DNA of 64,000 nt from Burkholderiales bacterium (GTDB taxonomy: Bacteria; Pseudomonadota; Gammaproteobacteria; Burkholderiales; SG8-41): NCBI GenBank assembly GCA_022841375.1, contig JALHRQ010000001.1, positions 362,892-426,891 on the forward strand. The letters run 5' to 3'. The position numbers and the translations under genes are program-made. Within the stretch, counting starts at the first letter, position 1. Every line of letters begins with the position of its first letter. The notes beneath the pieces were generated by a model that made no database searches, was not told the origin of the DNA, and saw only the letters and a list, made by a program, of their open reading frames with translations. Below, piece after piece: positions 1 to 64,000 of the stretch.

Positions 1-133
1 CGGAATCCAGGATTTTAAAAAGCATCGGCCGACGGGCCGATTCTGGATTCCGGCTTTCGCCGGAATGACGGCATTTTGCCGATGACAGCCTTAAGGTAGT
101 GCCATAGCGGTCTGCCCCCAGGTTCCCTGCCCG

Positions 134-1306
134 TCAGAGATTGTCCGCCAGCCAGTCGGCGACATAGCTCGCGCCGAGCACGCGGTTGTCGCCCTGGCAA
201 TGCTCCGACCCGCCTTCGTCCGCTGTAAACACCCTGATCGACTTGTTCTTGCTGCCGACCGCGGCGTAAAGGCGCCGCGCGTATTCGACCGGAACGATCG
301 TATCGTTCTCGCCGTGCACCACCAAAAACGGGCAGGTGACCTTCTCCGCAACACCCGCCAGCGTGTAGCGCTTGAGTTTCTCCATGGCGGCATCCATGTC
401 CGGCACGCCGAGGACCCACAGCAGATGGAAATGGGGTGCCGAAACCTTGGTGCCTCCGGATTCGATTTCACGACGGCGGCGGATCCAGGACTCGTGGTAG
501 TCGAAATGCCCGCCCCACGCCACGCACGCTGCAAAGCGCGGCTCCATCGCCGCCGCGCGCGGCGCAAAGTAGCCACCCATGCTGATGCCCATGACGGCAA
601 CGCGCGCCGGATCAACGTCGGCACGGCCGGCCACGTACTCGTACGCAGCCCGCGCCGGAACCTCCCAGTCGTAGCGGCTGGCAATGTTCTGAAGACGCAG
701 CGCCTCGCCCTGCCCCGGTCCATCAATCGCCAAGGTGTTGATGCCGCGTTCCGCGAGCGCGAGCCCGCCGTACAGAATGCCCACCTCCTTGGTGCCATCA
801 AGACCATTGAAGAACACCACTGTCGGGTTCTTTGCAGCGTTCGGCCCCTTGCCGCGCATGAACCACGCGGGGAGCGTGGTGCCCTCGTAAGGGACCTCGA
901 CGCGCTCGGCATTCGGGTGACGCCTCGACATCCCTTCGGCAAAACAACGCAGATGCTCGCGATAGACCGAAAGCTTGCGCTCGCCCAGGTGCAGGTAACG
1001 TTCACCATAGCCGTAGTAGGTTGCGGCATGCAGATAATACGTGCCCGCCGTCAGCACATGCTTGGCGGCGACGGCCTCTTCGGCCCGGCGCTCCATCTTC
1101 TCGGCCATGCGCGACCATTCGTCGCACCACGCCTCGTTGTCGCCTTCGCGCCCGAGCAGCCGCTGCCCGACCTGGTCGATCTCGCCCATCGCCGCGGCAC
1201 CCCAGGGGATCATTTCGATCGCCATGCCCATGCCCTGCGACCACATATAGTGGTTCGGGAAGTACTGGAACCAGTGCCGAATCTTCTTTTCGCCGGGTGT
1301 GTTCAT
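134..1306 (-). CDS. alpha/beta hydrolase (FrsA/DUF1100-like, prolyl-oligopeptidase-type fold)
   Basis: 390 aa ORF; nucleophile motif GISMGG, FFNGLDG oxyanion region, C-terminal VVHGENDTIVP and catalytic-His region SEHCQGD. Confidence 0.85.
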   Translation of the reverse strand: MNTPGEKKIRHWFQYFPNHYMWSQGMGMAIEMIPWGAAAMGEIDQVGQRLLGREGDNEAWCDEWSRMAEKMERRAEEAVAAKHVLTAGTYYLHAATYYGYGERYLHLGERKLSVYREHLRCFAEGMSRRHPNAERVEVPYEGTTLPAWFMRGKGPNAAKNPTVVFFNGLDGTKEVGILYGGLALAERGINTLAIDGPGQGEALRLQNIASRYDWEVPARAAYEYVAGRADVDPARVAVMGISMGGYFAPRAAAMEPRFAACVAWGGHFDYHESWIRRRREIESGGTKVSAPHFHLLWVLGVPDMDAAMEKLKRYTLAGVAEKVTCPFLVVHGENDTIVPVEYARRLYAAVGSKNKSIRVFTADEGGSEHCQGDNRVLGASYVADWLADNL

Positions 1307-1369
1307 GTGTGCCCTGTTTCTCTTCCTATTTCTTTCCCTGTTTTTCTTCCTGTTTCTGCCTGTGGCCGG

Positions 1370-2335
1370 TCAGCGCAGCTCAATACCTGCGGACTTGATG
1401 AGTTTTGCATACTTATCGTAATCGCTCTTGATCACCCCGCCGAACTGGGCCGGGGTCGTCGAAGGCGTGGCCATGCCGTAGTTCAACCACAGCTTCTTGA
1501 TCTCCGGGGTCTGCAGGATGCGCCGGATCTCGGCATTGAGCTTTTCGACCACTGCAACGGGCGTGCCGGCCGGTGCGAGGAGCCCATGCCAGCCCGACAT
1601 TTCATACCCCTTCAATCCCGCCTCATCCATCGTCGGCAGGTCCGGCAGCAGCGTATCGCGAGTCATGCCGGTGACGGCCAGTGGCCGCAGCTTGCCGGCG
1701 CGGATTTGAGGCAGTGCAACCGCCAGGCTGTAGAACATCACATCAATGCGGCCCGCGATCATGTCATTCAGTGCTTCGGCACCCCCCTTGTACGGCACAT
1801 GCAGCATCTTCACACCCGCCATCGTGGTGAAGAGTTCACCTGCAAGATGAAAGCCGCTGCCGACCCCCGAGGAGCCGTAGGTGAGAAACCCGGGCTTCGC
1901 ACGCGCGATCGCAATCAGTTCCTTCACGTTTTTGGCGGGCACTCCGGGATGAACCATGAATATGTAACCAAACGCGCCGAGTTGCGTGATCGGCGTGTAA
2001 TCGCGCAGCACGTTGACTGTCGGCTTTTCAAAAAGCTGGAGGCTTGAGGTCAATGAAGAGCCGGGCGCACCGAGCAGCGTGTAGCCGTCCGGCGCAGCAC
2101 GCGCGACCGCCTCGTTCGCGATGAGACCGGTCGCACCCGAGCGATTCTCGACAATGAACTGCTGCCCCATCGACTCGCTGAGCTTCTGGGCAACCGGGCG
2201 AACGAGGAGATCGACTGTCGTTCCAGCCGGAAACCCGAGGATGATCCGGACGACTTTGGACGGATACGTCTGTGCCTGCACCGCACCCGCGACCAACAGC
2301 GTCGCGGCAAACGATATCGCGCATAACTTTTTCAT
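1370..2335 (-). CDS. Bug-family tripartite tricarboxylate transporter substrate-binding protein
   Basis: Signal peptide MKKLCAISFAATLLVAGAVQA then YPSKVVRIILGFPAGTTVDLLVRPVAQKLSESMGQQFIVENRSGA; typical Bug/TctC architecture; start trimmed from ORF track. Confidence 0.95.
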   Translation of the reverse strand: MKKLCAISFAATLLVAGAVQAQTYPSKVVRIILGFPAGTTVDLLVRPVAQKLSESMGQQFIVENRSGATGLIANEAVARAAPDGYTLLGAPGSSLTSSLQLFEKPTVNVLRDYTPITQLGAFGYIFMVHPGVPAKNVKELIAIARAKPGFLTYGSSGVGSGFHLAGELFTTMAGVKMLHVPYKGGAEALNDMIAGRIDVMFYSLAVALPQIRAGKLRPLAVTGMTRDTLLPDLPTMDEAGLKGYEMSGWHGLLAPAGTPVAVVEKLNAEIRRILQTPEIKKLWLNYGMATPSTTPAQFGGVIKSDYDKYAKLIKSAGIELR

Positions 2336-2476
2336 CTGTTCGCCTTTATGAAACTGCGGAACGTCCAAGAAAAAATGAGTTTCGGGGAGTATGTGTGACG
2401 CCTGCTGTAGCCGTCAATCGCCGCTATCGCCGGAGCGACTCGACAGACTGATCGTGGATCGAATCAGCGTTTTTAC

Positions 2477-2625
2477 AAAGCTCGCTCGCGCGGCTGCAAA
2501 TGGCGGCCCATCGCGCTTCCGACATTGCCCGAACCGATGATGCCGATCTTGAGCTTGGTGCCGGCGGTGACGGATTTGACGAAGATATGGAGGCTGGCGA
2601 GGGTCAGCGTGGCGGCGGTGAGTTA
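2477..2625 (-). pseudogene. remnant of the N-terminus of a NAD(P)-binding oxidoreductase (F420-reductase-like Rossmann domain)
   Basis: Reverse-strand translation LTAATLTLASLHIFVKSVTAGTKLKIGIIGSGNVGSAMGRHLQ with GxGxxG motif; stop codons close on both sides, no start and no rest of the gene. Confidence 0.6.
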
Positions 2626-2698
2626 CAGAAACGTATGACGACCCGCTTTACGAAAGTTGATGATTAAATGTTCTCCGTTCTAGCAAATAGGAATTAAG

Positions 2699-4408
2699 TT
2701 AATTACTAATTGCAGATAAGGCGCGTCGAGAGCCGACTACCGAAAGAAGCGATTTAGCTCGAGTGCTCCCCACATAAAGCAGCTCCCACAACTTTTCATC
2801 GATAACCTCATCACCAATCCACAAAACAACCGCCTGCGCCTCCAAGCCCTTGAATCTTGGCACAGTGTCGAAAAGGATACTTCGTGACTTACCACGCTGC
2901 TCTTCCCCCCACGACAAACCGCCCGTGAGCGAATGGCCACGGATAAGCTCGTAGGCATAACCTTTGGGTCGCTTCGCCACCAGAACCACAATATCTTTCG
3001 GATCCAGTGCGTCTTCAAGTACCCAACGCTCGACACGTTTCCCGATAGCTTCAACTTGTGCATCAACAGAATCACGAGCCAATCGCTCTACATTCGGCCC
3101 GAGGAGCGCAGGTTCATCAATCGGGTCTCCCGAATAGAACTGATAGCCTAATTGATGAATCGGGACCGTATTCCGACAATTTTCAGTCAAGTAATATGGA
3201 TCATCAGCTACCGGCAAATTCCCGTGCCTCGCGTACAGCGATTGGTTTTGGTCAATGAAAATATATAAATGTCCGCTTACCTGATCACTCAATAATTCAT
3301 CAATCGAAAACCAGTATTCATCACTAAAATCTTGCGCCTCATCAATGACAATCGCGTCAAATTTCTCCGGGAGTAGTTCATTTGATAGCGCAAGAGCGTA
3401 GGGCATTTGCACGTTGAAACGATGTTCGTCCCCGCCAGGATAAGCAACTGAAGCTTCCGCCATTAAATTGCGCCCAGTTAAGGCCGCTACAGCCCTGACT
3501 CGTCTATCGCATAGCTGATGAAAACTGCAAACCGTCACTTTAGGTGCATCAGATAGGCTAATCGCAAGAATCTCGGCAAGCGGACGGTTATAACAAAGAA
3601 AGAGAACGGAAAAGCCCTGCTGGGCCAGTTGTCTCGCCTTGTCCACTGCAATTAGTGTCTTACCGGTTCCAGCACCCCCAGCTATAACCGCTCGACGGCG
3701 CCCCCCTATAGTGCGCAAGACCTTGGCCTGCCTATTCGTTAAACGAATTCGTTGTCGCTCCGTATCATCAATTGACGACCGAAGAACGGGACGAACCTCA
3801 ATCGATTTACAAAGAATATCCTCAGCGAGTTTGGCTCCACGCACACCTAACGAGTCGTCTCCGGCCTGCCGCCAAAAGCGGACAACCCTATCAAACCACA
3901 AACCCAATTCGTCGATATCCTTTCTGGCGCCAATAATCGCGCGCGGACGATCACCTGACTCGAGTTCCAGTACACCATTCAAATCCGGAAAAGCAACGGC
4001 ATGACCAATAATTAGTCGCTTCCCCGGCCATCTTGCCCAGTCCGGATGCCCCTTCAACTGATCAAGTAATGCATGGCGTTCGTTGGACGCCTGACGAAAT
4101 GGATCTTTAATTTGGTGTTTATTTCCGGACCTATCAACCGAAAACCACTTCCCGAAGGTCGGGTCGAAGGCAACGCCGCCGCCCTTTACCTCAACAGCGA
4201 ATACTCCAGAGTCCGGGGACAGAATCGTGAAATCCACCTCTCCCTCTCTTACCTTTCCACCCTTGTCGCGATAAATCCAGCCAGAGCTATAAATAACGAC
4301 AACATCATCTGGCAACTGATCTCGACAGGCCTCATAAAATCTTGCCTCAGCTCTTGATCGGAATTGCCCGAGTTGTTCAGCGTCTAAAACAGGGATCATT
4401 CGCGCCAT
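2699..4408 (-). CDS. NERD nuclease-domain / SF1 (UvrD-like) helicase protein
   Basis: N-term NERD core EVDFTILSPDSGVFAVEVKGGG; Walker A AGGAGTGKT; Walker B VIDEAQDF; C-term motif LLYVGSTRAKSLL. Confidence 0.9.
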   Translation of the reverse strand: MARMIPVLDAEQLGQFRSRAEARFYEACRDQLPDDVVVIYSSGWIYRDKGGKVREGEVDFTILSPDSGVFAVEVKGGGVAFDPTFGKWFSVDRSGNKHQIKDPFRQASNERHALLDQLKGHPDWARWPGKRLIIGHAVAFPDLNGVLELESGDRPRAIIGARKDIDELGLWFDRVVRFWRQAGDDSLGVRGAKLAEDILCKSIEVRPVLRSSIDDTERQRIRLTNRQAKVLRTIGGRRRAVIAGGAGTGKTLIAVDKARQLAQQGFSVLFLCYNRPLAEILAISLSDAPKVTVCSFHQLCDRRVRAVAALTGRNLMAEASVAYPGGDEHRFNVQMPYALALSNELLPEKFDAIVIDEAQDFSDEYWFSIDELLSDQVSGHLYIFIDQNQSLYARHGNLPVADDPYYLTENCRNTVPIHQLGYQFYSGDPIDEPALLGPNVERLARDSVDAQVEAIGKRVERWVLEDALDPKDIVVLVAKRPKGYAYELIRGHSLTGGLSWGEEQRGKSRSILFDTVPRFKGLEAQAVVLWIGDEVIDEKLWELLYVGSTRAKSLLSVVGSRRALSAISN

Positions 4409-4410
4409 CG

Positions 4411-7400
4411 CTATTGATCCGATATCTTCATTGTCGCCGGATTAAAACTTAAAAAGCGAGGCTGTTCGCCAGCGAATTGGACATGCAATTTGAAGAAAGC
4501 ACCTTTTCGCTTAGCACTAATGATCTTACCTTTCCCCATATCCGGAACTTCAATCCAAAGTCCAGCCTCGGGTACTTGGGGTAGTTTCGACGCATTAATA
4601 GCAGCAGATTTCCAACCAGAGTCGAATCTGAACTGCTGAGTGAGTTTGTATGGATTCTGCACCAGGTAAACAGCACGCCGCTTCTCATCCTTGACGTACT
4701 CAACAATGCAAAGCCAATAGCGATCCCCTTGCCGTCTTGCTTCATCAAGCTCTGTAGGCGTAAGCGCTACCCCCTCTGCAGTCCATGCGGCGCTTTGGCC
4801 TTTTATTTCAATATATTCGTCCAAACCATCATGTGAAATTGCCTTGATATCAAACCCGGGATTGTTATGCGGCATTTCCTTTAGTGATTTCCATCTTGTC
4901 GACTGAGTATCGATAAAATAATCCACGGCTAGCTTTCCTACCTCAATACGCGCCTTTGCTGCAGCCGAATCCACATCCGCACTGTCATTACGGGAGTCAC
5001 CGGGTGAATCCGCATAACTCAACAATCTGCCACTTCTACTTGGCCTCTGCCTCCCTTTTCCCGGCTTTGACGGGCTTGCACGCTCGCCCTCGATGTTTTG
5101 CTTAGCAAAGTGCCCTGGCGAAAATGGATCATCAGCAGCGTTAAGCAAATTTTCCTGACCAATAACTGACGGTTTGCTGGGCTCTGACTGCGACGCAATT
5201 GACTTAGTCTCTAATTGCTTAGGAGTTCCAAGATTAGCAACTACCTTTTCACTCGATTGCGCCTCCCCACCGGGTATATCAACTACTTCCGGAATGTAGA
5301 CTTGCTCCGTGGACTCCGCGGCCAGGGTCACCCCATCAAAATCCACTATATTTCGAAGTTCGCTCTCACCAGACGGCGAGATGTCGCTCTCGCCCATTAG
5401 GTCAACGTCCGATTCGCCCACAGACACTTTAGTTTCATTTGATCGAGACAACGCCACCTCCATATCCGGAGGCAAGCTGCTGATTTGCTTCAGCTCAAAT
5501 AAATCGCGAATCAAACGTTCGTCCCCCAACGTTATGATTCTGCAAATTAAATCGGACAAGTCTTCCGGGGCATTCAATATATTGCAGATCTCAATGGCAA
5601 TTTGATCATTCGGGGATCGGGCGCCAGCACGCAAAAATATTTGATTCCCCGAAGACGCAATCTCGCGGCTCATAAACCTCGAGACATTCAAAAGCCTGAC
5701 TTCAAGTTTTAATTCCGGAACCTCGAGGATTTCTATTCGCCTTAGGCCTTCAAAAAGCCCCTCCTCAGCGGATCGCTCGAATCTTGAGTGATGTCTCGAA
5801 TAAAATGCGCGGCCAATAAGCGGTACAAGCATACGAATCCGCTCAGTTAGCTCTTTACATAATCTGCCACCATCACAATCAATGACCTTGACGTCAACAG
5901 ATTCGCTCAGAAACTGAATCTCTACGGCCTCCAACAATGGTCTAACTCGCGGAAACTCATCAAAGGGCACCGAAAATATCGATATTTCGGGAACGTCATA
6001 AAAAAGAGCGGTGAACTCAGGCGAGTCATTTGCGAATAGATGAGGGTCTTTAGCAACAAGCTCGTCGTGCTGCGTCAAATAGACAGATTCATTCAAAAAG
6101 GTCTGTATCCAGTCTGGCTTATCCGCAGGTTCACTCCCACCCTTTCCAGACAGATCACGACTTGTTCTCTTGTAAATCGCCAACGCCTCACGCGCACGCT
6201 CCTCTGGCGACTCGATATCTGTTAACCGTTCAATCGCCGAAACAAATCGCTCAGTGGGCAAATCCTTTGGAATACCCAACTTATTTAGAAAAAAGGCCGA
6301 AAAATCGCGATACTGGCCTTGCAGCGGAGGATAAAGTGAATCAAGAAATGGACTGTTCGATCTCCAAGAAACCTCCCCTGGTAATGACCATATCGACTCT
6401 CCACGTTTAACTCGAATCAACTCCTCCTTATAGAAGGCCTCCTCTATTGTGGCCCCCTCATCACCCCAAAGACGTTCAAGATGTCTGTAAATTAAATGTA
6501 GTTGCGTAGTTGTATCGCCACCGACATCTTTCAACTGTCTCAAGCGCTTAATGCACGCAGAGGCGTCCACGCGATGAGTAATCGAACAAAAATCCAACAG
6601 CTCTTCACGAAAAATCTTGGCGTCTAGGTAAATTGGCGAATCGCCGAAAAGCGCTTTTATATCCGCGGACGGATAATAGGTCGCCGAGAGCAGTACTTTC
6701 GCGCGACCTCGCACAGGCGCGTGCATAGATTTGAGTGAAAACGCAAAAGACGTTTCCCGAACAACAAAGCCTCGACCACTTTTAGCGAAGAAAGTCAGGC
6801 TACGCGAATAGCGATCCCAATTACGGTCAATGCACTCTAACGTAGCCTTCCGTACCGTGTTGCGCTCAGAACCCAACAATGCACCAAGTTCGTCCGAACA
6901 CAAATAATTACCCTCAAGTGGCCCAATTAACTTGGGCGCATCTGCCAATCCAAGTTTTTTAAAAAATATCAGCCATGATTGCCTTTCAGCATCCATGTCC
7001 TTAGATTTATCTGACAGATAGTTTGCAGAAACAAGCTTCGATTGCTGAACCGCTTTACCCAACAGACTCTCAATACAAAATTCCGGCCCATACTCTTTGC
7101 TGATATATAAATCTGAAGGACTATCAAATAGCCATGCACCATCAACAGTATCTTTCGTCCCAATCATAATGACGTCGCGAATCACCTGCAGCGCCTTATC
7201 TTCCGATTCACCTTTTGCAGTTGCCAAGGACACATATAGATCGAGCCTAGCCTTGATATAGCGTAGGTGCCCCACAAGAGCCTTATGTTCCGAATGCTTC
7301 CATGCGTCTCCGGCGTGCCGAGGCAGAATATGCGATTTAATTAGATCGTAAGGAACATCCCGCTTCACATTCAGAAAATCAAAGAACTCGCGTGATTTAC

Positions 7401-9039
7401 CCGAAATCTTGAGAACCTGATCCAACAAATCAACATCAATAACAACCAGTTCATGCTCAAATCCAAATCGACGACTGCGACTCAGCGGATAAAAAACTTG
7501 CGTTTTTTCAGGAGAAACCAACTCCCCGCCAGTGGTTGGGATACACGCAACCGCATGAATTCCAGCCTTACGAAGTTCAACCTGATCCAGGTTCGAGAGG
7601 TAGACGTATAACTTGGCCTTCCACTCGATAGCTTGTGCTTTTATCCATTCACCGTGGTTCTTAAAAATATTGACGACATCTTTATAAGTTACCGGGAGCG
7701 CACCAATTCGGCGTAGCAGCTCCTCACTTGCCTTTACTCGTTCATTAACATAATCAAATCCGAATAATTCAAGCGATATAGCAGGTGGAAATAATTCCCT
7801 GAATGGCGGACTACCAAAGCGCAGTTGTTTCGGCAGCAGCCATTGCCCTCCAGCCGATGGCAAACATGCCGACTCCGACAGCAGCTTTACCAGTTGCACA
7901 ACAACCGGTTTAAAGAAGGGATCAACAATATCTGAAGCAGTAGGTAAATATTGCAGATAACTGTATGCCAACTCCTCCCTGCCACGAATCTTTTCAAGCG
8001 CCGAAACAAACGCCGCAGGAATTTGGTCTCGCAGGCGCTTATTCCAGGGACGATCCGAGTGAATATCCTCCCGATTTGAACTTAGAACAAAATCGGCATT
8101 TATAAAAAACTTGAATCCAGCCGGACGCATGGGCAAGAAAGCGAACACCTGCGCATCTTTCTCGGGCTGCGCTGCGCCGGTATCCGACAATGGCAAAGCA
8201 ATGAGAATATCCGTAGTTTTTATATCCGTCCTTTTGTCATCATCCAAACCTGACATATCAACCGAATACGAAACCCTAAAAAAACTGGATAGCGCCACTT
8301 CCTCCTTACCTTCTGGATCGACAGCTGAGGATTCAAGGAATGACAACCCATCTCGGTCCATCCGCGAAAAAAAAACTTTCCGATTCTCAATTTCAAGCTC
8401 AATTTTCCTCAACTTCGTCAAGAAAAGGAGAATATGAGCGTCTATGTCTGCGAAAGTCTGTTCGCCGAAAGTACAACCAGCTTTTGCCGGCAGCAAAATT
8501 GCTGTTTTGCTTTCTGGAACCCCCGGAATCGGTGAACACCAATCCGGGACGACATACCCCAATAGGTTGTCTCCACCGGCGATATTGAATTTGAAGTGAT
8601 AACCGTTCGAGTGTATTTCCGGCGCATCGGATACGGTAAATACTGATTTAAATCCGATCCCTTTCTCGCCAATATATCCTTGCTTTTTGGCCTTAGAACT
8701 CTTACCCACATCACACAAAGCGGTGACATTCTTCGCTTTAAATCCCAGCTCATTATTGACCAGCAATAACTCAGTAGGAGAAACCTTCAACAATAAGGAC
8801 GGCACAACGCCTTTCGCATAATCATTGTCTTCAGCGTTTTGCACGAGCTCCAGAACAAAATGAGTCTGCTTGGAATAAATGTCTTCGGAAAGAATTTTTA
8901 GGGTTGTATTCAGCTTGCGCCGCAAACTATCCACCCTACGACGTTCCTGAGCGGAGGCTCCAGAATCGACACCATATTCTTCGCGTCGGATGAACTCGAT
9001 ATGTTCTCGAGGTGATTTTTCTGGATCGGAGTCGCTCAT
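4411..9039 (-). CDS. very large sacsin-like HATPase (GHKL) protein with C-terminal DUF3883-like (NO VEIN C-terminal) nuclease-fold domain
   Basis: N-term VLELVQNAEDNDY...GYIGEKGIGFKSVF (GHKL/sacsin ATP-binding); C-term NNPGFDIKAISHDGLDEYIEIKGQSAAW (D...ExK); stop is 2 nt from the start of the NERD helicase. Confidence 0.9.
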   Translation of the reverse strand: MSDSDPEKSPREHIEFIRREEYGVDSGASAQERRRVDSLRRKLNTTLKILSEDIYSKQTHFVLELVQNAEDNDYAKGVVPSLLLKVSPTELLLVNNELGFKAKNVTALCDVGKSSKAKKQGYIGEKGIGFKSVFTVSDAPEIHSNGYHFKFNIAGGDNLLGYVVPDWCSPIPGVPESKTAILLPAKAGCTFGEQTFADIDAHILLFLTKLRKIELEIENRKVFFSRMDRDGLSFLESSAVDPEGKEEVALSSFFRVSYSVDMSGLDDDKRTDIKTTDILIALPLSDTGAAQPEKDAQVFAFLPMRPAGFKFFINADFVLSSNREDIHSDRPWNKRLRDQIPAAFVSALEKIRGREELAYSYLQYLPTASDIVDPFFKPVVVQLVKLLSESACLPSAGGQWLLPKQLRFGSPPFRELFPPAISLELFGFDYVNERVKASEELLRRIGALPVTYKDVVNIFKNHGEWIKAQAIEWKAKLYVYLSNLDQVELRKAGIHAVACIPTTGGELVSPEKTQVFYPLSRSRRFGFEHELVVIDVDLLDQVLKISGKSREFFDFLNVKRDVPYDLIKSHILPRHAGDAWKHSEHKALVGHLRYIKARLDLYVSLATAKGESEDKALQVIRDVIMIGTKDTVDGAWLFDSPSDLYISKEYGPEFCIESLLGKAVQQSKLVSANYLSDKSKDMDAERQSWLIFFKKLGLADAPKLIGPLEGNYLCSDELGALLGSERNTVRKATLECIDRNWDRYSRSLTFFAKSGRGFVVRETSFAFSLKSMHAPVRGRAKVLLSATYYPSADIKALFGDSPIYLDAKIFREELLDFCSITHRVDASACIKRLRQLKDVGGDTTTQLHLIYRHLERLWGDEGATIEEAFYKEELIRVKRGESIWSLPGEVSWRSNSPFLDSLYPPLQGQYRDFSAFFLNKLGIPKDLPTERFVSAIERLTDIESPEERAREALAIYKRTSRDLSGKGGSEPADKPDWIQTFLNESVYLTQHDELVAKDPHLFANDSPEFTALFYDVPEISIFSVPFDEFPRVRPLLEAVEIQFLSESVDVKVIDCDGGRLCKELTERIRMLVPLIGRAFYSRHHSRFERSAEEGLFEGLRRIEILEVPELKLEVRLLNVSRFMSREIASSGNQIFLRAGARSPNDQIAIEICNILNAPEDLSDLICRIITLGDERLIRDLFELKQISSLPPDMEVALSRSNETKVSVGESDVDLMGESDISPSGESELRNIVDFDGVTLAAESTEQVYIPEVVDIPGGEAQSSEKVVANLGTPKQLETKSIASQSEPSKPSVIGQENLLNAADDPFSPGHFAKQNIEGERASPSKPGKGRQRPSRSGRLLSYADSPGDSRNDSADVDSAAAKARIEVGKLAVDYFIDTQSTRWKSLKEMPHNNPGFDIKAISHDGLDEYIEIKGQSAAWTAEGVALTPTELDEARRQGDRYWLCIVEYVKDEKRRAVYLVQNPYKLTQQFRFDSGWKSAAINASKLPQVPEAGLWIEVPDMGKGKIISAKRKGAFFKLHVQFAGEQPRFLSFNPATMKISDQ

Positions 9040-9059
9040 TACTTCCCCTGCAGCGCGTT

Positions 9060-9255
9060 GACGACCGCACGCGCGTATTAGCGCGCCTGCTCAAAAGAAT
9101 TGGCTACTTCTCTAAGATCAAATTCGGCACGGACCGTGGCCCGCGCTTTGACGGCGCACTCAATAGCCTCGGGCTTCTAGTCCTTGACCTCCAGGATCAG
9201 CACCACGCGACACGCGCTTAACAACACAAAATCGCGATGCCCCACCATGATTCCA
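9060..9255 (-). pseudogene. short degraded coding remnant (FYGIGIMVGHRDFVLLSACRVVLILEVKD*KPEAIECAVKARATVRAEFDLREVANSFEQAR)
   Basis: Coding-like peptide in one reverse frame interrupted by TAG, without upstream continuation; family not identified. Confidence 0.4.
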
Positions 9256-9342
9256 ATGCCATAAAACCTGAGAAATTAAATCGACTACGCGACTGCACTA
9301 TTCAGATCCGGGCGCATCATATTAAATGACCACCTAAAATGA

Positions 9343-11118
9343 TCAGGGCTGCGGCCACAACCCAACCGCTAAATCAGCCAGTTCCTGGGACCGCTTCTCT
9401 ACATTTCTAAAATTAAATCGGGGCAACTCCGCAAGATCCTTGGTAATCGATATCCCTGATTTCTTGTACGCAGCCTTTTTCCGACTGAATGGATTGTTTG
9501 ACGCACTGATATTCAAAGTACCTGAAAAGATGGTCAGATTCCCGATGCGTGAAACATAATCCTGATGCAGATCAACAGAATTTTCGCCGAGATAATCAAC
9601 CCAATCCCCAAACTCTTCCTTTGCTTTTTTCGTCACTATTTTCTGCGGAATAATGTGCTCAACATGCACCGATTCAGAACCCAGAACCTGCAACTCCGAA
9701 AATTCGCCATGCCGGGATAACTCAAATTTCTCTAAACAATACCGTGCCCGATCAATCACATTTGCAGAAAACTCAAAATTCGAGAACTCACCCCTGAACT
9801 TATCGTCTGATGGACAATAATCCCGGTATTGATCGCGCGTTTCTCCTACTGGATTTTTAGGATCAACTTTGCACAGCGCGGCAAATAACGCCTCCGTATC
9901 GTTCGCCCTTTCCCTGCAGATGTGTCTGCGCAATATGAGGCTTTCCGTCATTTCCAGTATTTTTATAAAAGCCTTGCTATCGCACCCCTCTGCGCGCAGA
10001 CGCGTCAAAAAGCCATAAGTCTGCATAGCCTTGATCATGGCTAGACTCCTGAGGTGGCGATCGATCACAGGCACACCAGTCTTGCCATTTACCAGTTCCC
10101 CATACACCTTTGAGTAGCGCAACAACCCGGTCAAAAATTCCTTGAATGGGATAGTCTTTAGATCAGCAGGAATCTCATCGGACTTTTCTCCACCAGAAGA
10201 ACCTCCTGACTCATCATCATTTTCGTCTTCCTCTGAATATAAGTGCCTGTCAGGCAGTAAAGCCGCTTCGGAGACGAGATTCATAAACAATCTCTTAAAA
10301 TTAGAAACGACATGCGATCTTGTTATTCGAATATTGCATTGGCTCGACAAGTAATACCTGAAAAAAGTATCCGCATCGATGCCGTCGAGACAAACAAGCA
10401 GAGAGGCCCAAGTCGTTTTCGCTAGGTCCAGGGAATCTTTTCCAAAACGAGCGGCATTACCCAAAAGAAAATTTTTGATAATGTCCGTAGGACTTAATCG
10501 CAACCCGCGATTGTTGATTGTCTCGAAAAGTTTGAACGCATCCTTGGCATCGCCGACATCAAGCCGAATTACCAGCGCCAGATTTTGAAGTCGATACAGA
10601 AATGCAGAAATCTTTTCTTCGCTCTGCCCAGACAACCATTCCCTGACAATCCCAAACGCAGCAACCAATGCGGGATTTTGCGCAGGCTCGCAAACGTCCC
10701 CATTCGCCAACCTCTCAAACTCACCAGCGTCAATCGATTCCAGCAGAACCTTTCTGACTGGCGTGCCGTTACTGGGCTTAGCCCTGATCAGACGGAGTAT
10801 TTCATTTAGTTCGGCGTTGTTGCCTCTATCTTCAAAATGCTTTCGCAAACACTCTAAAATCAGCATGACGGTAGTAATTCTTTGCTGACCGTCAACCAGT
10901 TCCAGCGAGTTAAGGTTTGCATTGTGTGTGCCCGTCAAACAGACGATGCTGCCGAGCAGATGGGTTTCGTTATTTTCGATTTGCGAAATGTCGTCAATCA
11001 GATCCCATACTTGCTGGTCACGCCACGAGTACCGTCGTTGGTATGGCGGAATCACATACCGCTCACTCGCATTCCCCAGGAGGCTTCCTATGAACATTGA
11101 ATTCGGCGTGATTCTCAC
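9343..11118 (-). CDS. DUF262 and DUF1524 (GmrSD-like/HNH) domain protein
   Basis: DUF262 motif SLELVDGQQRITTVMLILE; C-terminal DUF1524 motif VHVEHIIPQ and RIGNLTIFSGTLN. Confidence 0.9.
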   Translation of the reverse strand: MRITPNSMFIGSLLGNASERYVIPPYQRRYSWRDQQVWDLIDDISQIENNETHLLGSIVCLTGTHNANLNSLELVDGQQRITTVMLILECLRKHFEDRGNNAELNEILRLIRAKPSNGTPVRKVLLESIDAGEFERLANGDVCEPAQNPALVAAFGIVREWLSGQSEEKISAFLYRLQNLALVIRLDVGDAKDAFKLFETINNRGLRLSPTDIIKNFLLGNAARFGKDSLDLAKTTWASLLVCLDGIDADTFFRYYLSSQCNIRITRSHVVSNFKRLFMNLVSEAALLPDRHLYSEEDENDDESGGSSGGEKSDEIPADLKTIPFKEFLTGLLRYSKVYGELVNGKTGVPVIDRHLRSLAMIKAMQTYGFLTRLRAEGCDSKAFIKILEMTESLILRRHICRERANDTEALFAALCKVDPKNPVGETRDQYRDYCPSDDKFRGEFSNFEFSANVIDRARYCLEKFELSRHGEFSELQVLGSESVHVEHIIPQKIVTKKAKEEFGDWVDYLGENSVDLHQDYVSRIGNLTIFSGTLNISASNNPFSRKKAAYKKSGISITKDLAELPRFNFRNVEKRSQELADLAVGLWPQP

Positions 11119-11179
11119 GATACCCTCTTTATATATTTTTATTAATTAAATCAGATACTTATTTAATTTTAAGAAGTCA

Positions 11180-14100
11180 TCAAGCAACATCTTTAGTCAA
11201 CTCATTCGCCAGCATCTCCGCCTGCTTCAGCACCGTTTCCGTAGCCAGTTCCTGCATATCCGGCGGATAACCGTATTGCCGCAGCGTGCGCTTGACGATG
11301 ACCTTGAGCTTCGCACGCGCATTTTCCTTAATCGTCCAATCGATTGAGGTATTGGCTTTGACACGCTCAAACAGCACCACAGCCAGCTCACGCAGCTTGT
11401 CTTTTTGCATCAGCTCTCGCGCGCTGTCGTTATCGGCGACTGCCGTATAGAACGCGTACTCAAAATCACTGAGCCCCATTTCCTCGGCTTGCTTGTCTGA
11501 CTTGACGATTTCCTTGCTGAGGTTGATCAGTTCATCCATCACCTCGGCAGCCGTCAGCACCTTGGCGTGGTAGCGTTTGATTGAGTCCTGCAGCATTTCC
11601 AGCAGAGAGCGGCTATGAACCAGATTCTTTTTCGCACGGGCCTTGATTTCGTCGTTGAGGATTTTCTTCAAAACCTCCAGCGCGATGTTCTTGTGCTCTT
11701 TGTGCTTAAGTTCAAGCAGGAATTCCTCGGACAGGATGGAGATATCCGGCTTTTTGATGCCCGCCGCATCGAACACATCAATAACCTGCTCCGACACCAA
11801 GGCCTTGTCGATCACCTGCCGGATTGTTGATTCGATTTCCTCATTGGTGCGCCCCATGCCAGTGCTATCGAACTTTGCCAGCCGCGCTTTGATTGCCTGG
11901 AAGAACGCCACTTCGTCCTTTACTGCCAGCGCCTGCTCGTGGGGAATGGCAATCGCGAAGGCCTGCGACAGCGCCGTCACTTCATCGATATAACGCTTTT
12001 TGCCGTCATCGAGCCCGAGTATGTGGTCCTCAGCCGCCAGAATCAGCGACAATTTTTGAGAGGTATCCGAGTAAAAATAATTTTCGTAGGGGAAGCCGTG
12101 ATACATCGCGGACACCACTTCCATCTTTTCCAACATCAGCTGCACGGCCTGCTGTTGCGCCAGCATTGGGTCGCCCTTGCCGCCGGCGTCTGCGTAGAAC
12201 GAAAGCGCCTGCTTCAGGTCCGATGCAATGCCCAGATAATCCACCACCAGCCCGCCGGGCTTGTCGCCATACACCCGGTTCACCCGAGCGATAGCCTGCA
12301 TCAGGTTATGGCCCTTCATCGGCTTGTCGATATACAGCGTATGCAGGCACGGCGCATCAAAGCCCGTTAGCCACATGTCGCGCACGATCACCAGCTTGAG
12401 GTCGTCGTCCGGGTCTTTCAGACGGTCGGCTAGCGCCTTGCGCTGCTGCTTGGTGGTGTGATGCTTGGCAAGCTTCGGCCCGTCGGATGACGCCGCCGTC
12501 ATCACCACCTTGATCGCACCTTTGGTCAGATCGTTGGAATGCCAATCCGGCCGTAAATCAATGATCTTTTCATACAACTCCGCAGCAATGCGGCGCGACA
12601 TTGAAACGATCATGCCCTTGCCCGCAAAAACCTCCTGCCGCCCCTCGAAGTGAGCCACGATGTCCTGAGCGACGTTATCAAGTCGCTTGTCCGCCCCAAC
12701 CAAAGCCTCCATCTGCGTCCACTTAGCCTTGGCTTTCTGTGTTTCGGTCAGTTCGTCCTGATCGAGTTCGTCGTCCAATTTGGAGACAAGCGTCTTGCCC
12801 TCCTCGCTTAACGCAACTTTGGCCAGACGGCTTTCGTAATAGATGCGCTTGGTCGCCCCGTCCTCCACCGCCTGCGCGATGTCGTATACATCGACGTAGT
12901 TACCAAACACCGCGGGGGTGTTGGCATCGGTCTTTTCAATGGGAGTGCCGGTAAAGCCAAGGAAGGTCGCATTCGGCAGTGCATCGCGCAGGTATTTGGC
13001 AAAACCGTAGACAATCTTCTTGCCCGTGACATTGCCCTGCGCGTCCTTCTCGTCCACCGTCTTGGCCTGGAAGCCGTATTGCGTGCGGTGCGCCTCGTCC
13101 GCGATAACCACCACATTGCGCCGGTCAGTCAACTGCTCATAGACATTGCCCTCGTCCGGCTGGAATTTCTGCATGGTCGTGAAAACCACGCCACCCGAAG
13201 CCACCTTGAGCAGTTCTTTCAAATGCTTGCGGTCGTCCGCTTGTTTAGGCTCCTGACGCAGCACCTGGGTGCAAGCGGCAAAGGTATCGAATAACTGATC
13301 GTCCAGATCATTCCGATCAGTAATCATCACAATGGTCGGATTATCCAGCGCCAGCACAATCTTGCCGGTGTAGAACACCATCGACAGCGACTTGCCACTG
13401 CCCTGCGTGTGCCACACCACACCGGCCTTGCGGTCACCCGGCGCTTGCGCCTGCACATCCGGCAAGCCATAACTCACTGGTGACTGCGCCGCCACCAACC
13501 CTTGAGTGCCAGCCGCACGCAAGGTTGAGGCCACCGCCGCATTGACGGCGTAATACTGGTGATAGGCCGCGAGCTTCTTCACAGTGCTGATGCTGATCAC
13601 ACCGGTTTTCGGGTCTTCACGTTTTGATTTCTCGAACACGATGAAATGTCGCAACAAGTCCAGCAGCGTCGCCTTGTTAAGCATCCCGTTGATCAGCGTT
13701 TCCAGCTGGCTGACCAGCTTCGAGGCCTCCACCTTGCCGTCGGCGGTTTTCCAGGCCATGAAGCGCGACAGCCCGGCGGACAGCGAGCCTACCTTCGCCT
13801 CCAACCCGTCGGAAATCACCAGCATGCCGTTGTAAGTGAACAGCGAAGGGATAACTTGCTTGTAGGTCTGCAACTGCTGGTAGGCCGAGCCGATGGTGGC
13901 GTTTTCATCAACGGCGTTCTTCAGCTCAACGACGATCAGCGGTAACCCATTGATAAATAAAACAATATCCGGGCGTTTATTCTGGTGATTTTCAATCACT
14001 GTGAACTGATTGGCGACCACGAATTCGTTGTTCTCGGGCCGCACAAAATCCACCAGCCACACCAGATCGCCGCGCTCATTGCCGCGATCCTGATAGGTAA

Positions 14101-14404
14101 CCTTGATGCCTTCTGTCAGCAGACGGTGGAACGCCTCGTTGTTGGCGAGCTGTTCTGGCGAAACAAGCCGCTGGATTTTCCGGATGGCATCTTCTCGCGC
14201 ATCGGCGGGAACACGCGGATTGATCCGTGCCACTGCCGCGCGTAGGCGGCCCAGCAACAATACATCTTCGAAGCGCGCGCGTTCCGGCGCATCGCCGTCC
14301 GGCGCGATGGTCGGCGCATACACATACTGATAACCGAGTTTCTCAAACAATTCGATGGCGAATTGCTCAATGGCGTCCTCGGTGATCTTGTGCGTTTTCG
14401 CCAT
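11180..14404 (-). CDS. hsdR: type I restriction endonuclease subunit R
   Basis: N-term nuclease [15 protein letters not shown]; helicase motifs [31 protein letters not shown]; start at the internal ATG ([10 protein letters not shown]). Confidence 0.96.
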
Positions 14405-14417
14405 CGCGGGTTGCGCC

Positions 14418-15632
14418 TTAGTGGTCGTATGCCACGCGGACTTCGCCACTCATCAATTTTGGTAACAGCGTATCCCGAAGTTTTTCTAGGGACATTACTT
14501 GCTGCTTATTTAGCAAAATTTTCTTGAAGTATGGGGTTACCAATCTCTCAAATTCCTGAACCACAGGATCATCTGGCAGAGGCAGCTTAACGTCTTTAAA
14601 AGTAGTTGTTGTTATCGTGTCGAAAACGCTGCCATAAGCCGATGACTGCAACTCTTCAACTACGTGATTTATGAGCAAATAAGTAAAAAAATAGCACCCA
14701 TCAATTCTCGGTTCGATTCCGTAATTTGACTGACTAAATGCCATGGGCTTGGCGAGTAAGCAATATTTCCCGACCGTTCCTCTTGCAGAAATAACTGTCG
14801 CGAATTGGGGCAGTAGTTTGGCAGGGCTACTGCTTAACCCCGTCATCGTTATTTTCTTTTCTGAATCATTTACAAATGATTTATGGTTATCAGCAATATC
14901 ACCACCAGCCAACCAACAAACTTCCCCGCCCCAGTATTCCGCGACAGATGTCTTGGGAGTTCCGCCCCCAACTAGGTTCACCACATCAAGCAAGCCGCGC
15001 TCACTCCAATTCCCCCGCGCTTCTTCCACGAACCACTGACGAAAAAGGGTTTCAGCTATGGCTTCGAGGGTTTTATTTTGGCGATGGAGCAAGCCTATCT
15101 TATCTTCGAGGCTTGAGAGTATTGAGGCGATAGTCTCTTGTTCTGGCGGTGACGGAAGTAGAAACTCATACTCTTTTATTCTTGACGGCGACGTATGCAT
15201 TATCGATGAGCCACTGGCACTCCCCACGATAAATCCCTGATAGTCTCGAGTACGCATTAACCAGAAAATAAAGTCTCGAACGATATTTCGCTTTTCTTTT
15301 CCAACAAACTGAACTAGCCCGACCCGCTGGTTGTGCAGATATCTCATTGAGTCCGTTTTTGGGATCCTGGCTGAATAACCCAGTGTGTCTGACTCCTTGC
15401 TCAAATCCGTCATGGTTACAACGATGTCATTCGCCTCAAGAACATACCCCTCAGGGATTTCGCCCCTGTAATATTTAAATTTCGCGGACTTAAAGCCACC
15501 GCCAATATGAAAATTCCCCGGGGTAACCAAAATATTCTCGGTTGGCTCATCGGTTATATATGAACCCTTGAAAGCGTAGCCATGCTTAATGTCCACAAAC
15601 TGGCCGATATTGGCAAGCGTCCACTTATCCAT
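14418..15632 (-). CDS. hsdS: type I restriction specificity subunit S
   Basis: Two target-recognition/conserved repeats ([52 protein letters not shown]); between hsdM and hsdR. Confidence 0.94.
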
Positions 15633-17166
15633 CGGCCTTCACCTTCGCCAAGTTTTCAGCAATCACGGCATTCAATTTCGCCTCATCTTTTAACTGCACC
15701 TCAAACTCCGCCTTAAGCTGCGCGAAGCGTTCCTTGAAATCAAAATCGTCTTCCTCGTCCGGCAGTCCGACGTAGCGCCCGGGTGTCAGCACGCAATCTA
15801 GCTCACGTACGCGCGTGAGGTTGGCCGAAGCGCAGAAGCCGGGAACGTCATCATATTTCCCATCGACGTTGCGCCATGCGTGATAAGTGCCAGTAATTTT
15901 GGCGATGTCTTCAACCGAAAACTCCTTGGTACGGCGATTAATCAGGTGACCAAGGTTGCGCGCGTCGATAAACAGGATTTCATCTTTGCGATCGCGGAAT
16001 TTTCCGTTGCTCTTGTTGCGACTCAGGAACCACAGGCAAGCGGGAATTTGCGTGTTCAAAAACAGCTTCGCCGGCAGGTTGACGATGCAATCGACCAACC
16101 GCGCCTCAACCAGCGCCTTGCGGATGTCGCCTTCGCCGGACGCCTTGGAGGTCAGCGCGCCCTTGGCGAGCACAAAACCAGCCTGCCCGTTAGGGCTCAG
16201 GTGAAACAGGAAATGCTGTATCCACGCATAGTTGGCGTTGCCTGCCGGCGGTGCGCCGTATTGCCAGCGGCCGTCGCTACGCAGCAGCTCACCGCTCCAG
16301 TCGCTGTCATTAAACGGCGGGTTGGCAATGACGTAATCAACCTTCTGATCCTTGTGCGCATCATTAAGAAAAGAGCCCTCGTTATTCCACTTGACCTGGG
16401 AGCTGTCGATATGGCGGATGGCGAGGTTCATCTTGGCCAGCCGCCACGTGGTCTGGTTGCTTTCCTGCCCGAAGATGGAGATGTCGTTGACCTTGCCTTG
16501 ATGGCCGGTAACGAATTTCTCGGACTGCACAAACATACCGCCTGAACCGCAGCAGGGATCAAGCACGCGGCCCTTGTAGGGCTCGAGCATTTCAACCAGC
16601 AGTTCGACCACGCTGCGCGGCGTGTAGAACTGTCCGCCCTTCTTGCCTTCGGCCAGCGCGAACTCGCCAAGGAAATACTCGAAGACATGGCCCAACACGT
16701 CAGCGCTGCGCGCCTTGGCATCACCCAGCGCGATATTGCCGACCAGATCCATTAGCCCGCCGAGGCTGGTCGGATCGAGATTGCCGCGCGCAAACACCTT
16801 GGGCAGCACATCGCGCAGCGAAGGATTTTCTCTTTCAATGGCGTCCATCGCAGCATCCACCGTCTTGCCGATGTCGGGCTGCTTGGCTTTGGTCAGCAAA
16901 TATCCCCAGCGCGCCTGCTCGGGCACGAAGAACACGTTCTCTGCCTTGTATTCGTCCTTGTCTTCCGGGTCTGCGCCAGTGTTCTTATCTTTTTTTAACT
17001 TCTCATGCAGTTCATCGAAGGCATCGGAGATGTATTTAAGGAAGATCAGGCCGAGCACGATGTGTTTGTACTCTGCCGCGTCAATGTTCTTGCGCAGCTT
17101 GTCCGCAGCTTTCCACAACTGCTTTTCGATGGGCTCTTCTTGCTTGGGTGCTGCTTTTTTTGCCAT
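15625..17166 (-). CDS. hsdM: type I restriction-modification system methyltransferase subunit M
   Basis: [28 protein letters not shown], motif [11 protein letters not shown]; overlaps hsdS by 8 bp. Confidence 0.97.
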
Positions 17167-17218
17167 TTGATTTTCTACAGTCTTTCGTTGTTTTCACTAC
17201 TGAAACTATACGGAGCGC

Positions 17219-17590
17219 CTACCGCACCTTAAACACCAACTTCCCCCGCAAATGCCTGCCCTCACTCACCCGATGCGCCGCCTGCGCATCCGCCAGCGCA
17301 TAGGTGGTGATCTGCGGCAGCTTCACCGCACCTGAAGTCACGAGTTGCACGATGCGGTCGAGGTGGGCGCGCTTGCGGCTCGCGTCGGGCTTGAGCGAGG
17401 CCATGTCCTCATAGGGCGGTGTCGGCGCCGGGCCGTTGATGAAGGCGGCGCGGCCGCCGCGGCGCAGTACCTTGAAGGCGTTTTTCGCGACTTCGCCGCC
17501 CACGGTGTCGAACACGGCGTCGCAGTCCTTCACCACCTTTGTGAAGTCTTCCTTGTTGTAATCAATGACGCGGTCCGCGCCGCAGCTGCG
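17219..17590 (-). pseudogene. 3' fragment of NADPH:quinone oxidoreductase, duplicate of the 3' end of the gene at 18792..19787
   Basis: Translation ADRVIDYNKEDFTKVVKDCDAVFDTVGGEVAKNAFKVL...GRHLRGKLVFKVR is nearly identical to the intact gene; no 5' part. Confidence 0.9.
17223..17585. repeat. direct repeat copy 1 (about 360 bp, partner 18799..19160)
   Basis: Near-identical blocks by eye, e.g. ataggtggtgatctgcggcag and accgcacctgaagtcacgagttgcacgatgcggtcgaggtgggcgcgcttgcggctcgcgtc in both. Confidence 0.9.
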
Positions 17591-17625
17591 ACTTGCCTGT
17601 CGTATCCTGCTGCGCGCGCCTCGTA

Positions 17626-18072
17626 TCACCTGTTATCGCTCAGTTCCGGCTTGTGTTGTTTCAACCACCGCAAGACTTCCTGCTGCAAAGCCTGGGCCTG
17701 CGCGAGGCAGGCCTCCACCGCGGCAGGTGTCACGATGTCGCCGGAATAATCCGCCACATTGCGTTGCTTGCGCAGGCCATCGAGTGCGATGACGGTCTCG
17801 CGCGTGAGGCCGACGGTCTGCCCGAGCGTCTGGATCATGGTCATGTGGTGGCCAGGCTTGCTCGTCAGCGTTCGATAACCCTGCGCCTGGAGCGCGGCAT
17901 TGGCCAGTTGCATGATGGCTTTGTAGGCCGCGTCGAATCTGTTTTCGGCGCTGATCGCATTGACTTGCGCATCGGCAATGTTGCGCGCGGCCGCGCCCAA
18001 CAAACGGCCTATGGCGGTCGCATCCGGCGTCACCCGATCCAGGCTGATGCCGACCAGATTATCGAGGCTCAT
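17626..18072 (-). CDS. HEPN-like protein of a HEPN/MNT module
   Basis: 148 aa helical protein with ENRFDAAYKAIMQLANAALQAQGYRT...KQRNVADYSGD; overlaps the upstream nucleotidyltransferase gene by 4 bp. Confidence 0.75.
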   Translation of the reverse strand: MSLDNLVGISLDRVTPDATAIGRLLGAAARNIADAQVNAISAENRFDAAYKAIMQLANAALQAQGYRTLTSKPGHHMTMIQTLGQTVGLTRETVIALDGLRKQRNVADYSGDIVTPAAVEACLAQAQALQQEVLRWLKQHKPELSDNR

Positions 18073-18665
18073 GATCCAGACCCGTGATCAGATGCGATGC
18101 CACTCCCGATCACGTCCAGGCGCGGCCTGGCCATGACGCCGGCAACAAAAGCATCGCGGGCGTCGAGCAGTCCGGTCCATTCAGCGCGGCGGTAGATCTT
18201 CGGGTTGACCTCGCGCCCCAGCGCCTCCTGCAGCGGATAGAGTGCATTGATCACTTTATTGAATCCCGCTTCGCCGATGATCATCAGGTCAATATCGCTG
18301 CCCGGTGTCTCTTTGCCACTGGCCGCGGAACCGAACACAAACGCCCATTCAATCTTGTCCGACAGCGGCGACAGCGCTTCGCGGATCACCTCGGTGAATC
18401 CGAGCGTTTTGCGGACGATGGCGAGCAGTTCATCATGGATCGGGCACGCCGGGTCAGCCTGATAGTGGTGCTGGTTGCCGATGCGGTTCATGCGCAGCAT
18501 GCCGGCCGCGCGCATGCGGTCGAGTTCGCGTTTGATGGTGGCCACGCCCATTCCGGTCATGCGCAACAGCTCCTTTAAATAAAAGCTTCGCTCCGGCTTG
18601 CCATACAGCAGGCCCAGCAGCCTGCGCTGGGTTTGGTTAAACAGTGTGTCGCCGAGCTGGCTCAT
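18069..18665 (-). CDS. winged-helix / minimal nucleotidyltransferase (MNT) fusion protein
   Basis: N-term wHTH (RRLLGLLYGKPERSFYLKELLRMTGMGVATIKRELDRM) plus nucleotidyltransferase motif FVFGSAASGKETPGSDIDLMIIG. Confidence 0.9.
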   Translation of the reverse strand: MSQLGDTLFNQTQRRLLGLLYGKPERSFYLKELLRMTGMGVATIKRELDRMRAAGMLRMNRIGNQHHYQADPACPIHDELLAIVRKTLGFTEVIREALSPLSDKIEWAFVFGSAASGKETPGSDIDLMIIGEAGFNKVINALYPLQEALGREVNPKIYRRAEWTGLLDARDAFVAGVMARPRLDVIGSGIASDHGSGS

Positions 18666-18679
18666 GGCGGGCCTTTACG

Positions 18680-18721
18680 ATAGTTCATTAATGATGAACT
18701 ATAGTTCAACCCTGATGAACT
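18680..18721. promoter_or_regulatory. tandem operator-like inverted repeats upstream of the MNT/HEPN operon
   Basis: ATAGTTCAT-taatg-ATGAACTAT (18680-18702, perfect 9-bp arms) followed by AGTTCA-n7-TGAACT (18703-18721), 15 bp from the start codon. Confidence 0.7.
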
Positions 18722-18791
18722 TTCAAGCAACTCCAGTCCGCGACAAACAACCCTTCAATTAATTATAACTATATGATTTTATTACAATTTT

Positions 18792-19787
18792 TTATTCACG
18801 CACCTTAAACACCAACTTCCCCCGCAAATGCCGTCCCTCACTCACCCGATGCGCAGCCGCCGCATCCGCCAGCGCATAGGTGGTGATCTGCGGCAGTTTC
18901 ACCGCACCTGAAGTCACGAGTTGCACGATGCGGTCGAGGTGGGCGCGCTTGCGGCTCGCGTCAGGCTTGAGCGAGGCCATGTCTTCATGGGGTGACGTCG
19001 GTGCCGGGCCATTAATGAAAGCAGCGCGACCACCCCGCTTTAGGACCTTGAAGGCGTTTTTCGCGACCTCACCCCCTACGGTGTCGAACACGGCGTCGCA
19101 GTCTTTCACCACCTGGGTGAAATCTTCCTTGTTGTAATCAATCACCTGATCGGCGCCGAGGCTTTTGACATAGTCGACGTTGGCCGCGCTGCAGGTGGTG
19201 ATCACCCGCGCGCCGAGGTGTTTGGCCAGTTGCAATCCAAAGCTCGCCACACCGCCCGCCCCGCCCTGCACCAGTACGGTCTGGCCGGCTTTGACCTGCA
19301 GCGCGTTTTCAATCGAGACAATCGCCGTCAGCCCGATCAGCCCCAGCGCGGCGGCTTCGATGTGGCTTAACTGCGCGGGCTTTTTGGTGACGATGGCGGC
19401 GTTGATCGCCACCTTTTCGGCGTAGCAGCCGTCGTCGCTGGCCTCCACCACGCCGAACACGGCATCACCCGTTTTGATATCCGTAACCCCTTGCCCGACG
19501 GCGCTGACGATGCCGGAGAAATCGCGCCCGGGGATGTGCGGGAATTTTTGGGTGGGTCCGTGGTAGCCCGAGCGGATTTTCCAGTCGGCGCCGTTGACGC
19601 TGGCGGCGTGGATGTCGACGACGACCTGGCCCTCATTGGCGATGGGGTCGGGTTGCTCGCCGTATTGGAGGACTTCGGGGCCTCCGTTTTTTAGGAAATA
19701 GACGGCTTTCATTTTTTCCCTGGTTTCGTTTTTTTTACTTGCCTGGGCCCTACGCTCGGAGGCGTGGGCGAGATGTGTTTGTATCAC
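18792..19787 (-). CDS. NADPH:quinone oxidoreductase / zinc-independent MDR alcohol dehydrogenase
   Basis: MKAVYFLKNGGPEVLQYGEQPDP; AGQTVLVQGGAGGVASFGLQLAKHLGA Rossmann motif. Confidence 0.93.
   Translation of the reverse strand: MIQTHLAHASERRAQASKKNETREKMKAVYFLKNGGPEVLQYGEQPDPIANEGQVVVDIHAASVNGADWKIRSGYHGPTQKFPHIPGRDFSGIVSAVGQGVTDIKTGDAVFGVVEASDDGCYAEKVAINAAIVTKKPAQLSHIEAAALGLIGLTAIVSIENALQVKAGQTVLVQGGAGGVASFGLQLAKHLGARVITTCSAANVDYVKSLGADQVIDYNKEDFTQVVKDCDAVFDTVGGEVAKNAFKVLKRGGRAAFINGPAPTSPHEDMASLKPDASRKRAHLDRIVQLVTSGAVKLPQITTYALADAAAAHRVSEGRHLRGKLVFKVRE
18799..19160. repeat. direct repeat copy 2 (partner 17223..17585)
   Basis: See copy 1; lies within the intact quinone oxidoreductase gene. 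Confidence 0.9.
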
Positions 19788-19830
19788 AGGGCGCGGGGGT
19801 AAAAATAGGTTAGGCGATGCATTGTCGTTG

Positions 19831-19877
19831 CCCCTCTCCCTAACCCTCTCCCCATCAAAAGATGGGGAGAGGGGATA
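19831..19877. repeat. CCCTCTCCCC-type palindromic repeat
   Basis: ccctctccccatc-aaaa-gatggggagaggg perfect 13-bp hairpin preceded by cccctctccctaa. Confidence 0.85.
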
Positions 19878-20117
19878 AAACCTCGCGGCTTATCTTCAAG
19901 TGCTCCCCTGCTTTGCTTCAAGTGTGCCCTTGTCTACCGTCAAGCGGCACCGAGGTCCCCGCAAGCATGCGGGGAGAAGGGATTAAACCCGCTGATTCGC
20001 TGCGCTGCTTCAAGTGTTCCCTTGACCCAATACACAGGGAAATAATGCTATTTAAGTATTTGTTTTTATTATTAATTTTATAAATAATTTAGCGTAAACG
20101 ACTGCTATCATTCAGCC

Positions 20118-20306
20118 ATGGGCCGCAAACTGATTAATACCAATCCCTACCTGCGCGATCCGGTGCAACGTGAGCGCTCTGTATTGAAATCTGTTGCCAG
20201 TTCATCCGCCATAGAAGGTATTCGCGCACCGTTTCGCGATTTGGCTGCTGAAACCGTCGCTTCCAGCAAGCCCAGGAAATTGGGCAAGCGCGGCACCAAG
20301 CGTTAG
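20118..20306 (+). CDS. small hypothetical protein (62 aa)
   Basis: [35 protein letters not shown]...; clean ORF after an AT-rich leader; not clearly assigned. Confidence 0.5.
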
Positions 20307-20398
20307 CACCTGTCCGCTCGCGCTCCGCTGCATCCGGGCTACGAATTCCGGCTGATAAAATTGGCCTCTGCGCATCAAAACAAAAACAGGAGTGCCTC

Positions 20399-20597
20399 AT
20401 GTTCACCCGCATCTTCACCGCCAGCCTTGCGGCATTCACATTCACCGCACCCGCGATCGCTGCGGATTACCCCACCCGCCCTGTCCGCCTGATCGTCGGC
20501 TTCGGGCCCGGGGCGCCGGATACGGTGGCGCGGCTGGTGGCGGCGCAGGTCTCGACACAGATCGGGCAGCAACTGGTGGTGGACAACCGCCCGGCCG
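20399..20597 (+). pseudogene. 5' fragment of a Bug-family receptor gene
   Basis: [66 protein letters not shown], matching the mature N-terminus of the intact gene at 22388, cut off at the stop codon of the convergent GDH gene. Confidence 0.9.
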
Positions 20598-20598
20598 G

Positions 20599-22059
20599 TC
20601 AAAACGTCCCGAGGTCGAAGTAGGATCGTGCGATTTTGCTGATCGCCACCACATAGGCCGCGGTGCGGTAGTCCGTCACCTTGGGGTTGGTTAGCAGGAC
20701 TTCGCGCATTTCCTGGTAGGCGTGGCGCATGGTGTCGTCGAGGCCGGAGCGCACCAGGTCGAGTTCGGCGGCGCCTTTGACGATTTCGCGGCGCATGTCA
20801 TCGGACACCGGTTTTCCCGAGAGGCTCTGCATCGCGGCGATCAGGTATTCGCCGCGCATTTCGTCGTAGCGGCGTTCCATCCGCCCGAAGCGGATGTGCG
20901 AGAGGTTGCGGATCCATTCAAAGTAGGACACGGTCACCCCGCCGGCGTTGACCAGGGCGTCGGGCAGGATGGTGATGTTGCGCTTGCGCAGGATTTCGTC
21001 GGCTTCAAAGGTCAGCGGGCCGTTGGCGGCCTCGACAATCAGTTTGGTGTTGATGCGGGGCGCGTTTTCTTCGGTGATCTGCGCTTCCATGGCGGCGGGG
21101 ATCAGGATGTCGCATTCCATTTCCAGCACCGCGCGGCCGTTCTCGGTGAACATCGCGCCGGGAAAGCCGCGGATGGTTTTGTGGGTGTTCATGTATTCGC
21201 GGATCTGCTGCACGTGCAGGCCGTCGGTGTTGATCAGTGCGCCGTCTTTTTCAACCAGCGCAATGATCTTCGCCCGGTCTTCATCCTGCAGCAGGTGCCC
21301 GGTGTGGCACCCGACATTGCCCAGCCCCTGCAGCACCACGCGCTTGCCGGCGAGCCCGCCGTTGAGGCCCGCGGCCTTGACGTCTTCAGGGTGGCGGAAG
21401 AATTCGCGCATCACATACACCACGCCGCGCCCGGTGGCCTCGGTGCGCCCGGCAATGCCGCCGTGCTGCACCGGTTTGCCGGTCACGCAGGCGGCGTAGT
21501 TGAGGTTTTCCGGGTTGAGCTGTTTGTAGGTGTCGGCGATCCACGCCATTTCGCGCTCACCGGTGCCCATGTCGGGCGCGGGCACATTGGTCGAGGGGCT
21601 GAGGAAGCCTTTGCGGATCAGTTCGCGCGCGAAGCGGCGGGTGATCAGCTGCATTTCATCGCGGTCGTATTTGGCGGGGTCGATCATCAGGCCGCCTTTG
21701 GAGCCGCCAAAGGGTACATCGACAATTGCGCATTTGTAAGTCATCAGCGCCGCGAGCGCTTCGACTTCATCCTGGTTGACCGCTGGTGCAAAACGCAGCC
21801 CGCCTTTGGCCGGCAGCCGGTGCGAGCTGTGGGTGGCGCGCCAGCCGGTGAAGATTTCGATCTTGCCTTTGATGGGCACGGGGAAGTTGACTTCAATGAT
21901 GGCTTCACAGGCCTTGATCACACTGGCAATCCCCGGGTCGAGGTCGAGTGCGGCAAATGCGCGGTCGGCCATGCGATCGACGCTGGTGCTGAATGATTCG
22001 GGTGATTTCGGTTTGGTGGCCATGACGGTTCCTTGTGGGGGCTGTTCTGCAGCGTTCAA
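20599..22059 (-). CDS. Glu/Leu/Phe/Val dehydrogenase (glutamate dehydrogenase)
   Basis: [67 protein letters not shown]. Confidence 0.96.
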
Positions 22060-22387
22060 CGTTCCAGCATAGTCTTTCCCGGCTTCGGTTTCGAGTGATT
22101 CGCGGGTTGTGAGCCATCAATATCTCTCTGTGTGCGGAGATGCGGCGGTTGGTTTGACCGCGTTTGGTAACATGCGGTTGAAATCGCGCGTGCGGCGGCT
22201 GCCGTACCGAGACGCAGGTACATCCACAAAACAATTTCTTTTGTAGCCCGGATGAAACGAAGTGCGCCCCGAAGGAAGTCCCCTTGGGGGGCGGACCCGG
22301 ATGACGGCCTGCGGCCTTTATCCGGGCTACGAAGTTCGGCTGATAAGATTGGGCTCTGCGCATTAATAACAAAATCAGGAGGAAACC

Positions 22388-23368
22388 ATGTTTATCCGCT
22401 CACTCGCGCTCGGCATTTTGCTCATCACCGGCGCCGCGCCGGCGTTTGCTGCGCAATCCCCCGCGGATTACCCTACCCGCCCCATCCGCCTGATCGTCGG
22501 CTTCGGGCCCGGGGCGCCGGATACCGTGGCGCGACTGGTGGCGGCGCAGGTCTCGACACAGATCGGCCAGCAGCTGGTGGTGGATAACCGCCCCGGGGCC
22601 AACGGCATCATCGGCGCGGATCTGGTGGCCAAGAGTGCGCCCGACGGTTATACGCTGTTGCTGACATCGGCCTCGTTTGCAACCAATCCCTTCACCCAGA
22701 AAAAACTCCCCTACGATGTGCGCCGCGATTTCACACCGGTGACCAATGTCGCGTCGGGCGGCGGTTATTTCCTGGCAGTGCATCCCAAGGTGCCGGCGAA
22801 CAACGTGCAGGAGCTGATCGCGCTCGGCAAAAACCCGGCGTCCAAGCTCGCCTTCGGCTCTGCCGGCCCCGGCAATACGCTGCATCTGGCGGGTGAGCTC
22901 TTCAACGCCCGTACCGGCACGCGCATGGTGCATGTGCCATACAAAGGCGCCGGCCCGGCGATGACCGCACTGGTGTCCGGTGAAATCCAGGTGATGTTCG
23001 TGACCACACCCCTGGGCATGCCGCACATCGAAGCCAAACGCATCCGCCCGCTGGCCTACACCGGCCCCAAACGCGCGGCCTTCATGCCGGAAGTGCCGAC
23101 CATCGCCGAAGCCGGCGCACCGGGCGCGATGATGGACAACATGAGCTGGTACGGCGTGTTCGGCCCCGCCAAGCTGCCGGTGAAGATCACCACGCAGCTG
23201 CACAAGGAATTTGCCACCGCATTAAAGCTGCCGCTGATCATCGAGCGCCTGGATAACCTGCGCCTCACGCCGGTGGGTGACACGCCGAAGGATTTTGCGG
23301 GGTTTGTTGAGGGCGAGTTGAAGCGCTTTGCGGAGATGGTGAAGTTGTCGGGGTATCAGCCGGAGTAA
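22388..23368 (+). CDS. Bug-family tripartite tricarboxylate transporter substrate-binding protein
   Basis: Signal peptide then [64 protein letters not shown]. Confidence 0.96.
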
Positions 23369-23375
23369 AGATCAT

Positions 23376-23513
23376 TCCCTCTCCCCAAATGCTTTTGGGG
23401 AGAGGGCCAGGGAGAGGGGCTGCGGCAAACGTTCGTTGATGCCCCTCTGCTTCGCTTTAAGTGTCCCCCTCTCCCTAACCCTCTCCCCCGTTTCGGGGGA
23501 GAGGGGATAAAGA
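23376..23513. repeat. two CCCTCTCCCC-type palindromic repeats
   Basis: ccctctccccaaa/tttggggagaggg and ccctctcccccg-ttt-cgggggagaggg hairpins immediately after the Bug gene. Confidence 0.85.
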
Positions 23514-23550
23514 ATGGGTGGCAGGTATTGATCATTCAGAGAGGTGTTTC

Positions 23551-23919
23551 ATGAAAACCCGGCTCATCTTGATACTGTTGACCACCCTGCTCGCTTCCTG
23601 CACAACCACCACCTATGAATTCGTCGTGCCCGCATCCGAATCGGGCAAGCTGTGCGTGACGCAGTGCGCGGGCATCCGCGAGCAGTGCCGCGGCAATGAG
23701 ATTCAGCGCGCGCAGAGCGATAAGGCCATCTGCCAGCGCAGTGCGGAATCGGGTTACCGCGCCTGCGTCGCCTCCGCCTCAGCCAACAAAACCGATCCGG
23801 GCAAATGTCAGCGCCGGAGTTGTTATGCCTCGGAGGACACTTCCCGCTGCGAATCCGAATACCAGCAGTGTTTTGTGAACTGTGGTGGCCAGGTGATTCC
23901 GCACACAATAAAATATTAA
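23551..23919 (+). CDS. small cysteine-rich lipoprotein
   Basis: MKTRLILILLTTLLASC lipobox (LLAS-C), then many Cys residues. Confidence 0.7.
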   Translation: MKTRLILILLTTLLASCTTTTYEFVVPASESGKLCVTQCAGIREQCRGNEIQRAQSDKAICQRSAESGYRACVASASANKTDPGKCQRRSCYASEDTSRCESEYQQCFVNCGGQVIPHTIKY

Positions 23920-24007
23920 TTAATTCAATTACTTATATTCAATTCATTGCGCATTCCGTTTTCTCAGCACGCCGGCATCGTTTGAAACCTTTCATAGCAG
24001 GCCATTC

Positions 24008-25642
24008 ATGAGCAGCCCCGATCTGCATTACCTGTCGATTGCCGATGCCTCAAGGCTGATCCAGTCCGGCAAACTCTCCCCGTTGGAGCTGACGCAGGCG
24101 CTGCTGTCACGCATCGGCGAATTGGATCACCGCGTGCAGGCCTTCATCACGCTGACGGCGGATCGCGCGCTCGCGGCCGCGCGCACTGCCGAGCAGGAGA
24201 TTCAGCGCGGGCAGTATCGCGGCCCGCTGCACGGCATCCCTTTCGGGCTGAAGGATATTTACGACACGGCGGGTCTGCTCACTTCCGGCGGCTCAGCAGT
24301 GTGCGCCGACAATGTGCCGGTGCAGGATGCGACAGCCACCCGCAAGTTGCTCGAAGCCGGCGCGATTCTGCTCGGCAAACTGCAGACGCACGAGTTCGCG
24401 CATGGCGGCCCTTCCTTTGATCTGCCCTGGCCGCCGTCGCGCAATCCTTGGGACCTGTCGCGTTTTACCGGCGGTTCATCCAGCGGCTCCGGCGCGGCAC
24501 TGGCCGCAGGCTTCATGCCGGGGGCATTGGGTTCTGATACCGGCGGCTCGATTCGCGGGCCGGCGTCGTTCTGCGGCATCACCGGGCTGATGCCCACTTA
24601 CGGGCTGGTGAGCCGCGCGGGCGTGATCCCCAATTCCTTCACCTTCGATCACTGCGGGCCGATGGCGCGCAGCGCCGAAGACTGCGCGATCCTGTTGCAG
24701 GCGATCGCCGGTTACGACGCCGCCGATCGGGGCAGCATTCGCCATCCGACTGTGGATTACCGCAGCACGCTCGCCCAGCCGGTGCGCGGCCTGCGTGTCG
24801 GCGTGTTGCGCCATTATTGGGAAGAGGATATTCCGGCGATTGCGGAACATGCCCGCGCGCTGGAAGATGCAGTGAAGGTATTTGAAGCGCTGGGTGCAAC
24901 AGTGAGCCCCTGCCGCATCCGGCCGGTTCAGGAGGGTTTCGACATCAAGGTGGTGATCGCCGAGAGCGAGATTTTTTCGATACACCAGGAAAACCTGATT
25001 CGCAGTCCTGAAAAATTCGGCCGCGATTTCCTCGGCCGCGCGTTGCCCGCCTGTGTGTTCCAGTCTGCCGATTATGTGCAGGCGTTGCGTGAGCACCAGC
25101 GCTACCTTGCGGAGATGAAGCCGGTGTTCGATCGCTTCGACGTGTTGCTGGCCAGCGGTTTCGGTCCTGCGCCGCGCTTTGAAGATTACCGCACCGAAAA
25201 TTTCTGGCTCAAAAGCAATGTCTGCACGCCCGCGAACACCGGCCGCACGCCGGCACTCGCACTGCCCTGCGGTTACACCAGCAGCGGTTTGCCGCTGGGC
25301 ATGCAGCTGATCGGCCGCCCGGGAGACGATGCTCGCGTGTTGCAGGCGGGCCACGCCTTCCAGCAGGCCACCGACTGGCATCTGCGCCGCGCACCGCTGA
25401 CCGATGGCGAGACACTGCCCGCGCCGGATTTGCAGGCGAACGAGCCCCAGCCATCAACACTCAGCGCGGCGATGCAATCGCACGTTGAGCAGATGGCGCT
25501 ACAGGCGGGTTTGAAGCTCAATGAGCGGCAGATGATGATCCTGATGGAAACCGCACCGCACGCGCTGGCGATGGCCGGGCGCCTGCGCAAGCCGCGCGGG
25601 CGCATGGAGCAACCGTCGCTGGTGTTTCGTTTCGATTATTGA
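24008..25642 (+). CDS. amidase (amidase signature family) with C-terminal AtzG/DUF4089-like extension
   Basis: GIPFGLKDIYDTAGLLTSGGSA; GGSSSGSGAALAAGFMPGALGSDTGGSIRGPASFCG; tail HVEQMALQAGLKLNERQMMILMETAPHALAMAGRL...EQPSLVFRFDY. Confidence 0.93.
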   Translation: MSSPDLHYLSIADASRLIQSGKLSPLELTQALLSRIGELDHRVQAFITLTADRALAAARTAEQEIQRGQYRGPLHGIPFGLKDIYDTAGLLTSGGSAVCADNVPVQDATATRKLLEAGAILLGKLQTHEFAHGGPSFDLPWPPSRNPWDLSRFTGGSSSGSGAALAAGFMPGALGSDTGGSIRGPASFCGITGLMPTYGLVSRAGVIPNSFTFDHCGPMARSAEDCAILLQAIAGYDAADRGSIRHPTVDYRSTLAQPVRGLRVGVLRHYWEEDIPAIAEHARALEDAVKVFEALGATVSPCRIRPVQEGFDIKVVIAESEIFSIHQENLIRSPEKFGRDFLGRALPACVFQSADYVQALREHQRYLAEMKPVFDRFDVLLASGFGPAPRFEDYRTENFWLKSNVCTPANTGRTPALALPCGYTSSGLPLGMQLIGRPGDDARVLQAGHAFQQATDWHLRRAPLTDGETLPAPDLQANEPQPSTLSAAMQSHVEQMALQAGLKLNERQMMILMETAPHALAMAGRLRKPRGRMEQPSLVFRFDY

Positions 25643-25671
25643 GCATTACATAATTCAGTGACAAAGATCCC

Positions 25672-25762
25672 GTCATTCCGGACGCGCATGGCGCGAGCCT
25701 GAATCCAGCTCCACTTCAATTCGAAATCCCTGGATTCCCGCTTTCGCGGGAATGACGGGAGC
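25672..25762. repeat. dRS3-like ATTCC/GGAAT composite palindromic repeat
   Basis: cgtcattcc...gaatccag n ctggattcccgctttcgcgggaatgacgg. Confidence 0.8.
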
Positions 25763-25817
25763 GCGGCGATCATGCGTCACGCGCATATGTAATTCCCGAT
25801 AAGGCACGGCGGCGCGC

Positions 25818-27122
25818 TCAGTGAGCAGACAGTTGGACCTCAGCCCAGGCCGCATCACGATAAAGCCCGATGTCGTTGCCGCAGGCGGCAACAAGCTGCA
25901 CACCCACCGGCAGCCCCGCCTGCCCGACGCCGCAGGGCAGTGTCATGCACGGCATCTGCAGCAGGGTCCACATCAGACCAAAGGTCGGCTCGCCGGTACC
26001 GGCAATGTCCGGCGCTTCAGTGGGCGCGCTCGGCGCCATCAGCAGTTCATAACCGGACATCTCGTTTTCCATCCAGCGCTGGCAGCGTTTCATCAGCGCC
26101 ACGGCGGCTTCGTATTGCTGCCGCGTGACCTGTCCGCCGACGGCGATGCGTTGGGTCAGGCTGTCGGAGATCAACTGCGGATGGCGGATGCGCTCATGGC
26201 TCAACGCGCGGAAAAATTCATAGGCGCTCAGGCGGATCTGCACATCATTCAATTCCGCAAATTCCGCCGGCAGTTCAAGCTCATCCACCGTCGCCCCCGC
26301 CTTGCGGAAGCGCTCGGCGCATTGCAGCAGTGACTGCTGCACGGATGGCGAGGCTTCGCTCCACCACGGCGTACGGCACAGGCCGATGCGCGGCGCTTTG
26401 CCGTCTTTGAAAGATTGCGGCCCTACCGGAAGCCCCGACAACAGCGCCGCGAGCATGCCGGCATCGGTGACGGTGCGCGACAGGACGCCGATAGTGTCGA
26501 GGGATTCCGCGAGAAACTTCATGCCCGCGCGGTTGATCAGGCCGAAGCCCGGTTTGTAGCCAACAACGCCGCAGTACGCAGCGGGCCGGATCACCGAGGA
26601 TGAAGTCTGCGTGCCCAGCGCCAGCGGCACCATGTAATCGGCGACTGCCGCACCGGAGCCGCTGGATGAGCCGCCGGGGGTTTGCGTGAGGCGATGCGGA
26701 TTGCGCGTCTTGTTGGGATGCCGCGTCGCGAATTCCGTCGATACGGTCTTGCCGAGGATGACACCACCCAGTTCACGGATCTGCGCAACACAGGCGGCAT
26801 CGGCCACGGGCCGGTGGCCCTGGTAAATCGGCGATCCGTAGCCGGTCGGCATGTCGCAGGTGTCGATGACGTCCTTGATGCCCACGGGGATGCCGTGCAA
26901 CCACGATCGCGGCGGCTCGCGGTCGAGTGCCCGCGCCTGCGCCAGCGCCTGTTCGGGATCGATAAAGGCCCAGGCCTGCACGTCCCCTTCCCGCTGCGCG
27001 ATGCGTTCAAGGCAGGCCGAAACCAGCGCCTCCGAAGTCAGGGTGCCGGCATGAATCGCGGCGCTGGCTTCGGCGGCGGACAGCAGTTGATGTCCGGCTT
27101 GCGGTGGACTCAGGTCGGTCAT
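25818..27122 (-). CDS. amidase (amidase signature family)
   Basis: GIPVGIKDVIDTCDMPTGYGSPIY; GGSSSGSGAAVADYMVPLALGTQTSSSVIRPAAYCGVVGYKP. Confidence 0.94.
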   Translation of the reverse strand: MTDLSPPQAGHQLLSAAEASAAIHAGTLTSEALVSACLERIAQREGDVQAWAFIDPEQALAQARALDREPPRSWLHGIPVGIKDVIDTCDMPTGYGSPIYQGHRPVADAACVAQIRELGGVILGKTVSTEFATRHPNKTRNPHRLTQTPGGSSSGSGAAVADYMVPLALGTQTSSSVIRPAAYCGVVGYKPGFGLINRAGMKFLAESLDTIGVLSRTVTDAGMLAALLSGLPVGPQSFKDGKAPRIGLCRTPWWSEASPSVQQSLLQCAERFRKAGATVDELELPAEFAELNDVQIRLSAYEFFRALSHERIRHPQLISDSLTQRIAVGGQVTRQQYEAAVALMKRCQRWMENEMSGYELLMAPSAPTEAPDIAGTGEPTFGLMWTLLQMPCMTLPCGVGQAGLPVGVQLVAACGNDIGLYRDAAWAEVQLSAH

Positions 27123-27132
27123 TAGCGCTCGA

Positions 27133-28107
27133 TCATTCGCCGGTGATGTTTGCAGCCTTGATGACCTTGGCCCATTTATCCTGCTCGGCAGCCATCAGTT
27201 TGGCGAATTCGGCCGTTGACATCTTGTTGATGTCGACGCCCTGTTCATTCAGGCGCTTGATGGTATCCGGGTTATCCAGCGCGCTGCCGACGCCGCCATG
27301 CATCGCAGAAATAACCGCCGGCGGTGTGGCCTTGGGCGCGAACACGCCGAACCAGATCTGCGATACATAGCCGGGCACTCCGGATTCACTGATGGTCGGC
27401 AGACCCGGCAATGAGGGATGGGGCTTGGGGCCGCCCACGGCAATGGCTCTCAGGCGCTTGGCGCGGACCTGGCCGATGACGGTTGGAATCGAGCCGAGCT
27501 GCAACTGCGAGTGGCCGGCTGCAGTGTCGGCAACGGCGGGGCCGCCGCCCTTGAACGGCACGTGCGTCAGGTTGACGCCGGCCATCAGCTTGAACAGCTC
27601 GGTGCTCATGTGCGGGAAGCCGCCCACGCCGGAGGAGGAATACATGATCTCGCCGGGCCGTTTTTTGGCCAGCGCAATGAATTCCTTCACCGAATTCACC
27701 GGCAGGTACGGATGGACGACCAGCGCGCTGTCGGAGAACCCGATCATCGCCACCGAGGCGAAGGAATTGACCAGGTCGATGTTGGAATTCTTGTTGATCA
27801 GGAAGCCGTAACCCGTCGACGTCAGCAAAAAGGTGTAGCCGTCGGGCGGCTGCTGCGCGGTGAACTGCATGCCGACAATGGCACCCGCCCCCGCGCGGTT
27901 CTCGACGATGAACTGCTGGCCGAGGCGCTTGGTCAGGTCGGCGGCGAGGATGCGCGTGACAATGTCGGTGCTGCCGCCGGGCGCCCACGGTATGACAATG
28001 CGCACCGGCCGCTCGGGCCATGCTGCACTGGCGCTCATGGTGGTCAACGCAACTGCTGCCGCAACGAGAACTGCAACCGCCAACCTGCCTTTTGCCATTG
28101 CTTTCAT
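27133..28107 (-). CDS. Bug-family tripartite tricarboxylate transporter substrate-binding protein
   Basis: Signal peptide; WPERPVRIVIPWAPGGSTDIVTRILAADLTKRLGQQFIVENRAGAGAIVG. Confidence 0.96.
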   Translation of the reverse strand: MKAMAKGRLAVAVLVAAAVALTTMSASAAWPERPVRIVIPWAPGGSTDIVTRILAADLTKRLGQQFIVENRAGAGAIVGMQFTAQQPPDGYTFLLTSTGYGFLINKNSNIDLVNSFASVAMIGFSDSALVVHPYLPVNSVKEFIALAKKRPGEIMYSSSGVGGFPHMSTELFKLMAGVNLTHVPFKGGGPAVADTAAGHSQLQLGSIPTVIGQVRAKRLRAIAVGGPKPHPSLPGLPTISESGVPGYVSQIWFGVFAPKATPPAVISAMHGGVGSALDNPDTIKRLNEQGVDINKMSTAEFAKLMAAEQDKWAKVIKAANITGE

Positions 28108-28263
28108 AGGGTCTCCGTTTTTATCCAGTATTGCATTGGCGCGCCGTTGATTCCGGCGACCGTATTCAATCGGCTTCCTTGTTGCAAGAATCAGACCTGC
28201 GGGAACCTGTTGCGTCGTTGATTGCCGTATTTGTTGATGATGCCTTGTTTTTCGGGGGCCGGT

Positions 28264-29661
28264 TCAGGCCGGCAGCACCGGATGTTTTACGGTCCACGCC
28301 GTTGCTGCCTCATAGGCCGCACCAACACGATACACCGCCGCCTCGTTATAGGGCGCTGCGACGATCTGGATGCCCAGCGGCAGGCCTTCCCGGCTGAAAC
28401 CGGCCGGGATCGCGATGGCGGGACTGCCGGTAACATTGAACGGGGCGCGCGCCTGGCGGCTGTAGATGAATTCGCAGGCTTCCCGGTCATCGATGCGGCA
28501 GGCCGGGTCATGTGCACTCGCGGTGACGATGACATCGACGTCATTGAACAGCGCATGAAAATCCGCGGTGAATTTGCTGCGCATGCGCAGCGCGTTGATG
28601 TAGTCGCTGGCGCTGTACATCGCGCCGTAGAGAAAGCGCTGGCGCGTGATGTCGCCGTAATCCTGCGGCCGTTCGCGCAGCCATTTCTGGTGGATGGCAT
28701 ACGACTCCGAGCCCATGATGATGCGGTTGCAGGCCTGGAACTGGCTGAGCGCGACAGTTTTGACTTCGGTCACCTGCGCGCCGAGTTCCTGCATTTTCAG
28801 CACCGCGGCATCGACGGCGTCAGCCATTTGCGGATCGGCCTTGATGTCGTCGTGGTAAAAATGCTTTAGCCATCCGATGCGCACCCCCTTCAGGCCCTTT
28901 TTGATCAGCGCGGTGTAATCGACGCCCGACCGCGCGACGCTGCCCGGATCCAGGCCGTCATGCCCCGCCAGCACGTTAAGCACGGTGGCGTTGTCGTGCA
29001 CGGTACGTGTCAGCGGCCCGACGTGGTCGAGTGAGAACGCCAGTGGAAACACGCCGCGGCGGCTGACCAGACCGTACGTGGGTTTGATGCCGGTGACACC
29101 GCACATCGTTGCAGGGTTGCGGATGGAGCCGCCGGTGTCCGAGCCAATGGCAAAAGGCACGAAGCCGGCTGCGGTGGCAACGCCCGACCCGCTGGATGAA
29201 CCGCCGCAGAAATAGTCGCGGTTCCACGGGTTGCGCGCCGGCGGCCACGGCAAATCAAAACACGGTCCGCCGATCGCGAATTCGTGGGTGGAGAGTTTGC
29301 CCATGAACACCGCGCCGGCAGCACGAAGCTTCTGGGTGACAAAGGCGTCGGCCGTCGCGATGTTGTCCTTGAGGATGGCGGAGTGTGCAGTGGTCGGCAA
29401 TCCGGCGTAATCGATGATGTCTTTCAGGCCATAGGGCACGCCATGCAGCGGACCGCGCCAGTTGCCGGCACTGATCTCGGCTTCGGCACGCCGCGCGTCA
29501 TTCAGCGCAATCTCCGGCATGAAACGCAGGAAGGCATTGAACCGGCCGTCATGGCGCTCGATGCGGGCGATCAGCGCCTGCGTCCATTCCACCGGGGAGA
29601 GTTTTTTATCGCGGATCAGCGCTGAGGCCTCCGCAATCGACAGATAAGCGAGATCACTCAC
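28264..29661 (-). CDS. amidase (amidase signature family)
   Basis: GVPYGLKDIIDYAGLPTTAHSAIL; GGSSSGSGVATAAGFVPFAIGSDTGGSIRNPATMCGVTGIKPTYG. Confidence 0.95.
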   Translation of the reverse strand: MSDLAYLSIAEASALIRDKKLSPVEWTQALIARIERHDGRFNAFLRFMPEIALNDARRAEAEISAGNWRGPLHGVPYGLKDIIDYAGLPTTAHSAILKDNIATADAFVTQKLRAAGAVFMGKLSTHEFAIGGPCFDLPWPPARNPWNRDYFCGGSSSGSGVATAAGFVPFAIGSDTGGSIRNPATMCGVTGIKPTYGLVSRRGVFPLAFSLDHVGPLTRTVHDNATVLNVLAGHDGLDPGSVARSGVDYTALIKKGLKGVRIGWLKHFYHDDIKADPQMADAVDAAVLKMQELGAQVTEVKTVALSQFQACNRIIMGSESYAIHQKWLRERPQDYGDITRQRFLYGAMYSASDYINALRMRSKFTADFHALFNDVDVIVTASAHDPACRIDDREACEFIYSRQARAPFNVTGSPAIAIPAGFSREGLPLGIQIVAAPYNEAAVYRVGAAYEAATAWTVKHPVLPA

Positions 29662-29999
29662 AACGATTGTCCCGTGGCCGGTAGCCGAAATACCAGCGCC
29701 GGCTCGTCAGCAGGCGACAGCGTGGAGATGTCGAGCGCATCACGCCGCATGTTGGCAACGCGGGCGGCATTGAGCAGCTTGATCAGATCCTGATCGGACA
29801 ATTTGCGCAGCCCCAACTGGTCTGCGAGCCGGCGCGCCTCGAGCGCATCTTCTGCGGAAAGTTTATCCATGAACCTGCCTTTGACGGTGTATGGAACGGC
29901 CTGATAAAGGATTTCGGGCCGCGATAAATACCGGGCAAGAATACTCTGCCGCACGCCCGGCTGCACAATGTCTTCGCGCATATTGGACTCCAATGCCAA
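29658..29999 (-). CDS. small AtzG/DUF4089-like amidase partner (possible GatC-type subunit)
   Basis: Overlaps the downstream amidase by 4 bp; C-terminal EPALVFRLP resembles the EPAPVFRP end of DUF4089 and the fused tail of the amidase at 24008; alternative start at 29870 (MDKLSAEDALEARRL). Confidence 0.55.
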   Translation of the reverse strand: MALESNMREDIVQPGVRQSILARYLSRPEILYQAVPYTVKGRFMDKLSAEDALEARRLADQLGLRKLSDQDLIKLLNAARVANMRRDALDISTLSPADEPALVFRLPATGQSL

Positions 30000-30143
30000 T
30001 GCGGGCCGAACGCGTCCCTATCGAACGGCGACGCCTGACATGTCTTCGCTTATCATCGCGCTTTAAGCGCATTGTGGCTTCAAAAGCCTGAGCAGCCATC
30101 AAAGTTAACCGCTTGTTTCAAGTGATCAATCAGGAGTCTCTGC

Positions 30144-30731
30144 ATGAACGGAAAAATCCGCCGCGTCATCACCGGCCACGACAAAAACGGCAAGGCCATC
30201 GTTATTGAAGACGGTCTCGCGCCTGCCGTGCGCAGCAACCCGCTGCGCCCGGGTCACATTTCCGTGGATATGTGGAAGACAGCCGCCACCCCGCACATCC
30301 TGCACGCGACCGAAGCCGATCCGACCGGCGGCCCCAAGCAGATTCATCCGCTGCCCGGCGGCACGGTGTTCCGCATCAGCGAAATCGCGCCCGAGACCGA
30401 AGCCATCCGCAACATCAGCCCCGAGCAATCGAAGGCAGTGTTCGAAGCCATGGGCAACAAAAACGCCACCACAGCCGGCACCGAAAAAGGCCGTCACCCA
30501 TTCATGCATCGCACGCAAACCATTGATTATGCAGTAGTTTTAAAGGGCGAGATCACCATGCTGCTGGATGATCAGGATGTCGTGCTGAAAGAAGGCGACG
30601 TCGTCATCCAGCGCGGCACCAATCACGCATGGAGCAACCGCTCGGATAAACCGGCGTTGATGCTGTACGTTTTGATTGATGGTCAGTTTGATGACGAGTT
30701 GAAGGGGCATTTTGGTGGCGGCGGGCATTAA
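30144..30731 (+). CDS. cupin domain protein
   Basis: FMHRTQTIDYAVVLKGEITMLLDDQDVVLKEGDVVIQRGTNHAWSNRSDKPALMLYVLID. Confidence 0.9.
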   Translation: MNGKIRRVITGHDKNGKAIVIEDGLAPAVRSNPLRPGHISVDMWKTAATPHILHATEADPTGGPKQIHPLPGGTVFRISEIAPETEAIRNISPEQSKAVFEAMGNKNATTAGTEKGRHPFMHRTQTIDYAVVLKGEITMLLDDQDVVLKEGDVVIQRGTNHAWSNRSDKPALMLYVLIDGQFDDELKGHFGGGGH

Positions 30732-30818
30732 ACGCAGACATGCGGCGGATGACGCCGCTTCGCGCTGCGGAGCAAGTCCTCTTGGGGGGCGGCTGATCCG
30801 CCCACAACTGCGCCCGCC

Positions 30819-30927
30819 CTGCCGTCATTCCGGCGGAAGCCGGAATCCAGGGTTCTGCGGCGTCAGTACTGGATTCCGGCTTTCCACCCAAGGTGACTTC
30901 CTTCGGGCGCGCCGGAATGACGAATAA
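30819..30927. repeat. dRS3-like composite repeat carrying an internal CTTGGG/GAAGGAAGT-type hairpin segment
   Basis: cgtcattccggcggaagccggaatccag...ctggattccggcttt-ccacccaaggtgacttccttcgggcgc-gccggaatgacg. Confidence 0.8.
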
Positions 30928-30998
30928 TAATTCCGTAGCCCGGATCCTACGGAATCGCAATACCACCTGAATACAATAAAAGATTTTGTGGAGGACCA

Positions 30999-31970
30999 AT
31001 GAAATCACTGACCGTCGCACTTTGCGCCGTTGCAATAGGGCTGGCTCCGCATCTTGCATCGGCATCCGAAACCTATCCGGCGCGAACCGTGCGCATCGTG
31101 GTGCCTTTCGCGCCCGGCGGTTTTGTCGATTTCACTGCGCGTCTGATCGCACCGCCGCTTTCGCAGGCGACAGGCCAGCAATTCGTCGTCGACAACCGCC
31201 CCGGCGCCGGCGGCATCGTCGGCGCTGAATTTGCGGCGCGTTCAACGCCCGACGGTTACACGCTGGTCATCGGCAGCGCGGGCACGCATTCGGTCAATCA
31301 AAGCCTTTATCCGAAACTGCCCTACAACGTGTTGCGTGATTTTTATCCCGTCGCGCGGCTGACCGATGCGCCGAGCATCCTGACCGTGCATCCGTCGATG
31401 CCGGTTAAAAACGTGAAGGATCTGATCACACTGGCAAAACAACGTCCGGGGCAGATCCATTACGCCTCCGCCGGTGCGGGCACTTCGACGCATCTCGCCG
31501 CAGTGCTGTTTGAAAACATCGCCGGCGTGAAGCTGTCGCATATCGCGTTCAAAGGCGGCGGCCCGGCAGTGGTGTCGGTGCTGTCGGGTGAAACGCCGGT
31601 AACGTTTGCCACGGCGGCATCGGTCGCGCCGCACATCAGCTCAAAACGGCTTCGCGCCATTGCCGTCACTTCCGGCCAGCGCTCTGCGGTATTGCCGGAA
31701 CTGCCGACCATCGCCGAAGGCGGATTAAAAGGCTATGAGATGCTCAACTGGCTGGGCCTGTTTGCGCCGGCCAACACGCCCAAAGCGATTATTGAAAGAC
31801 TGGAACGCGAATCGCTGAAGGTGGTGGCGCAGCCGGATGTGGTGAAACGCTTCCATACACAGGGCGCAGAGCCGTCGCCGCTGGGATCGGAAGCGTTTGC
31901 CGCTTTCGTCAAAACGGAAATCGCCAAGTGGGCAAAGATTGTTGCGGCGACCGGGATGAAGGCGGATTGA
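30999..31970 (+). CDS. Bug-family tripartite tricarboxylate transporter substrate-binding protein
   Basis: Signal peptide; [65 protein letters not shown]. Confidence 0.96.
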   Translation: MKSLTVALCAVAIGLAPHLASASETYPARTVRIVVPFAPGGFVDFTARLIAPPLSQATGQQFVVDNRPGAGGIVGAEFAARSTPDGYTLVIGSAGTHSVNQSLYPKLPYNVLRDFYPVARLTDAPSILTVHPSMPVKNVKDLITLAKQRPGQIHYASAGAGTSTHLAAVLFENIAGVKLSHIAFKGGGPAVVSVLSGETPVTFATAASVAPHISSKRLRAIAVTSGQRSAVLPELPTIAEGGLKGYEMLNWLGLFAPANTPKAIIERLERESLKVVAQPDVVKRFHTQGAEPSPLGSEAFAAFVKTEIAKWAKIVAATGMKAD

Positions 31971-31991
31971 GGATTCACCCGCACACTTAAG

Positions 31992-32113
31992 AACCGTCAT
32001 ACCGGCGCGCCCCGAAGGAAGTCCCCTTGGGGGAGAAGCCGGTATCCAGTACGGTATGTGCGAATGCGACGATCAAAACCACTGGACTCCGGCTTCCGCC
32101 GGAGTGACGGGAT
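31992..32113. repeat. dRS3-like composite repeat with internal cgaaggaagtccccttggggg segment
   Basis: cgtcataccggc-gcgccccgaaggaagtccccttgggggag-aagccggtatccag...ctggactccggcttccgccggagtgacgg. Confidence 0.75.
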
Positions 32114-32114
32114 T

Positions 32115-33845
32115 TTAGATCCGGCATTCGTCCGAACCGCATCCCAGATCGCGATCCGATTCCGCGAGCAGCCGGTCGAAGGTTTCGGGGACGCGAATCG
32201 GTTTGCCGACCACCGCCGGTGAATGCGCCTGCAGCCACTGGCTGTGCGTCGGGTGATCGCCGCCCGCGACGATGAAAATAATGTTCTCCGGTTTTTGCGC
32301 AATCGGCCACGGGTCGAGCTTGAGGCTGTCGCGCGCCACCGGGCTGGGATCGATCTCGATCCAGGCGAGGCCGCCGGCGCGTTTGATCGATTCCATCGGA
32401 ATCTTCGAGTGTTCCCACAGGAAGTCCTGCAGCTTCTTTGGCGTCCAGCCGAGTTTGGCCATCATGCCGGCGACCACCGGTGAAATCATCATCGCGCCCG
32501 GCGTGCCGTGTTCCCAGCCGGCGAGCGCGGCGAAATTCGGCGTGCGCATGAAGTCGGCCATGCGATACAGCCCTTGCGTGACGTCTTCTTCCGGGGTTTC
32601 TTTTTTGGCGCCGCGGCGGCGGATGTTGGTGACGCCGCTGGCAAAATACACCGACACCGAGTTGCTGCCGCGGGTAAACCCGTGGCGCCGCGTGCCGTGC
32701 GGCTCCCAGCCTTCGGGCAAGCTCGCTTCATCTTCGGCAAACACCGCATTGGTGTAACGCATCGCGCCGTAAATCGCCATGGTGCCGATGCCCGGCAATG
32801 CGCCGCCGACGTTCTGCTGCATCAGGCGCAGCGCGCGACCGATGCTGGCGCCGGCGGGCCGTTGCGGATCGGGGCCGAGGCAACCGAATCCGGAATTGAG
32901 CCGGATGTCCTTGGCGATCGGGCCGTTGACGATGACCACCGGGAACGGTCCGCCGGAAGTCGCCTGCAACTGGTCAAACAGCGCATCGGGTTCAAGGCAG
33001 GCTTCGACGGCAGCAATCAGCACCGGCAGGTATTCCGGGCGGCCACCGGCCATCGCCAGCGCAATCGCGCAGGTCTCGACCGTGGTGATGCCGCCGCGCG
33101 GCGGGAATTTGCCGAGGCGGTGCGTGCGCGGCAATGCGGAGCCGCGCAGCATCCAGTCGACGCGCTCCTCGGTCGCCGGCCATACCGGCAGGCCGTCGCC
33201 CCACAGATTGGTCAGCAGCAGGTTGTTGGCTTTTTGCAGCGCGTCTTCGTAGCTGCGCCCTTCGACCGACAGCAAAGCAGCCTCGGCTGAAGGCCCGACG
33301 TTGAAATCCGACTGCCATTGGGTCAGGCCGTTGTAGAACTCGCGCTTGCGCGCGGTGACTGCAGAAAGATCGCTGCCCGGCAGGAACATGTCGATCGGAA
33401 AGGTCACCATCGCGGCATCGGGTGCCAGGCCGAGTCCCGATACGGCGTTTTTCATGACCCCGACAAAATCCGCTCGCGTCAGGGTGACCGTGGGTATCCC
33501 CAGGGCTTCAATTTGCGCGGCAGCACGGCCGCAGGCAGTGGCGCAGGACCCTCAGGCCGCGTTGCCGACGATGACGGCGTCGACCCCGCTTTCCTTGACC
33601 TTCCTGACGGTGTCTTCGGTCGGGATCAGCACATTGCCCTGCGGATAGGCGTCGATCGGCAGCAGTTCCGCCGTGGGGAAATCGGCCTTGATCAGGTCGC
33701 GCAGCAGCGGCAGCATGCGAAAGGCCTGCCATTGTTCGTTGGTGACAAAGCCGATGCGTTTGCCTTCGAGCGTATCGAGGCGCGGCGCAAACGGCACGCT
33801 GACTTCCAGCGGCCCGCACGGGTCGTAGAAATTGATGGTGGTCAT
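32115..33845 (-). CDS. UGSC-family selenoprotein, selenocysteine encoded by in-frame TGA at 33554..33552 (576 aa including Sec)
   Basis: Frames of ORFs 33552..33974 and 32115..33455 are continuous across one TGA: ...VKESGVDAVIVGNAA-U-GSC-ATACGRAAAQIEALGIPTVTLTRADFVGVMKNAVSG...; start MTTINFYDPCGPLEV preceded by GGAGGA; SECIS-like hairpin downstream of the TGA. Confidence 0.85.
33516..33533 (-). promoter_or_regulatory. putative bacterial SECIS element
   Basis: mRNA U-GCGGC-CGUGCU-GCCGC-G: perfect 5-bp GC stem plus U.G, 6-nt loop with G at loop position 2, loop begins 24 nt after UGA. Confidence 0.65.
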
Positions 33846-33980
33846 TGCAGACTCCTCCATGACGGGTTCAGGATGACACGCAATCAGGCAACTCTGGCGA
33901 TCATCGTATATGAAGCCTGAAAAAGTACGTGCATGGCTCCAAATTACGAACGAAGCAATATGCGCGCACAACAATTACAA

Positions 33981-34961
33981 TCAGTCGAGCTTTACCCCGG
34001 CCACTTTTACTGCCTTGTCCCACTTTTCGATCTCGGCCTTGATAAAGTTACCAAGCTCCTCCGGCGTAGAGGACTCCGGCGCAGCGCCTTCGTCGAGCAA
34101 TCGCTGCTTCACCTGTGGTGTATCAAGCGCCTTGATCAACGCAACCCGCACGACGTCAACAATCGGCCTTGGCGTTCCTGCAGGTGCCATCATGCAATAC
34201 CAGGCGGTCGCCTCAAACCCTGGCAGTCCCGACTCGATCATTGTCGGCACTGCCGGCAAGGACGGTGAACGCGTCGCGCTGGTTACAGCCAGCGGATACA
34301 GACGCCCCTGCTTAAAAAAAGCCATTACAGCCGGCGGTCCGGAAATCATCATGTCGATCTCTCCGGAAAACACGGCAATCGATGCCGGGCCAGCCCCCTT
34401 GTAGGGAATGTGCACCATCTTTATGCCAGTCATGGTCTTCAGCAGTTCACCAACCAGATGGTTGGATGTGCCATTACCGGCACTGCCAAAAGTCATCTTT
34501 CCCGGGTGTGCCTTTGCCAACGCGATGAGTTGGCTGACGGTGCGTGCAGGAACGGACGGGTGCAGCGCGATCACCTGAGGAACCTTGGTAATTAACGAAA
34601 TCGGTGCAAAGTCGCGCACCGGGCTGTATGGCAGCTTGGCCCCGTACAGACTGACGTTGATCGCCAACGGTGAAACCACACCCAGCAACAACGTGTAACC
34701 GTCGGGAGGAGCCTTTGCAGCAATGGCCGTGCCGAGATTACCCGCAGCGCCGGCACGGTTATCCATAAGCACTTGTTGACCCAGATTTTCACCCAAACGC
34801 TGCCCAAGGATTCGCGCCAGCACATCGGTGGTACCACCCGGGGCAAACGGTACGATCATGCGCACCGGACGCTCGGGATAGTTCTGTGCGAATGCCGGAA
34901 CGGCTGTAATCCCCGTCAACACTACTGCAAGACTGATGACTAATTTGCCAATGCGGAACAT
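33981..34961 (-). CDS. Bug-family tripartite tricarboxylate transporter substrate-binding protein
   Basis: YPERPVRMIVPFAPGGTTDVLARILGQRLGENLGQQVLMDNRAGAAGNLG. Confidence 0.96.
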   Translation of the reverse strand: MFRIGKLVISLAVVLTGITAVPAFAQNYPERPVRMIVPFAPGGTTDVLARILGQRLGENLGQQVLMDNRAGAAGNLGTAIAAKAPPDGYTLLLGVVSPLAINVSLYGAKLPYSPVRDFAPISLITKVPQVIALHPSVPARTVSQLIALAKAHPGKMTFGSAGNGTSNHLVGELLKTMTGIKMVHIPYKGAGPASIAVFSGEIDMMISGPPAVMAFFKQGRLYPLAVTSATRSPSLPAVPTMIESGLPGFEATAWYCMMAPAGTPRPIVDVVRVALIKALDTPQVKQRLLDEGAAPESSTPEELGNFIKAEIEKWDKAVKVAGVKLD

Positions 34962-34982
34962 GACACCCCCGTGAGTTAAGTA

Positions 34983-36530
34983 TCAGGGACGGTAACCAAA
35001 GCTCGGCGGGCCCGCGACCCTTGCACCCGCCGAAACGTTGGCGAAATCGCACAGAATACGGCGCGTTTCGCGTGGGTCGATGATTTCGTCGATATTGAAC
35101 GCTTCTGCACTGCGAAACGGGGAACGCAACAGTCGCAACCGTTCTTCGATTTCCGCCATTTTTGATTTGGGGTCGGGTGCCGACTCAATCTCGGCTCGAT
35201 ACGCGACTTCCAAACCACCCTGAACCGGCAGCGAACCCCACTCCGCTGACGGCCATGCATAACGCATCGAATACCGGGCGTTGTTAACGTGTGCGCCGCC
35301 CGCAATACCGAAACATTTACGCATGATGACGCCGCACCATGGAATGGTGCTTTCATTGATAGCAGTGATCGTCTCCATCCCGAAGCGCACTGCACTCGCC
35401 TGTTCCGCTTCAAGTCCGATCATGAAACCCGGGCAATCCACCAAGTGCATCATGGGCAGGTGGAAAGTCTGTGCCAAATCCACAAACCGGCGAATCTTGC
35501 GCGCGGCGTCCACAGTCCAAGCGCCCCCGTAAAAATAGGGATCGCTTGCCATAACGGCGACCGGCCATCCGTCGAGCCGCGCAAAACCGGTCACGATCGA
35601 ACGCCCCCAAAGACGCCCGATTTCAGAGAAGGAGTCCTTGTCGACCACAGAATTGATGATCGGGCGGATCTTGTAAACCTGCCGCGGATCTTTCGGAATC
35701 GCCTCGATCAACGGCTCCACGATGCGTGCAGCGTCGTCGACAGATTCAATACGTTCCGCCAGTTCGTAAACAGAAGGCGGCAAATATGTCAGAAACTTCC
35801 GCGCCATTTCAAATGCTTTTGCTTCAGTTGCCGCTTCGTCGTCAACAGTACCGTTACGGGCGTGAATCTGGCTACCGCCTAGTTCATTCTTGGTGTAATC
35901 CTGACCAATACGCTTCACCACAGGTGGCCCCGCAACAAAGATCTGCGAAGTATCTTTGACCATCAGCGAATAATGGCTACCCGCAACGCGCATGGCTCCC
36001 AATCCGGCAACCGAACCCAGCGCCAGACTCACCACGGGAACGGTGGAAAGATTTTGCACCGCCAACCCCCATCCGAGCAGGCTCGGACACTTCATGTAAC
36101 CCAGCACCTCTGTGGTACGTACGGAGCCGCCGCCACCGGTCCCATCCACCAGACGAATCAGCGGCAGGCGCAGGTCGCGCGCCATCGCCTCAACCCGCAG
36201 CAACTTGTCCTTGACGCCACCCTCGGATGAACCGCCCCGCACCGTGAAATCATCGCCCGCAACAATTACCGGTTTTCCGTTTACACGCCCGCGCCCCATG
36301 ACGAGATAACTCGATGTGAAGGAGGTTATGTTTCCCTTGTCATCGTATTGCGCCTTGCCCGTCACGCTCCCGACTTCATGGAACGAATCGGGATCAAGAA
36401 ACTGTTCGACACGTTCCCGCACCGTCAGCTTGCCGGCGGCGCGATGTTTGGCTACCCGCTCGGCGCCACCCATTTGCTGCGCCAGTCGCTGACGCTCCCG
36501 CAACTCCTCTATTTCCGCTTCCCAACTCAT
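34983..36530 (-). CDS. acyl-CoA carboxylase carboxyltransferase subunit (PccB/MmdA-like)
   Basis: KLTVRERVEQFLDPDSFHEVG; VVIAGDDFTVRGGSSEG-type CT motif; VDCPGFMIGLEAEQASAVRFGMETITAINESTIPWCGVIMRKCFGIAGGA. Confidence 0.92.
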   Translation of the reverse strand: MSWEAEIEELRERQRLAQQMGGAERVAKHRAAGKLTVRERVEQFLDPDSFHEVGSVTGKAQYDDKGNITSFTSSYLVMGRGRVNGKPVIVAGDDFTVRGGSSEGGVKDKLLRVEAMARDLRLPLIRLVDGTGGGGSVRTTEVLGYMKCPSLLGWGLAVQNLSTVPVVSLALGSVAGLGAMRVAGSHYSLMVKDTSQIFVAGPPVVKRIGQDYTKNELGGSQIHARNGTVDDEAATEAKAFEMARKFLTYLPPSVYELAERIESVDDAARIVEPLIEAIPKDPRQVYKIRPIINSVVDKDSFSEIGRLWGRSIVTGFARLDGWPVAVMASDPYFYGGAWTVDAARKIRRFVDLAQTFHLPMMHLVDCPGFMIGLEAEQASAVRFGMETITAINESTIPWCGVIMRKCFGIAGGAHVNNARYSMRYAWPSAEWGSLPVQGGLEVAYRAEIESAPDPKSKMAEIEERLRLLRSPFRSAEAFNIDEIIDPRETRRILCDFANVSAGARVAGPPSFGYRP

Positions 36531-38695
36531 GGTTCACTCCCTGATGATTCGACAGGTCCCGTCTTGTTGACGGGAACAATCAGTGCATCTGCGGCGACTA
36601 CACCTTTGCCTGCAGGCCGTACGAACAACGGGTTAATGTCAATCTCGGATATCACGTTGGCGTGATCGTTTATCAGCCAGGACACCCGGACAATCACATC
36701 AACAAGCGCATCAATGTCCGCGGGTGGTGCACCGCGAACGCCCTTCAGGATGTCTCGCCCCCGCAATTCGTTCAGCATCTCACGAGCCGTCTCCGGTCCT
36801 ACCGGTGCAAACCGGTGCGCCACATCGCCCAGCACCTCGGTCAGCACACCGCCGAGTCCGACCATCACATAAGGTCCGAACTGGGAATCATTGACCGCAC
36901 CAATGATCACCTCCATGCCGCCAGCCATCTCCTGAATTGATATGCCGTCAATCCTCGCAGCCGGAGCGTAACGACGGCCACCGTCATACACCTCCCGGGC
37001 TGCACGCTTGAGATCAGCAATGGAATTGATATTGAGTCGCACCGCATCGGCTTCGGTCTTGTGCGGAATATCAGGCGAAGCCAGCTTGACCGCGACCGGG
37101 AATGGAACCGGGGATTTATCCAGCGTCAGCACTGCTTGCAATGACAACATCGCCTCGCTCGTAACCGGAATACCATAACGCCCAACATATGCCTTTGAAA
37201 CCTGCTCGGAGCAGGCGCCGCTTCCGGTTTTGATATCGAGCGATTGCCGCTCTATGGGACGGGACAGCTGAAGCTCACCCTTTCGGAACCGATCCTGCTT
37301 GATTGCAAAATCGGCAAATATCGCTGCGGCACGGGCCGCGCGCCCCGCGTAGTTGGCGCACAGATAGCCTGCTCGCTCCAGCTTTTCCCGGACATCCACA
37401 TCCCGCGTAGGTATGGATGACCAATTGATGATCATCGGTTTGTCCGTTTTTGCAGCGGTCTCGATAAACCGATCAGCCCAGATGCCGACATCCGGTCCGG
37501 CCGCGGAACGCACCAGAAACATGTCGAACGCCGGATCGTCCATGACGCATTCAATGGCCTTGTATTGGTCATTGTAGTTGGCCATCATGTCGATTGGATT
37601 CGCGACCGACGAAAACGTCGAATTCAGCGCATGCAGCTTCGCCTGGTGTTCAGACGAGGTGCTGGGCAGGTTCAAACCATTTTTTTCAGAGTGATCCGCC
37701 ATAATCACACCCCAGCCTCCCGACCCGGTCAGAATGCCGAGATTGCGGCCCTTGGGATACTTGCCCCCCATCACCAGTCGGGCGACATCCGCCATTTCAT
37801 CGAGATCGCTGACTTCAATGAATCCGCCCTCACGAAACGTGGTACGAAACAAGGTGTAGTCCGCAGTGAGTTTTCCGGTATGTGAATTGGCGGCGCGACG
37901 TCCTGCGCCACTATTCCCGACCTTGAGCATCAGGATAGGCTTGCCCACTTCAAGGGCATGGCGACCGAGTTCTCGCAACTGCATGCCTTCGGTTGTCGCC
38001 TCCATGTAGGTGGCGATCATCTTGACTTCATCGCGCTCGAGAAAGTCATGCGCAAAATCAAAAAAGCTCAGGTCCGCCTCGTTGCCACAGGACACCACGT
38101 AATTCGAGCCGACGCCATGGGCATTGGCAAAGGTCATCATTGACTGGCCGAATCCACCGCTTTGCGACACGATGGCCAATGGTCCCGGCCTCAGCGTCTT
38201 ATCCGACAAGGCCCCGCCAAATGCCATGTAGGCACGCTTGATGACATTCATCACGCCGACGCAGTTGGGACCAACCACTCTCACACCGCTCTTTGCAATC
38301 GCCGCATTGAGGCGATGCTGCATTTCCGCCCCCGACTCGGTATGCGTCTCGGAAAACCCTGCCGTCAGAATGACGGCGTAAGGAATGCCAGCCTTGCCAC
38401 ATTGCTCCAATACGTCAGGAACATGTTCGCGACCGACGGCAATGACCGCAGCGTCGCAAGGGCCCGGTAACGACAACACATCGGCATAGGCTTTTACCCC
38501 CTGAACCTCTTCGCGCTTCGGATTGACCGGGTAGAGTTTGCCTTCGAAACCGCAGGCCAGCATATGGGCCAGGGGTTGTCCGCTGATGGACTTCGGATTA
38601 GTCGAAGCGCCGACGATTGCAATCGCTGAGGGGTTAAGCAAACGGGACAGATCAGGTTGATTACCAGTTCGTTCAGACATTGTTACATTCACCAA
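36527..38695 (-). CDS. acetate--CoA ligase (ADP-forming) / NDP-forming acyl-CoA synthetase, fused alpha-beta
   Basis: LSRLLNPSAIAIVGASTNPKSISGQPLAHML; GPNCVGVMN; conserved SHTGKLTAD; C-terminal ATP-grasp (VAVKLASPDIPHKTEADAVRLNI). Confidence 0.93.
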   Translation of the reverse strand: MVNVTMSERTGNQPDLSRLLNPSAIAIVGASTNPKSISGQPLAHMLACGFEGKLYPVNPKREEVQGVKAYADVLSLPGPCDAAVIAVGREHVPDVLEQCGKAGIPYAVILTAGFSETHTESGAEMQHRLNAAIAKSGVRVVGPNCVGVMNVIKRAYMAFGGALSDKTLRPGPLAIVSQSGGFGQSMMTFANAHGVGSNYVVSCGNEADLSFFDFAHDFLERDEVKMIATYMEATTEGMQLRELGRHALEVGKPILMLKVGNSGAGRRAANSHTGKLTADYTLFRTTFREGGFIEVSDLDEMADVARLVMGGKYPKGRNLGILTGSGGWGVIMADHSEKNGLNLPSTSSEHQAKLHALNSTFSSVANPIDMMANYNDQYKAIECVMDDPAFDMFLVRSAAGPDVGIWADRFIETAAKTDKPMIINWSSIPTRDVDVREKLERAGYLCANYAGRAARAAAIFADFAIKQDRFRKGELQLSRPIERQSLDIKTGSGACSEQVSKAYVGRYGIPVTSEAMLSLQAVLTLDKSPVPFPVAVKLASPDIPHKTEADAVRLNINSIADLKRAAREVYDGGRRYAPAARIDGISIQEMAGGMEVIIGAVNDSQFGPYVMVGLGGVLTEVLGDVAHRFAPVGPETAREMLNELRGRDILKGVRGAPPADIDALVDVIVRVSWLINDHANVISEIDINPLFVRPAGKGVVAADALIVPVNKTGPVESSGSEP

Positions 38696-38761
38696 TCATG
38701 CTTATCGATTTCATACCGCTTCAGATTAAGCCGCTAACCACATCCAGTGGGCGTCTTACAT

Positions 38762-39745
38762 TTATTCAGCTTTTAACCCGGATTGCTTGGCCACCTTGCC
38801 CCACTTTGCAATCTCCTGCTTAACAAATGCCGTAAGTTCTTCAGGCGTGTCCCCGACAAAATCGGCACCTTCGCTCTCCAGACCCCTGCGCACTTCCGGC
38901 AGTTTGATGATGCGTGCAATCTCAACAGCCACTTTGGCGACGATGTCTTTTGGTGTTCCTGCGGGCGCAGCAACGCCATACCACGTAGCCGTTTCAAAGC
39001 CTTTCACGCCTTGCTCGTCCAGCGTTGGCACCTCCGGCAAAGCAGCGGAACGCTTGAGGGTGGTCACCGCAATAGCATTAAGCCGGCCAGATCTCACATG
39101 CTGCATGGGCGAGGCCATCGCGCCGAAGTAGAGTGGAATTTGTCCTGACAGGGAGTCGACCAAGGCCGGGCCGGCACCTCGATATGGCACATGCGTCAGA
39201 TGCACTCCAGCCATGGTGTTGAACAACGCACCTGCAAGATGGCCGGATGTCGCGATCCCGGCCGTACCAAATGCAATGGCATCAGGCTGCCGTTTGGCGA
39301 GTTCAATTAATTGATGGGCATTTTTTACGGGAAACGATCGATGTGCGGCAATCAATACCGGGACTTTTGCCATATTGGTAACCCAGGCAAAATCCCTGAT
39401 CGGGTCGTACGGCAAATCTTTGTACAACGCCGGGCCAACGGTGTTGGCAATACCCGCCCACAGCAGTGTGTATCCATCAGGAGGCGCTTTGGCAACTAAC
39501 TGGCTGCCCAGATTCGTACCAGCGCCCGGTCGGTTATCAACGAGGACCTGCTGCGACCATGCCACCGTGAGCTCCTGCCCGACCAATCGGGCCAGTCGAT
39601 CCGAAATCCCGCCGGGCGCGTATGGAACGACGATGCGAATGGCTCTATTGGGATAATTCGAAGCTACAGCCGATTGCGCTGCAGAACAGGGCTGCATGCA
39701 GGCAGCCAGCGACATCGAAATGGCAATCCTGGCGATCCGTCGCAT
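38762..39745 (-). CDS. Bug-family tripartite tricarboxylate transporter substrate-binding protein
   Basis: YPNRAIRIVVPYAPGGISDRLARLVGQELTVAWSQQVLVDNRPGAGTNLGSQLVAKAPPDGYTLL. Confidence 0.96.
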   Translation of the reverse strand: MRRIARIAISMSLAACMQPCSAAQSAVASNYPNRAIRIVVPYAPGGISDRLARLVGQELTVAWSQQVLVDNRPGAGTNLGSQLVAKAPPDGYTLLWAGIANTVGPALYKDLPYDPIRDFAWVTNMAKVPVLIAAHRSFPVKNAHQLIELAKRQPDAIAFGTAGIATSGHLAGALFNTMAGVHLTHVPYRGAGPALVDSLSGQIPLYFGAMASPMQHVRSGRLNAIAVTTLKRSAALPEVPTLDEQGVKGFETATWYGVAAPAGTPKDIVAKVAVEIARIIKLPEVRRGLESEGADFVGDTPEELTAFVKQEIAKWGKVAKQSGLKAE

Positions 39746-39876
39746 TGTCTCTCCTCCGGTTCAGGCATCATCGACATCGATGCTAACGAAATCGATTACT
39801 CCGTTTCAGGCAGGGATGGACTAATAGCCTTTGGTGTCGGGCTATGCCTCAATCCGCCTGTCGTAACGCATCACCG

Positions 39877-40854
39877 CTACTCTACCTTTACACCAGCTTC
39901 TTTAAAGACCTTAGTCCACTTTGCGATTTCTCCCGGCACGAAATTCCGCAAACTTTCCGGCGTTGAGTTGTCGACCACATCCACACCCAGTCGGTCGAGC
40001 TTGTCGCGAGTGGCCGGGTCCTTGGCGGCAGCGTTCAGTTCGCGGTTGAGCTTATGCACGATGGCTGACGGTGTTTTCGCCGGCGCGAAGAACATGTTCC
40101 AGGTATAGGCCTCGAATCCCTGCAGCCCCTGCTCGGCAATGGTCGGCAGGTTGGGCAGCGCGCGTGCGCGCTGCAGCGTCGCCGTGCCGATGCCGCGCAG
40201 CGGGCCGGAACGCACATGGCCGGCGGCGCCGCCGATGCCTTCACAAACAGCACTGATGTGGCCGCCCAGCAGGTCGGTAATGGCAGGGCCGGTGCCCTTG
40301 TACGGTACGTGCACCATGTCGATCCCGCCGCCGCGCTGCTTGAACAGTTCGAAACACATGTGGCTGATGCCGCCGTTGCCGGACGAGCCAAACTTGTGTT
40401 TGCCGGGATTGGCCTTGAGCTGCGCGATCAGCGAATTCACGTCAGTGGCCGGCAGCACCCTGGGGTTGACCATGATGACCATCGGCACCGTAACAGCCAG
40501 CGCCACCGGCGCAAAGTCGCGCACAGCGTCGTAGGGAATCTTCTTGCCCGATGCAGGGTGCAGGCCGTGGGTGCTGATGACACCGAGCAGGATGGTGTAG
40601 CCGTCGGCTTGTGCCTTGGCGACGAGTTCGGTGCCGATGATGCCGGCAGCACCGCCGCGATTGTCGACGATCACCGGCACGCCCATCGTCTCCGAGATGC
40701 GGGTGGCGTAGATCCGCCCCACCGCATCGGTCGGCCCGCCCGCGGCATAACCGATGACGACGCGGATCGGCTTGGTCGGAAACTTCGGCTCGGCAGCACT
40801 GGTGGCGCCGGCAATGCCGGCGCACAGCACGGACAGCAGCATGGTTCTGAACAT
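39877..40854 (-). CDS. Bug-family tripartite tricarboxylate transporter substrate-binding protein
   Basis: Start trimmed to MFRTMLLSVLCAGIAGATSAAEPKFPTKPIRVVIGYAAGGPTDAVGRIYATRISETMGVPVIVDNRGGAAGIIG. Confidence 0.95.
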   Translation of the reverse strand: MFRTMLLSVLCAGIAGATSAAEPKFPTKPIRVVIGYAAGGPTDAVGRIYATRISETMGVPVIVDNRGGAAGIIGTELVAKAQADGYTILLGVISTHGLHPASGKKIPYDAVRDFAPVALAVTVPMVIMVNPRVLPATDVNSLIAQLKANPGKHKFGSSGNGGISHMCFELFKQRGGGIDMVHVPYKGTGPAITDLLGGHISAVCEGIGGAAGHVRSGPLRGIGTATLQRARALPNLPTIAEQGLQGFEAYTWNMFFAPAKTPSAIVHKLNRELNAAAKDPATRDKLDRLGVDVVDNSTPESLRNFVPGEIAKWTKVFKEAGVKVE

Positions 40855-40873
40855 TGTCGCTCCTCCTCTGGCT

Positions 40874-42151
40874 TCAGGTCCTGGTTTTTCCGGGCTTGGC
40901 TTTTTCTTCGTGTTCCGGCTGGGGAAAGCGCGGGTCTTCGAGCACACCTTCCACCGCCAATTGTTCCAGCTCGGCGTCGCCGGAAACAAATCCGTAGCGT
41001 TCGAGTATTGCGCCGGTGTCTTCGCCCAGTCGCGGTGGTGGCCGCTGCACGCCGTCACGGAAGCTGCCGTATTTCACCGGCCGAACCGGCACATGCATTT
41101 TTCCGCGCCCGGAATGATCAAGCAATTCACGGTGGCGCACCTGCGGATGGTCGATGAGGTCGGCGACATTGAGCACCGGGCCGCAGGGCACGTCGTTGAC
41201 CTTGAAAATTTCTTCCCACTCGGCGGTGGTTTTCTGGCGCATCGCTTCGCACAGTGCTTCAAACAGCGTTTCGCTGTGTTTCGCACGCAGCGTCAGCGTG
41301 GCGTAGCGCGGGTCGTCCAGCCAGTCGTTGCGGCCCAGCGCCTTGCACAGATTGCGCCAGAAGCCCTGGTTGAATGCGGCCACCACCAGATGGCCGTCCG
41401 CGGTGGGAAACCCGCCCATCGGCACCACCGTCGGGTGCGCGCCGCCGGTGCGCCTTGGCACCTTGCCCGTCAGTTCGTAATAAGGCACGTAGTAGCCGAG
41501 GATGTTGAACAGGCAGTCGAAATTGCTGACGTCGATGAACTGTCCTTTGCCGCGGCGCTCCTTCTCGCGCAGGCCGACGACGATCGACATCGCCGCATAC
41601 AGCCCGGGGATGAAATCGCCCACTGACAGGCCGGCGCGCACCGGCGGACCGTTGGCCTCGCCGGTCAGCGACATCAGCCCCGACATGGCCTGGATCACGC
41701 CGTCGAAGGCAGGGCGGTCACGCAGCGGGCTGTCCTGCCCGAAGCCGCTGATCGCGCAATACACCAGGCCGGGATGGCGCTCGCCCAGCACGTCGAAACC
41801 AAGACCGAGTTTTTCCATGACCCCGGGCCGGAAATTGTGGATCAGCACGTCAGCCTGCGCGATCAGCTGTTCGAGCATTTTCTTGCCGCGCACTGTCTTG
41901 ATGTTGAGCGCGACACTGTGCTTGTTGCGGTTGACCGCCGCAAAAAAGTGGCTGATGCCGTCGTCATGCGGCGGCGTGCCGCGCGCGGTATCGCCGCGCC
42001 CCGGTGCTTCGACCTTGATCACGGTGGCGCCAAGATCGGCGAGGATCATTGATGCAAAGGGCCCGGCGATGACGTGGGTCAGGTCAACGATGGTAATGCC
42101 GGCCAGCGGCAGTTGGTCCGGCGGCGTCAGTGCTGCGGTTTTCGCGGTCAT
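40874..42151 (-). CDS. CaiB/BaiF family (class III) CoA-transferase
   Basis: LPLAGITIVDLTHVIAGPFASMILADLGATVIKVEAPGRGDTARGTPP; DRPAFDGVIQAMSGLMSLTGE. Confidence 0.95.
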   Translation of the reverse strand: MTAKTAALTPPDQLPLAGITIVDLTHVIAGPFASMILADLGATVIKVEAPGRGDTARGTPPHDDGISHFFAAVNRNKHSVALNIKTVRGKKMLEQLIAQADVLIHNFRPGVMEKLGLGFDVLGERHPGLVYCAISGFGQDSPLRDRPAFDGVIQAMSGLMSLTGEANGPPVRAGLSVGDFIPGLYAAMSIVVGLREKERRGKGQFIDVSNFDCLFNILGYYVPYYELTGKVPRRTGGAHPTVVPMGGFPTADGHLVVAAFNQGFWRNLCKALGRNDWLDDPRYATLTLRAKHSETLFEALCEAMRQKTTAEWEEIFKVNDVPCGPVLNVADLIDHPQVRHRELLDHSGRGKMHVPVRPVKYGSFRDGVQRPPPRLGEDTGAILERYGFVSGDAELEQLAVEGVLEDPRFPQPEHEEKAKPGKTRT

Positions 42152-43329
42152 GCCCGTTGTCCTTTGCCGGCGTTGGCGCTGACCAGCAGCTCTGCCAGCA
42201 CCGCGGCGGTATGTGCGCCAAGACCTGGCGGACCCATGCGCGCGCCGCGCGCGCCGTTGAAGCGCAGCGGCGGTCCGGCGGTGGTGATGGTTCCGCCCGC
42301 CGGATGGTCGACTTCGAGCATGACTCCGCTCTCACAGACGGTTTCATCGGCCATGGCTTCAGTAAGGCTGTTCAGCGGACCATTGGGCACGTCGGCCCCG
42401 TCCAGTGCTTTCAACCAGTGCGCACGCGGCTTTTGTTTGAAAAGATCATTGAGCAGCGCGTTGACCCTGGGCCGGTTGGCGACGCGATCGACGATGGTGG
42501 CATACCCCTCGCGGGTCGCGTAATCCGGAATGCCCACGGCACGGCACAGCCGCTGCCAGTATTCGTCGCGAGTGGCGGCAATGACAAAGGGACCGTCGGC
42601 GGCATGAAACACATCCCATGGACAGGCCTGCGGATGCCCGCTGCCCATGCGCGGCAGGTCATGCCCCACCGCCAGCACCTGCTGCAGGCGCAGGCTCAGC
42701 AGCGAAATCATCGCATCAAGCATGCCGAGTTCGACTTGCTGCGGCTGGCCGCTGCGGTTACGTGCGATCACCGCCATGACGATGCCCAGCGCGCCGACCA
42801 CGCCCGAGAGGATGTCGGCCACCGGCGCGCCCGCCGGCAGCGGATCACGGTCGGGCTCGCCGGTGATGCTCATCAGTCCGGACATCGCCTGCAGCACCAC
42901 ATCCAGCCCCTGCTTGTTGCTGCGCGCACCGGTGGCACCGAAAGCGGAGATCGCGGCACTAACGATGCGCGGATTGAGTTCGACCAGGCGTTCGTAACCG
43001 AGGCCCAGCCGTTTCATGGTGCCGGGACGAAAATTCTCGACCACCACGTCGGCAGTGCGAATCAGCGCTTCGATCTGCCTCCTGCCTTCGGGAGACTTGA
43101 GGTCGATGACCACGCTTTTCTTGTTGCGGTTGAGCGCGAGAAAGCCGACATGCTCGCCTTTCACCCGCACCGTACCGGAAGTACGAAAGGCTTCGCCCTC
43201 CGGCGGCTCGATCTTGATGATCTCGGCACCGTAGTCGCCCAGCAGCATGGTGCACATCGGCCCCGCAGCATGGTGGGTGAAGTCGATGACACGTATGCCC
43301 TGCAGCGGCAGTCCGTCCGCGCGGTTCAC
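42148..43329 (-). CDS. CaiB/BaiF family (class III) CoA-transferase
   Basis: LPLQGIRVIDFTHHAAGPMCTMLLGDYGAEIIKIEPPEGEAFRTSG; start set at GTG (VNRADG). Confidence 0.93.
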   Translation of the reverse strand: MNRADGLPLQGIRVIDFTHHAAGPMCTMLLGDYGAEIIKIEPPEGEAFRTSGTVRVKGEHVGFLALNRNKKSVVIDLKSPEGRRQIEALIRTADVVVENFRPGTMKRLGLGYERLVELNPRIVSAAISAFGATGARSNKQGLDVVLQAMSGLMSITGEPDRDPLPAGAPVADILSGVVGALGIVMAVIARNRSGQPQQVELGMLDAMISLLSLRLQQVLAVGHDLPRMGSGHPQACPWDVFHAADGPFVIAATRDEYWQRLCRAVGIPDYATREGYATIVDRVANRPRVNALLNDLFKQKPRAHWLKALDGADVPNGPLNSLTEAMADETVCESGVMLEVDHPAGGTITTAGPPLRFNGARGARMGPPGLGAHTAAVLAELLVSANAGKGQRA

Positions 43330-43342
43330 GGCTGCACCCTGG

Positions 43343-44275
43343 TCAAAGATCACCGCGACCGCGGGGCACGATGCTGATCTCGGCATCCGGCCCGAAGCCG
43401 CCGAGCGGGGCATAAAGCTCGCGCCGCTTGGCAACCGCCGCACTGGCGCCATTACGCCGAACCTCCTTGAAGAAGGCGAAGTCACCCTCTTCAAAGCGAA
43501 GTTTCAGACCCAGGGTGTGCCCTACATACAGTTCCGTAAACGCCTGCCCCATGCCCATCGCCTCCCACACCAGGTGGCTGTAGGCTTTGCCCGAAACAAT
43601 GCCGTCTATGGGCAGCAATGCAATCCTGCGCGCCTCGTTTAATGCCTCTTCCGCAAGCTGTTCACGCGGCACGGCCCGGTTTACCAGGCCGATGAGCGAG
43701 GCCTCGTGACCGCTCCAGGTGCGGCCGGTCACCATCATCTCGCGAGTGCGCTTGTAGCCGATCAGGTGCGCATACAGCCGTATCAGCGTGATGCCCGATA
43801 TCCCGCCCACCTGGCCGAGATTGCCGATATGCGCGTCCTCGGCCGCGATCGAGATGTCGCAGCAGGCCTGCAGCTGGTTGCCCAGCTCGATGCAATGCCC
43901 GCTGATTTGGGCAATGGTGGGTTTGAGCGAGAAAAAAAGACGGCGCCACACTTGCCGCAGGTCGCGTTGCAGTGTCAGCTGGTGGCGGTTGGGCAAACCG
44001 CGTTCATTGGTCTTCGAGCGCGTGCCGAATCCCTCGAAATACCCCTCCAGGTCATGGCCCCCGCAGAAATGGTCGCCCTCGCCTTTAATGATGACCACCT
44101 TCACGTCGTCATTTTTTTCCCAGTCATCGATCGCCATTACCAGTTGCTCTTCGCCCCAGAACGGCGCGGCATTCCTTTTGCCGGGATTGCTCAGCGTCAC
44201 CGTCGCGATCTTCGAGGCGGGATCAACGTTGTATTTCACGTATTGGTAGGGATATTTTTTGGGTTCTGCGTTCAT
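43343..44275 (-). CDS. enoyl-CoA hydratase/isomerase (crotonase) family protein
   Basis: VTLSNPGKRNAAPFWGEEQLVMAIDDWEKNDDVKVVIIKGEGDHFCGGHDLEGYF; AQISGHCIELGNQLQACCDISIAAEDAHIG. Confidence 0.92.
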   Translation of the reverse strand: MNAEPKKYPYQYVKYNVDPASKIATVTLSNPGKRNAAPFWGEEQLVMAIDDWEKNDDVKVVIIKGEGDHFCGGHDLEGYFEGFGTRSKTNERGLPNRHQLTLQRDLRQVWRRLFFSLKPTIAQISGHCIELGNQLQACCDISIAAEDAHIGNLGQVGGISGITLIRLYAHLIGYKRTREMMVTGRTWSGHEASLIGLVNRAVPREQLAEEALNEARRIALLPIDGIVSGKAYSHLVWEAMGMGQAFTELYVGHTLGLKLRFEEGDFAFFKEVRRNGASAAVAKRRELYAPLGGFGPDAEISIVPRGRGDL

Positions 44276-44313
44276 ACGCGTGTCCGCCTTTGTCGAAGTT
44301 GCCGTATTCTGAT

Positions 44314-44347
44314 ATTGTGCGCATATCGCACAATAGTGCGATATGCG
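44314..44347. promoter_or_regulatory. overlapping operator-like palindromes between the divergent crotonase operon and iclR-type gene
   Basis: ATTGTGCG-catat-CGCACAAT (44314-44334) and CGCATATCGCAC-aata-GTGCGATATGCG (44320-44347), both perfect. Confidence 0.75.
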
Positions 44348-44431
44348 AAAAACAGTGTAGAACTGATCCGCAACAACGGTCAACCCCGGGCTGGTCACTG
44401 TCGGGCTGCGCCGCTACCACGTGCGACCCTT

Positions 44432-45268
44432 ATGGCTCAAAAATCGAAATCAAAAACCGTTACAACCAGGCCGAAAGCACGACCGCCCGCCGGCATCGCA
44501 ATGCGCGACTACGTGCAGTCACTGGAGCGCGGCCTCACCGTATTGAAAAGCCTCGGCACCAGCGCCGGGCAGAGCCTCGTCGAGGTCGCGAAGACTGCGA
44601 ACATGACGCGCGCCGCCGCACGCCGCTTTCTGCTGACGCTGGAGGCCATGGGTTACGTCGGCAGGACCGACGGATCGTTCTACCTGCTGCCGAAAACGCT
44701 GGAACTCGGTTACTCTTACCTCGCCTCGCAGTCACTCGCCCAAGTGGCACAGCCGCACCTGCAACGCCTCGCCAACCAGATCGGTGAATCGTGCTCGGTG
44801 CTGGAATATGCCGGCGACTCCATCATCTACATCGCACGGGTCACGGTGAACCGGCTGGTCGGCGCCAACCTGTCGGTGGGATCAACGCTGCCCGCGTATT
44901 GCACTTCTGCAGGCCGGGTGCTGCTGGCAGCGCTGCCGAAAGCTGAACTCGCGGCTTACCTGCGCGATACCGCGTTCTCCAGGCTCACGCCGAAAACCAT
45001 CGTCAGCACGACCAGCCTGCGCCGTGAGATCGATCGCGCCCGCCGCGACGGGTGGTACCTGATCAACGAAGAACTGGAAATCGGCGCGCGCGCCCTCGCC
45101 GTGCCGCTGCGCAATGCGGCAGGACGCACCGTCGCCGCAATCAACGTGAGTTGTTATGCAGGACGCATCACCGCTGAACGGATGCGCTCGGCCTTCCTGC
45201 CGGAGATGCTGAAGACCGCGCAGGCCATTGAAACCGAGATGCACCTGCTGCGACCGGGACGCAGCTAG
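44432..45268 (+). CDS. IclR family transcriptional regulator
   Basis: YVQSLERGLTVLKSLGTSAGQSLVEVAKTANMTRAAARRFLLTLEAMGYVGRTDGSFYLLPKTLELG; start trimmed to MAQKSKSKTV. Confidence 0.95.
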   Translation: MAQKSKSKTVTTRPKARPPAGIAMRDYVQSLERGLTVLKSLGTSAGQSLVEVAKTANMTRAAARRFLLTLEAMGYVGRTDGSFYLLPKTLELGYSYLASQSLAQVAQPHLQRLANQIGESCSVLEYAGDSIIYIARVTVNRLVGANLSVGSTLPAYCTSAGRVLLAALPKAELAAYLRDTAFSRLTPKTIVSTTSLRREIDRARRDGWYLINEELEIGARALAVPLRNAAGRTVAAINVSCYAGRITAERMRSAFLPEMLKTAQAIETEMHLLRPGRS

Positions 45269-45909
45269 CGGGGGCGCACGGCTTCGATTTTCATCGCCGC
45301 AGCGATGATCGGCCTCGCCCAATCCGGCGCTTGTGGCAAAACCCGCGGATTCAATATCCGGTTTTCCTGCATGTGCAATACCAGCGCCGGCACCGGCATC
45401 TTGCCTGCAGCGGGATCGGCCTCGGCACTGTTGTCGTAAACCCGCAGCGAGGTAAGCACGGGCAGAAGCGATATCAGGTTGATCCGGCTATGTTCGAATC
45501 GCCGGAGTATGGCCTCCTCAGGAATGTCATGACCGCCGCGCGCTACACGTGCCCGTACCCGGGCGATATGCAGTTCCGGGGTCGTGAGCCCCGTATACCA
45601 GACATGTACTTCGATGCCTTGCCCTGCGGCATCGATCAACAGCTTCGGAATGGTGTATGCGCCCAGCGTGGTTTCAAAAGTAAAGTCGAGACGCTGAGCG
45701 ATAGCCTGCTCCAGCATTTCACGGCCTCGATGCCAGGCGGCGCTGTTGGCCTGGATTTGGGTCAGACCCGGATTTGCGAGCTTCAAATCGCGCGCAGCTT
45801 CATCCGGGTTGTAATAGAAGCCGCCACCGCTACGGAGCGTCGCACCCGCGACACTGCTCCTGCCCGCACCATTGACACCAGCCAGCACATTGATGCGCGG
45901 CACACTCAT
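45265..45909 (-). CDS. zeta-toxin-like P-loop kinase
   Basis: INVLAGVNGAGRSSVAGA (Walker A-like, Lys replaced by Arg), FYYNPDEAARDLKLANPGLTQIQANSAAWHRGREMLEQAI, FTFETTLG. Confidence 0.85.
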   Translation of the reverse strand: MSVPRINVLAGVNGAGRSSVAGATLRSGGGFYYNPDEAARDLKLANPGLTQIQANSAAWHRGREMLEQAIAQRLDFTFETTLGAYTIPKLLIDAAGQGIEVHVWYTGLTTPELHIARVRARVARGGHDIPEEAILRRFEHSRINLISLLPVLTSLRVYDNSAEADPAAGKMPVPALVLHMQENRILNPRVLPQAPDWARPIIAAAMKIEAVRPR

Positions 45910-45926
45910 CGTTCAGCGTTGCCGAT

Positions 45927-46277
45927 TCAGCGCTGCTTGCGTGCGGCTTTTACCGCTGCGCGCCCCATTTCTTCAGGAGTCGCTTTAAAAGCATCCACTA
46001 CGGCCTTGCGCGCCGCCGGCGTCTGCATGCGTGCCAACAGCACATCGTATTCAGCGGCAAGATCATTCAGTACCGGCGCACGATCTTTGGTCAGCGCAAC
46101 GAATTCTTCATAGCCCATCAACACGGCCTTGGGCGTTTCGTGCCGGGTGATGGCGACAACGCCGCCACGCATCACCTGCTCCAGCACAGCAGCCAGTCCG
46201 TTCTTGAGTTGGGTCGCAGCAACGGCTGGAACATCAACGAGTTCGCCATGGCTATTGCGGTAAGTCAGTGTCGACAT
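45927..46277 (-). CDS. Phd/YefM-type antitoxin
   Basis: VDVPAVAATQLKNGLAAVLEQVMRGGVVAITRHETPKAVLMGYEEFVAL, directly upstream of the zeta-like gene; start trimmed to MSTLTYRN. Confidence 0.8.
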   Translation of the reverse strand: MSTLTYRNSHGELVDVPAVAATQLKNGLAAVLEQVMRGGVVAITRHETPKAVLMGYEEFVALTKDRAPVLNDLAAEYDVLLARMQTPAARKAVVDAFKATPEEMGRAAVKAARKQR

Positions 46278-46315
46278 GGAATACCCCCGAATGGATGTTT
46301 TGTACATTATAGCCA

Positions 46316-46337
46316 AAATAGCCTTTTGCGGCTATTT
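46316..46337. promoter_or_regulatory. operator-like inverted repeat upstream of the Phd/zeta pair
   Basis: AAATAGCC-ttttgc-GGCTATTT perfect 8-bp arms; extra ATAGCC half-site at about 46309. Confidence 0.55.
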
Positions 46338-46396
46338 GCCATGTCCAAACAACATCGATCAAGGACAGGTGTATTTATTTGATTTTATTGATGTTT

Positions 46397-47236
46397 TCAG
46401 AATCCGTAGAGCCGGGCCGGATTGCTGACGAGGATTTCCTGGCGTACCGCTTCGCTCCCCGCCCACTCCGCCAGCAAATCCAGCAGGCTGGCGTCATCGG
46501 GGAAATTGCTTTTCAGCGATGGATGCGGCCAGTTGGTGGCGTAGAGCATGCGCTCGGGTGCAGCGCGGATGAGCTGTTGCGCCAGTGCACCGGCGTCTTC
46601 ATACCGCGGCGCGCCGGTTTTGGAGCCGTGATACGGCGCCGACAGTTTGACCCAGCAGCGGCCGCTGTCGACCAGGCTGAACATCGCCTGCAGATTCGGT
46701 TCGTCTGCCGCCACCGGCTGCATGAAGCGGCCGATGTGATCGATGACGATGTCGCAGGGCAGCGCCTTGAGCATGGCGTGGTGGCCGGCGAGTTCGCGGC
46801 AATCCATCTGCAACTGCACATGCCAGCCGTGCGGCGCCACGCGTGCGGCCATTTCATTCAGGGTAGTCCAGCTGACACCACCGTAAGGCAGCAGGTGATA
46901 ACGGATGCCGCGGATGCCGGCGGCGGTGAGGCGCTCGATTTCGGCATCGCTGTCTTCGGGCAGAACGATGGCGACACCACGGGTCTGGTGCTTATCGTCA
47001 GAGAGCGCTTTCATGGCTTCGAGCGTGCAGCGGTTGTCGTTGCCGTAGGCCGCGGGTTGCACAATCACCGTGCGCGTGAAACCGAGGCGCGCGCGCAGCT
47101 TGCGGTATTCGGCGGTATTGCCGGGCATCGACGGCAGATTGGTGCCGGGGCGCTGGACATAACCCGGCTCAAAAATGTGCATGTGTGTGTCACAGGCACC
47201 GGCAGGGGTGGGCAATCGGGGTTTGGTGTCAGTCAT
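46397..47236 (-). CDS. amidohydrolase 2 family (TIM-barrel) hydrolase
   Basis: PAGACDTHMHIFEPGY; DIVIDHIGRFMQP; RMLYATNWPHPSLK. Confidence 0.92.
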   Translation of the reverse strand: MTDTKPRLPTPAGACDTHMHIFEPGYVQRPGTNLPSMPGNTAEYRKLRARLGFTRTVIVQPAAYGNDNRCTLEAMKALSDDKHQTRGVAIVLPEDSDAEIERLTAAGIRGIRYHLLPYGGVSWTTLNEMAARVAPHGWHVQLQMDCRELAGHHAMLKALPCDIVIDHIGRFMQPVAADEPNLQAMFSLVDSGRCWVKLSAPYHGSKTGAPRYEDAGALAQQLIRAAPERMLYATNWPHPSLKSNFPDDASLLDLLAEWAGSEAVRQEILVSNPARLYGF

Positions 47237-47258
47237 CAGCTATTCAGAACGGAATGGA

Positions 47259-48122
47259 TCAGAGCGAGGGGTCGTTGTGTCCGGTGGCTTTGCCGGAATC
47301 GGCGACCTGTGACACGTGGGCACCCACCGGCAGCGGGACGCCGAGTTTTTGCGCCATCTCGAGCACCAGATGCAGGTCCTTGCGCATATTGGGCAGCGGC
47401 TCATCGGCATCCCGGGCGGCCAGCATGCCTTTCCAGCGCGGACCGAGTTCATGCCAGATCTGCAGCACCGAACTGTTGGCGAGGCCCTGCTTCAATACGA
47501 GTTTCATCACCTCCGGCGCAACACCACCCGCCTCGCCCAGCGCCAGCCCTTCGAGCAGCGCCATCACGTTGGTACTGAATACCAGTTGGTGCGCCAGTTT
47601 GGCGACCTGACCGGTGCCGACATCGCCGGTGTGGGTGACGTTGTCGGCAAACACTTTCAGCACCGGCATCGCCGATGCGAGCAATTGCGCATCGCCGCCG
47701 ACCATCAGGCTGAGCATGCCCTCGCGTGCGGCTAGAATGCCGCCGGAAATCGGGATGTCGAGGGTATGACCGCCCTTTGCCGCGATCAACTTTGCGATGT
47801 TGATCACCGGACCCGGGCCGAGCGTGCTGCCGGTGGCGAAGATCGCGTCGGGACGCAACGTTTCCAGAATACCGCCGGGGCCGGAGACGATGGCGTCGGT
47901 CTGCGCGGCATCCGACACCAGGCTGATGATCAGATCGCTGACCCGCGCAACATCGGCGGGTGAACTGCAGGGATTGGCGCCGAGTGCCGCGAGTTCGCGC
48001 ACCGGATCAAAACGCACGTCATAGACAGCGGTGGTGCAGCCGGCGGCAATCAGTCTGCGGGATATCGGCAGACCCAACGCACCCAGACCGATGACGCCGA
48101 CTTTGGCCTGAAGACGCGCCAC
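47259..48122 (-). CDS. NAD(P)-dependent oxidoreductase (3-hydroxyisobutyrate dehydrogenase family)
   Basis: VGVIGLGALGLPISRRLIAAGCTTAVYDVR; LDIPISGGILAAREGMLSLMVGGD; GTGQVAKLAHQLV. Confidence 0.94.
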   Translation of the reverse strand: MARLQAKVGVIGLGALGLPISRRLIAAGCTTAVYDVRFDPVRELAALGANPCSSPADVARVSDLIISLVSDAAQTDAIVSGPGGILETLRPDAIFATGSTLGPGPVINIAKLIAAKGGHTLDIPISGGILAAREGMLSLMVGGDAQLLASAMPVLKVFADNVTHTGDVGTGQVAKLAHQLVFSTNVMALLEGLALGEAGGVAPEVMKLVLKQGLANSSVLQIWHELGPRWKGMLAARDADEPLPNMRKDLHLVLEMAQKLGVPLPVGAHVSQVADSGKATGHNDPSL

Positions 48123-49088
48123 TTATTGCGCCTTGATGCCGGCGTCCTTGATCACCTTGGTATAGCGGGCAATCTCGGTACGCAGGTAATCGCGGAACTG
48201 CTCCGGCGAGTTGAGCACGAGGTCGACGCCCATGCCGGTGAGCTTGTCCTTGGTTGCGGGCGTATTGAACATGCGCGCGGTGTCGCGCTGAATGCGCGCA
48301 ACCAGTTCCGGTGGCATGTTGGCAGGCCCGAGCAGACCGAACCAGGTGGCAATGGCGTAATCCTTGAAACCGGCTTCAGCGACGGTGGGAATATCCGGCG
48401 CCAGCGGCGAACGCGTGCTCCAGGTGTTGGCGATACCGCGCAGGCGGCCGCTCTGCACATGCGGAATCGCTACCGGCAGGTTGCCGAACATGATCGGAAT
48501 CTGCCCGCCGACGGTGTCGGCGAGCGCAGGGTTTTCACCTTTGTACGGCACGTGGGTGATCTTGATACCCAGTTGTGAACTCATCAGCTCACCCGCCATG
48601 TGCGGCGAGGAACCGACGCCGCCCGAACCGAAGGTCAGCGGCTCTTTGCTTTTTTTGGCGAGGGCGAGGAATTCCTTGAAGTTTTTCACCGGGAATGATG
48701 GATGCACCACCATCAGCAGCGGCGTGTAACCGGTCAGCGTGATCGGTGTGAAGTCGCGCATGGTGTCGTACGGCGCCTTGCCATACAGCGCCGGCGCAAC
48801 CGCGAGGCTGGTCTGCGGCGTGATCATCAGCGTATGGCCGTCAGCGGGCGCCTTGGCGGTCATTTCCGCGGCAATCATGCCGCTGGCGCCGGGACGGTTT
48901 TCGACCAGCACGTTCTGTTTCCAGTCACCGGTCAGGCTTTGCGCCAGCACACGCGCGACGATGTCAGTGCTGCCGCCGGCACCGAAGCCGACGAGGATGC
49001 GCACCGGCTTGGATGGAAAAGCCTGCGCGGCCGCGCCTGCGGCAAACAAGGCGAGCACGGAACCAGTGATGAAGTTTTTTACATTCAT
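48123..49088 (-). CDS. Bug-family tripartite tricarboxylate transporter substrate-binding protein
   Basis: MNVKNFITGSVLALFAAGAAAQAFPSKPVRILVGFGAGGSTDIVARVLAQSLTGDWKQNVLVENRPGASG. Confidence 0.96.
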   Translation of the reverse strand: MNVKNFITGSVLALFAAGAAAQAFPSKPVRILVGFGAGGSTDIVARVLAQSLTGDWKQNVLVENRPGASGMIAAEMTAKAPADGHTLMITPQTSLAVAPALYGKAPYDTMRDFTPITLTGYTPLLMVVHPSFPVKNFKEFLALAKKSKEPLTFGSGGVGSSPHMAGELMSSQLGIKITHVPYKGENPALADTVGGQIPIMFGNLPVAIPHVQSGRLRGIANTWSTRSPLAPDIPTVAEAGFKDYAIATWFGLLGPANMPPELVARIQRDTARMFNTPATKDKLTGMGVDLVLNSPEQFRDYLRTEIARYTKVIKDAGIKAQ

Positions 49089-49289
49089 ATTGTTCTCCTC
49101 CTGAGCCGGGCATTGTGTGGAGGGCACCCTGAACTGTCAACGTGATTTGCAACTGCGAAACGCCATGCCCCGAACAGGATGCCATACGCCCGCAGCGCTA
49201 CGAAGGAAGTCACCTTGGGGGCAGCGCGGCCGGAGGTGAACGGTGTTGTTGGTAATTCTGCGTTCAGGCACACCCCTCCAACAGTAACC

Positions 49290-50207
49290 TCACACCGGAT
49301 CCCAACTAAATACATCCTGATTCCGCGCCAGCGGATAAAAATCCGGCTTGAAGGCCGGCATTGCGATCTCCGCTATTGCCCGCGGCGTCCAGCCTTCGCT
49401 GCGCTGCAGGCCGCGAATCGGCCGCGACTGACTCATCAGGAAAATTTCATTCATCCGCGTATAGAAAATCTGGCCGTTGACGTCTTTCGCCGCATCACTG
49501 GCGAGGAACACCGCCAGCGGCGCATTCTTGTCCGGTGTGACCATCTGCCGCTGCGCGACCCGCGCGGCCTTGTCCGGCGTATTGGAGGGAATGGAACCGG
49601 TCATGCGCGTCCACGCGGACGGTGCGATGCAGTTCGAGCGCACGTTGAAGCGCTGCATGTCGAGCGCAATGTGTTTGGACAGCATCACCATGCCGGCCTT
49701 GGCTGCGCCGTAGTTGGCCTGACCGACGTTGCCGGCAAGACCCGAATTAGAAATCATGTGCACAAAGCTGCCGCCGTCCTGGTTGCGGAAGTGCGTCGCT
49801 GCGGCGCGACTCATGTTGAAGGCGCCGTAGAGAATGACTTTGATCACCGAATCCCAGTCGTCGAAGGTCATTTTGTGGAAAATCACGTCGCGCAGGATGC
49901 CGGCGTTGTTGATCACGCTGTCGACGCGGCCGAAGGTGTCGACCGCGGTCTGCACAATGCGCTGCGCTGCATCGAAGTCGGCAACGCTGTCATAGCTGGC
50001 CACCGCTTCGCCGCCGTTTTTGCGGATCAGCTGCACCACTTCTTCCGCCGGCGTCTGATCGGCGCCCTCGCCGGCCAGTGAGGTGCCGATGTCGTTGACC
50101 ACGACTTTTGCGCCCTCTTTCGCCATCATCAGCGCGATCTCGCGGCCGATACCGCGGCCGGCACCCGTTACCACCACTACTTTGCCCGCAACAATGCCTT
50201 CACTCAT
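49290..50207 (-). CDS. SDR family oxidoreductase
   Basis: VVVTGAGRGIGREIALMMAKEGAKVVVNDIG; VINNAGILRDVIFHKM; start trimmed to MSEGIVAGK. Confidence 0.93.
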   Translation of the reverse strand: MSEGIVAGKVVVVTGAGRGIGREIALMMAKEGAKVVVNDIGTSLAGEGADQTPAEEVVQLIRKNGGEAVASYDSVADFDAAQRIVQTAVDTFGRVDSVINNAGILRDVIFHKMTFDDWDSVIKVILYGAFNMSRAAATHFRNQDGGSFVHMISNSGLAGNVGQANYGAAKAGMVMLSKHIALDMQRFNVRSNCIAPSAWTRMTGSIPSNTPDKAARVAQRQMVTPDKNAPLAVFLASDAAKDVNGQIFYTRMNEIFLMSQSRPIRGLQRSEGWTPRAIAEIAMPAFKPDFYPLARNQDVFSWDPV

Positions 50208-50220
50208 GTTCAGTCTCCGT

Positions 50221-50258
50221 AAAAAAACAATGCCGCGCAACAAACGCTGCGCGGCATG
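50221..50258 (-). terminator. Rho-independent terminator of the Bug gene at 50281..51273
   Basis: Minus-strand ATGCCGCGC-agcgtttgtt-GCGCGGCAT followed by TGTTTTTTT. Confidence 0.85.
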
Positions 50259-50280
50259 AATGTATTGCTGCTCAATAAAA

Positions 50281-51273
50281 TCAGAAGTGCAGTTCGAGCT
50301 TTGCCGCCTTGGCAAGCTTGCGCCACTTGTCCACTTCAGCGCGGATCGTCGCCGTGTAAGCCTCGGGCGTCGAGCCCACCGGGGTGGAACCGTCGGCGTT
50401 GAGCTTCTTGACCACTTCCGGATCCTTCAGCGCGGTGACGATGCCGGCGTTGATCTTGTTGATGATGGGCTTCGGAATCTTCGCGCTGCCGATGATGCCG
50501 TACATCTGATCGACGCTGTAACCCGGAACGCCGCTTTCCGACACCGTCGGGATGTCCGGTACCGCCGGTGAACGTTTGCTCGCGGTGATCGCAATCACGC
50601 GCAGGCGGTTGGTCTGCATGTGCGGGCGCACGCCGAACAGCGTGCCGAATCCCACCTGCACTTCACCGCTGAGGTTGGCGACCACACCCGCAGCCGTGCC
50701 CTTGAACGGCACATGGGTCATCTTGGTCTTCGCCATGTAGTCGAACAGTTCGCCGGCCAGATGCTGCAGGCCGCCGGTGCCCGACGAGCTGTAGTTCAGT
50801 TTGCCCGGATTGGCCTTGGCATAAGCGACCAGTTCGTTGATGTTCTTGGCCGGCACCGTCGGGTTGAGGTAAACCGCATAGAACAGCGAAGTTGCCTGCG
50901 AGATGCCCTGTAGATCCTTGGTCAGGTCGTAGGGCAGATTGGGATTGGTCGCCGAATTGACGTGCATCGACGCGGAAATCAAGCAAATCGTATAACCGTC
51001 CGGTGCGGCTTTTGCGGTGAGATCAACCCCGATCGCGCCGGCAGCACCGGTGCGGTTGTCGACCACCACCTGCTGATTCCATTGGTCGCTCAGGTGTTTG
51101 GCGATCATCCGCGCCGTGGTGTCGGTGCCGGCACCCGGCGTGAAGGGCCCGATCAGGCGTACTGGCTTGGTCGGATATTCCTTGACCGCATCGGCGGCCC
51201 AGCCGAAGGATGCAGTCGCGGCCAGCACCGCAACGGTCACTGCACCGGCGGCGCGTTTGAAATTCAATGACAT
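50281..51273 (-). CDS. Bug-family tripartite tricarboxylate transporter substrate-binding protein
   Basis: YPTKPVRLIGPFTPGAGTDTTARMIAKHLSDQWNQQVVVDNRTGAAGAIGVDLTAKAAPDGYTI. Confidence 0.96.
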   Translation of the reverse strand: MSLNFKRAAGAVTVAVLAATASFGWAADAVKEYPTKPVRLIGPFTPGAGTDTTARMIAKHLSDQWNQQVVVDNRTGAAGAIGVDLTAKAAPDGYTICLISASMHVNSATNPNLPYDLTKDLQGISQATSLFYAVYLNPTVPAKNINELVAYAKANPGKLNYSSSGTGGLQHLAGELFDYMAKTKMTHVPFKGTAAGVVANLSGEVQVGFGTLFGVRPHMQTNRLRVIAITASKRSPAVPDIPTVSESGVPGYSVDQMYGIIGSAKIPKPIINKINAGIVTALKDPEVVKKLNADGSTPVGSTPEAYTATIRAEVDKWRKLAKAAKLELHF

Positions 51274-51483
51274 GGTTGTTTCTCCTCTTGGAAATGACCG
51301 TCGGCGGGCAGCAGATCGTTGGCCTGCTGTTGCCTTGCCGAACGGGAAAACAGATAAAACGGGTAAATGTGAATCGCTGAGTAGACCGTCATTTTAACCC
51401 AGCGCCGTGTTGCAGTGGCGCGCATGCCGGCGCTGCTTGTTTACAGTCCATCCTCTGTTGCGCAAAACGGCAGAACTGCAAGG

Positions 51484-52707
51484 CTAACGACGATCGTTAC
51501 GGGCGGCGATACCGTCCTGCCAGGAATAGGACACCTGTTCGCCGGGTCCAAAGGGAATCTCGATCGCACTGCCGGGCGGATACTCCTTGCTGTGCTGCTC
51601 GAGCAGGCGCAGGCGTTGTGCCTCGCGCTGATGGACCAGACCCAGAGGATCGGCGTATCCGAGTTCGCGCGCCGCATGCAGCGGCCAATTCGGGTTGTCC
51701 ATCAAGCCGCGCGCCAGTGCAATCAGATCGGCATTGCCATCGCGCAGGATGGCTTCGGCGTGATGCGCATCGGCGATCATGCCGACAGCAACGGTGGGCA
51801 TACCGGTCCTGCGCCGGATCTCCCGCGCATACCCCGCCTGGAAACCCGGCACGCGGGGCACCCCGGGCATCGGACCATCTCCGCCGACACCGCCGGACGA
51901 ACAGTCGACCACATCCACGCCGCGCTGCTGCAGTTCGCGGGTCAATGCGAGGGTCTCCTCGATACCCCAGACGCCACCGGCCCCCTCGACAGCCGAGGTG
52001 CGGAAAAACAGCGGCTTGTCCTGCGGCCAGACGGCACGCACCGCCTCGACCACTTCCAGCGCATAACGCATGCGGCCTTCAAGGCCGCCGCCGTAGCCGT
52101 CGCTGCGCAGATTCGATAGCGGCGACAGGAACTGATGAATCAGGTAACCGTGGGCGCCGTGAATTTCGCAAATGTCATAACCGGCGTCGATGGATCGTTG
52201 CGCAGCCTCGCGCCAGGCGACGAGCGTTGCACGAATATCGCTTTCGTCCATCTCGCGCGGAATCGCACCGCCCGGGGTCGGCGGCAACGGACTCGGCGAG
52301 ATGCCCTGCCAGGGACGCTCGGCTTCGCTCAGCAGCGCGCGATCCTTCAGCGGACCATGCTGGGATGCGCGACGGCCGCAATGCCCCAACTGGATCGCCG
52401 GCACGGCGCCGAGGGATTTGATGAAGTCCGTGATGCGGCGATACGACGCGATGTGGCTGTCTTTATAAATACCGGCGCAATGATGCGTCTTGCGGCCACG
52501 CGCTTCGACCGCGCTTTCTTCACCGAAGACGATGCCGCATCCGCCCATCGCAAAACGGCCGAAATTGACCAGTTGCCATTCCTCAGGGCCGCCGTCGTCG
52601 GACGCGTACTGGCACATCGGCGAACTGACGATACGGTTGCGGGCCACCACCGAACGCAGCTTGATCGGCGTGAACAGCAGTGGTACTTCACGGGATTCGT
52701 TGTTCAT
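51484..52707 (-). CDS. NADH:flavin oxidoreductase (old yellow enzyme / YqjM-like)
   Basis: LFTPIKLRSVVARNRIVSSPMCQYASDDG; AIQLGHCGRRAS; DICEIHGAHGYLIHQFLSPLSNLRSDGYGG. Confidence 0.95.
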   Translation of the reverse strand: MNNESREVPLLFTPIKLRSVVARNRIVSSPMCQYASDDGGPEEWQLVNFGRFAMGGCGIVFGEESAVEARGRKTHHCAGIYKDSHIASYRRITDFIKSLGAVPAIQLGHCGRRASQHGPLKDRALLSEAERPWQGISPSPLPPTPGGAIPREMDESDIRATLVAWREAAQRSIDAGYDICEIHGAHGYLIHQFLSPLSNLRSDGYGGGLEGRMRYALEVVEAVRAVWPQDKPLFFRTSAVEGAGGVWGIEETLALTRELQQRGVDVVDCSSGGVGGDGPMPGVPRVPGFQAGYAREIRRRTGMPTVAVGMIADAHHAEAILRDGNADLIALARGLMDNPNWPLHAARELGYADPLGLVHQREAQRLRLLEQHSKEYPPGSAIEIPFGPGEQVSYSWQDGIAARNDRR

Positions 52708-52802
52708 TTTCTGGAGTGATTAACAGTAGCAATTCCGCAGTGTAATCGAATGAAGTCGAGCTGCCTTGCCGGAGACCAAGTCGTGAATTCCGATACCTGG
52801 TC

Positions 52803-52892
52803 CGTCACCCTGGCGGAAGCCGGGGTCCAGGCCGGGCTCGGCAATGACAGCAGTGTTTACCTGGATTCCGGCTTCCGCCGGAATGACGGACA
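52803..52892. repeat. dRS3-like composite repeat
   Basis: gtcaccctggcggaagccggggtccag...ctggattccggcttccgccggaatgacgg. Confidence 0.75.
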
Positions 52893-52901
52893 TCGGGGTC
52901 G

Positions 52902-56723
<3,822 letters not shown>

Positions 56724-56744
56724 GATCTAGGACAATCTTCCAGC

Positions 56745-56830
56745 CGTCATTCCGGCGAACGCCGGAATCCAGTGCAACGCGGCAATACCCCATGGATTCC
56801 GGCTCGCGCTGCGCTTGGCCGGAATGACGG
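56745..56830. repeat. dRS3-like composite repeat
   Basis: cgtcattccggcgaacgccggaatccag...tggattccggctcgcgctgcgcttggccggaatgacgg. Confidence 0.8.
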
Positions 56831-56879
56831 ATTTGATGATATTCAATTCAAAGAAAAGTTGAATGACTCTTCGTTCAAA

Positions 56880-56908
56880 ACAAAAAAGGCCGGCGGTCAC
56901 CGGCCTTG
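56880..56908 (-). terminator. Rho-independent terminator of the PEBP gene
   Basis: Minus strand AAGGCCGGTGACCGCCGGCCTT followed by TTTTTGTTTTG. Confidence 0.8.
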
Positions 56909-56926
56909 ACGGGGTGCTGCAACCGT

Positions 56927-57556
56927 TCAAAGTTTTACCTTCGGATTCAGCGTATAGAGCCCGGTGAGTTTGGCTTCACCGAGCACATGGCCGGCGATCG
57001 CCTTGCGCACGTCGGCGCCGCCAAATTTGCCATCCACCGGACACTGCACCACATCCAGCGCATAAAGCGTGAATACGTAATGATGTTTGATGCTGTCGTT
57101 CCACGGCGGGCACGGTCCGTCGTAGCCGAAGTAGTCACCCTTCATGTCGTTATCCCCGGCGAACCATCCGGTGTAGTCGTTGATGCCCTGGCGTGTGCCG
57201 CGCAAACTGGCGGGGCCGGCCTTGCCGCGGGTGGTGACGGCATTGGAGAACTCGCCCGCGGCAATCGGGCCGTACTGCGGATCGAGGTCGACCAATACCC
57301 AGTGGAAAAAATCCACTCGCGGCAGCGCTGCCGGTATCTCGCGCCCTTCCTGGTTGACGTCGTCGGGTTTCGACGGCACGTCGACATCGTGGCAGATCAG
57401 CACCAGCGATTCTGTGCCGGCGGGGAGATCGCGCCATGCCAGCTGTGGATTACGGTTGGCGCCCAGTGTGCAGTGGGTCCTGGCATCGGGGGCGCAGAAA
57501 GCGAATTCGGCGGGGATCGGCTGACCGTCGCCGAAACTGGTGCTGGTGAGTTTCAT
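56927..57556 (-). CDS. YbhB/YbcL family Raf kinase inhibitor-like (PEBP) protein
   Basis: NPQLAWRDLPAGTESLVLICHDVDVP; FFHWVLVDLDP; GYDGPCPPWNDSIKHHYVFTLYALD. Confidence 0.95.
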   Translation of the reverse strand: MKLTSTSFGDGQPIPAEFAFCAPDARTHCTLGANRNPQLAWRDLPAGTESLVLICHDVDVPSKPDDVNQEGREIPAALPRVDFFHWVLVDLDPQYGPIAAGEFSNAVTTRGKAGPASLRGTRQGINDYTGWFAGDNDMKGDYFGYDGPCPPWNDSIKHHYVFTLYALDVVQCPVDGKFGGADVRKAIAGHVLGEAKLTGLYTLNPKVKL

Positions 57557-57603
57557 GGGTAAATCTCCTTCGGGGGATGCTGCGGATTATAACAATGCGC
57601 TCA

Positions 57604-58647
57604 TCACCGGGATTGCAACTCAGCCAGCCGCTGTTTGCGCTCGGCAGCGGGCAAGGCGGCGAGTTCGCGCACGGCTTCGTAAAACCTTCCAAGATCGTTG
57701 CCCTGCTGCTTCAGCAGCGCCTCAAAAGCCGGCAACTGCTGGGTATAAATGGCCACCGACGCGAGATGGGCGTTGCCCAGCGGTTGCGCAAACCAGCGGT
57801 CGTAGCCGGCAAAACCGCCCCAGTCCTGGCGTTGCGCGGTGTAGGTGTTTTTCAATGTCGCGAACAGTTCGGCTTTGCGCCGCCGCTTTTGTTCGGCAGA
57901 GGCATTGCTGGCGTACAACTTTGAAAGTTCGCTGCGGGTGCTGGTGACCAGAGCGCGGAAATGCGTGCGAAAGCGCTGTATCTGCGCATAGCGCGTGCGG
58001 TCGGTGTCGCTGCCGTATGTCGCCAGCCAACGCGTCATGCCCGCTTGCTCTACCGCAGTGGCAAAGGATTCGTTGAACTCGGTGTCGTCCTTGACGTAAA
58101 CAACCTGGTGCGCAAGCTCGTGAAACAGCAGTCGCGCCAGTTCCGGTTCGGGATAATGGATAAAGGTGTTGAGTACCGGGTCGGCAAACCAGCCGATGGT
58201 GGAATATGCCGGCACGCCGCCGACATGCACATCGTAACCTTCGCCGGCAAGTGTTGCGGCATGGGCGCGCGCCTCGGCTTCACTGAAATAACCGCGATAA
58301 CCGACACAGCCGGCGAACGGGAAACACCACTTTTTCGGGTCAGTAGAGAACTCTTCGGCCGCGAATACATTCCACACCACAAACGGCCGTGCCAGATCGG
58401 CATAGGAACGATAGCTGCGGTTGTCCGGCAAACCAAGTTCGCGGCTGGCGTAATCGCGGATGCGCAGCGCGCGTTCCAGTTGCGCCTTGGTTTTCGGATC
58501 AAGTGCCGGATCAGCAAGCAGCCGTTCGATCGGCACCTCGCGCTGCCAGATCTCGAGCTGGCCACCGACTGACTTCCAGTAATACCCGAGATTGCCGCAA
58601 CCGGCGAGCGCCAGCACGACTGCCAGCAGCATTACGCGACGCATCAT
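57604..58647 (-). CDS. putative aminopeptidase lipoprotein (COG4324-type)
   Basis: MLLAVVLALAGCGNLGYYW lipobox; LARLLFHELAHQVVYVKDDTEFNESFATAVE metalloprotease motif. Confidence 0.9.
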   Translation of the reverse strand: MMRRVMLLAVVLALAGCGNLGYYWKSVGGQLEIWQREVPIERLLADPALDPKTKAQLERALRIRDYASRELGLPDNRSYRSYADLARPFVVWNVFAAEEFSTDPKKWCFPFAGCVGYRGYFSEAEARAHAATLAGEGYDVHVGGVPAYSTIGWFADPVLNTFIHYPEPELARLLFHELAHQVVYVKDDTEFNESFATAVEQAGMTRWLATYGSDTDRTRYAQIQRFRTHFRALVTSTRSELSKLYASNASAEQKRRRKAELFATLKNTYTAQRQDWGGFAGYDRWFAQPLGNAHLASVAIYTQQLPAFEALLKQQGNDLGRFYEAVRELAALPAAERKQRLAELQSR

Positions 58648-59288
58648 GATACGACGGCATCAAAACGCCCGTGGCGCAGAAACGCGCAGCATTGCCGGGC
58701 CACTTCAGAGGAAATCAGCATCTCGGTATGACTGACAGGGACGGTGATCCGTTCCATCACGCCGGGAATCATGGTTTCCTCGACCGCCACAACGCCGTCA
58801 TGAGGTTGCGGCAAATCAGCGCCGATCAGCGCACCAAGGCCGAGGCCGCGCGTGCCGGCAATCACGCCAACCGCCTTAGCGCGCACGCCGGGCCGCGGCT
58901 CGATGAGCCATTGCCGGATGCTGTTGCCCAGCAGCAGCTCCCCGCCGGGAAACTGCGCGACCCTTTGCGCCGCGGCGCTGCCGGTGTACGGCGTGCCGAG
59001 CAGCACCAGCCGCTCGCATTGAATCGCCGGCGCGAGATCCAGCATTTTAAGCGCCACCAGTCCGCCCATGCTGTGCGCGACGATGTGCAGCCGCGGCACG
59101 GCAAGACTTTTGCAGTATTCGGCGAATCGTTGGGCATTTTCCGCCAGCGTCAGGCGCATCGACGGGTACGACCAGGTCTGCGCCGCAAAACCGTTTTTGT
59201 TCAGTTGATGCGCGAGGTATTCCATCACCAGGCCGTGCACCCACAGACCATGCACGACGATTACCGGCAGCGTCTGCGGGTTATTCAT
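58644..59288 (-). CDS. alpha/beta hydrolase (lipase/PGAP1-like)
   Basis: VIVVHGLWVHGLVMEYLAHQL; LHIVAHSMGGLVALKML. Confidence 0.9.
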   Translation of the reverse strand: MNNPQTLPVIVVHGLWVHGLVMEYLAHQLNKNGFAAQTWSYPSMRLTLAENAQRFAEYCKSLAVPRLHIVAHSMGGLVALKMLDLAPAIQCERLVLLGTPYTGSAAAQRVAQFPGGELLLGNSIRQWLIEPRPGVRAKAVGVIAGTRGLGLGALIGADLPQPHDGVVAVEETMIPGVMERITVPVSHTEMLISSEVARQCCAFLRHGRFDAVVS

Positions 59289-59318
59289 AAGTAATTGTTT
59301 TTATTTATTTTTTAATTA

Positions 59319-59960
59319 TTAAATACGACGATCACCAAAAATTGTGACGCCGTCGGGGCCGAGATGTTCGGCATCACCCCATAGTCCGGCACTCCAGCGT
59401 TCTCCGTCGAATGCAAACCAGTTGAGACTGGCATTGACCAGCGGCACCGGACGCTGTGCAACCAGCGTCAGTCCGCTGGCGGCGCGGTACGCTGAATCGA
59501 GAACCAGGCCGTGGGTGACGATGGCGATGGTTTCATCGGCATGACGTTGTGCGATGTCTTCCAATGTGCTGCGGCAGCGAGCAAAAAAAGCTGCGGGACT
59601 TTCACCGCCGGGAACCGCGTACTGCGGATCGCGCGACATGAAGCGCTCATAGGCCTCCGGCTCGCAGGCCTGCATTTCCTGTTGCGTCATGCCTTCGAAG
59701 ACACCGAAATGCCGCTCGCGCAGGCGCTCATCCTGGCGGATGTCGTGACCGGTCACTGCCGCTATCTGTTCGGCAGTGCGTGCGGCGCGCGGCAAGTCGC
59801 TCGAATACAGCGCGGTGAACGCCTGGGTTTTCAGGCGCAGGCCGAGTTGCCGCGCCTGCCACAACCCGCGCTCGGTCAGCGGGCTGTCGAGCTGGCCCTG
59901 CATGCGGCGCTCAGTGTTCCACAGCGTTTCGCCGTGGCGGATCAGGATGAGTTGGGTCAT
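59319..59960 (-). CDS. histidine phosphatase family protein
   Basis: LILIRHGETLWNTERRMQGQLDSPLTERGLWQARQLG; TIAIVTHGLVLD. Confidence 0.94.
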   Translation of the reverse strand: MTQLILIRHGETLWNTERRMQGQLDSPLTERGLWQARQLGLRLKTQAFTALYSSDLPRAARTAEQIAAVTGHDIRQDERLRERHFGVFEGMTQQEMQACEPEAYERFMSRDPQYAVPGGESPAAFFARCRSTLEDIAQRHADETIAIVTHGLVLDSAYRAASGLTLVAQRPVPLVNASLNWFAFDGERWSAGLWGDAEHLGPDGVTIFGDRRI

Positions 59961-60157
59961 TTTGGAAACTGTCAGGAGTGAGGGGTTAGGGGTGAGAAGT
60001 TAAAAAACAAAGGCTGGGGTGCACGGCTTTCATCGCATCATTGATCAAGCGGCGCATTTTTTGACACGCATCACTCCTCACCCCTCACTCTTCACCCTTC
60101 ACTCCAGACTCCTGACACCTCTCTATCCACCCGATTCTACCGGTTATACTCGACGCG

Positions 60158-60907
60158 ATGCTTATTGCCGACCTGCTCCAACCTGAAATTCTGATCCTCG
60201 CACCGCTGATCGTGTTCGGGGCCTACATCGTGTTCGGCATCACCGGCTTCGGTTCAACGCTGATCGCCATACCGCTGCTGGCACACCTGTTTCCACTCAA
60301 GTTTGCGGTGCCGTTTTTTGTGATCCTTGACTGCGTCGGCGCATTCAACATGGGACTGCGGCTGCGCGCCGATGTGATGCGCAGCGAACTGATGCTGCTG
60401 ATTCCGTTCATGGGGCTGGGCATCATCGCCGGGGTCTGGCTGCTGCTGCAGTTGCATCCCGAATTGCTGCTCGGCGGCCTCGGCGTGTTCGTGCTGGTGT
60501 TCGGGGTGTCTTACGTAATTCGCAGCGGCAAGGGAATTCCGCTGCCGCGATGGGCGGCGGCGCCGATCGGCATTTTCGGGGGCGCTACTTCGGCGGTGTT
60601 CGGTATTGGCGGCCCGATACACGTGTTCTACCTCGCCGGTCGAGGCGCCGGCCCCACAGAGATCCGCGCGACCATGCCGGTGATATTCATGTTCACCACG
60701 CTGGCGCGCATTGCACTATTCATTGTGGCCGGACTGTATTCCCCGGCAGCACTGGTCGTCGCCGCGGCCTTGCTGCCGGTGATGGCGCTGGGCATCTGGA
60801 CCGGTCACCACCTGCATCTCAACCTGTCGCGGGAAACGGTGATCCGGGTGATGGGCGGGCTGCTGGTGGTCAGCGGTATTTCGCTGATCGTGCGCGCGCT
60901 GGGCTAG
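60158..60907 (+). CDS. TauE/SafE family sulfite exporter-like membrane protein
   Basis: Hydrophobic multi-span; GITGFGSTLIAIPLLAHLFPLKFAVPFFVILD; FGIGGPIHVFYL. Confidence 0.88.
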   Translation: MLIADLLQPEILILAPLIVFGAYIVFGITGFGSTLIAIPLLAHLFPLKFAVPFFVILDCVGAFNMGLRLRADVMRSELMLLIPFMGLGIIAGVWLLLQLHPELLLGGLGVFVLVFGVSYVIRSGKGIPLPRWAAAPIGIFGGATSAVFGIGGPIHVFYLAGRGAGPTEIRATMPVIFMFTTLARIALFIVAGLYSPAALVVAAALLPVMALGIWTGHHLHLNLSRETVIRVMGGLLVVSGISLIVRALG

Positions 60908-60916
60908 CGCTGCCGC

Positions 60917-61351
60917 TTATTTCATTTCGCGCAGAATCTGTTCCCGTCGCCAGGATTCCGCGGTGAACTCCTCCAGGTCGGGATCCAGCGCATGGCGGGC
61001 AGAGACCATGCCCACCGGTTTGCCCTCCTCGGTCACCGGCATGTGGCGAAAGCCGTTCTTGTGCATCAGCATCAACGCGTAACCGAATGACTTGCCGGGG
61101 TCGATAGTCACCGGCGAAGGCGTCATTACATCCGCCAGCAGGGTGCTTTTAACGTCGCGGCCTTGGGCGACGACCCGGAACACCACATCGCGCTCGGTAA
61201 AAATGCCCACGAGTTTTTCATCGCGGGTCACCATGACGGCTCCGACCTTGCGGCACGCCATCAGCAGCGCGGCTGCGCTGACTGTCGTTTCCGGCGGCGC
61301 CGTGAGCAGTTTTTCCAGCTCCATCAGGCTGCCGACCTTCTCGCTGAACAT
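60917..61351 (-). CDS. CBS domain-containing protein
   Basis: GAVMVTRDEKLVGIFTERDVVFRVV; ADVMTPSPVTIDPGKSFGYALMLMHKNGFRHMPVTEEGKPVGMVSARH; start MFSEK preceded by GGAGG. Confidence 0.9.
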   Translation of the reverse strand: MFSEKVGSLMELEKLLTAPPETTVSAAALLMACRKVGAVMVTRDEKLVGIFTERDVVFRVVAQGRDVKSTLLADVMTPSPVTIDPGKSFGYALMLMHKNGFRHMPVTEEGKPVGMVSARHALDPDLEEFTAESWRREQILREMK

Positions 61352-61536
61352 AAAACTGCCTCCACGCATGTCATGACCATGGATGCGGATACACCGCGGC
61401 AAACTTGCTGCGCGCGTAGCCCCCTCCTCGCACAGCATGCTATGGGCCCACCGGGTAAATGATTTGACCCATGTCAAAGACTGATGAAAATCCGCGATCT
61501 GTCGGACGGCACAGTCCTGTTGGCGGATTATTCCTG

Positions 61537-62751
61537 TCAGGCCCTCTTGCCGAGAAACCGGGCGATCCGCGCCACACCCTCGCGCAATACTTCCACCGGA
61601 CGGGTATAGGCGAACCGCAAGTGCTCGCGCGCCGCATGTGCGCCGAAATCGATCCCCGGCGTAATGGCCACCCCGGCCTGCTCCAGCAGATCTCGTGCAA
61701 AGACAAAACTGTCCGGCGCCAGACCTGCGCAGTTGGCATAAATATAGAACGCACCCTGGGGATTTTGCGGCACGCCGAAGCCGAGACCACGCAGCGCAGG
61801 CAGCAGAAAATCCCGGCGTGCGCGGAATTCGTCGCGCCGCGCATCCAGCAGCGCCAGCGTTGCCGGTTCAAACGCAGCCAGCGCCGCATATTGCGCGGGC
61901 GTTGATGCCGCAAGAAAAACGTTCTGTGCGATGCGATCGATGGCGTCGACATAACGCTCGGGCACAACCAGCCAGCCCAGGCGCCAGCCGGTCATGTTGA
62001 AATATTTGGAAAAACTGTTGATGACAAACACGTCATCCCGCAACCCCAGCGCAGTCTGCGCTGCACCTTCGTAGACCAGACCGTGATAGATCTCATCGAC
62101 GATCAACGCGCCGCCGCGAGCGGCGGCGAATTGCGCCATCGTGCGCAATTCGTCCGGATCGATCAGCGTGCCGGTCGGATTGGAAGGCGTTGCCACCAGC
62201 GCGGCTTTGGCGCGGCCGCCCCAGTATTGCTGCAGGTGCTCGCTGCGCAACTGGTAATTGCTGTCGGGCCCGACCGCGATGCCCACCGGCACACCATCCA
62301 TCAGCCGCACAAAATGGCGGTTCGCCGGATAACCGGGATCGGCCAACAATACTTCATCGCCGGGATTGACCAGCGCCGCCACGGCCAGCAGCAGTGCGCC
62401 GGAGGCGCCGGGCGTGATGATGATCCGTTCGGCGGCGACATCGACGCCGTATCTTGTGCGATAAAACGCCGCAATGGCCTGCCGCAGTGCCGGCAGACCC
62501 AGCGCCGGGGTGTAAAACGTTGCGCCCTGTTCAATGGCACGGGCGCCGGCCACGCGGATCGGCTCCGGTGTTGCGAAGTCCGGCTCGCCGATTTCCATGT
62601 GAATGATGCTGCGCCCGGCGGCCTCCAGTTCACGGGCGCGCGCGAGCAGCGCCATCACGTGAAAAGGTTCGATGTGTCCGACACGCTGCGCCAGCGGCCA
62701 GCCCTTGCGGCCGGTGATTGTTTTATCCGGATCCGGATGCTGGTCAGTCAC
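61537..62751 (-). CDS. pyridoxal phosphate-dependent aminotransferase (class I/II)
   Basis: IHMEIGEPDFATPEPIRVAGARAIEQGATFYTPALGLPALRQAIAAFY; VINSFSKYFNMTGWRLGWLVVP; start uncertain (upstream ORF extension overlaps a terminator). Confidence 0.92.
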   Translation of the reverse strand: MTDQHPDPDKTITGRKGWPLAQRVGHIEPFHVMALLARARELEAAGRSIIHMEIGEPDFATPEPIRVAGARAIEQGATFYTPALGLPALRQAIAAFYRTRYGVDVAAERIIITPGASGALLLAVAALVNPGDEVLLADPGYPANRHFVRLMDGVPVGIAVGPDSNYQLRSEHLQQYWGGRAKAALVATPSNPTGTLIDPDELRTMAQFAAARGGALIVDEIYHGLVYEGAAQTALGLRDDVFVINSFSKYFNMTGWRLGWLVVPERYVDAIDRIAQNVFLAASTPAQYAALAAFEPATLALLDARRDEFRARRDFLLPALRGLGFGVPQNPQGAFYIYANCAGLAPDSFVFARDLLEQAGVAITPGIDFGAHAAREHLRFAYTRPVEVLREGVARIARFLGKRA

Positions 62752-62786
62752 GAGGGGAGTCGCTTGAACATGAGTTTCGACACTAG

Positions 62787-62820
62787 CAAAAAAACACGGG
62801 GCCCGGAGGCCCCGTGTGCT
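62787..62820 (-). terminator. Rho-independent terminator of the dienelactone hydrolase gene
   Basis: Minus strand ACACGGGGCCTCCGGGCCCCGTGT followed by TTTTTTTGC. Confidence 0.85.
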
Positions 62821-62838
62821 CAATGGCTGCGGATAGGG

Positions 62839-63714
62839 TTAGACGCCGTTTTTCCTGAACCATTCGGTGGCGCGTTTCCAGCCGTCCTCGGCCTGCTCCT
62901 TGCGGAAGCTCGGCCGGTAGTCGGCGTGGAAAGCATGCGGCGTATCCGGATAAAGATGGATCGTCGACGGCTTGCCCTTCTCTTTCAGCGCGGCGATCAT
63001 CTTGTCGACGGTATCGTTGGGAATGCCGGCATCGGCGCCGCCATAAAGGCCCAGCACCGGCGCGTTGATCTGATCCACCAGTTCAATCGGATGTTTCGGC
63101 GTCATTTCGCTGCCCTGACCGACCAGGCGGCCATACCAGGCCACGCCGGCTTTGACGTTTTTGTTGTGCGCGGTATACAGCCAGGTGATGCGGCCACCCC
63201 AGCAAAAACCGGTGATGCCCAGACGCTTGCCGTCGGCGCCGTTTTTGCCGGCCCAGGCCACTGCCGAGTCGAGGTCGCTCATCACCTGCGCGTCCGGCAC
63301 GAAATTGACGACTTTGGCAAAAATTTCCTTGTTATCGGTCAGCTTCGACACGTCGCCCTGGCGGAAAAACATTTCCGGTGCAATCGCCAGATAACCGAGC
63401 TTGGCAAAGCGGCGGCAGACATCCTTGATGTGTTCGTGCACGCCGAATATTTCCTGCACCACGAGGATGGTTGCCAGATTTTTGCCGTTGGCGGGCATCG
63501 CGCGGTAAGCCGGGATATCGCCATTGGCGGTCGGGATCTTTACTTCACCCGCAGTCAGGCCGGCAGTGTCGGTGGTGATCATCGTTTGCGCGCTAACCGG
63601 TTGCACCGCCAGCGCAAAACCCGCGGCCAGCGAGCCGGCGACGAATTCGCGGCGCGATACGGTGGTGCGGTTGGAAACCAGGGCCAGCATGTCTTCACGC
63701 AGCATGTCGTTCAT
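62839..63714 (-). CDS. dienelactone hydrolase family protein with N-terminal Tat-like/hydrophobic signal
   Basis: [77 protein letters not shown]; start MNDMLRED. Confidence 0.93.
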
Positions 63715-63839
63715 CGTTGCCTCCGGAAAAGTAGGGAAATAATGAGCGGCAAAGCCTAGGGTAAAGCCTGCAAATTGACAAGGCACAGCCGGGGCCCGGC
63801 GTTATTCCACCCCGCTGCTGTCCAGGACGACGCGGTGAA

Positions 63840-64000
63840 TCAGCTTTTGCCGGCCTTGGGCTGGTAGTCGTCGGGGGCGCCGGGCGGAATCGGCGGATTG
63901 CGTTTCAGCCCTTCCTGGAATTCATGCATCATCAAACGCAGCGGCGTACGCGCCCACCCCGACGTGGTATTGACGTCGGTTTCTTCTTTGGGATCCTGGA
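63840..64000 (-). CDS. C-terminal end of a protein running off the window
   Basis: Reverse translation QDPKEETDVNTTSGWARTPLRLMMHEFQEGLKRNPPIPPGAPDDYQPKAGKS*; open to the window edge. Confidence 0.5.
   Translation of the reverse strand, partial: QDPKEETDVNTTSGWARTPLRLMMHEFQEGLKRNPPIPPGAPDDYQPKAGKS

Follow-up and report, generated by a model that had tools for sequence, protein, structure and literature searches.

Do two adjacent minus-strand genes of a Burkholderiales bacterium, one for a large sacsin-like ATPase and the other for a NERD-SF1 helicase, form a single anti-phage unit, or do they merely share an operon? In the window, by which we mean the whole stretch of 64,000 nucleotides that was analysed, the first gene, here called tmtA (9039..4411, minus strand, ATG start, 1542 aa), encodes a sacsin/GHKL ATPase followed by a long middle region, a DUF3883/NOV_C domain and a Tudor tail, and the helicase gene comes directly behind it (4408..2699, minus strand, ATG start, 569 aa). 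The junction reads TAG-cg-ATG, so that the two reading frames lie 2 nt apart, exact to the base with the initial annotation, which had proposed a coupled pair. With homologues of full length, and with both genes found again elsewhere in the same order, this pairing is conserved and exceeds chance.

Genomic Setting of the Pair

Upstream of tmtA and on the same strand are found hsdM, hsdS, hsdR and a fused DUF262-DUF1524 gene (GmrSD_N+GmrSD_C). The last of these is separated from tmtA by 303 nt, which points to a possible separate promoter for the pair, and a ribosome-site-like run, GGGGAAG, precedes the tmtA ATG. The type I R-M and DUF262 neighbours were already seen in the initial annotation, as was the low GC content of the segment, which amounts to 46-52% across 2-12 kb against about 61% for the remainder of the window. 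The defence setting claimed there is likewise corroborated by a flanking gene, an oxidoreductase (18792-19787), whose 3′ end marks a defence hotspot in genomes of the same genus, with contents that differ by genome (L156-L165) and comprise unrelated type I R-M, MNT-HEPN or ATPase genes. Moreover, both tmtA and the helicase are absent from all five genomes of the same genus that the order sample contains. A hotspot of varying contents and a pair lacking in these relatives support defence cargo rather than housekeeping genes.

The 3′ end of this quinone oxidoreductase gene shows a duplicated fragment of 360 bp (17223-17582 and 18799-19158, 89.4% identity), the two copies of which flank an MNT/HEPN-like pair, PDC-M05A/B (18665-17626). 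On the other side of the island, positions 1370-2368 encode a Bug-type (tripartite tricarboxylate) receptor with about 100 or more paralogues in the genome and the genus; at about 100 paralogues per genome, this left flank is uninformative as an island marker.

Domain Architecture of the Two Proteins

The large protein matches the PADLOC profile for TmtA (PDLC03966) with 797.7 bits, over protein residues 10-1482 and profile positions 3-1647 of 1655, together with the Pfam families SACS (2.5e-10) and NOV_C (1.1e-12) and the NCBIfam model P_loop_sacsin (73 bits). By these profile matches it is a full-length member of the TmtA (Tiamat) family. Its GHKL motifs are intact and invariant among distant relatives, with an N-box, ELVQNAEDN, at residues 64-72 (8824..8850, minus strand), where E64, N68 and D71 do not vary in alignments of 11 and of 9 TmtA proteins, and a G1 box, GYIGEKGIGFKSV, at residues 121-133 (8641..8679, minus strand), with invariant G124, G127, I128, G129, F130 and S132. 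Towards the C-terminus, Pfam places a DUF3883/NOV_C domain of PD-(D/E)xK nuclease-like type at residues 1369-1455 (4675..4935, minus strand), in which the motifs GFDIKA (from residue 1395) and EYIEIKGQ (from 1408) supply D1397, E1411 and K1413, the last two being invariant in 7 aligned proteins.

The AlphaFold model made for residues 1330-1542 is of moderate confidence (pLDDT 76.5, pTM 0.61) and predicts an alpha-beta-beta-beta-alpha-beta nuclease-like core followed by a five-strand barrel. The predicted DUF3883 core resembles Hjc Holliday-junction resolvases in a weak Foldseek match (TM of about 0.6 on the target, E 5e-3) and also matches SPARDA complexes. A search of solved structures with the full TmtA gave no matches, and the AlphaFold model of residues 1-1195 was too weak for a fold call (pLDDT 68.8, pTM 0.43), with only low-scoring Hsp90/GHKL-type matches among noise.

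The helicase matches along its full length (residues 1-558, 226 bits) the PADLOC profile RTasNERD-Hel (PDLC03813), and its Pfam domains are NERD (E 1.2e-8), UvrD-helicase and UvrD_C_2. The NERD nuclease domain, at residues 19-126 (4031..4354, minus strand), carries the motif GEVDF...VEVKGG, which supplies D59, E73 and K75, and further contains Q106. The SF1 motor comprises a Walker A sequence, GGAGTGKT, at residues 244-251 (3656..3679, minus strand; G244, A246, G247, G249, K250 and T251 invariant), a motif II, DEAQD, at residues 356-360 (3329..3343, minus strand; D356, E357, Q359 and D360 invariant), and the invariant motif IV/VI residues R412, N413, T414 and R550. Altogether, the NERD D and ExK residues and a complete set of motor motifs are intact and remain invariant across 10 relatives. 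With significant matches to NOV_C/DUF3883 and to NERD, the view of the initial annotation that each protein joins an ATP-driven domain to a nuclease-like motif proved well founded.

A Tudor Tail That Tracks the Helicase

A feature that had escaped the initial annotation is a C-terminal domain of the PcrA/UvrD Tudor type, which spans residues ~1484-1542 of TmtA (4414..4590, minus strand) and is found in helicase-linked TmtA proteins. Compared with the PDB, a profile of the tail region matches only UvrD/PcrA C-termini (best E 3.4e-4), and the Pfam family PcrA_UvrD_tudor (PF21196) matches 4 of 8 family members (best E 0.0054), the tail of the window alone not being matched. The barrel of the TmtA model is closest in Foldseek to 5dma (TMt 0.78), 9dqs (TMt 0.80-0.82) and also 7egs, all of them UvrD/PcrA Tudor domains, the latter solved in complex with RNA polymerase. 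The tail of one family member also matches CarD_TRCF_RID. The tail is thus a PcrA/UvrD Tudor domain, an assignment that for the window's own protein is a prediction from the family profile and from the AlphaFold model of moderate confidence.

The tail, of ~55 residues, ends all eight helicase-linked TmtA proteins but only one of 11 unlinked ones (Fisher p 1.2e-4), and this single exception, from Microvirga (L068), is sister of a linked protein. Five more TmtA-like proteins that are unlinked and have their C-terminus complete, from the sample of the window's own order, also miss it, which brings the tailless to 15 of 16 unlinked proteins. In that sample of 399 genomes, the three tailed tmtA genes are exactly the three accompanied by the helicase, and the other TmtA-like loci inspected have neither. 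The DUF3883 domain alone was also considered as the part travelling with the helicase, as hinted by phmmer scores, and was set aside after a domain tree that lacked resolution and left the linked ones ungrouped, so that this role is assigned to the Tudor tail only. By Pfam, no Tudor domain was found on the DISARM-type partners of sister helicases, and none was detected in the SF1 helicase of the pair, which ends soon after its last motor motif. With the Tudor domain on TmtA and none detected in its SF1 partner, the pair seems to split between two proteins what PcrA holds in one.

Recurrence and Phylogeny

Relatives of the helicase were gathered blind to their neighbours from plasmids, phages, IMG/VR, the phylum, the class of G627 and the window's own order, and their flanks were read afterwards; the exceptions are two pairs (G200 and G242) that were found by searching the class with TmtA. 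In the eight distinct loci that score highest against the window's helicase (1295 to 409 bits, all those above 400), the helicase gene lies directly behind a same-strand tmtA or its remnant, so that the neighbourhood check proposed in the initial annotation speaks for the pair. These loci are the window itself, G1377 and G1265 from its own order, G200 and G242 from the class, the Sphingomonas naphthae plasmid NZ_CP117413.1, and the IMG/VR contigs L092 and L093; with L092 and L100 being near-identical, they amount to about seven independent pairs. The two genes are separated by 1-2 nt in three loci and overlap in others, the plasmid showing again a 2-nt gap. Among the TmtA partners, one is reduced to a remnant and two have broken reading frames (L075 and L092). 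In L091 (9458-11040), tmtA has been cut to 109 aa beside two transposase-like ORFs and the helicase is intact. Scans of IMG/VR with TmtA proteins gave no matches.

In a tree of 44 helicases, the eight linked to TmtA form one clade with a support of 100/100, and none of 500 label shuffles was as clustered, a clustering that owes partly to close relatives sharing gene order. The linked TmtA proteins, unlike their helicases, do not form a single clade: four changes are forced on the TmtA tree, where those of the window and of G1377 cluster with one set of solo TmtA and the remaining linked proteins with another. The idea that both genes descended vertically together was rejected on these grounds. 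Solo TmtA is common (L001-L005, L068, L070-L072, L167-L169), and since most TmtA proteins lack the helicase, TmtA function in general does not depend on it.

Farther from the window, the gene upstream of NERD-helicases scoring 145 to 270 bits is usually drmB accompanied by drmA, as in DISARM, and at 125 bits it is druE, as in Druantia. Because the closest helicases lie behind tmtA, the next behind drmA-drmB and one behind druE, the protein seems to be a component that several defence systems use, with one of its lineages bound to Tiamat. Below about 90 bits almost all NERD-helicases are without a defence partner; such distant forms are widespread in the same order (L107, L110, L111, L112, L120, L129-L131, L134, L136, L137) and are possibly a housekeeping branch. 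A NERD-helicase with 30% identity at 98% coverage also occurs in L166 (MT835574.1), an unverified record of a faecal phage.

Relation to Known Systems

Tiamat was reportedly described by Millman et al. 2022 as a single-gene system, and we know of no established mode of action for it. The window's protein shares with it the full TmtA length, from the sacsin/GHKL ATPase N-terminus to the DUF3883/NOV_C C-terminus, but its gene directly precedes a NERD-SF1 helicase gene and it bears a Tudor tail, rare in unlinked TmtA. The claim that this two-gene composition had no name therefore holds in part, given that no description of the pair was found, whereas the large ATPase is a full-length TmtA and the helicase family is already a PADLOC model. 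Likewise, the proposed defence-system HMM check led to a catalogued family for each protein, full length in both cases. In this regard, the pairing, the Tudor tail and the Tiamat-tied helicase clade may be new here, for which their absence from the literature searched, mostly non-subscription papers, is weak evidence.

The helicase belongs to the same family as RTasNERD-Hel of PADLOC, a model named for its association with defence reverse transcriptases, but its partner here is TmtA, and no reverse transcriptase gene (DRT) was found among the scanned island proteins, from the helicase to hsdM. In DISARM, sister NERD-helicases lie directly behind drmB (L064-L066, L081, L097 and L103), five of these plasmids and genomes (L064, L065, L066, L081 and L103) having a DISARM-like four-gene unit with, in order, a GajB/UvrD-like helicase, DrmA, DrmB and the NERD-helicase. 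A possible further DISARM variant is seen in L116 (5756-10806), where the NERD-helicase overlaps a DUF1232 protein of 1109 aa followed by DrmA-DrmB. In Druantia, a more distant NERD-helicase follows DruE (2094 aa) after about 14 nt (L082, 3045-10957). Neither DrmA nor DrmB is among the matches listed for eight scanned island proteins or in the comparison of neighbouring ORFs, and the PADLOC scan of the island proteins and that same comparison showed DruE to be absent from the window.

Gabija (GajA-GajB) and Hachiman (HamA-HamB) also complex a nuclease with a helicase-like subunit (PMC10681800, PMC12278908), a design that is alike in outline but built from different protein families. The helicase aligns with GajB profiles over short segments only (at most 34.8 bits), and in PADLOC neither protein of the pair has a GajA-, HamA- or HamB-type match. 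Plant NO VEIN and animal sacsin have sacsin ATPase and NOV_C domains in common with TmtA, but neither is operonic, and to our knowledge neither has a helicase partner or a Tudor tail. In plant metagenomes, matches to Tiamat fell on plant sequences (PMC12409356).

A Proposed Two-Subunit Tiamat and Its Alternatives

From its sequence and relatives, the pair is likely an anti-phage unit of two genes, and our preference, by a slight balance of probability, is for a Tiamat anti-phage system made of two subunits. In such a system TmtA, whose GHKL ATPase is of the Hsp90/sacsin type and precedes a long middle region, would sense a sign of infection and undergo an ATP-driven change of shape, its C-terminal Hjc-like PD-(D/E)xK domain would cut or grip branched or damaged DNA, and the Tudor tail would recruit the NERD-SF1 helicase, either directly or at a transcribing RNA polymerase, which would then unwind and degrade the DNA. 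Complex formation, sensing and the order of action are what we infer, as is whether damage would be confined to phage DNA or also reach that of the host. A more daring proposal, which we regard as rather doubtful, is a complex resembling a split UvrD/PcrA, with the SF1 motor kept separate and the Tudor domain placed on the TmtA sensor, where an Hsp90-like ATPase would steer a helicase-nuclease onto transcribed phage DNA, and where the tail would have been passed, along with the helicase, from one TmtA backbone to another, distantly related one.

A plain single-gene Tiamat might instead stand beside an independent NERD-helicase defence gene, the operon serving shared expression only and the two proteins acting separately. 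Solo TmtA is indeed common, and NERD-helicases exist without TmtA, behind DrmA/DrmB, behind DruE or alone; but the eight closest helicases are all behind tmtA and are monophyletic though their TmtA partners are not, and the tail tracks the helicase, all of which makes separate action fairly improbable. In another view, the tail would not dock the helicase and would serve to tether TmtA to RNA polymerase, or else to modified DNA or protein, in a unit that would act on transcribed phage DNA with the helicase as a secondary element; by itself, this leaves the association of tail and helicase unexplained. This tether, which we consider unlikely, draws on the closest folds being RNA-polymerase-binding UvrD/PcrA Tudor domains, 7egs included, and on the CarD_TRCF_RID match of one family member. 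Moreover, the PcrA Tudor domain binds RNA polymerase and other partners, as shown for PcrA only (PMC5397179, PMC8318588), and TUDOR domains are carried by BREX and BREX-related helicases (PMC12839542). Finally, a helicase, a nuclease and a Tudor domain together recall UvrD/PcrA repair modules, and distant NERD-helicases are widespread, mostly without a defence partner in the order. However, a role in DNA repair or housekeeping is highly improbable for a pair that is absent from same-genus genomes and sits next to R-M genes in a low-GC stretch of a defence hotspot, and whose close relatives belong to defence operons or are carried by plasmids and IMG/VR contigs.

As a two-subunit Tiamat, the pair would represent a lineage of this family with a dedicated helicase-nuclease and a partner-binding domain, which offers handles in the Tudor surface, the catalytic residues of NERD and DUF3883, and the Walker A motif of the helicase. 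One effector-like part, the NERD-helicase, is moreover reused behind three different defence cores, those of Tiamat, DISARM and Druantia.
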